Positions 1-28,700 of a DNA stretch of 28,700 nucleotides are shown here, one piece after another (positions within the stretch are counted from its first letter, which is position 1; each line of letters opens with the position of its first letter). The DNA is from a virus. A model generated the notes under the pieces. The model worked only from the letters and a program-made list of their open reading frames with translations, did no database searches and had not been told where the DNA came from. The position numbers and the translations under genes are program-made. Location of the stretch: IMG/VR virus record IMGVR_UViG_3300046517_001357, positions 1-28,700 of that record; one strand, written 5' to 3'.

Positions 1-85
1 CGCGAGCCTCGCGGTTTTCCGCAACCCAAGTTCGCATATAAGCAGTCTTGATAGACTTGCGCGTCTCGTCATCATCATATGGCAT
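1..85 (-). CDS. Partial small protein, N-terminus only, possibly HNH-type
   Basis: The reverse strand opens with ATG at 85 and stays open to the window edge, giving 28 residues that begin MPYDDDETRKSIKTAYMRTW. A GGAGAGGA ribosome-binding site lies about 9 bases upstream (plus positions 95-102). The acidic start followed by a basic, aromatic Tyr/Trp-rich stretch and an Asn-Arg-Glu pattern resembles the N-terminus of small phage HNH endonucleases, but no catalytic residue is in the visible part, so this is a guess. It points away from the late operon, as expected for an inserted mobile gene. Confidence 0.5.
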   Translation of the reverse strand, partial: MPYDDDETRKSIKTAYMRTWVAENREAR

Positions 86-118
86 CAGCTTCGGTCCTCT
101 CCAGTAGGATCGTGGTCA

Positions 119-154
119 GGGGCGCTGCTGGCTTCCCACAGCCAGCAACGCCCC
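119..154. other. Strong hairpin upstream of the late structural genes
   Basis: Two 15-base arms (119-133 and 140-154) pair except for one C/A mismatch and enclose a 6-base loop. No T-run follows on either strand, so it is not a textbook intrinsic terminator. It lies between the leftward partial gene and the first rightward gene and could be an mRNA-processing or pausing structure or an insertion boundary. Confidence 0.6.
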
Positions 155-174
155 GCTTATAGCGGATTACCGCT

Positions 175-501
175 ATGACGGAATACCTGTACGACAACTG
201 GAACCCGGTCACGCGCCGCGGCACGACGATCGAGATCGACAGCGAAACCGGGCTGCCGCTCATCGTCCAGACGCAAGACCTCAAGCCCATCATCGAAGCC
301 AACAAGCGCCAGGCGAATTCGTTCGATAAGCACCAGGCCAGAAGCCAGCCCGACGGCATCACCCATGTCGCGCGCATTCCGATGGTCATCTGGCAGCAGC
401 TCCAGAAGCTCGGGATCACGAAAGACCAGAAGGCGCTCAATGCCTGGCTCGATGAGCGCGACAACCGCGTGTTCAGGACAGACGACGGACGACGCATCTA
501 A
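175..501 (+). CDS. Conserved phage head-region protein of unknown function
   Basis: This encodes 108 residues. The C-terminal half has a pattern I recognise from small proteins in podophage morphogenesis clusters: VARIPMVIW, then a lysine/glutamine-rich helix, then a WLDERDNRVFRTDDGR-type ending (an NRxFRT motif). There is no signal peptide, membrane segment or metal site. Its place just ahead of small head proteins and the adaptor suggests a virion or assembly role. The ribosome-binding site is poor, so translation may depend on upstream mRNA. The exact role is unknown. Confidence 0.75.
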   Translation: MTEYLYDNWNPVTRRGTTIEIDSETGLPLIVQTQDLKPIIEANKRQANSFDKHQARSQPDGITHVARIPMVIWQQLQKLGITKDQKALNAWLDERDNRVFRTDDGRRI

Positions 502-512
502 AGGAGACCACC

Positions 513-881
513 ATGGCCAGCCCAACCAAACACGACGCTCCGCATGCCGGCAGCATGAAGCCCACACCCGGCGTCGGTGGCGCTCCCGCAACCGCGGGGA
601 GCATGACGCCGATGGCCGGCCAGGTCGCGCAGACGCCCGAGACCAAAGGCGCCGAGCCGGTCATGGTCGAGGGCATCGACCCCGTGCTGCTGCATCGGCT
701 GTTCCCGGAGGCAGACAGCGCCGCCGATGTCGAGGCCCTGGCACTCGCGCAGGGCAAGGAAACCTGGGAGCAGGGCGCGACGCTGGTCGCTGCGCAGCAG
801 GAGCCGGTCTGGATCGAGGGCGACCCCGCAGTGGCACCCCAGGTGATACCGGGGCAGCCAGCGCCAAAGACCAAGCCATGA
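513..881 (+). CDS. Small virion-module protein carrying an IDPV/PEAD module
   Basis: The start is set by AAAGGAG about 8 bases before the ATG. The product is 122 residues. The first half is Gly/Ala/Pro/Met-rich and probably disordered. Residues about 50-105 hold a compact module (IDPVLLHRLFPEAD, then ALAQGKET, then EPVW) that recurs at the start of the next gene. The tail is Pro-rich. The stop overlaps the next start by four bases (ATGA), so the two are probably translationally coupled. I do not recognise a named family; position suggests a minor head protein. Confidence 0.7.
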   Translation: MASPTKHDAPHAGSMKPTPGVGGAPATAGSMTPMAGQVAQTPETKGAEPVMVEGIDPVLLHRLFPEADSAADVEALALAQGKETWEQGATLVAAQQEPVWIEGDPAVAPQVIPGQPAPKTKP

Positions 882-1354
882 GCGGCACCACAGCGCCAGT
901 CCTCGCGGACGACATCGATCCGGTGCCGCTGATCCGCATGTACCCCGAGGCCGACGGCATCAGTGACGCGAAGGTCAAAGCACTGGCACAGGGCGAGGAG
1001 ACAGCCGCCGCCGGCGCGGTGCTGGAGGGCAGCCAATACGAGCCGGTGCTGATGCTGGATGCGGACGGCGCCCCGCCGCCTGTGACTGTCACAGCGCCCA
1101 CCAACGTCGATGTGCCCTACGTCTCGCAGGTGGGCAGCACGCTCAACTGCACCATGGGGAACTGGACGGGCGAGCCGGCCGCTTACGTCTACCAGTGGAA
1201 GATGGACGGCGCCGACATCCCCAGCGATGGCATGGACCTTCCCGTCACCGGGGCCGATGTCGGGCATTCCGTCACCTGTGTCGTGACGGCTGAAAACGCG
1301 GCAGGCACGGGCACGGCCCCGCCGTCCAATGCCGTGGTTGTCGCGGCCCCCTGA
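878..1354 (+). CDS. Virion protein: IDPV/PEAD module plus C-terminal Ig-like domain
   Basis: The product is 158 residues. Residues about 10-58 repeat the module of the preceding gene (IDPVPLIRMYPEAD, ALAQGEET, EPV). After a Pro-rich linker, residues about 70-158 look like a bacterial/phage Ig-like domain: a core YQWKMDG, a GADVGHSVTCVVTAEN strand pair and a final V-rich strand. Such domains often decorate phage capsids or tails and bind surface carbohydrates weakly; that role is inferred here. An open frame extends far upstream of this ATG, but the ATGA overlap and homology to the neighbour's module support the start at 878. The stop overlaps the next start by one base. Confidence 0.75.
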   Translation: MSGTTAPVLADDIDPVPLIRMYPEADGISDAKVKALAQGEETAAAGAVLEGSQYEPVLMLDADGAPPPVTVTAPTNVDVPYVSQVGSTLNCTMGNWTGEPAAYVYQWKMDGADIPSDGMDLPVTGADVGHSVTCVVTAENAAGTGTAPPSNAVVVAAP

Positions 1355-2031
1355 TGGCCAGCCTCGCGCAACTCCAGGCCGACGTGGCCAGCTACCTCAA
1401 CCGGCAGGACATCCTGACCAACGGCGTCATGCCGGGCTGGGTGCTGGCAGTGGAGACTGAGCTGGCCGAGACGCTGCGGGCGCGCTGCCAGGTCAAGCAC
1501 GCCGTGCAGCCGATCGACAACGCATACATCACCCTGCCGCCCGACTTCGCCACCATGGAGTCCATCAGGGACAACACCACGGGTGAGATGCTCGTCCTCA
1601 AGGATCAATGGTCGGGACATTGGGCACCGCAGTATGCGCCGATCGGCTGGCAGCCCTACGACACCATCACAGCCTTCAGCGGGCCATGCACCGCCTACCG
1701 CCTCGTGCATGACTGCATAGAACTGCTCCCCCACCCAACCATCCCAAATCCTCCTGACCCAAGCTGGGTGCCGCAACAGATAATGATGGGCTATTATACA
1801 AAGCCCGTCCCGCTTCGCCTCCCGACTGACACCAATCCCATTCTGGAAAATCTGTATCCCGTCTACCTGTGGGGCGTTGTTAAGCAAGGCGCCTTGTGGG
1901 CACTGGACGACGACAGGGCGACGCAGGCTGACACTACATGGCAGCAGGCCATCACACGGGCCAATCTTTGGAAGCAGCAGAGCGATTATAGCGGAGCCCC
2001 GCTGCGTGCCGAAGTCGCGGTGTGCTTCTGA
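1354..2031 (+). CDS. Head-tail adaptor, SU10-like
   Basis: The 225-residue product has the layout of podophage head-to-tail adaptors of the SU10/gp6-like type. A helical N-terminus (AQLQADVASYLNR) is followed by a WVLAVETELAETLRARC helix. Then comes a beta segment with ITLPPDFATMESI and a C-terminal helical bundle rich in Trp and Asp. These proteins form a ring under the portal and connect it to the tail. There is no membrane segment or signal peptide. It shares one base with the gene on each side, fitting a co-translated assembly cassette. The family assignment rests on pattern, not a search. Confidence 0.7.
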   Translation: MASLAQLQADVASYLNRQDILTNGVMPGWVLAVETELAETLRARCQVKHAVQPIDNAYITLPPDFATMESIRDNTTGEMLVLKDQWSGHWAPQYAPIGWQPYDTITAFSGPCTAYRLVHDCIELLPHPTIPNPPDPSWVPQQIMMGYYTKPVPLRLPTDTNPILENLYPVYLWGVVKQGALWALDDDRATQADTTWQQAITRANLWKQQSDYSGAPLRAEVAVCF

Positions 2032-3239
2032 TGCCGCTGCAGATGCTCACCACCCGCGCCACGCCCAAGGCCACCAGGCAGGCCGCGCGCTATACGCCAG
2101 CCGGCGGCGCCGAGCGCTGCGGCATGTGCCGCCACTATGCCCCATCGAGTTCCTGCGCGCGCATCGAGGGGCCGATCAGCGCGGCTGGCTGGTGCATGCT
2201 GTTCTCGCGCCAGGTGACAGCCCCGCACCACGCCGGACAGCAGACGGTCCTCGGTGGTCCGCCCGGCGTGACGCTCGATCTGTCCTTCATGACGCCGGGA
2301 AGCCTAGACAGCCGCATTACGTTCGCCCGCGCCAGCACCGGCACATACTTTGATGCGGCTGGTGTGTTGCAGACGGCGACCACCAACACGCCGCGCTGGG
2401 ACTACAACCCGAGCACACACGCACTCAATGGATTGCTGATCGAGGAGGCGCGGACCAACATCCTCCTGAACAGTGCGACGCTTGGCACGCAGTCGGTAGC
2501 CGTCACTGCACAGGCATACACGCTGTCATTCTATGGCACCGGCACGGTGACGCTGAGCGGCACGTCAACAGGCTCTCTTGTCGGCGCTGGTGCTTTCCCA
2601 ACTCGCGTGACACTGACGTTCACCCCAACCGCCGGGACGCTGACATGCACCGTCACTGGATCGGTGCTGAATGCCAACCTGGAGGCCGGTGGATTTGCTA
2701 CATCGTGGATCGCCACGACAGCAGCGACTGTGACGCGGGCAGTCGAGACGTGCTCTATGCCGGTTGCAGCGTGGTATGACCAGACCAAGGGTTCGTTAGC
2801 AGTAGAGTATATACTAAAAGGAGCTACTTCTCCCTTCAACGCGCCAGCCCAGTTCGTAGGGGCAAACTCGAACAACGATTTCATCGACGCTGATGAAATG
2901 TCATCACCCGCCGGGACTTCCCCAAATGTTGCGGGTTCCTTTATCTTTGTTGGCGGCACTCAGGTTGCTCGCACTGGTGCATCCGCCGCGGTTAATACGG
3001 CTGGCATTGTGCATAAAGGCGCTGGCGCGTGGACCCTCAATGGTGCTGTTGCCAGTGCCCATGATGGGATTTTAGGAACGCCATCAGCCGGTAATGCTGT
3101 CACATCGCTGCCCACGATTGTCAATCTGACAATAGCTGGGCCGGAACATTTTCAGGGCCAGATCTGTGCCTGGGCGCGCCGTGTACGCTACTGGCCGAGG
3201 GCACTGTCCAACGCCGAACTGCAGGGGGTGACCACATGA
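2031..3239 (+). CDS. Tail fibre/receptor-binding protein with N-terminal four-Cys HiPIP-like motif
   Basis: The ATG at 2031 overlaps the previous stop; a GTG nine bases upstream is possible but less likely. Residues 20-58 contain Cys30, Cys33, Cys42 and Cys55 in the spacing CxxC...C...GWC, like the cluster-binding region of high-potential iron-sulphur proteins and small phage relatives. Residues about 80-145 carry a common phage fibre signature (ITFARASTGTYFD, then GLLIEEARTNIL). The rest is Ser/Thr/Ala-rich and beta-like, ending in a LamG/concanavalin-like tail (RVRYWPRALSNAEL). Probable role: a tail appendage that binds host glycans. Fusion of the Cys motif to a fibre is unusual; metal binding is untested. 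Confidence 0.75.
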   Translation: MPLQMLTTRATPKATRQAARYTPAGGAERCGMCRHYAPSSSCARIEGPISAAGWCMLFSRQVTAPHHAGQQTVLGGPPGVTLDLSFMTPGSLDSRITFARASTGTYFDAAGVLQTATTNTPRWDYNPSTHALNGLLIEEARTNILLNSATLGTQSVAVTAQAYTLSFYGTGTVTLSGTSTGSLVGAGAFPTRVTLTFTPTAGTLTCTVTGSVLNANLEAGGFATSWIATTAATVTRAVETCSMPVAAWYDQTKGSLAVEYILKGATSPFNAPAQFVGANSNNDFIDADEMSSPAGTSPNVAGSFIFVGGTQVARTGASAAVNTAGIVHKGAGAWTLNGAVASAHDGILGTPSAGNAVTSLPTIVNLTIAGPEHFQGQICAWARRVRYWPRALSNAELQGVTT

Positions 3240-4843
3240 GCGGCAGCGCCAGCCTCGGACTTGAGCAGGCAGTGCTGGGCCATACCCTCGGGTTCGCGCC
3301 GATGGTATCACCGACTCGAGTGTTCGTGGCGCTGTGCATGGCGGCGCAGGCTCCCACCGAGAGCGCGCCAGGCATTGAGGTGTCCGGTCTTGGCTATTAT
3401 CGCACGACAGCCACCTTTGCGCTTGCCACCACGCCGGCCAACATGGCCGCTAACGTCGCCGCCATCGAGTTCCCGATGGCATTGGCTGCCTGGGGCACCG
3501 TTGGCTACTTCGAGCTGTGGGACGCGCAGATCGGCGGCAATCGGCTTTACTGGGGACAGTTAATGGACCCGACGAGCGGTGTGCCGATGACCATATCCGT
3601 CGCCTCCGGTGACATCGTGCGGTTCTCACCAGCCACGCTCAACGTGCAGGCGGCGTCAGGCGTCGGGGGCACCTCGTCATCGCCATGGCTGCCGACTGCC
3701 GGCGGCACGATCACACCCGGCAATCTAGCCATCGGCAGCGGAACAGGCGTGCCGACGCTCACACTCAACGGCGCGGCCGGTGCTAACAAGGGCATCAACT
3801 GGCAGAATGCCGGGGTCAATCGCTGGCGGTTCATAACAGACGCATCGGATAATCTTGGGCTGTATGCGTATGGCGCTGGCGGCGCGTTTATCGACACTGG
3901 CTTGCTGTTTACCCAGTCCACCCAGACCGTCTCGACCAACTTCCGTCTCACGATGAGCAGCAGCAATGCGACCGGCGCGAATGCCGTTACCGGCGCGTAT
4001 CTCGTTGGAAACAATACTGGCGCCAATGGTGCGAACGGGCACCGGTTTGATTATCTCAGCACCGCCGGGTCGGCTGGCTTCGATGTTGGAACCACTCTGC
4101 TTTCGATCTTCGACACTGCATTCATCGCGGGACAGGCGCCAGCCAAGATGGCCGCCTGGATCGTGGCGCAGTCGCCGAACGATACAACCAACAACTGGGC
4201 CTGCATCGTCGGTGAGCTGAACGTCGTCAATCGCGGCGCCGACAAAGGCTGGATGCGTGACCGGACGCCGGCTAACCCGACCGGCGGCCTGCTGATGGTG
4301 CCGGAAGCCGTCACGTTCGGCGGCACGGGCGGGGGCGAGGGCAAGAACGCCACGTTCGGCTATTCGGTCAGTCGCTCAGCCGCCAACAACAGCACGGGGT
4401 TCCCGGTCAAGTTCTATAACGGCTACCTGATCGAGCCGAACAGCGTCGCCGGGCTGACCGGACGCGGTATCTACGCGACCGGCGACATCACCGGCACAGC
4501 ATCACAGTATCCCTACGGGCCATTACAGTTGGACGGCACCTGGTTGCATGGCATTGATCACACCAGGGCGGTTTACACGGATAGCAATGCAGAGACGTTG
4601 CTGGTGGGGCAGCGGCTGGCGTGGATCGTCGGCGCTACGGGCGCGGCAACTGCAACAGCGACAATCGGCGCGTCCGGATCAGGCGCGAACGCCTCGCTGA
4701 CGCTGACCACCGCAGGGACAGGAACGGTCAACCTCGCTGTGCCGCCGCCCAATGCCGCCAATGACGCCGCTGCTGCGAGTGCCGGCGTCCCTGTCGGCGG
4801 CATCTATCGAAACGTCAGTGCGCTGCAAGTGCGTGTTGTATGA
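3236..4843 (+). CDS. Tail fibre protein with gp80-like N-terminal domain
   Basis: The product is 535 residues. Residues 1-140 fit the N-terminal domain seen in many phage fibres: a helix, then TRVFVALCMAAQAP, then EVSGLGYYRTTATF and a WG-x-V-GYFELWDA strand. The middle contains the fibre signature LTLNGAAGANKGINWQNAG and RWRF. The end, with AASAGVPVGGIYR and VRVV, is a typical fibre C-terminus. No catalytic motif is apparent. It overlaps both neighbours by four bases (ATGA). It probably forms a trimeric fibre or spike binding the cell surface. Confidence 0.75.
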   Translation: MSGSASLGLEQAVLGHTLGFAPMVSPTRVFVALCMAAQAPTESAPGIEVSGLGYYRTTATFALATTPANMAANVAAIEFPMALAAWGTVGYFELWDAQIGGNRLYWGQLMDPTSGVPMTISVASGDIVRFSPATLNVQAASGVGGTSSSPWLPTAGGTITPGNLAIGSGTGVPTLTLNGAAGANKGINWQNAGVNRWRFITDASDNLGLYAYGAGGAFIDTGLLFTQSTQTVSTNFRLTMSSSNATGANAVTGAYLVGNNTGANGANGHRFDYLSTAGSAGFDVGTTLLSIFDTAFIAGQAPAKMAAWIVAQSPNDTTNNWACIVGELNVVNRGADKGWMRDRTPANPTGGLLMVPEAVTFGGTGGGEGKNATFGYSVSRSAANNSTGFPVKFYNGYLIEPNSVAGLTGRGIYATGDITGTASQYPYGPLQLDGTWLHGIDHTRAVYTDSNAETLLVGQRLAWIVGATGAATATATIGASGSGANASLTLTTAGTGTVNLAVPPPNAANDAAAASAGVPVGGIYRNVSALQVRVV

Positions 4844-5070
4844 GCGGCAGCGGCGCATACCCCTTCGGTGCAGGCCCGTTCGGCGTCGGCCCGTGGCCGC
4901 CATACAGCGTCGTGCAGATCGCCGGCCTGGCGACCCTCTCGTTGGGGCCGTCCGCGCACATGATCGAGACGTGGGCCATCCCAACCCAGATGTGCGAGGC
5001 CGGCACCTGGACGGCTACCACGCTGCCGTCAGGGCCGCCGAATGATCCGCGATTGGAGGTGGTGGCATGA
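4840..5070 (+). CDS. Small Gly/Pro-rich tail-region protein
   Basis: The 76-residue product begins with repeated [15 protein letters not shown] elements, a phage tail-protein feature, followed by a short hydrophobic stretch ([13 protein letters not shown]) and a polar end. It overlaps both neighbours by four bases. It sits between two fibre genes, so a small structural or fibre-assembly role is likely but unproven. No named family was recognised. Confidence 0.6.
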
Positions 5071-6515
5071 GTGGCTCCAACTACACCCTGACGCCAAACC
5101 TTGGTCTTTATAAGCCGATCGCCAACGCTGACATCAACCAGTGGGGCAGCCACCTCAACCTCAACGCCGACAGGCTGGATACTCTGTGGGGCGGGACAGG
5201 AGGCATCGGGGCACCGCTCTACTGGACCGCAACCGGCAGCACCGCCTCACGCTCGGCACAGGATCGCTCGGCCGATCGGATGAACGTCAAGGACTTCGGT
5301 GCCAAGATGGATGGCACGAATGACACGGCGGCATTCCTGGCAGCATACAATGCGGCACCAACCGATGGCACAGTCTATGTGCCTCCTGGCACGTGGAATG
5401 TTAACACCGCCGGTTTCGTGCGAGGTGCCGGTACTGGCAATATCCGCTTCATGGTGGAAGGCAACGCCGGTCTTCAACAGTACATCGGTGATGGCGATAT
5501 CGTAGAGACGATGCTGATAGGCCGTAAGGGTTTCTATAAGCAGATGACGACCAGCAGCAATGGCTTTGCCACGGTTCAGGTTGGTCTGATCAACAATAAC
5601 CCCACCGCCTTTGGGGCGCCTACTGTCGTCAGTAGTTTGGTCGTTGGCGCTTCCAGTTTCACAGGTGCCAGTGGTTATACGTGGTCGCACAACGTCAACC
5701 TTGAAAGCTACGGCGGGATCGGTGGGGCGCCGAACGCAACGCAAGACGTGTCGATTGCCAGCCGTGTCCACAAGTTTGGTTACGCTGCAACGTGGCAGTT
5801 TTTTGGTTCAAGCCAGGACAACACTGGCCTCGACGCCACAGCAACCGGGAATATCATAGGATGGGAGTCGGACATCATAGCCAACGGCCCGGAAGACCCG
5901 GCCACGGCTTACGATCCACATCAAGGCGGGCGTGTTGCTATCAATTTTGCCAACCGCGCTAATACACCAGCGGCATGGCTGGCTAATCACGATTATGGCG
6001 TTGCCAGCAACGGCACGGCAACCGCTGTCGGTCTTGTACAGCCGACAGTCGCCAACGGTTTTGTCTATCGTTGCATCGTTGCCGGGACAACTGGAAGCAC
6101 GCAACCGACATGGCCAACAACGGTAGGCGCGACGGTCACTGATGGCACAGTGACCTGGGAGTGCCATACGCTGGCGATGCAATTCTCACGGCTCATCAAT
6201 GCAGCCGCTGCCGCCAGTACGACATATGGCGCATTCCTGTATTCAAACGCTGCCTACTACGATGCGATCCTGGAGTTCTCACAGGCCACGCTGGTTGATG
6301 GCGGCGTGAAGGATGCTGGGATCAGGCTCGCTGCTAACATGCCGATTGACTTTAGTGGTGATGGCACAGCAGCAGGACAGAACAACCACATCCTGCAATA
6401 TCGCTCAGCGACGCAGCGGCTCTATTACACCGTCGCTGGCGTCGATATGTGGAGCGTCGATGCGTCAGGCAACGTGCGAGCGCGCGGCACCGTCACCGGC
6501 AGCACCACACCGTAG
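5067..6515 (+). CDS. Tail spike with pectate-lyase-like beta-helix
   Basis: The product is 482 residues. Residues 1-45 form a particle-attachment motif ([20 protein letters not shown], then LNADRLD) shared with the fibre at 7084. Residues about 70-130 match the pectate-lyase-3 opening: [18 protein letters not shown] followed by VYVPPGTW. The remainder fits a right-handed beta-helix. Residues about 300-370 contain a phage carbohydrate-binding-like module ([27 protein letters not shown]). The likely role is binding and possibly cleaving host capsule or O-antigen; catalytic residues could not be placed. A short Gly/Thr-rich C-terminus ends the protein. Confidence 0.8.
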
Positions 6516-6527
6516 GAGCGACACCGC

Positions 6528-6740
6528 ATGGAGATGCAGCCGATCGAGCCGAACCGACCGATGACGTGCAACCTGGTGGCCGAGCAGTGGAACGTCGTGC
6601 TGTTCGCGCTCCGCAAGCACGCCATGCCGTTCGAGATCTCCGCGCCCATCATCGAGGGCCTGACAACGCAGCTTCAGCAGCAGGCGCAGCAACGAATGAC
6701 CGCGGAAGACGTGGAACGCTTCATTCCAGACGGACCATAG
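6528..6740 (+). CDS. Small conserved phage protein, unknown function
   Basis: This encodes 70 residues after an AGGAG site 8 bases upstream. The sequence appears helical, with NLVAEQWNVVLFALRKHAMPFE and a Gln-rich second helix (LTTQLQQQAQQRMTAED). There is no membrane segment or metal motif. Its size and place among tail genes resemble small fibre-associated or chaperone-like proteins, but no family is recognised. Confidence 0.6.
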   Translation: MEMQPIEPNRPMTCNLVAEQWNVVLFALRKHAMPFEISAPIIEGLTTQLQQQAQQRMTAEDVERFIPDGP

Positions 6741-6749
6741 GAGACAACG

Positions 6750-7073
6750 ATGGCCACTTTCGCAGGTTCGATGTCCAACACCGCGCAGCCCAACCCGCAA
6801 TGGGTCGCCTGCGACGGTAAGCCGTATTATGTGCTGGAGGACAAGCAGGCGCGGCGCACCAAAGGCGTGCTGAGTGAAGGCAACAGGCAGGACTACATCC
6901 GCCTGGTCGGCTGGCAGGGGCGCAGGCGTGGCTTAGGGCCGCTAGGATGGCTGATTTTGGTCCCTCGGGACCCCGGTGCCACCTGGAAAATCTCTCTTGC
7001 TGACGATCCAGTCGAGACAGCGCTGACGCCGCCTATTCCATGGCCAGGCAAGCCGCCGGCAGGCATAGCATAG
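6750..7073 (+). CDS. Small tail-region protein, unknown function
   Basis: The 107-residue product follows an AGGAG site 7 bases before the ATG. It is rich in Arg, Gly and Pro, with a beta-like centre (DYIRLVGWQGRRRG, GWLILVPRDPG) and a Pro-rich C-terminus. No domain is recognised. It lies in the fibre cluster between a small helical protein and another fibre and is most likely a minor virion protein. Confidence 0.55.
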   Translation: MATFAGSMSNTAQPNPQWVACDGKPYYVLEDKQARRTKGVLSEGNRQDYIRLVGWQGRRRGLGPLGWLILVPRDPGATWKISLADDPVETALTPPIPWPGKPPAGIA

Positions 7074-7083
7074 GACCGCAGCC

Positions 7084-7683
7084 ATGAGCGGCACCACCAC
7101 GCCCAACTACGGGTTCAGCCTTCCCGCTATTGGCGGGAATCAAGACTCGTGGGGCAACCTGCTCAACGCCAACTGGACGACGGCCGACAACGCGATCCAC
7201 GGGTTGTCGTCGGGATACCTGAAGCTGAGCGGTGGCGGCTCAATTACCGGCAACCTGGGCGTGAGTGGCGTGGTCACGGCTGGAAACTTTAGTACCGCCG
7301 GGAACCTGAGCGCTGCCTCAGTGACGACCACGGCCGGCATCGCTGCCGGTGCCTACCTGTCATCCGTCGCCGGCGTGTCGTGCGGCAGCGGCTTGTCCAT
7401 CGCGACGCAACAGGTCAGCGACTTCGACATCTACCGCATCGCCCCCAATCGCGTGCTGCAGTGGAGCAGCGGTGTTAACATTGCGTACAGCGAGACGGAC
7501 GGCGGTGTTACCTGGAATACTTTGTCGATCCAGCAGATGAAGCTGGACGCCGCCGGTAACCTGACCGTCCACGGCACCGTCCATGGCACCAATGTGCTGC
7601 TGGCCGGCGGGTTGGATGTTGGTGACATCCTGCGGGATCTGCTCCAGCGCGTGGCAGACCTGGAAGCGCTATGTCTTGCCTAG
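7084..7683 (+). CDS. Short tail fibre with shared attachment motif and coiled-coil end
   Basis: The 199-residue product starts with TPNYGFSLPAIGGNQDSWGN and LNANWTTADNAI, the particle-anchor pattern also seen in the spike at 5067. The middle is a Gly/Ser/Thr/Ala beta-repeat stretch (GNLGVSGVVTAGNFSTAGNL). The end has a DILRDLLQRVADLEAL heptad-like segment, probably a trimerisation coiled coil. An AGGA site precedes the start. The last eight bases overlap the proposed TTG start of the next gene. A fibre role is well supported; the receptor is unknown. Confidence 0.75.
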   Translation: MSGTTTPNYGFSLPAIGGNQDSWGNLLNANWTTADNAIHGLSSGYLKLSGGGSITGNLGVSGVVTAGNFSTAGNLSAASVTTTAGIAAGAYLSSVAGVSCGSGLSIATQQVSDFDIYRIAPNRVLQWSSGVNIAYSETDGGVTWNTLSIQQMKLDAAGNLTVHGTVHGTNVLLAGGLDVGDILRDLLQRVADLEALCLA

Positions 7684-9283
7684 GCTCACCCAATCACCGC
7701 CCCCCGGCATCGTGAGGCAGTCAACCTCCGAGGCGACATCGGGGCATTGGTACGACAGCAATAACGTGAGGTGGCGCGGCGGGGTCATGGTGCCGGTTGG
7801 CGGCAATGCCATGGTGTTCGCGTCAGGCGTTGCCGACGTTCCCAGAGACATCATCACCTGGCACGACAACAGCTATAAGCGCTGGGCGGCGTATGGCACG
7901 GATACCAAGCTGTGGGCGTACTGCTTCGACACGCAGGTGCTCTACGACATCACCCCGACAGGGACGCCCCCGATCCTGCCGCCGGGGTATGCCTCCGGCT
8001 ATGGCCTCGGGTTCTACGGCGATGGCGTCTATGGCATCAGCAGCGCCAGCGGCGGCCCGATCGGCCCGCCAGGCATCCTCGGCCACGTCACCGACTGGTG
8101 GTCGATGGACACGTTCGGTGAGCTGCTCGTGGTCGTCCCGACCCAGGACGGACATCTGTATAGCTGGAACCCGAACACGCCCAACACGAAAGCCGCGCAG
8201 GTGCTCAACGCGCCGACCAGCAACCGCGGCGTCATCGTCACCGATCAGCGGCAGGTCGTGCTGTATGGCGCAGGCGGCGATCCGCGGGCTGTCGCCTGGT
8301 CGGATCAGGAGGATATGACGGTCTGGGCGCCGGACGTGACCAACCTCGCCGGCTCCAAGCAGCTCGTCACCAACGCCCACGCCCTGACCGCGTGCAAGGT
8401 GGCCGCGGGCATCCTGCTGTTCACCACCAACGACGTGCATCTGATGAGCTATGTCGGGCCGCCCTATGCGTATGGCATCAACCAGATTGCGGCCGGCTGT
8501 GGCCCCATCTCACCGCGCGCGGTGGCTGGCGCTGGCGGTTTCGTTGCCTGGATGAGCCTGCAGAACTTCTGGCTCTACAACGGCAACGTGCAGGTGCTGG
8601 GCTGCGATGTGAAGAACTGGTTTTTCAGCGTGCTGAAGGCCAGCAGCATCGGGCGGCTGTTCGGCTCGGCCAATCCGCAGTTCGCGGAAATCTGGTGGGA
8701 CTGGCCGGATGAGAACTCAGCCTCTGGCGAGTGCAATCGCTACATCGCGATGAACTACAGCGGTGTATTGCCAGGTGTCTATTCAGGCCAGGCCGGATCG
8801 GTGGCGGGCTACTGGCTGCTGGGTCGACGCGCACGCACCGCGGGCGATCGTATCGGCACGCTGGACTATCCCATCCTCGGCGGCATCAACCCCATAGCCA
8901 CAGGCGGCGGCGGCTGCCTGTTCCAGCACGAAACCGGCTGGACGGATAACGGGGCACCGCGCGCCAGTGCCGGCGAGGTGTTCGTGGAAAGCGGCAGCAT
9001 CAATCAGGGCGAGGGGGATATTCGTTTCGCGGTCAAGCAACTGGTGTTCGACAGCACCACCGATCCCACATTGGCAGCCAATTTTGGGTTCAAATTCCTG
9101 GCGAAAGAGCAACCGTGGGACAGCGTTGAAACCGATACTGAGTTGTACACCAAGATTAGTCATGGTTTAATGGATGTCAGAGTATCCGGGCGCAGCATTC
9201 GGATGCGGCTCGAGGCGACGGCCGATGCGCCGTTCAGTGTCGGTCGCACCCGGATCGATCTGGCCAAGGCGGGGAAGCGCTGA
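7676..9283 (+). CDS. Large virion protein, possible tail stopper/hub, TTG start
   Basis: The frame is open from 7583, but the residues before 7676 are shadow-like (Cys/Trp-rich and overlapping the fibre gene). A TTG at 7676, with GGAAG about 9 bases upstream, starts the protein just before a PPGI-x14-GHWYDSNNVRW stretch, an N-terminal signature of large podophage structural proteins. The 535 residues look all-beta with repeated W/G/Y blades (WHDNSYKRWAAYGT, LYSWNPN, DPRAVAWSDQED, GGFVAWMSLQNFWLY). This could be a beta-propeller analogous to P22 gp10, but that link is inferred. It overlaps the next gene by one base. Confidence 0.7.
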   Translation: MPRLTQSPPPGIVRQSTSEATSGHWYDSNNVRWRGGVMVPVGGNAMVFASGVADVPRDIITWHDNSYKRWAAYGTDTKLWAYCFDTQVLYDITPTGTPPILPPGYASGYGLGFYGDGVYGISSASGGPIGPPGILGHVTDWWSMDTFGELLVVVPTQDGHLYSWNPNTPNTKAAQVLNAPTSNRGVIVTDQRQVVLYGAGGDPRAVAWSDQEDMTVWAPDVTNLAGSKQLVTNAHALTACKVAAGILLFTTNDVHLMSYVGPPYAYGINQIAAGCGPISPRAVAGAGGFVAWMSLQNFWLYNGNVQVLGCDVKNWFFSVLKASSIGRLFGSANPQFAEIWWDWPDENSASGECNRYIAMNYSGVLPGVYSGQAGSVAGYWLLGRRARTAGDRIGTLDYPILGGINPIATGGGGCLFQHETGWTDNGAPRASAGEVFVESGSINQGEGDIRFAVKQLVFDSTTDPTLAANFGFKFLAKEQPWDSVETDTELYTKISHGLMDVRVSGRSIRMRLEATADAPFSVGRTRIDLAKAGKR

Positions 9284-9498
9284 TGCCGACACCCTACGCG
9301 CCAGCACCGTTCATCGCGCCGGTCAGCGGCAGCCTCGAGCAGCGGCTGGCGGCGATCGCCAACGCCATCAATCGCAAGGCCGATGCGACCGCGACGCCAA
9401 GCTTCGGAGCCATCGTGCTGCGCGCGCCGGATGGCAGCAGTTGGAATGTATCGGTCGATGTGACCGGGGCGCTGGTCACCGCGCAGGTTGTGCCATGA
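9283..9498 (+). CDS. Small virion-module protein, unknown function
   Basis: The 71-residue product starts within the previous stop (TGATG). It has a Pro/Ala-rich start, a helix (SLEQRLAAIANAINRKAD) and a short beta end (SFGAIVLRAPDGSSWNVSVD). It overlaps the following gene by four bases (ATGA). No family is recognised; position suggests a minor tail component or chaperone. Confidence 0.6.
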   Translation: MPTPYAPAPFIAPVSGSLEQRLAAIANAINRKADATATPSFGAIVLRAPDGSSWNVSVDVTGALVTAQVVP

Positions 9499-9863
9499 GC
9501 CTTTCCGGCGGCGAGAAGGCACACCGGCTACAGAAGGCGCTGGAGTATGGCGGCGCGACACACAGGCTCGATGACGTGGTGCGGATGCTGAAGGCAGGAC
9601 AGGCGCAACTTTGGGAGAATGAAGGCGCGGTGATCATTACCGAGGTCAACGATTACCCGCTGCGGAAAGCCGTTCACTATTGGCTCCTCGCTGGTAGCTT
9701 GCGCGATGTGCTCGCACTGGAACACGACATAAATCCATGGGCGGTGGAGAACGGTTGCACCGTAGCGACGGCATGTGGCCGGCGTGGCTGGGGCCGCGTC
9801 GCTGCCCCTACGGGATGGAAGCCGTGGCTGCCTAACTTCTACAAGGATTTGCGCCATGGGTAG
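9495..9863 (+). CDS. Small conserved podophage protein, possibly GNAT-like
   Basis: The start is the ATG at 9495, which overlaps the preceding stop; an open frame upstream was not used. The 122 residues include AQLWENEGAVIITEV, an AVHYWLLAGSLRDVLALE helix, WAVENGCTVATACGRRGWGR and a Trp/Pro-rich end. This GCT-x-GRRGW pattern is one I associate with small phage virion proteins of acetyltransferase-like fold, but I see no convincing acetyl-CoA loop, so enzymatic activity should not be assumed. It overlaps the next gene by eight bases. Confidence 0.65.
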   Translation: MSLSGGEKAHRLQKALEYGGATHRLDDVVRMLKAGQAQLWENEGAVIITEVNDYPLRKAVHYWLLAGSLRDVLALEHDINPWAVENGCTVATACGRRGWGRVAAPTGWKPWLPNFYKDLRHG

Positions 9864-10944
9864 CAAGGGCGGCAGCCAGCAAACGGCAAATAACGGCACA
9901 TCAAACACATCGGGCACGTCGTCAACGCAACTCCCGTCATGGCTGACCGGTGCGGCGCAGCAAGCTGTCGGCACCGCGCAGACGCTGTCGCAAGACCCCA
10001 ACCTGTTCAATCCCTACCCAGGTCAACAAGTTGCCGACGTGTCGCCCGGCATCCAGGCCGGCTGGAACTACGGCACCAACGCCGACCCGAACCAGATGGC
10101 GCGGCAGATCGGTGGCACCACCGGCAACATCTATTCGGCCATCAGCGGCATGGCACTGCCGCAGCAACAACAGTATCTACAGGGCGGCATTCAGCAGGCG
10201 CAGGGGCTGCTAGGGGGATGGGCGGGGCAGGGACCGGCCAGCGCGCAAGGCGTGGCGCAGGACGCGATGAGCATGATGAGCCCATACGCGCAATCGGTCA
10301 TCGATCCGACGCTGGCGTTGGGGCGCCAGGCGCTGGCGCAGAACCTCCAGCAAGTGGGCGCGAACGCCAATCAGGCCGGTGCCTTTGGCGGTAGCCGGCA
10401 GGGCGTTATGGAGGGTATGGCGCAGGCGCAGGGCGCGCTCAATGAGCAAAATGTCCTCGGCAACCTGCTGAACACCGGGTATGGCCAGGCGCTGACCCAG
10501 GCGGGCAATCTCGCCAATACCAGGCAGCAGCTCGGTGAGGGTGCGGCCGGCAATCTGGCGTCGATGTATGGCAACGCCGGCAGCGCCCTGGCGGGCTACG
10601 GGCAGACCGATCTTACCAACGCGCTGCAAACCGGCTCGGGACTGCCGCAGCAGTATCTGCAGAACCTGCTCGGCATTGGCGCCGGGCAGCAGAGCCAGCA
10701 ACAGGCGGGGATCAACGCGGCGATGGGCAACTACTACGCGCAGCAGCAGCAGCCGGTCCAAAATCTCGATCTGCTGCTCAGCGCGGTGACCGGCGTACCC
10801 TACGGCACCACGGGCACACAGTCAGGCACAGGCGGGACCACCGGCACCACGACGGGCAGCACAAATCCCGGCGTTGGGAGCACAGTTGCGAGTGGCATCG
10901 GCACTGCCGCCGCTGTCGCCGGTACCATCGCGCTGATCGCATGA
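9856..10944 (+). CDS. Gly/Gln-rich internal virion or DNA-transfer protein
   Basis: ATG 9856 was chosen because the protein from here (MGSKGGSQQ) matches the disordered Ser/Gly/Thr start of this class. It has 362 residues. The diagnostic core is MSPYAQSVIDPTLALGRQAL followed by GAFGGSRQGVMEGMAQAQ, seen in many podophage internal or ejection proteins. The rest is Gln/Ala/Gly-rich helix, with a Thr/Gly linker and a hydrophobic C-terminal stretch (VASGIGTAAAVAGTIALIA) that could insert into membrane. It likely travels with the DNA or forms part of the ejection apparatus. It overlaps the next gene by four bases. Confidence 0.65.
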   Translation: MGSKGGSQQTANNGTSNTSGTSSTQLPSWLTGAAQQAVGTAQTLSQDPNLFNPYPGQQVADVSPGIQAGWNYGTNADPNQMARQIGGTTGNIYSAISGMALPQQQQYLQGGIQQAQGLLGGWAGQGPASAQGVAQDAMSMMSPYAQSVIDPTLALGRQALAQNLQQVGANANQAGAFGGSRQGVMEGMAQAQGALNEQNVLGNLLNTGYGQALTQAGNLANTRQQLGEGAAGNLASMYGNAGSALAGYGQTDLTNALQTGSGLPQQYLQNLLGIGAGQQSQQQAGINAAMGNYYAQQQQPVQNLDLLLSAVTGVPYGTTGTQSGTGGTTGTTTGSTNPGVGSTVASGIGTAAAVAGTIALIA

Positions 10945-11588
10945 CGCAGCCCACCGCCCCCTTGGATACGCTTATGGGCCTGCGCTTCAACGTGCTTCAG
11001 GGTGCCACGTTGGCGCTGACCGAGGCGGCCCACGTCAGCGCGCTGCTGGCGATGATGGAGCCTGAGCAGGACGCCACGGTACTGGATCTCGGCTGCGGCA
11101 TCGGTGGCGTGGCGCAGTTGATGGGCGCCGAGCGGCCAGATCTGCGATTTGCGCTGGTCAACAGCGAGCCGCTGCAACTCGCGATGGCCGACCCGAAAAT
11201 GCTGCGGGTGCTGGCCGATTACCACCACGTCCCGCTGCCGGATGGCTACGCCTCCGGGGCCATGTTCCTCTACTCGTTGTGCTACGGGCGTCTGCTCGAT
11301 GCCCTGCCCTCGGCGCACCGTCTCGTGCAACCGGATGGCTGGCTGTTCGTGTACGACTTCGAGCGGCTTAGCGGCGACAACACGCTGATGGAGCAGCGGC
11401 TAGGATGCCACGCCGTCAGCGTCGAGCAGACACAGGCCGCAGCCGAGGCAGCCGGCTGGCGCATCGTGTCCTGGGAGCGCCTCAAGCCGCATCCCGAGCG
11501 GTTCTCGATGGCCTGCGCTATCGTGCCGGATGGCGCCGCTATCTTCAGCCAGATCGCCCTGGTCGCCTGGCGCGCGGTGCGGCAATGA
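10941..11588 (+). CDS. Class I SAM-dependent methyltransferase in the late operon
   Basis: The 215-residue product has SAM-binding motif I at residues 47-56 (VLDLGCGIGG). An acidic/polar motif II follows (FALVNSEPL), then VPLPDGYASGAMFLYSLC at the motif IV position and a WLFVYDFERL strand. There is no DPPY/NPPY motif, so it resembles small-molecule or protein methyltransferases (Methyltransf_11 type) more than DNA methylases. Its stop overlaps by ATGA the PAPS-reductase-like gene, suggesting the two act together. A metabolic or modification gene inside a virion operon is unexpected; the substrate is unknown. Confidence 0.8.
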   Translation: MTQPTAPLDTLMGLRFNVLQGATLALTEAAHVSALLAMMEPEQDATVLDLGCGIGGVAQLMGAERPDLRFALVNSEPLQLAMADPKMLRVLADYHHVPLPDGYASGAMFLYSLCYGRLLDALPSAHRLVQPDGWLFVYDFERLSGDNTLMEQRLGCHAVSVEQTQAAAEAAGWRIVSWERLKPHPERFSMACAIVPDGAAIFSQIALVAWRAVRQ

Positions 11589-12331
11589 GCGAGCGCCTGG
11601 ATCGACACGACAAGATCGCGCTGGCCTTCAGCGGCGGCAAGGATAGCCTCGCGTGCGTGTATCTACTCCGGGAGGACTGGGACCGCATTTGCGTCTACCA
11701 CATTGATACCGGGGACGAGCTGCCGGAAATGCGCGAAAGCGTGGCAGCGATCGAGGCCATGGTGCCGCATTTCGTCCGCGTCCAAACCGATGTGACAAGC
11801 TGGATCGAGCGCAACGGCATCCCCACCGATCTCGTGCCGCATACGGCACACTATCTCGGGCAGGTGATGGGCGAGGGGAGCACACGGCTGGCCTCGCGCT
11901 ACGATTGCTGCCGGGACAATCGCGCCGGCCCGCTGTTTGCCAGGATCGTGGCAGACGGCAACACGATGATGATCAGCGGCATTCGACAGAACGACATGCG
12001 GATCATGCCATCGCATGACGGCGATGTGCTGGACGGCATCGAGGTGTTCTACCCGCTGGAGACGTGGAGCACCGCCGACGTGCTGGGGTATCTGGCGCGC
12101 GTCGGGGCACCACTGCCGGCGTTCTATCCGGAGCTGGAGCACGGCGTGGATTGCGCTGGGTGCTCTGCCTGGTGGTCGGAGAAACGTGGCGCGTGGCTGC
12201 GGCGGCAGCATCCGGAAATCCATCAGCGGTATGTCGCGCGGTTGCGGATGATCGATCAGGAGATCAGCGAGCCGTTGCGGTTGCTGACCAACGAGATAGC
12301 GACGGAGCTGAACGATGCCCACTGCTCTTGA
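11585..12331 (+). CDS. PAPS-reductase-family PP-loop enzyme (late operon copy)
   Basis: The 248-residue product carries the PP-loop SGGKDS at residues 16-21, followed by VYHIDTGDELPEM, the adenylation fold of the PAPS reductase/ATP-pyrophosphatase group. Later come RYDCCRDNRAG, SGIRQNDMRIM, a YPLETWSTADVLGYL segment typical of the family, and a DCAGCSAWW Cys pair. The Cys residues could hold a metal cluster or act in sulphur transfer; neither is shown. The family includes CysH and DndC-like proteins; I cannot place it closer. It begins within the methyltransferase stop and ends 17 bases inside the next gene. Confidence 0.8.
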   Translation: MSERLDRHDKIALAFSGGKDSLACVYLLREDWDRICVYHIDTGDELPEMRESVAAIEAMVPHFVRVQTDVTSWIERNGIPTDLVPHTAHYLGQVMGEGSTRLASRYDCCRDNRAGPLFARIVADGNTMMISGIRQNDMRIMPSHDGDVLDGIEVFYPLETWSTADVLGYLARVGAPLPAFYPELEHGVDCAGCSAWWSEKRGAWLRRQHPEIHQRYVARLRMIDQEISEPLRLLTNEIATELNDAHCS

Positions 12332-12722
12332 TGGCACCTTCACACCGACTGCCGATGTGCTCGCCCAGTGGGGCAACGAGCAGATCCCTGTGGGCCAGGG
12401 CGGGTTCGTTGATAGCGGAACCTGGAACCAGCCAGGCGACACTGGCGGTGGCATCGACGCTGCTGGTCTTGCCAAGGCGATGGAAGGGCTTAAGGCTGGT
12501 ACCCCGCAGCAGCCGGCGGCGTCAAACCTGCCGGCAGGCGCGTCAGCGGCATCGGGCGGGGCTTCCTCGGGTGCCTACAGCGGCAACCCGGCTGGCATGC
12601 ACGGCCTCGTGCAGATGCTGATGGAGCGTGTTGCTGCACTGCGAGCCGCATCCAACCCGGCCAACGCGCGCCCGGTCAACCTCCAGGGCGGTTCGCGGCC
12701 TAGCGGCTTATTGGGGTTGTAA
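12315..12722 (+). CDS. Low-complexity virion-module protein
   Basis: The 135 residues follow a GGAG site and start inside the end of the PP-loop gene. The composition is Gly/Ala/Ser/Pro-rich with an internal helix (GMHGLVQMLMERVAALRAAS). It is likely a partly disordered virion or scaffold-like protein expressed with the following ejection protein. No family is recognised. Confidence 0.6.
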   Translation: MPTALDGTFTPTADVLAQWGNEQIPVGQGGFVDSGTWNQPGDTGGGIDAAGLAKAMEGLKAGTPQQPAASNLPAGASAASGGASSGAYSGNPAGMHGLVQMLMERVAALRAASNPANARPVNLQGGSRPSGLLGL

Positions 12723-12724
12723 CC

Positions 12725-15079
12725 ATGGCAGCACCTGACACCGAGACACAGGCCCCACCTGACTACTCTGGGGCATCGCCAAACCTACTAGCGGCGCTGA
12801 AGAACCTAGGCGGCGGCGGCGCGCCGCTCGATTACGGCTCGCTTGCACAGCAGCTCCTGCAACAGCCCACGCTGCCGCAACCCGACACCACGCCGGTCAC
12901 ACGCGGGCTACTCTCGCGGATCGGTGAGGCACTTGGCGGCGGCCAGGTCAGCGGCGTCATGTCGCCAGCACAGCAGGAGATGGCCGGACTGCGCTCGCTG
13001 CGCGATTTCGGCACATCGCTGATCGCGGGCTCTGGCTACTATCCCGGCAAGCCGGCGCTCGGTGCCTTCGCGGAGGGCTTCCAGGGCGCCGAACGAAGCC
13101 AACGAGGATCGGAGCAGCAGGCGGCGGCCACGCTCGCGGCGCAGCAGCAATACGCCGCAGGGCAGCAGCAGCAGTATCTGGAGCGGCTCAAGACGGCGCT
13201 GCCGCTGCTGCAGATGCAGTACGGGGCGAGCATCCCCAACCCACTGCTCAGCGCTAACACGCCAGCCGTGCCGGGAACAGCGACAGGCGCTGGGAAGCCA
13301 GGCGGGGGCGGCGTCGCGCTGACACCGTTCATCGCCAAGAACCTGCCGGCAGGCGTGACACCCGCCGAGGACCAGATGGTGCGCACCGTCATCGGCGAGG
13401 CCGGCGGCGAGCCGCTGACCGGACAGCAGGGCGTCGCGGCGGTCATCAAGAACCGGATGGCGGCAGGCAAGCAGGATGCGCAGAGCGTCATCTTCGCGCC
13501 CAACCAGTTCGAGCCGTGGAACAACCCGGCGACCAGGGCTAAGCTTGAGACGATCGATCCAGGCTCGCAGCTGTATCAGGACGTGCTGAACAAGGCCGTA
13601 CGCCCGGTGATGAGCGGCGACGCGCAAGACCCGACCGGCGGCGCCACCAACTTCTACAGCCCAACGGCGCAGAAAGCCCTCGGGCGCGATACCCCAAGCT
13701 GGGCAGCGGGGCAGACGCCCTCCACCGTCATCGGCGGCCATCAGTTCTACAAGCTGCCGTTTGGTCCAGGGACACAGGTTGCGGGGCCTGGAGCGCCTCC
13801 AAGCGGGCCTAGCGAGCCTGCCGCGCCATCGACCGCCACCGATACGCCCCCGCCACCAGCGGCGTCTCCAGCGCCCGCCGGGCTGACGTTCGAGCAGTTC
13901 CAGGCGCAGCATCCGATCGCCATCAACGCCGCCGACTACACGGTCACCCCCCCGGGTCTGGCCGAGGCTAAGGCAGCGCAGGCCGCGGCCGCACAGCAAC
14001 TCTCGCTGGCGCGCGCGGGACGCGGCGGAGATCCCAACAAGTCGCTGTCCGACTACAACACGGCTACCCAGGCGGTGAACAAGCTGCAGCAGGACGCGCA
14101 GGCCAAGTCACTCGAGCTGCAGCAGGCTGCGCAGAAGAATGCGCTGGATACCCAACGGCAACTCTACGGCGAGGAGATGACCCGCCAGCAGCAGGCGAAG
14201 CTGAAGGCCGATGAACTTGCGCAGGCTGCGAAGCTGAAGGCTGATGAGCTGGCGCAGGCGGCAGCGGAGGCCGACAAACAGCGGGCGGCGGCGGTGCAGT
14301 TGGAGCAGGTGAAGGCCGGGCAGACATTCCATCAAAAGATCGAGGAGCAATCAGCCCAATACGCGCAGGACAACACCATCAAGCCGATGGCTGCACAGGC
14401 GACAAAAGCGCATCAGATGAACCTGGGCCTGTCGCAACTCCTGCCAGTGCTCCAGGATCTGCCGAAGGGCGGTGGCGCGTTGGGCAGCGTGCTCGATGCC
14501 CATCCTGATCTGGCGCCGCTATTCAATACCGCCGGCATCCTTACCGACCGATCGGCCGATGCGGTGCGCCTGGTCAATGGCCTGGTGTCCAACATCTCGA
14601 CCGAGATGAAACCAACCGGCCTTGGCGCGCTACGAGAATACGAGTGGGACGCCTTCAAGGCGCAACTTCCGAGCCTGCTTTCGACGCCTGCAGGGCAGCA
14701 GAAAGCCGTCGCGATGCTGATGAACATGAACAATCGCATTGCCCAAGAGCACAGTTGGATGAACAACTATTTCAACCGCAAAATCCCCGACGATATGTCG
14801 GCAAAACCAGGCGCTATGCGTTCGGCGCATAACCTTGACACTGACGGCGCCGAGAGCGCTCAGCAACGTATGGACAAAGAACTGGGGCCGATCATTCCAA
14901 GTTTCACTGGCCAGTTGAGTGGCGCCAATCAGGCGCAATGGGAGCAGTCCCTGCCTCCCGGCAAACCCTATTACAAAGTCTGGGCAGTGCCTGATCCGAA
15001 GAACCCTGGCCAGCCAAGACGCGATGCCAACGGCAATGTCATGACCACCAAAACGCTGGAGGTCAGGCCATGGCAGTAG
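12725..15079 (+). CDS. Internal virion protein with SleB-type cell-wall hydrolase domain
   Basis: The product has 784 residues. Residues about 215-350 match the SleB/Hydrolase_2 fold: MVRTVIGEAGGEP with probable catalytic Glu225, then QQGVAAVIKNRM, NQFEPW and DPTGGATNFY (residues 302-311). Such domains cut peptidoglycan so that short-tailed phages can pass DNA through the wall. Residues about 400-560 are Ala/Gln/Lys-rich coiled coil with an 11-residue tandem repeat (KLKADELAQAA). The C-terminal third is helical and polar. A Gly/Pro-rich N-terminus precedes the domain. No signal peptide is present, consistent with packaging in the particle. It overlaps the next gene by ten bases. Confidence 0.8.
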   Translation: MAAPDTETQAPPDYSGASPNLLAALKNLGGGGAPLDYGSLAQQLLQQPTLPQPDTTPVTRGLLSRIGEALGGGQVSGVMSPAQQEMAGLRSLRDFGTSLIAGSGYYPGKPALGAFAEGFQGAERSQRGSEQQAAATLAAQQQYAAGQQQQYLERLKTALPLLQMQYGASIPNPLLSANTPAVPGTATGAGKPGGGGVALTPFIAKNLPAGVTPAEDQMVRTVIGEAGGEPLTGQQGVAAVIKNRMAAGKQDAQSVIFAPNQFEPWNNPATRAKLETIDPGSQLYQDVLNKAVRPVMSGDAQDPTGGATNFYSPTAQKALGRDTPSWAAGQTPSTVIGGHQFYKLPFGPGTQVAGPGAPPSGPSEPAAPSTATDTPPPPAASPAPAGLTFEQFQAQHPIAINAADYTVTPPGLAEAKAAQAAAAQQLSLARAGRGGDPNKSLSDYNTATQAVNKLQQDAQAKSLELQQAAQKNALDTQRQLYGEEMTRQQQAKLKADELAQAAKLKADELAQAAAEADKQRAAAVQLEQVKAGQTFHQKIEEQSAQYAQDNTIKPMAAQATKAHQMNLGLSQLLPVLQDLPKGGGALGSVLDAHPDLAPLFNTAGILTDRSADAVRLVNGLVSNISTEMKPTGLGALREYEWDAFKAQLPSLLSTPAGQQKAVAMLMNMNNRIAQEHSWMNNYFNRKIPDDMSAKPGAMRSAHNLDTDGAESAQQRMDKELGPIIPSFTGQLSGANQAQWEQSLPPGKPYYKVWAVPDPKNPGQPRRDANGNVMTTKTLEVRPWQ

Positions 15080-17058
15080 GAGACGACCTCCCGCTATTGC
15101 CCGCTGATGCTGTAGCGGCACAACCGCCGCTCGCTGAGCAGCAACGCCAGCACACAGAGCAACAGGCACCATCGGGGGATGCTCTGCCGCTCGCTCCTGC
15201 GCCGACGCCTGGTATCCTGGATAGCTCGTGGTCGGTGGCTGGTAAGCGGTTGTGGGACGCCGGTACGCGCGGCGTTGGGCTTGGCACACGCGCCACTGTG
15301 GAGGGGCTTTCATCGCTGCCGATCATGGCGCTGGATGTCGGCACATGGCCTGGCAGAGCAATACAGCGTGCTGCTGGCATTCCAACCGATGCGCCATCAA
15401 CCCTGCGAGACAAGGCGCTTGATGCCGCCGGATTGCCTACACCTCAGACGCCGACAGAACAGAACGTATCGACCGTCGTTGGTGGTGCTTCGGCTGCGCT
15501 GCCAGCGTTGCTGACTGGTGGCGCGCCGACCGTGGCGAATGCCTTGCGCCTGCTCGTGCAGGGCGGTGCCGGCGCTGTAGCAGGCAAGACGGCATCGGAG
15601 TCCGATCTGGTGCCGCCGTGGCTCAAACCAACCGCCGATATCGCTGGCTCGATTGCCGGAGCACGATTTGCTGATGCCGCCGCCAACCTTGGTGTCAAAG
15701 GCGTCAATGCCATCGCTGGCAACATGAGTCCCATCTACCAGGCGTTTCAGCGCAGTGGCGTCGATCCGCGTCTGCTCGGAACAGTGGCGGGTGGCGAGGG
15801 CGGCCAGTCGCTCGAAGCTGCCGCGTCGCGCATTCCATTCGCCTCCTCGGTCATGCGACCGGTGCAGCAGCAGACGGTTGACCAGTTCGGTAATTCGGTA
15901 GAGCGCACCGCCGGCCAGCTTGATCCTGCCGGGATCGGCGTTACTGCACAGACGACCGGCGATCACCTACAGAGCACCTATCGCAACTGGGTGGACAACG
16001 TCTTCAACGGGCCGCAGGGCAGGCAGGAAACCGCGTGGGCACCGCTTAATCAACGTATGGCAGGGGCGTCCGTCGATGCAGCACCATTTCGGTCTGCACT
16101 CACCGATGCGGCAAAGCCGCCAAATCTTGCCAGCCTGCCAGAGACGCAGAAGGCATGGGCATCGGGACAGGCGCAGCGATGGCTCAAGGCGCTCACTGCC
16201 GATATCGGCAGTGGCAATCTGACGTGGGAGCAGGCGCAGGCGATCAGGACGCGCATCGGTGACGCCATGGGCACGCCTGGCATCGCTGACGCTGTCGGCA
16301 TGCAGCAGTTACGACGGATGTATGGCGGCCTGGCGCAAGGTATGGAAAACAGCGCCGTTGCGAACGGTCAGGGTGCGCTGTTCAACAACGCCAACGCGGT
16401 GACGACGGCCGGTCACACGTTCATCGAGAATGTTGGCAGCAAGATTGCCAAGGCGAACAATCCCCTGCAGGAGACGATCGATCCAGAACAGGCGACCAGA
16501 AACATCCTGAACAGCGGCGACACGACGATGCAGGCGGTTCGGCAGGAGCTGCCTGATGCGGCTGATACGCTCGCTGCTTTCAAACTGCGGCAGGCGCAAA
16601 CCGCCAAGCCTTCGGTAGCAGGCGCTTACGACGACACCTCGACCGGCTCTTTCCTGTCCAACGTTAACCGCATGCGCCAGCAGACGCCTGGTGGCTACAA
16701 TGCGCTCTTCAACACGCCAGCGGTGCAAGGGCAGTTGGATGACCTGACCACCGTGGCGCAGCGCTTGCGGGCCACTGAGCGCCATCTGAACACGTCAGGC
16801 ACAGCAGAGCAGTTGGGGTGGATGCAGTACCTGCAGGGAATCGCGGAGGCCGGTAGCGAGATGAAGCTAGGAAAGCTGGCGGCTGCCATTACTGTCCCGC
16901 CCACGCTAGGCACCGGCATGGGGCGGCTGATGACAAGCCCGCTCGCGACGCGCCTGGCGGCAGCGAGGGGTATGGGACCGGGGGCGGTAGCTCCCAGCAC
17001 AGCCGGCCTGCTGGGTGCCATACCGGAAATCACCGTCCGGCCGCAGCCGGGTCAGTGA
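15070..17058 (+). CDS. Large DNA-ejection/internal virion protein
   Basis: The start follows GGAGG about 8 bases upstream. The 662 residues have a disordered Pro/Gln-rich N-terminus, then Gly/Ala-rich hydrophobic stretches (GGASAALPALLTGG, LLVQGGAGAVAG, IAGSIAGARFADAAANLG) that could insert into membrane. Long Ala/Gln-rich helical segments follow, with a second hydrophobic region near the C-terminus. This layout and the last place in the late operon fit podophage internal or ejection proteins. No enzyme motif is seen. Its stop overlaps the stop region of the convergent left operon by seven bases. Confidence 0.65.
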   Translation: MAVGDDLPLLPADAVAAQPPLAEQQRQHTEQQAPSGDALPLAPAPTPGILDSSWSVAGKRLWDAGTRGVGLGTRATVEGLSSLPIMALDVGTWPGRAIQRAAGIPTDAPSTLRDKALDAAGLPTPQTPTEQNVSTVVGGASAALPALLTGGAPTVANALRLLVQGGAGAVAGKTASESDLVPPWLKPTADIAGSIAGARFADAAANLGVKGVNAIAGNMSPIYQAFQRSGVDPRLLGTVAGGEGGQSLEAAASRIPFASSVMRPVQQQTVDQFGNSVERTAGQLDPAGIGVTAQTTGDHLQSTYRNWVDNVFNGPQGRQETAWAPLNQRMAGASVDAAPFRSALTDAAKPPNLASLPETQKAWASGQAQRWLKALTADIGSGNLTWEQAQAIRTRIGDAMGTPGIADAVGMQQLRRMYGGLAQGMENSAVANGQGALFNNANAVTTAGHTFIENVGSKIAKANNPLQETIDPEQATRNILNSGDTTMQAVRQELPDAADTLAAFKLRQAQTAKPSVAGAYDDTSTGSFLSNVNRMRQQTPGGYNALFNTPAVQGQLDDLTTVAQRLRATERHLNTSGTAEQLGWMQYLQGIAEAGSEMKLGKLAAAITVPPTLGTGMGRLMTSPLATRLAAARGMGPGAVAPSTAGLLGAIPEITVRPQPGQ

Positions 17059-17210
17059 GGCTGGGTCTTGTACAAGACCACGATTGCAATGAGCAGGCCG
17101 ACGACGAGCAGCACGTAAAGCGCAGGGGCGGCGCCGATCAGCACGGCAATCAGGGTGCCGGGGCCTAGGATGGCAAGGGCCGAGATGACGACGAGAGCGA
17201 GCAAGCCCAT
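17052..17210 (-). CDS. Small two-helix membrane protein, candidate holin-like
   Basis: This 52-residue reverse-strand protein starts with ATG at 17210 (a GTG sits directly before it at 17213). It has two hydrophobic helices: GLLALVVISALAILGPGTLI and a second centred on LYVLLVVGLLIAIVVLY, separated by a short Gly/Ala/Pro turn, with a basic/polar end KTQPH. It lies 33 bases after the coiled-coil membrane gene and is the last gene of the left operon. Size and topology fit a holin or holin partner, but this is inference. The end overlaps the convergent late gene. Confidence 0.6.
   Translation of the reverse strand: MGLLALVVISALAILGPGTLIAVLIGAAPALYVLLVVGLLIAIVVLYKTQPH
17064..17079. repeat. 16-bp perfect palindrome at the convergent operon ends
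   Basis: The 16 bases GGTCTTGTACAAGACC read the same on both strands. They lie just inside the end of the small membrane gene, six bases past the late-operon stop. There is no T-run on either side, so a simple intrinsic terminator is not supported. It may be a protein site or coincidence of codon choice. Confidence 0.5.
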
Positions 17211-17243
17211 CACATCGATCCGATCACAGTGGATGAGCGGCGC

Positions 17244-17510
17244 TCACAGCCATCGGAACCCGTGCGCCATAACGCCGAGGATCGCGGCCGTGCCAGCGAG
17301 GTAGACGCCGAACAGCCAGTAGAGTTGACGGTCCTGCCGGCCGATCAGTGCCCGGAAGTCGCTATCCTGGCGATCCCGGATGCCGCGTATGTCGCTGCGC
17401 ATCTCGCCACGCATCTCGCGGATGTCCGTGCGCATTTCGCCTAGGACCGCCAGCGTCGCCTTGGCGATCTGTTCAAGCACGGCAACTCGGGGTTGTATGT
17501 CGTCAGCCAC
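17244..17510 (-). CDS. XhlA-like small membrane protein: coiled coil plus one C-terminal helix
   Basis: This reverse-strand gene starts with GTG at 17510 behind an AGAGGAAA site. The 88 residues form a long charged N-terminal coil with repeated IREMR and DIRGIRDRQDSDFR segments, then one transmembrane helix (LYWLFGVYLAGTAAILGVMA) and a short basic end. This resembles XhlA/haemolysin-type proteins that accompany holins in some phages. With the two-helix protein just downstream it could form a lysis pair. No endolysin is next to it, which weakens that reading. Confidence 0.65.
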   Translation of the reverse strand: MADDIQPRVAVLEQIAKATLAVLGEMRTDIREMRGEMRSDIRGIRDRQDSDFRALIGRQDRQLYWLFGVYLAGTAAILGVMAHGFRWL

Positions 17511-17538
17511 GATCGAGGTTTCCTCTCGGTTGGTGGTA

Positions 17539-17572
17539 GGGCGGGAGCGGCTTCCGAGGGCTGCTCCCGCCC
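17539..17572 (-). terminator. Strong hairpin between ERF gene and membrane-protein pair
   Basis: Two perfect 10-base arms (GGGCGGGAGC at 17539-17548 and its complement at 17563-17572) enclose 14 bases. It lies in the only sizeable gap of the left operon's distal half, directly ahead of the ribosome-binding site of the coiled-coil membrane gene. No T-run follows on the transcribed strand, so it may be a partial terminator, an attenuator or an mRNA-stabilising end that separates recombination from membrane genes. Confidence 0.55.
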
Positions 17573-17580
17573 GAATTGTA

Positions 17581-18486
17581 TCATCCAGCCAGGATCTTGT
17601 CCTCGCCGGCTATCACCACCTCGTCCAAGTCGTCGGCTGGCTCGGCCGGGAAGCGGGCGAAATTCTCGGCCAGGATGGCGCTGATCTCGCGCTGTGCCCA
17701 GTCCGGCGCGGTGGCGATGGCGTCCCCCACCGATGGCTTGTTGCCGATCTCCACCACCTCCTGGCGCCGCTTCAGCACGGCGCAGGCTGCCCGCAGCTTG
17801 TCGATCCATGCCTGCCATTGCTCGTCGGTGCGCTGGGGTTGCTCGGTGGGCTTCTGGCGGTAGAACCGGTTCTGGGCTGGATCGGCCTCATACACCTCCT
17901 GGTCCACCTTGCGCTCTGGGCGGGGTGTGGCGGCAGCGACGGTGCGGCGCATACCTTCCCCATCGTCGTCATCGTCGGCCAGCACGATGTTGAACACCAT
18001 GCCGAGCAAATAGCGGCGTAGATACGTGACTGCGCTGCCTACCGCCTGCACGCCTGTCGTGGCCGTGCGACCGCCCTGTGAGCCGAGGTTGGCAATCGGG
18101 GCGTCGAGGTAGTTCTCTTCGAAGTAGCCGCCAGCATGCGCCACAGTGCAGGTGATGCGGATGTAGCCTTCCGTTGGTGCGGGGGCTGAGCCGAACCGCA
18201 CCGAGAACCCGTGCCGTGTGTAGATCGGGCGCATGGCAGCGTCGATCGTCTCCAGCTTGGCGTACTTGTTGCCGAGGTGGCTGTTCTTGGCGTCACGCAC
18301 GACCGGCAGCATCTCGGATTGAGCGTCAGCCATGCCTTGGTTGAACGCACGCCGCGATTGGTCGTGGCCGACGTCGCGTTGCAGCCGAAGCAGTTCACCA
18401 AACTTGGCCACGTCGAAGCTGTCGTCCTTGGCAGCGCGCTCGATGAACGACATCAAGGCGCCGTTGGCAGGGGTGATCTCGTTCAT
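17581..18486 (-). CDS. erf: ERF-family single-strand DNA annealing protein
   Basis: The 301-residue product matches the ERF recombinase family. It opens with a helix and RRAFNQGMADAQSEM, then AKNSHLGNKYAKLETIDAAMRPI, then GFSVRF and ITCTVAHAGGYFEE, then TTGVQAVGSAVTYLRRYLLGMVF and the acidic turn ADDDDDG. ERF proteins anneal complementary single strands and support phage genome circularisation and recombination. The C-terminal 100 residues are a polar linker and a helical end of unknown role. The start ATG overlaps the HNH stop upstream (ATGA), so translation is coupled. The Gp157-like gene nearby often accompanies such proteins. Confidence 0.9.
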   Translation of the reverse strand: MNEITPANGALMSFIERAAKDDSFDVAKFGELLRLQRDVGHDQSRRAFNQGMADAQSEMLPVVRDAKNSHLGNKYAKLETIDAAMRPIYTRHGFSVRFGSAPAPTEGYIRITCTVAHAGGYFEENYLDAPIANLGSQGGRTATTGVQAVGSAVTYLRRYLLGMVFNIVLADDDDDGEGMRRTVAAATPRPERKVDQEVYEADPAQNRFYRQKPTEQPQRTDEQWQAWIDKLRAACAVLKRRQEVVEIGNKPSVGDAIATAPDWAQREISAILAENFARFPAEPADDLDEVVIAGEDKILAG

Positions 18487-19220
18487 GGTTGTATAGTCCT
18501 TTCCTTGCGCCTTTGGCGGTATGCGAAATTCTTCTCGCTATGGCAGATCGCGCAGATGAGAGCGCCGGCGGTATTCCGCTTCCCCGAGTATTTATGGCCC
18601 TTGTGGCAATGCGTCGGTGGCTGTCTCGGAGTGATCGGTATGTCGCTCCACGTTGAGGCGCCACGCGATCTGAGCGCGCTTACATAGCTTTTAGCTATCC
18701 CGTATTTCGCCGCGAGGATCGCTGGCGCTTCCTTGCTTTCCCTTATCTCTAATACCTGCGCCGCTGTGAGTTTGGCGCGGTGGCTCATTTCGCCTCGCAT
18801 AGGAGTGTACTTAGCGCGACCCTTCGCGATCATATCATGATGGTTCTGCTTATCAGTGCCGCGCCACAGGTGCGCGGGGTTGCAGCACGGCGGATTATCA
18901 CAGGCATGGCAAACGTGAAGGCCATTCTCCCAATCGTCGTCAATGAGCGATAAAGCTACCCGGTGTGCCAACCACACCTTACCTTTCCAGGCAGTCTGCC
19001 CGTAGCCGGTTGGGTTACGATAGCTAGTCCACTCCCAGCATTTTTCCGGTGATCCAACAGCGACTTTAGACCAAAACTGTTCGGCTGTTTTGATCTGCCG
19101 TTTTTCAGCATGGAACGATGCATTGCACCGCTTAGAGCAAAACAGGTTAGCGGTTTGCGCGCCGGACGGTGGACGCCTAAGCGATGCGCCGCATCGGCTG
19201 CATGTCGCTACGACAGGCAT
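18483..19220 (-). CDS. HNH endonuclease (mobile) with flanking zinc fingers
   Basis: The 245 residues start with a CxxC...CxxxC zinc finger (Cys7, Cys10, Cys28, Cys32). The HNH core spans about residues 60-135: CWEWTSYRNPTGYG, LAHRVALSL, then HVCHACDNPPCCNPAHLWRG. Residues 145-190 form a DNA-binding helix-turn-helix-like region (AKLTAAQVLEIRES, LAAKYGIAKSYVSAL). A Cys/His C-terminus may hold another zinc. The architecture fits homing-type nucleases that spread between phages. It fits exactly between Gp157-like and ERF genes, with one base before and a 4-base overlap after. The DNA looks visibly AT-richer than its neighbours. Confidence 0.85.
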   Translation of the reverse strand: MPVVATCSRCGASLRRPPSGAQTANLFCSKRCNASFHAEKRQIKTAEQFWSKVAVGSPEKCWEWTSYRNPTGYGQTAWKGKVWLAHRVALSLIDDDWENGLHVCHACDNPPCCNPAHLWRGTDKQNHHDMIAKGRAKYTPMRGEMSHRAKLTAAQVLEIRESKEAPAILAAKYGIAKSYVSALRSRGASTWSDIPITPRQPPTHCHKGHKYSGKRNTAGALICAICHSEKNFAYRQRRKERTIQP

Positions 19221-19221
19221 C

Positions 19222-19695
19222 TCAGAGAGTTCTCAGGACCAAGTGGGTTTCCCCGTTGTCCAATGTGGCTCCGGGTATCCGTTGCCCCGCGTTCAGTGCC
19301 TTCTTAATGGCGACTTTATCCGGCGCCCGCCTCCACCACTCGTCAGGTAACGCTGCCTCATCGAGCGCTGCCAGTTCGCGGCGCGTAGCGATGGTCGCGG
19401 TGTAAAGTGGGCGATCGGCACCCGTTAGGTCGACGCCTTCGAGCATACGCTTCATCATGTCGCGGCTCTTTGCAGCACGCGCCTTGATGCGCTTGAGACG
19501 TTCCTCGCCAATCTCGACCAGCTTGGTGTCAGCGATTGCCAGTTCCGCCACATCATCCAGCGCTGCGAAGAAACGTGAGTTTCCTTCGAGCGTGTCGTAG
19601 CGAAGGAGCGGATCGCGGCCGAGGCGAGGATCGCTGCTGATGAGCTGCATCGCCTCACTCATGACTTCTTCAAGCCTGTGCGGACTAATCGGCAT
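19222..19695 (-). CDS. Gp157-like phage protein
   Basis: The 157-residue product fits the siphophage Gp157 family, first reported as linked to phage resistance in Streptococcus thermophilus; its biochemical role is unclear. A helical Lys/Arg-rich coiled N-terminal half (VEIGEERLKRIKARAAKSRDMMKRML) is followed by a beta C-terminal half with TATIATRRELAALDEAALPDEW, PDKVAIKKALNAGQRIPGATL and a final HLVLRTL. Neighbouring ERF genes are common for this family. The start overlaps the upstream gene by eleven bases. Confidence 0.8.
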   Translation of the reverse strand: MPISPHRLEEVMSEAMQLISSDPRLGRDPLLRYDTLEGNSRFFAALDDVAELAIADTKLVEIGEERLKRIKARAAKSRDMMKRMLEGVDLTGADRPLYTATIATRRELAALDEAALPDEWWRRAPDKVAIKKALNAGQRIPGATLDNGETHLVLRTL

Positions 19696-19903
19696 CGTGG
19701 CTCTCGCGGAGCTTGTGGAAGCCCAGCCGCACCTCAGGGCTATCGAGATGCAGCGGCACGACCTCCAGGTGCTTCACCTGATCGGCAAGGGCGAGCAGCT
19801 TCTCAGCCAGCAGCCCGGCGGTGCGGTGGGGGATGTCTTTCCTGTGCAAGGCCCATCCGGCGATGAAGTCGGCCGTGCCCTGTATGTCCGATGCGATGCT
19901 CAT
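19685..19903 (-). CDS. Small early protein, unknown function
   Basis: The 72-residue product is helical and charged (IQGTADFIAGWALHRKDIP, GLLAEKLLALADQVKHLEVV), ending in an acidic stretch (ESHDAD). It overlaps the upstream gene by four bases and the downstream Gp157-like gene by eleven. There are no membrane or metal features and no recognised family. Its place suggests a role in early replication or recombination control. Confidence 0.65.
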   Translation of the reverse strand: MSIASDIQGTADFIAGWALHRKDIPHRTAGLLAEKLLALADQVKHLEVVPLHLDSPEVRLGFHKLRESHDAD

Positions 19904-20169
19904 GCTGCGTCGTCCTGTGTGTCCTGAGTTGCGGGTGCCGGCGGGTGGTCGCGGTGCCAGCCATCGATGGCGGCCTCGATATGCCGCTCCAGTTCCCGCC
20001 GCAGTGCGTGGGCGATGATTTCCTGCATGCGGGACGATTTGAATGCGCTGATTGCTGCCTCGATGCGCTCGGCCAGATCTTGCTGACTGGCAGCGGATGC
20101 CTGCTCGTCAAACACGAACCGGGCAGCCAGTTGCGCCACTGCTGCTTTGCCTTGGCCTGTCAGGCTCAT
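19900..20169 (-). CDS. Small early helical protein, unknown function
   Basis: ATG 20169 is preferred over upstream starts because a longer version would run into the previous gene and begins with a basic, non-family-like stretch. The 89 residues are mainly helix (GKAAVAQLAARFVFDEQAS, QDLAERIEAAISAFKSSRMQEIIAHAL, ELERHIEAAIDGW) with a Pro/Asp-rich tail. It overlaps the following gene by four bases. No family is recognised. Confidence 0.6.
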   Translation of the reverse strand: MSLTGQGKAAVAQLAARFVFDEQASAASQQDLAERIEAAISAFKSSRMQEIIAHALRRELERHIEAAIDGWHRDHPPAPATQDTQDDAA

Positions 20170-20194
20170 GTCCGGTTTCCAATGCTGATGGGGG

Positions 20195-20476
20195 TTACGC
20201 GCCGGGGGCGTCGGATTGCAGCGGTAGCTCGTCATCGTCTGGCGGCTGGCGGTTGCCGCCGGCGACATGCAGCGGGGGATCGGACGGGATGACGCGGCGG
20301 GGGGTGAACACAGCCCGCGGTCCTGGTGGGCGTCCGCGCTTGCGCTGCGGGTGCTCCAGCATGGTGATCATCTCGCCCAATTCGCTGATGCGCGCCTTCA
20401 CCTCCACGGCGTCGAGTTCCAGATCGCGCATGCGCAGCTTCAGCGCCGCGAGCAGATCGGGGCAGGTGCCGGTCAT
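20195..20476 (-). CDS. Small early protein with coiled N-terminus, unknown function
   Basis: ATG 20476 shares four bases with the stop of the PP-loop gene upstream, which supports this start over the ATG at 20497. The 93 residues have a coiled-coil-like helix (LLAALKLRMRDLELDAVEVK, ISELGEMITMLEH), a basic KRGRPPGPR patch resembling an AT-hook, and an acidic Pro-rich tail. The AT-hook-like patch hints at DNA contact. No named family is recognised. Confidence 0.6.
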   Translation of the reverse strand: MTGTCPDLLAALKLRMRDLELDAVEVKARISELGEMITMLEHPQRKRGRPPGPRAVFTPRRVIPSDPPLHVAGGNRQPPDDDELPLQSDAPGA

Positions 20477-21288
20477 ACGCCGCACATCCCTTCGCATTCT
20501 TCACCGAATAAGTCGGACTGGCCGCGTTCCTCCCAGGTTGAGAGATCGACCTGATCGAGTGGCTGGCGGCTACGGTGCAGGTAGACCTTGCCACGCTGGC
20601 CGGGTGGTCCGTCCCTGATCGCCGCGTCGAACGCGACCGCAACCGCGAAGTCTTCCGGCTGGTTGGCTTTCATGGTCCGCCACGCCGCGTCGTCGTGATA
20701 CGGGCACCACACGCAAGCCGACTTGACAGGCTTCGGATAACCAGCCGCCTCCAGCCACCGTAGACAGGCACGCCGCGAGAACTCTGCCTCGATCAGTGGC
20801 CAGCGGTTCCTGATCCACGGCTGTTCCGCTGGCTTCATGCGGTGCGCCTCGTCGGTGGAGATGCCAAGCCATTGCTCCACGACGGTTCCGGCCGGAACCG
20901 GCGCGCGCGCCGCAACGCCAAGCATCTCTCGGATCATCGCGACGATCGGCCGGACCTTCGCTTCTTTGGTGCATTGGCGCGGCAGCATGCTGTCCGGGTT
21001 CGCTGTGAAGAAGGGAGGACACGCGCTGCGTGGGGTGTCGCCCAGAAACGAGGCGAGGACTGCCTTTCCGAGCGGTCCTATCTTGGCCATCACATGATGC
21101 ACCGGAAACGGCAGCTGCATCGTGAGCCATTCTAGGTGGCTGTAGACTGCGGCTGGTTCACTGCCTGTATCAGCAAAAATGGCGCAATCTGGCATCGGCC
21201 CTATGTCGCCGTGTGCCGCTAAAAGAGCCAACGTCGTTGATTGGACACCCGCACCAAGCGAGAGAACACGGAGGACAGGATCGCTCAT
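20473..21288 (-). CDS. PP-loop (PAPS-reductase-like) protein, early operon copy
   Basis: The ATG at 21288 is used (ATG 21291 is equally possible); an upstream in-frame start at 21354 lies in non-conserved sequence. The 271 residues begin with LSLGAGVQSTTLALLAAHG, a PP-loop variant of the PAPS-reductase-like group common in phages. IFADTGSEPAAVYSHLEWL follows, then RQCTKEAKVRPI and a CVWCPYHDDAAW motif whose Cys residues could bind a metal cluster. It is clearly different from the late-operon PP-loop enzyme (SGGKDS type), so the phage carries two unrelated copies. The reaction is unknown; nucleobase or nucleic-acid sulphur chemistry is only one option. Confidence 0.8.
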   Translation of the reverse strand: MSDPVLRVLSLGAGVQSTTLALLAAHGDIGPMPDCAIFADTGSEPAAVYSHLEWLTMQLPFPVHHVMAKIGPLGKAVLASFLGDTPRSACPPFFTANPDSMLPRQCTKEAKVRPIVAMIREMLGVAARAPVPAGTVVEQWLGISTDEAHRMKPAEQPWIRNRWPLIEAEFSRRACLRWLEAAGYPKPVKSACVWCPYHDDAAWRTMKANQPEDFAVAVAFDAAIRDGPPGQRGKVYLHRSRQPLDQVDLSTWEERGQSDLFGEECEGMCGV

Positions 21289-21406
21289 CATTGCTTGGCC
21301 GCGATTGCAGAGACAAGTTCCGCCCCCCTGAACTGCGGCCTGGCCGTTCGCCATTCCCCGATTTCGTTCAGCAGCTCATCGAGGGCCTGTTGGCGCAGCG
21401 TGCCGC

Positions 21407-21598
21407 CTATTCGGACGGCGGGAGCGGGAAGCGGTCGATCAGTTCGTGGACGCTCGCCAGCAGGGCCAGGACGCGGCGGCGCAGCTCGCCAGCGCTCATG
21501 TCGTAGGCCCCGCCGATCGCTGCCAGTTCCAGCTTGATCGACTTCAGTCGTCGTTTCGCCTGTGGTATGCCAAATTTGCGGTTGGTTGGTTTCGCCAT
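21407..21598 (-). CDS. First gene of the left operon, small basic protein
   Basis: ATG 21598 follows an AAGGAA site about 9 bases upstream; a GTG at 21622 in frame lacks such a site. The 63 residues are basic and helical (KPTNRKFGIPQAKRRLKSIK, then SAGELRRRVLALLASVHELI). It could be a small nucleic-acid binding or regulatory protein. It is preceded by a leader of about 260 bases from the proposed left promoter. No family is recognised. Confidence 0.6.
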   Translation of the reverse strand: MAKPTNRKFGIPQAKRRLKSIKLELAAIGGAYDMSAGELRRRVLALLASVHELIDRFPLPPSE

Positions 21599-21867
21599 TG
21601 CACGAGTTTCCTTCGCGCTCACGGCGCTGACCGCTGCAATGCAGCAATTTGGTTGTGGGTAGCTGGTTACCGGAGGGCGCTAAATCGAAAGGTTTAGAAC
21701 TCGTTGCGTTTAGTCCGAAATTCTCTCGATCCGGGCTTGCCACTCCGTGTGAATGGCGGGTTACACTCGCGTTTGGCGTGTCGAACGGACGCCAACACGT
21801 CGGAAAATCAGGGGAAGGCGAATGCCGCACGGGACGTTCTCCGGTAACTCACGCTTTCTGATACCGG
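21599..21867 (-). other. Left-operon leader region
   Basis: I see no convincing gene here on either strand. The leader contains a 7-bp stem (TTGGCGT at 21773-21779 with ACGCCAA at 21789-21795), a CTAAA/TTTAG pair (21680-21697) and the palindrome GCTGCAATGCAGC (21633-21645). Lambda-type leaders carry antitermination sites; these structures are possible candidates but match no known nut sequence. Confidence 0.4.
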
Positions 21868-21896
21868 ATGTTGGGACAAATAGTCCTGCAAGTCAA
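21868..21896 (-). promoter_or_regulatory. Left early promoter with operator between -35 and -10
   Basis: On the reverse strand, TTGACT (21896-21891) is followed after exactly 17 bases by CAACAT (21873-21868). The spacer contains the dyad GGAC-TATTT-GTCC (21886-21874). This places the promoter immediately after the repressor terminator and upstream of the left operon. The same dyad occurs in both other early promoters, so repression by the adjacent HTH repressor is likely. Confidence 0.75.
21874..21886. promoter_or_regulatory. Operator site 1 (GGAC-N5-GTCC)
   Basis: The 13-bp dyad GGACAAATAGTCC has 4-bp arms around a 5-base AT-rich centre. It matches the other two sites closely and covers the left promoter spacer. 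Confidence 0.75.
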
Positions 21897-21897
21897 C

Positions 21898-21931
21898 AAA
21901 AAAAGGGAGAGGAGGGGGCTACGCAGCCCCC
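21898..21931 (-). terminator. Intrinsic terminator of the repressor gene
   Basis: On the reverse strand a perfect 7-bp GC stem (21931-21925 with 21920-21914, loop 21924-21921) is followed by a C-rich stretch and then a run of seven Ts (21904-21898). The repressor stop codon lies within the hairpin (21921-21919). The T-run ends one base before the -35 box of the left promoter. Confidence 0.8.
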
Positions 21932-22317
21932 GATACGGTGTGTCTCCCCCGTGTCCTGGAGCGGTGACCGCTGCTCGGTCGCGACGTGCGGCTACTGTCG
22001 GGAGCAGATGATGCGGCTGGCCAGCTCAGCTCAGGATGTTCCGCTTTCAGCCTGGCCGCTAATTCTGGCTCAACTCCAACGAGTGAACCCCATAGCAGGT
22101 ACTGTGGAGAAATGCGCAAGACATGGCAGAGAACCATGAGCATGCGCAGCGAAGGAAGCCGTATGCCGTTCTCGATGTGACGCACTGACGAGCTATCCAC
22201 ACCGAGGTCTGCGGCGAGCTGGGTTGGCGTTGCGTCAACCAGTTCTCGCACCCATCGCAAGCGGTCCCCTATGCGTTGGGCGTCTTCTTCCTGGAGGTCA
22301 TAGGGGGTCTGGCGCAC
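21919..22317 (-). CDS. Short HTH repressor (CI-like), GTG start
   Basis: GTG 22317 is chosen because AAAGGAG lies 6 bases upstream (22330-22324). An in-frame ATG at 22368 would fall inside the promoter itself. The 132 residues contain an HTH_3/XRE domain at about 13-70 (LRWVRELVDATPTQLAADLG, then VDSSSVRHIENGIRLPS and LCHVLRISPQYLLWG). The C-terminal 50 residues are Ser/Arg/Pro-rich and there is no S24 peptidase domain. It therefore lacks the usual RecA-triggered self-cleavage unit; induction must work another way. It probably binds the three GGAC-N5-GTCC operators. Confidence 0.85.
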   Translation of the reverse strand: MRQTPYDLQEEDAQRIGDRLRWVRELVDATPTQLAADLGVDSSSVRHIENGIRLPSLRMLMVLCHVLRISPQYLLWGSLVGVEPELAARLKAEHPELSWPAASSAPDSSRTSRPSSGHRSRTRGRHTVSGAA

Positions 22318-22335
22318 AGCGCGCTCCTTTAAAAA

Positions 22336-22350
22336 GCTAAATAATTTAGC
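22336..22350. promoter_or_regulatory. 15-bp palindrome at the repressor transcription start
   Basis: GCTAAATAATTTAGC is a perfect 15-bp palindrome around a central A. It lies where the repressor mRNA should start, just before its ribosome-binding site. It differs from the GGAC-N5-GTCC operators and could be a second regulator's site (for example the Cro-like protein) or an mRNA hairpin controlling repressor translation. Confidence 0.65.
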
Positions 22351-22356
22351 TCCGCC

Positions 22357-22386
22357 AAAATGGGACATTTAGTCCCGCTTCGTCAA
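22357..22386 (-). promoter_or_regulatory. Repressor promoter with embedded operator
   Basis: On the reverse strand TTGACG (22386-22381) is followed after 18 bases by CATTTT (22362-22357), or after 17 by CCATTT. The spacer holds GGAC-TAAAT-GTCC. The predicted start lies about 50 bp below the -35, near the 22336-22350 palindrome. The -35 is six bases from that of the divergent Cro promoter. Confidence 0.7.
22362..22376. promoter_or_regulatory. Operator site 2 (GGGAC-N5-GTCCC)
   Basis: The 15-bp dyad GGGACATTTAGTCCC has 5-bp arms and lies in the repressor promoter. It is the most symmetric of the three related sites, suggesting autoregulation. Confidence 0.75.
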
Positions 22387-22392
22387 CCCTAC

Positions 22393-22421
22393 TTGACGTA
22401 CGGACATTGCGTCCGCCAGAC
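22393..22421 (+). promoter_or_regulatory. Rightward early promoter with embedded operator
   Basis: TTGACG (22393-22398) precedes the dyad and a weak -10 (CCAGAC, 22416-22421, 17-base spacing). The -35 match is good but the -10 is poor, so the assignment rests mainly on position, divergence from the repressor promoter and the shared operator pattern. Confidence 0.6.
22401..22415. promoter_or_regulatory. Operator site 3 (CGGAC-N5-GTCCG)
   Basis: CGGACATTGCGTCCG has 5-bp arms around a 5-base centre and fills the spacer of the rightward promoter. It is the third member of the GGAC-N5-GTCC set. Confidence 0.75.
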
Positions 22422-22432
22422 TGTGGCAGTCT
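22418..22432. repeat. Inverted repeat just before the Cro-like start
   Basis: AGACTG and CAGTCT flank a 3-base TGG centre and end one base before the ATG. It occupies the place where a ribosome-binding site would be, and no clear ribosome-binding site is seen. It might be a protein site or a small mRNA hairpin limiting translation. Confidence 0.55.
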
Positions 22433-22433
22433 C

Positions 22434-22655
22434 ATGAACCGACACGCCCGCATTTTGGCAGACCTGGGGGGGCACAAGAGGGTGGCCAGCCTGTTCGGCA
22501 TGCCTGAGAACACGGTGGGGAAATGGCGGGTCCGGGGCATTCCCTCGCGGCACTGGCACCGGATCATTGCGCTGACCCCTGGCCTGACGCCGGAATACCT
22601 CGACCGCACCAAGCCGCGCTATCCGCAGCGCCGCTGCCAGACGGCGGCCGAATGA
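22434..22655 (+). CDS. Cro-like HTH regulator
   Basis: ATG 22434 gives 73 residues starting MNRHARILADLGG; an earlier in-frame ATG at 22407 overlaps the promoter. The domain reads ILADLGGHKRVASLFGMPEN, then TVGKWRVRGIPSRHWHRI. This is the Cro/YdaS-type helix-turn-helix in which the second helix ends in KWxxRGIP. It is a likely switch partner of the divergent repressor. The stop overlaps the next start by four bases. No ribosome-binding site is evident, but a dyad sits directly before the start. Confidence 0.8.
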   Translation: MNRHARILADLGGHKRVASLFGMPENTVGKWRVRGIPSRHWHRIIALTPGLTPEYLDRTKPRYPQRRCQTAAE

Positions 22656-22807
22656 CCGACGAAGAGCGGCATATCGAGATCTGCGAGATCCGCATCGAGG
22701 TGATGAAGATACTGCTGAATGCCGGCTGGGAGCCGAAACGCGCCGCAATCGCGATGGGTATGGGCCAGTCGTGGGCGATCGCTGAGCGCTGGATGGCGGC
22801 CGAATGA
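22652..22807 (+). CDS. Small early protein, unknown function
   Basis: The 51-residue product overlaps the Cro-like stop and the next gene start by four bases each, so all three are coupled. It is helical (DEERHIEICEIRIEVMKILL, KRAAIAMGMGQSWAIAERWM). No membrane segment or metal motif is seen. A DNA-binding helix-turn-helix is possible but not convincing. Confidence 0.6.
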   Translation: MTDEERHIEICEIRIEVMKILLNAGWEPKRAAIAMGMGQSWAIAERWMAAE

Positions 22808-23262
22808 CCCCGCCCGGCGATGACGACCGTCCCATGCGCGTCGGTGGCGGCGCTGCGGGCGTGCGGGTGTCGGTGCCTGCCCGGTTCCGGCTCACCGCGC
22901 CGATCGCGCCGGAGGACGAGTTGGCGGCCTCGGTGGCGTCTGCCATGGCCTACCTGCTGCCCTCAGACGCGGTGTTCACCGCCTGGGACTTGTCGAATGC
23001 CAGATCCGCGATGGAAGGCGCGCGCAAGAAACGCCTCGGATGTGTTGCCGGCTGGCCCGATTGTTCGATCTGGTGGCATGGCCGCGTCGTGCTGCTTGAG
23101 CTGAAGCGCAGCCGCGGCGGGCAACTCTCGCCGGCGCAGAAGGCGCTGCACCCCCGGCTGGAGGCTGCCGGCTTCCCGGTCTGCGTGGTCCGCTCGGTTC
23201 CCGAGGCGCTCGATGCGGTGGCGGCGGCGGGCGTACCTCTTCGTGGGCGAGTTGCAGCTTAG
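22804..23262 (+). CDS. VRR-NUC family nuclease
   Basis: The 152 residues carry the VRR-NUC core in the second half. GCVAGWPDCSIWWHGRVVLLELK holds the metal-binding Asp and the E-x-K pair; GGQLSPAQKALHPRLEAAGF and VCVVRSVPEALDAV follow. These PD-(D/E)xK-fold enzymes cut branched DNA in phages. The N-terminal half is Arg/Pro-rich and poorly conserved. It directly abuts the methyltransferase gene with no spacer, so the two are probably translated together. Confidence 0.85.
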   Translation: MTPPGDDDRPMRVGGGAAGVRVSVPARFRLTAPIAPEDELAASVASAMAYLLPSDAVFTAWDLSNARSAMEGARKKRLGCVAGWPDCSIWWHGRVVLLELKRSRGGQLSPAQKALHPRLEAAGFPVCVVRSVPEALDAVAAAGVPLRGRVAA

Positions 23263-23913
23263 ATGCGCCCGCTCGCCATCGACCTGTATGCGGGCCTTGG
23301 AGGCTGGGCCGAAGGATTTTTAGCAGAGAATTATAGAGTGATCGGCTTCGACATCGAGCGGCACGCATACGGCGAGCACCGCTACCCGGCGACGCTGGTC
23401 ATCCAGGACGTGTTGACGCTGCACGGCTCGCAGTTCCGGGACGCGACCCTGATCGTGGCCTCGCCGCCCTGTCAGGCATACAGCTACCGGGCGATGCCGT
23501 GGTCGCGCGCCAAGGCGTTGCCGCCACCGGACAACACGCTGTTCGAGGCGTGCTTCCGCATTCAGCGCGAGGCGTGTGAAGCGGCTGGCAGGCACATCCC
23601 CCTGATCGTGGAGAATGTGCGTGGGGCGCAGAAATGGGTGGGGCGCGCGCGGTGGTGTCACGGTTCATTCGCACTTTGGGGGGATGTCCCGGCCTTGATG
23701 CCGATCGTCCAAAGCCGCAACGACGGGCGCAAGGTCGGCAAGGATTGGTTTGGAGGATATGGCGGGGGTTTCGGGGGGGACTGCTCGCCAATGCGGCGCG
23801 GCAGCAGCAAGTCGTCGTCCCGCAAAGCTGCAAGCGCCCTGATCGCCAAAATCCCGCTGCCGCTCAGCACGCACATTGCGCGGACGTTCCTGCCGCGTGC
23901 GGTGGCCGCATGA
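23263..23913 (+). CDS. C5-cytosine DNA methyltransferase
   Basis: The 216 residues have SAM motif I (DLYAGLGGW), a VIGFDIE segment, motif IV with catalytic Cys70 (ASPPCQ) and ENV at 117-119 as motif VI. This is short for a complete C5 methylase (usually over 300 residues), so the target-recognition domain is small and unusual. The end resembles GDCSPMRRGSSKS of phage homologues. Probable role: phage DNA protection from host restriction or regulation. The start follows the VRR-NUC stop directly; the stop overlaps the next start by four bases. Confidence 0.85.
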   Translation: MRPLAIDLYAGLGGWAEGFLAENYRVIGFDIERHAYGEHRYPATLVIQDVLTLHGSQFRDATLIVASPPCQAYSYRAMPWSRAKALPPPDNTLFEACFRIQREACEAAGRHIPLIVENVRGAQKWVGRARWCHGSFALWGDVPALMPIVQSRNDGRKVGKDWFGGYGGGFGGDCSPMRRGSSKSSSRKAASALIAKIPLPLSTHIARTFLPRAVAA

Positions 23914-24011
23914 ACCTGCTCCGCGCCATCGCCTTCACAGGCGTCGCCTGGGCGCTGGCGTTCGGCACGACGTGGGTGGTGGTGGTGTCGATGGGGGAGG
24001 GGGCGCGATGA
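23910..24011 (+). CDS. Tiny single-helix membrane protein
   Basis: The 33-residue protein begins MNLLRAIAFTGVAWALAF and continues through GTTWVVVVSMGEGAR. One hydrophobic helix spans nearly its full length. The start overlaps the methyltransferase stop (ATGA), and its stop overlaps the next start. It may be a small membrane modulator; no family is recognised. Confidence 0.5.
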   Translation: MNLLRAIAFTGVAWALAFGTTWVVVVSMGEGAR

Positions 24012-24583
24012 GCCACTACCGACTCAACGCATTCCGTGCCACAAACGAGAACGCCCCGGCGGGAACCGGGGCGAACTGTAACTGCATAACCGGCTTCGGG
24101 GTTGCACCCACCGAAGGGGAAGAAGCTGACGCCCCCTTCATAACGCAGCTCCGTCGCCTGAGCAAGGGAGCGCGTACCATGACCCGTAATCCATACCCAC
24201 TGGCGAAGGAACTCGCCCGCCCGGTGGCGCGCGGCTACCTGACACTCACCGAGGCCCACGTCGCCCTCCTGCACGCCGCCCTCGACGCCGTCGCCAACGG
24301 CTATCAGCCCCAGGACGTGCTCGGCATCTGGAAGCTGCAGCGCCACGTCCTCGGGCTGCACCTCGAAGATGAGGAAAGACGCAGGGATGTGGCATCGGCC
24401 CAGGTCAAACGCCGGGTGCGGCTGCAACTCACCCTCCGCAAGCCACGCAACGCCGTCCTGGCCGAGGCACACGATGTGAACGGCGCCGCCGGCTTTCCCC
24501 TCCTCGAGCCCGAAGTGAACGCCATCGCAGCCGCCGAACTGCTCTGGACACTGCCACGCGGAGGTCATCACCATGGCCGATGA
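24008..24583 (+). CDS. Early-operon protein, unknown function (start uncertain)
   Basis: ATG 24008 has a good GGAGG site 7 bases upstream and an ATGA overlap, giving 191 residues. The first 57 residues contain a Cys pair (NCNC), little recognisable structure, and overlie a GC hairpin. A second start at 24180 (GGGAG 8 bases upstream) gives 134 residues beginning MTRNPYPLAKELARPVARG, which looks more natural. The body is helical, with YLTLTEAHVALLHAALDAV and VLGIWKLQRHVLGLHLEDEERRR. It immediately precedes the RepA-like ATPase, overlapping it by 11 bases. The family is not recognised; a replication-accessory role is a guess. Confidence 0.6.
   Translation: MSHYRLNAFRATNENAPAGTGANCNCITGFGVAPTEGEEADAPFITQLRRLSKGARTMTRNPYPLAKELARPVARGYLTLTEAHVALLHAALDAVANGYQPQDVLGIWKLQRHVLGLHLEDEERRRDVASAQVKRRVRLQLTLRKPRNAVLAEAHDVNGAAGFPLLEPEVNAIAAAELLWTLPRGGHHHGR
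24052..24073 (+). other. GC-rich mRNA hairpin near the second start
   Basis: CGCCCCGG (24052-24059) pairs perfectly with CCGGGGCG (24066-24073) around a 6-base loop. It lies within the N-terminal part of the 24008 reading frame. It could restrain the first start or mark the segment as a leader; no T-run follows. Confidence 0.55.
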
Positions 24584-25946
24584 CGCGCTGCCAACCAACG
24601 CTTTCAGGCTGCCATCCCCTACCCCGACAGATAACCTCAGCCTCGCTGACGCTATGGCCGAAACCTATCGCGCGCTCGAGGAACGGAAGGCAGCGGAGCA
24701 GCGTCAGGATGAGCGGGTTGATCAGATTTTCGAGGCATACGAAAAGAATAAGCCGCTACTGACGGTCGTCAGCAGCAATGAAGAGCAGGAGACCCGCTCC
24801 CCCTTCGCCCTCCAACCCATCCGCATCATCGACCAACGCGCCATCAAGCACCGGCAATGGATCTATGGCCACCACCTCATCCGCGGCTTCGTCACCCTGC
24901 TCATCGCCCCAGGCGGCACCGGTAAATCCAGCCTCGTTCTGGGTATGTGCATGGCCCTCGCCACCAATCGCGCCCTGCTCGGCTCAACCATATTCCAGCA
25001 GTGTAACGTCGCCCTGCTCAACCTGGAAGACCCCCAAGACGAGATCGATCGCCGTGTCACCGCACTCGCCATGCGCTACGGCATCACCAACCAACACCTC
25101 GATGGCCGCCTGTTCGTCTCACCCGCCGGCCGCAACGTCCGCATCGCCGAGAACGGCCCAGACGGTTTCTCCATCGTCCATCCCGACGAAAAGCAGATCA
25201 TCGAGAAAGTACGGGACGAGCGCATCGGCGTCCTCGCCGTCGACCCGTTCGCTGAAAGCCACACGCTGGAGGAAAATTCAAACCCCGCCATGATCCAAGC
25301 CGCCGCAGCCTGGAGACGCGTCGCTCGCGCCGGCGGCTGCGCAGTCATGCTCACTCACCACGTCCGCAAAGGGCCCGTCGAGAGCATCGAGGCCGCGCGC
25401 GGCGCTAAAGCCCTCACCGACAGCGCACGCATCGGCCTGCTGCTGTCCACCATGACAGAGACCGAAGCCGAGGATCTCGGCATCGATCCAGAAACCAGGC
25501 TGCAATACGTCAGGCTGGACGACGCAAAAGCCAACATGGCCCCACGCGCCCCAAAAGCCTCCTGGTTCCATCTCAGCAACATCACCCTCGACAACGCCGA
25601 CGAAACCTATACCCACGGCGACCAGGTCGTCGTCATCGAGGCATGGCAGCCACCACAGGACGAACTCGCCACCGCACCCAACCACGACCTCAATACCGCC
25701 CTCGACGCCATCCGTGACGGACCCGAACCAGGCGTACTCTACACCGCAACCAAACGCGGCCAGTCCTCCGACCGCTGGTGCGGCAACGTCCTCTGCCAGA
25801 TGTTCAACACCTCAGAGAAACAGGCAGCCAAAATGGTCAGCGACTGGCTCAAATCCGGCACCCTCCGTGTCACAGAATACCGCCACCCAAAGTTCCGCAA
25901 AACCGTCCCAGGCGTCATCGTCAACGACACACTGAGACCATCATGA
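24573..25946 (+). CDS. RepA-like AAA ATPase / replicative helicase
   Basis: The start follows a GGAGG site 8 bases upstream. The 457 residues hold a RecA-like ATPase core. The Walker A loop is at 112-120 (APGGTGKSS with Lys118), a NLEDPQDEIDRRV segment follows, Walker B is at about 220-226 (VLAVDPF) and LTHHVRKG lies at 260-267. The family is AAA_25/RepA-like, as in RSF1010-type helicases and many phages. The N-terminal 80 residues are charged and coiled. The C-terminal region contains a helix-turn-helix-like part (DRWCGNVLCQMFNTSEKQAAKMVSDWL) that could bind DNA. It probably loads or drives replication from the adjacent repeat region. The next gene starts inside its stop. Confidence 0.85.
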   Translation: MADDALPTNAFRLPSPTPTDNLSLADAMAETYRALEERKAAEQRQDERVDQIFEAYEKNKPLLTVVSSNEEQETRSPFALQPIRIIDQRAIKHRQWIYGHHLIRGFVTLLIAPGGTGKSSLVLGMCMALATNRALLGSTIFQQCNVALLNLEDPQDEIDRRVTALAMRYGITNQHLDGRLFVSPAGRNVRIAENGPDGFSIVHPDEKQIIEKVRDERIGVLAVDPFAESHTLEENSNPAMIQAAAAWRRVARAGGCAVMLTHHVRKGPVESIEAARGAKALTDSARIGLLLSTMTETEAEDLGIDPETRLQYVRLDDAKANMAPRAPKASWFHLSNITLDNADETYTHGDQVVVIEAWQPPQDELATAPNHDLNTALDAIRDGPEPGVLYTATKRGQSSDRWCGNVLCQMFNTSEKQAAKMVSDWLKSGTLRVTEYRHPKFRKTVPGVIVNDTLRPS

Positions 25947-26203
25947 GTACTTTCCCACCAGACTTCGCCGTCGAGTTCGACCAGCAAATCTATCGCCCCA
26001 TCGGTTCGCGCCAGCATGTCACCCGTGATGGCAGGCAAACCACCCTCATCCAGTGGCTCACTCATTGCCCTTCCTGCGGTAGCGAGTTTACCATCAGCAC
26101 GAACATGCTGTTCAGCGCCCCTCGCCGGCGGTGCGACGACTGCAAATCACCCAACAGACAGGTCGCCACAGACCGCAAAACCTTCCTCACGACAACCCTA
26201 TGA
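25943..26203 (+). CDS. Small zinc-ribbon protein
   Basis: The 86-residue protein begins in the RepA-like stop (ATGA). The centre has CPSCGSEF and RRRCDDCK, two CxxC knuckles of a probable zinc ribbon. Basic and polar residues surround them. It may assist replication or regulation; the direct partner is unknown. It ends immediately before the repeat region. Confidence 0.7.
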   Translation: MSTFPPDFAVEFDQQIYRPIGSRQHVTRDGRQTTLIQWLTHCPSCGSEFTISTNMLFSAPRRRCDDCKSPNRQVATDRKTFLTTTL

Positions 26204-26206
26204 AGT

Positions 26207-26360
26207 GCGCCAATTCGAGATGTCTTCCCTTCAATTGGCGCGCAATTGGCGCAGCGGAGGACGGGGTGCGCCAATTTATGCCGGTAAACCGGCATTTAAA
26301 ATGGCGCAGCAGTCCCCCGGTCCATAGCTGGAATTGGCGCGGAATTGGCGCAATTGGCGC
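26207..26360. repeat. Iteron-like AATTGGCGC repeat block, candidate origin or control site
   Basis: Seven exact AATTGGCGC copies occur here: five forward (26233, 26244, 26332, 26343, 26352) and two reverse (26207-26215, 26268-26276). A degenerate forward copy lies at about 26299. Two forward pairs are 11 bp apart, about one helical turn. A near-palindrome ATGCCGGT-AA-ACCGGCAT (26278-26295) sits in the middle with AT-rich flanks. The block is non-coding and lies directly after the replication ATPase and zinc-ribbon genes. This fits a phage origin; control of the NusG-like gene downstream is the alternative. Confidence 0.7.
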
Positions 26361-26368
26361 ACCCAGCC

Positions 26369-26959
26369 ATGCCGCTTGACGCCAACCAGCCACAGTGCGT
26401 AGCTACACCCGAACCCGCACCCGGTGACCTCGGGTGCCGCGGCATTGCATCGCCCCGATGGGCCGTCGCACAAACCCACCCCCAAGCCGAGCACTTCGCC
26501 AACACCAACCTCCAGCGCTCCGGCTACCAAACCTACCTGCCCCTCCACACCGTCCAGCGCCGCGACCGAACCATCCCAACCATGACCCATCCCGTCGTCG
26601 TCCCGCTCTTCACCCGCTACCTGTTCGTGGCCCATGACAACCCAGACCTCTGGCGTCCCATTCGCGAAACCCCAGGCGTCGCTTCCGTGATCACCGCAGG
26701 AGGGAAAGTGCAGTACGCCAGGCCAGGCGCCGTCGAGGCCATACAGGCCGCTCAGGCGTTCGCCGCTACAGCCACCAGAAATGAGGCCCAATGGCACCCG
26801 GGCGACGCTGTGGCGCCTCGCGTTGGCCCGCTGATGGGACTGCCCGGCGTGGTGCTCGCAGCCGAGGGCGAAAACGCCACCGTCGGCATCCTCTTCCTCG
26901 GACAACTACGCGAGGTTGTCTACCCATTTGACGCACTTGTCGAGCGTCAGGATTACTAG
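26369..26959 (+). CDS. NusG-like antitermination factor
   Basis: ATG 26369 is used; an earlier TTG lies inside the repeat block. The 196 residues have a disordered start and then a NusG N-terminal domain from about residue 30 (RWAVAQTHPQAEHFANTNLQ, GYQTYLPLHTVQRRD, then PLFTRYLFV and VASVI). A short KOW-like C-terminal domain follows (HPGDAVAPRVGPLMGLPGVV, VGILFLGQLREVV). NusG/RfaH proteins bind RNA polymerase and reduce pausing or termination. In a phage this could be the switch for late transcription. Its promoter and leader overlap the AATTGGCGC repeats. Confidence 0.85.
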   Translation: MPLDANQPQCVATPEPAPGDLGCRGIASPRWAVAQTHPQAEHFANTNLQRSGYQTYLPLHTVQRRDRTIPTMTHPVVVPLFTRYLFVAHDNPDLWRPIRETPGVASVITAGGKVQYARPGAVEAIQAAQAFAATATRNEAQWHPGDAVAPRVGPLMGLPGVVLAAEGENATVGILFLGQLREVVYPFDALVERQDY

Positions 26960-26986
26960 CCAAAACGAAGGACGGAGCTTAAGCTG

Positions 26987-27343
26987 TTGTTAACTCTAGA
27001 GGCGCCAAGTAGAAAACGAGGCGGACGCCCGCTCGGCAGCGCAAATGGCGTCAATTCCGACGTGCGTGGTATGGTCCTGCAAGCGCTGCATCGCGTCGGT
27101 GGCGTGCGCTATCTGGCCGAGCAAGCCATCGCTAATCCAACCACGTTCATGACGCTGCTCGCCAAGGTGATGCCAGCTCATATCGTGTCGCCGCCTGGCA
27201 CGCATCTACATCTCCATCTCGAAGCAGCGATGCAGATCTCAAAGCAGATGCAAGCCGAGCCGCGACGCACAATAACCATTGAGCCGCAGGCACAAGATGC
27301 ACCATCAGGCTCATTGCTCGATGCGCCGTTGCCCGAGGAATAG
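26987..27343 (+). CDS. Probable small terminase-type DNA-binding protein, TTG start
   Basis: TTG 26987 is preceded by a GGACGGAG site. The 118 residues start with a basic GRPLGSANG patch, then DVRGMVLQALHRVGGVRYLAEQA and NPTTFMTLLAKVMP. This matches small phage proteins often annotated as terminase small subunits or related HTH proteins. The C-terminal 50 residues are polar and variable. The large terminase is not in the window, so the assignment is tentative. Confidence 0.6.
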   Translation: MLTLEAPSRKRGGRPLGSANGVNSDVRGMVLQALHRVGGVRYLAEQAIANPTTFMTLLAKVMPAHIVSPPGTHLHLHLEAAMQISKQMQAEPRRTITIEPQAQDAPSGSLLDAPLPEE

Positions 27344-27580
27344 CGCGCTCTACGTATCTACGCTCGCATATGCTGACATCGGTATATACATAGCGGCTGC
27401 AACCTGTGCGTGCCACGAACAACGAGAGACTGCGGTGATATGCGTTATCGTGTCCACAAAGGGATATTATCGGACGTAACTACCGGTAGTGCATGTTGCA
27501 GTGCAGCGTGCGTAGCCTATGGAATGTGGCGAGAGACGAATGTAAACTCGCGGAGTTGCTTCACAACGGCTTGGCAGATC
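27344..27580. other. Non-coding gap with a 12-bp palindrome
   Basis: I see no convincing gene. ACTACCGGTAGT (27479-27490) is a perfect 12-bp palindrome. Further along, TTGCAG and TATGGA sit 16 bases apart (about 27494-27521) and could be a weak promoter for the HNH gene. Otherwise the DNA is AT-richer than its neighbours. Confidence 0.4.
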
Positions 27581-27913
27581 ATGGCAAAACAAAGGGTTAA
27601 GACGCCAGCCGAAAGGGCCATTGCTCACAACCTATTCACAGCAACACAGCGGTGTCACAACCCACGCCACCCAAGCTATCAGTGGTATGGCGCCCGAGGC
27701 ATCACGGTTTGTGAGGCTTGGCGAGAGAACGTATGGCTGTTCATCCGGCACATCGGGCCTAAGCCATCAGAGCATCATACCCTCGACCGCATTGATAACG
27801 ATGGGAACTATGAGCCAGGCAATGTGCGCTGGGCTACACGTGAGGAACAGGCGCGCAATCACCGTCGCAGCTCCGACAGACCACGATCAGCGATGACTGG
27901 CCAGTTCGTATAG
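27581..27913 (+). CDS. Small HNH-type endonuclease
   Basis: The 110-residue protein from ATG 27581 has the phage HNH-type pattern: RCHNPRHPSYQWYGARGITV, a Trp-rich helix (EAWRENVWLFIRHIG), then HHTLDRIDNDGNYEPGNVRW and ATREEQARNHR. A longer frame upstream (from 27410) is Cys-rich and shadow-like, so it is not used. The ribosome-binding site is weak. It is likely a mobile or homing-type gene next to the packaging region. Confidence 0.75.
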   Translation: MAKQRVKTPAERAIAHNLFTATQRCHNPRHPSYQWYGARGITVCEAWRENVWLFIRHIGPKPSEHHTLDRIDNDGNYEPGNVRWATREEQARNHRRSSDRPRSAMTGQFV

Positions 27914-28025
27914 CACCACCACCAGGATCGGCCCCCGTGCCGTGGCCCCCCTTCACGCGGCATCGGCCGACACCCACGCCCACCCTCACACCGAAATTTT
28001 TGGCACAAGCTCACTGTATATACGC

Positions 28026-28253
28026 ATGAACATACGTCCTAATGCTGTGTTACGGAGGCGCGCTGGGGAGGCGTTGGACCGGACGTTGAGTGGAGAGGAT
28101 CCGACGGCGGCGTTTCAGTTTGTGAATAGCGTTGGTCCGAATGAAGCGGCGTATGTGCTGACGCTGCCGAAGCGAGTGCAGAGGGATTTGTATGAGGCTC
28201 GGCGGCTGGACAATGTAGCGCGTCGGGCGGCGGTGAAGAGTAAGCGAAGCTAG
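28026..28253 (+). CDS. Small protein, unknown function
   Basis: ATG 28026 gives 75 residues (MNIRPNAVLRRRAGEALDRT, then AYVLTLPKRVQRDLYEARRL). It is basic and helical. Its third-base codon choice looks different from the late genes, with many T and G endings. TATATA lies at 28017-28022, too close to act as a normal -10. A longer GTG start at 27942 gives a His/Ala-rich N-terminus that looks non-coding. Confidence 0.5.
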   Translation: MNIRPNAVLRRRAGEALDRTLSGEDPTAAFQFVNSVGPNEAAYVLTLPKRVQRDLYEARRLDNVARRAAVKSKRS

Positions 28254-28299
28254 AACGTCGCGAGACGACACGCCGCAATAGCGAGTAGGGGCGGCTTCT

Positions 28300-28311
28300 G
28301 GCGGTACCGCC
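28300..28311. repeat. 12-bp palindrome GGCGGTACCGCC
   Basis: A perfect palindrome in the 143-base gap before the last partial gene. It could form a GC hairpin, but no T-run follows. No gene was seen in 28254-28396. Confidence 0.4.
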
Positions 28312-28396
28312 CACCACTCTCCCGCGCTCCTTGCACGGACGCGGTGCGCCATCACGGCACGGTCGAGTCTAGCCCGCAACGAGACACTGAGGTCCA

Positions 28397-28700
28397 ATGG
28401 CACCCCTGACTGTCAGCAACGGGCAGAGCATCCAGGCAGCGATCAACGCGGCAGCGTCGGGCGACACGATCGACGTGCAGGCGGGGACATACACCGATCA
28501 GTTCCTGACCATCCGCACCTCGATCACGCTGCAGGCGGTGAGTGGCGAGGTGCTGATGCGGGAGACTGTGCAGCCGCCCAACGGCAAGGCGATGATCACG
28601 GAGGGGGCCAGTGGCATCAGCGTGGCGATCAATGGGTTCGACATTAGCGGGGTGGCTGTACCGGATCGAAATGGCGCTGCGATCCGCTACGAGGGCGGCA
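28397..28700 (+). CDS. Partial right-handed beta-helix protein (N-terminus)
   Basis: ATG 28397 follows a TGAGGT site about 4 bases upstream and stays open to the window edge, giving 101 residues. The start reads SIQAAINAAASGDTIDVQAG followed by Tyr-Thr, the classic opening of parallel beta-helix proteins (pectate-lyase-like or DUF1565-like), followed by repeated short beta turns (ITLQAVSGEVLM, GFDISGVAV). It may be a second tail spike, a surface depolymerase or a host-modifying moron. The remainder is cut off. Confidence 0.7.
   Translation, partial: MAPLTVSNGQSIQAAINAAASGDTIDVQAGTYTDQFLTIRTSITLQAVSGEVLMRETVQPPNGKAMITEGASGISVAINGFDISGVAVPDRNGAAIRYEGG

Follow-up and report, generated by a model that had tools for sequence, protein, structure and literature searches.

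The window analysed here is the complete IMG/VR record IMGVR_UViG_3300046517_001357, a viral stretch of 28.7 kb. Its replication region comprises an ATPase gene (24573-25946, + strand), a zinc-ribbon gene (25943-26203, + strand), an array of short repeats (26207-26360) and a NusG-like gene (26369-26959, + strand). The earlier note, made from the sequence alone, had described these flanking genes in the same way, and its description holds, with a weak match for the zinc ribbon (Pfam Zn_ribbon_8, 0.0015, under the curated cut-off). A second record of 41,805 bases (L003/G001) contains an identical copy of the region and overlaps the window as a circular permutation, indicating a phage genome of ~41.8 kb that is circular or circularly permuted. 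A blastn search of the replication region against annotated phages returned zero matches. GC skew along the window and the 41.8 kb record is dominated near the array by the strand bias of the replication genes, and gives no clean origin position.

The array contains seven exact copies of the 9-mer AATTGGCGC within 154 bp, at the places where they had been noticed before, plus an eighth, near copy AAATGGCGC that had been overlooked. From left to right, these are the inverted iteron 1 (26207-26215, - strand), iterons 2 (26233-26241, + strand) and 3 (26244-26252, + strand), the inverted iteron 4 (26268-26276, - strand), the near copy as iteron 5 (26299-26307, + strand), and iterons 6 (26332-26340), 7 (26343-26351) and 8 (26352-26360), all on the + strand. 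The two pairs spaced by 11 bp that had been reported are present at 26233/26244 and 26332/26343, in addition to a third close spacing of 9 bp at 26343/26352. In the 28.7 kb window, all seven exact copies reside in the array, compared to a chance expectation of 0.67, and no shuffled sequence reached seven. The 41,805-base record has all seven copies at the same place and zero in its first 20 kb.

Further analysis confirmed the central near-palindrome, which is a perfect 8-bp hairpin, ATGCCGGT-AA-ACCGGCAT, at the center of the array (26278-26295). The hairpin forms the core of a larger imperfect inverted repeat (~26259-26323) that takes in the inverted iteron 4 as the left flank and the near copy, iteron 5, as the right flank. 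As single-stranded DNA, the array region folds far better than shuffled sequences, with z scores of -6.2 and -5.6. Searches of the array of the window for Rfam families, terminators and promoters were all negative.

The ATPase, of 457 residues, matches AAA_25 as its sole Pfam family (6e-37). A profile of the ATPase family searched against the PDB found one solved structure, the RSF1010 RepA helicase (PDB 1g8y, 2.6e-33), with only the motor aligned. The AlphaFold2 model has a pLDDT of 93 and a pTM of 0.85, from an alignment with two sequences left out, and structural similarity search using Foldseek revealed RSF1010 RepA (PDB 1olo, 1nlf and 1g8y) as the best matches, with E values of about 1e-15. 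That the motor is an RSF1010-RepA-like hexameric replicative helicase is well supported by knowledge of the family. The C-terminal ~90 residues (about 366-457, encoded by 25668-25943, + strand) are predicted to form a winged helix, in the order of three helices, a strand, a wing and a second strand (pLDDT 88.6). A Foldseek search with this domain returned winged-helix proteins as weak matches, the best having an E value of 0.016, and the sequence search against the PDB gave one marginal match, FeoC (0.005), so we do not assign the domain to a specific known reader family. No primase was identified among the window genes checked, and no primase domain is fused to the window helicase.

The zinc-ribbon gene is present in the relatives L029 and L030, but is missing between the ATPase and the array in L027, L031 and L032, in which the array directly follows the ATPase stop codon; it is therefore not essential to the module. 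As these three phages keep the array, the zinc ribbon was rejected as a required reader of the repeats. The NusG-like gene (PF02357, 9e-13; phrog_6386, "transcription antiterminator") most likely starts at the ATG at 26369. With the alternative start, a TTG at 26345, the coding sequence would run over the last two repeats. Just inside the gene lies a conserved promoter-like element, TTGACG followed after about 17 nt by GTAGCT or TTAGAT (26376-26405 in the window), which recurs in L003-L019 and L029-L031. It sits in the 5' end of the open reading frame, exactly where replication modules are exchanged, so that the promoter seems to overlap the coding start. Just inside the NusG-like paralogue genes of L020-L025, near their start, we observed the ten bases GCGGTAGCGT, which we take to match the RfaH ops element, possibly an autoregulatory recruitment site. 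In addition, the protein start RLNAFRATNENAPAGTGAN recurs upstream of several unrelated replication modules, at ~23944 in the window and in L044, L051 and L065.

The relatives were gathered as a NusG-like set, followed by an ATPase set of 121 members. With a significant array defined as a repeated 8-mer in at least four copies and with a shuffle p of at most 2/100, the 500 nt after the ATPase stop codon contain such an array in 84 of the 121 ATPase relatives, compared to 2 of 114 for the 500 nt upstream of the gene. The 8-mer test finds no significant array in the remaining 37, of which some (e.g. L033 and L075) have degenerate or three-copy versions and others none that is visible. By contrast, 74 arrays could be followed downstream for 2.5 kb or more, and only 14 of these have a NusG-like gene within 2.5 kb; the other 60 are without one. 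Together, the linkage to the ATPase and the rarity of a nearby NusG-like gene assign the array to the helicase.

In almost every close ATPase relative, the array lies immediately downstream of the ATPase gene and has a repeat specific to the lineage: TTATGGCG in L027 and L136, TTTGTGGCGC in L029-L032, L137, L139, L147, L149 and L158, GAATTGGCGC in L142, L153, L163 and L084, and GAATGGCGC in the Asaia/Acetobacteraceae group. More distant ATPase relatives have ACTGGAGC, GGTGACGC and other repeats. A search of the relatives for the exact 9-mer of the window, which the earlier note had proposed as a check, did not yield a conserved unit. Absence from relatives, which the note had named as speaking against its reading, is seen for the exact 9-mer only because the sequence is specific to the lineage; the place and the layout of the array are conserved.

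In the close relatives, the arrays cover ~135-170 bp and follow a common order. Direct iterons spaced by 11-12 bp come first, then an inverted iteron and a GC-rich hairpin, which marks the midpoint of the array; to the right of the hairpin follow a direct iteron and then more of them. An inverted iteron on the left and a direct iteron on the right of the hairpin are found in 44 of 75 arrays. The hairpin sequence varies between phages but the pairing is kept, with a median stem of 8 bp compared to 5 bp in shuffled sequences. The array of the window fits this family layout, as it spans 154 bp, has the hairpin at 0.52 of its length, and carries the expected inverted and direct iterons on the left and right, respectively.

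The same block of ATPase and array occurs on circular plasmids recorded for Methylobacterium and Rhodoplanes, both of which have phage genes within the stretch read, and the two Microvirga plasmids have the ATPase with weaker arrays (the four records are L073-L076; NZ_LR026982, NZ_AP024151, NZ_CP102848 and NZ_CP141051). These look like phage-plasmids, since tail or terminase genes occur in what was read of the Rhodoplanes and Methylobacterium records. Isolate versions of the helicase gene and array are present in Roseomonas aerilata DSM 19363 (L084) and R. nepalensis S9.3B (L090). A Microbispora MAG contig (L088), from an actinobacterial bin, carries a module of the Acetobacteraceae type and is probably mis-binned.

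The NusG-like relatives present a different picture. They share the region around the NusG start almost base for base, with exchanged content upstream. L004, L007 and L008 have another repeat, GCCGGACA, and the upstream gene, where visible (L007 and L008), encodes another AAA_25-type ATPase; L009 has GCCGGACA too, plus one more gene between. The initiators of L011/L012 and L014 are HTH proteins whose genes contain the repeats, and L006 and several other NusG-like relatives have no such array. Judged from these comparisons, the NusG-like gene is a constant anchor beside exchangeable replication modules and lies outside the origin.

Several of these alternative modules were observed in their own right. 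The second AAA_25-like ATPase family (L008, 3031-4970; L009, 2932-4700) has about 510-560 residues and a different C-terminus, along with its own iteron array of 8-9 copies of GCCGGACA around an AT-rich hairpin. L051 (3777-3970, AACCGGAC) and L065 (2652-2860, CCCGGCAA) are NusG-sharing phages with HTH initiators and in-gene iterons in the style of lambda O. In L044 (3427-3730), another probable replication gene is preceded by the alternating repeats GAGCGAGCC and GAGAGTGCC, with a spacing of about 45 nt.

We then compared repeat and protein across 76 non-redundant arrays from related viruses and prophages. With the similarity of the motors removed, iteron similarity tracks the winged helix (partial Mantel r 0.37, p 0.001, n=76); with the winged helix removed, it does not track the motor (r -0.04, p 0.76, n=76). 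Of all columns of the protein, G396 covaries most strongly with the repeat and S399 comes second, and both sit in a 13-residue loop of the winged helix (residues 390-402, YTATKRGQSSDRW, encoded by 25740-25778, + strand). In a nearest-neighbour prediction that excluded relatives of at least 60% motor identity, this loop gives the exact 5' (variable) half correctly for 47% of the arrays; the success rate is 15% with the motor, 13% with the remainder of the C-terminal domain and 7% with a random neighbour. The loop had been picked after the alignment was viewed; a sliding scan of all 13-residue segments, which addresses that choice, found it to be the best predictor, at 0.48 compared to a maximum of 0.23 and a median of 0.10 elsewhere (permutation p 0.0005).

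Natural swaps between closely related helicases display the same pattern. L156 differs from L149 and L158 (88-90% motor identity) in having RRG-DAT instead of RRH-PAT in the loop, with the repeat TTATGGCGCA instead of T(T)TGTGGCGCA. Similarly, L142 and L144 (92% motor identity) pair RRGRANARW with AATT and RRGGGARW with TTAT, respectively. On a 48-row motor tree, H396 occurs with TTTGTGGCGC only, in perfect association, and this pair needs four changes, of which at least three are forced by well supported branches. Moreover, the AATT repeat of the window and its loop, longer by one residue (KRGQSSDRW), recur together in L153, L142 and L163/L084, the motors of which are distant from that of the window. 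These findings suggest that the repeats are recognized by the helicase itself, through a short loop whose residues change together with the repeat sequence; on the evidence of covariation, the C-terminal DNA-binding domain would set the origin specificity. As a weaker lead, the wing residue K443 goes with GGCGC, and repeats in which the second G has changed show an enrichment of R, N or H at that position of the wing.

Altogether, the array has the hallmark of an iteron-type origin: several short direct repeats, spaced by about one turn of the helix and linked to a replication gene. We infer from sequence comparison that the array is very probably the replication origin of the phage, and that its initiator is the upstream IncQ-RepA-type helicase, which would bind the iterons by its own C-terminal winged helix. 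The earlier proposal of an iteron origin is strongly supported by the linkage to the helicase and the conserved layout.

Three other readings were weighed. The array could be an origin whose iterons are read by another protein, such as the zinc ribbon, a small phage DNA-binding protein or a host factor, with the helicase merely recruited. There is precedent in RSF1010, where RepC reads the iterons (PMC4234260) and recruits RepA, and linked genes can co-vary by shared ancestry. Nevertheless, we consider a separate reader improbable: the covariation maps to a single loop within the winged helix of the helicase itself and persists once motor relatedness is removed, L027, L031 and L032 keep their arrays without a zinc-ribbon gene in between, and a non-systematic look at other genes found none that is constant beside the arrays.

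Much less credible is the alternative of the earlier note, that the array is an operator or RNA element controlling the NusG-like gene or antitermination. The array does lie immediately upstream of that gene and its opposed copies fold well as a single strand, but it is not conserved with the NusG-like gene, as the 60 of 74 arrays without such a neighbour attest, and it matches no Rfam family, terminator or promoter. Most NusG relatives lack such an array or have another one; as those with another replication module either lack the array or carry a different repeat, a NusG/RfaH control element was rejected, although a secondary regulatory effect on the NusG-like gene may still exist. Direct-repeat arrays also act as centromere-like or packaging sites, so the ATPase might instead bind the array for partition or packaging. 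This, too, has very little probability, given that the linked protein is a replicative helicase by sequence and fold rather than a ParA/ParB or terminase protein, and that the block is an ATPase-linked feature on circular elements of differing phage content.

For the reading of the array as an origin recognized by its helicase, we propose the following process, in which the loading of rings and the priming are drawn from analogy. The winged helix would bind the 5' half of each 9-10 bp iteron via the loop 390-402. The iterons that flank the central inverted repeat, which are stacked at intervals of roughly one helical turn, would gather two sets of helicase subunits, from which two rings may assemble, facing each other across the hairpin. 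By analogy to ssiA and ssiB at the IncQ origin, unwinding from the center might then expose the hairpin arms as single strands for priming.

The module probably represents a widespread and apparently undescribed class of phage and phage-plasmid replicon, in which an IncQ-RepA-type helicase would recognize its origin by means of an acquired winged helix, following a natural code of protein-DNA specificity. The code, part of this same reading, would consist of the 13-residue loop and the variable half of the repeat, for which at least three independent joint changes are apparent (H396 with TTTGTGGCGC). If so, sequence alone would suffice to match origins to their initiators, and perhaps to re-target them. 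Few metagenomic phages have a known replication origin; in the present class, it would be findable by position, directly or shortly after the AAA_25 helicase gene, and the reader could be named in dozens of phages, prophages and phage-plasmids. The naturally evolved pairs of loop and repeat would make the evolution of origin specificity and the incompatibility of co-resident elements directly testable. We found no description of a RepA-type phage version of a self-reading helicase in the open-access literature, which is not proof of absence.

Compared to known systems, the module resembles the RSF1010/IncQ oriV in its homologous RepA helicase motor and in the iterons plus hairpins at the origin (PMC4234260, PDB 1g8y). 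However, IncQ uses a separate RepC to read the iterons and a RepA without a C-terminal winged helix, whereas the reader appears to be fused to the helicase in the window. A Pfam scan of nine neighbouring proteins found no RepC-like gene. As IncQ depends on a separate RepC, the module is not an IncQ replicon, despite a motor related by descent to RepA. IncQ also has a RepB primase, and its iterons are ~20 bp, unlike the 9-10 bp iterons of the window, which surround a single central hairpin.

The pRN1 protein ORF904 also has a C-terminal winged helix and an origin downstream of the replication gene, where a stem-loop structure is kept and its sequence varies (PMC4234260). It differs from the module of the window in lacking iterons, and in combining an archaeo-eukaryotic primase with an SF3 helicase. 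Lambda O is a phage initiator that binds iterons inside its own gene, and is not a helicase; the array of the window lies after the stop codons of the ATPase and zinc-ribbon genes rather than in a gene.

In SaPI Rep and SCCmec Cch2, the C-terminal domain of the helicase reads iterons directly downstream of its own gene (PMC7581432). The window would share this arrangement of a self-loading initiator helicase with short iterons directly downstream. The motors of SaPI Rep and Cch2 are of the DUF927 or D5/Primase_Cterm type, whereas that of the window is a RecA-fold relative of RSF1010 RepA, which places the helicase outside these protein families; in addition, the array of the window has a regular symmetry of iteron, hairpin and iteron around its center. 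Phage P4 alpha is one multifunctional protein that binds the origin repeats by a winged helix and then unwinds the DNA (PMC4234260). Unlike the window protein, alpha has a Toprim primase domain as well, and a helicase of another type. SaPI Rep/Cch2 and P4 alpha are the mechanistically nearest systems, and the IncQ-type RecA-fold helicase would be another kind of motor to use the solution of SaPIs and P4, in which a helicase reads its own origin.
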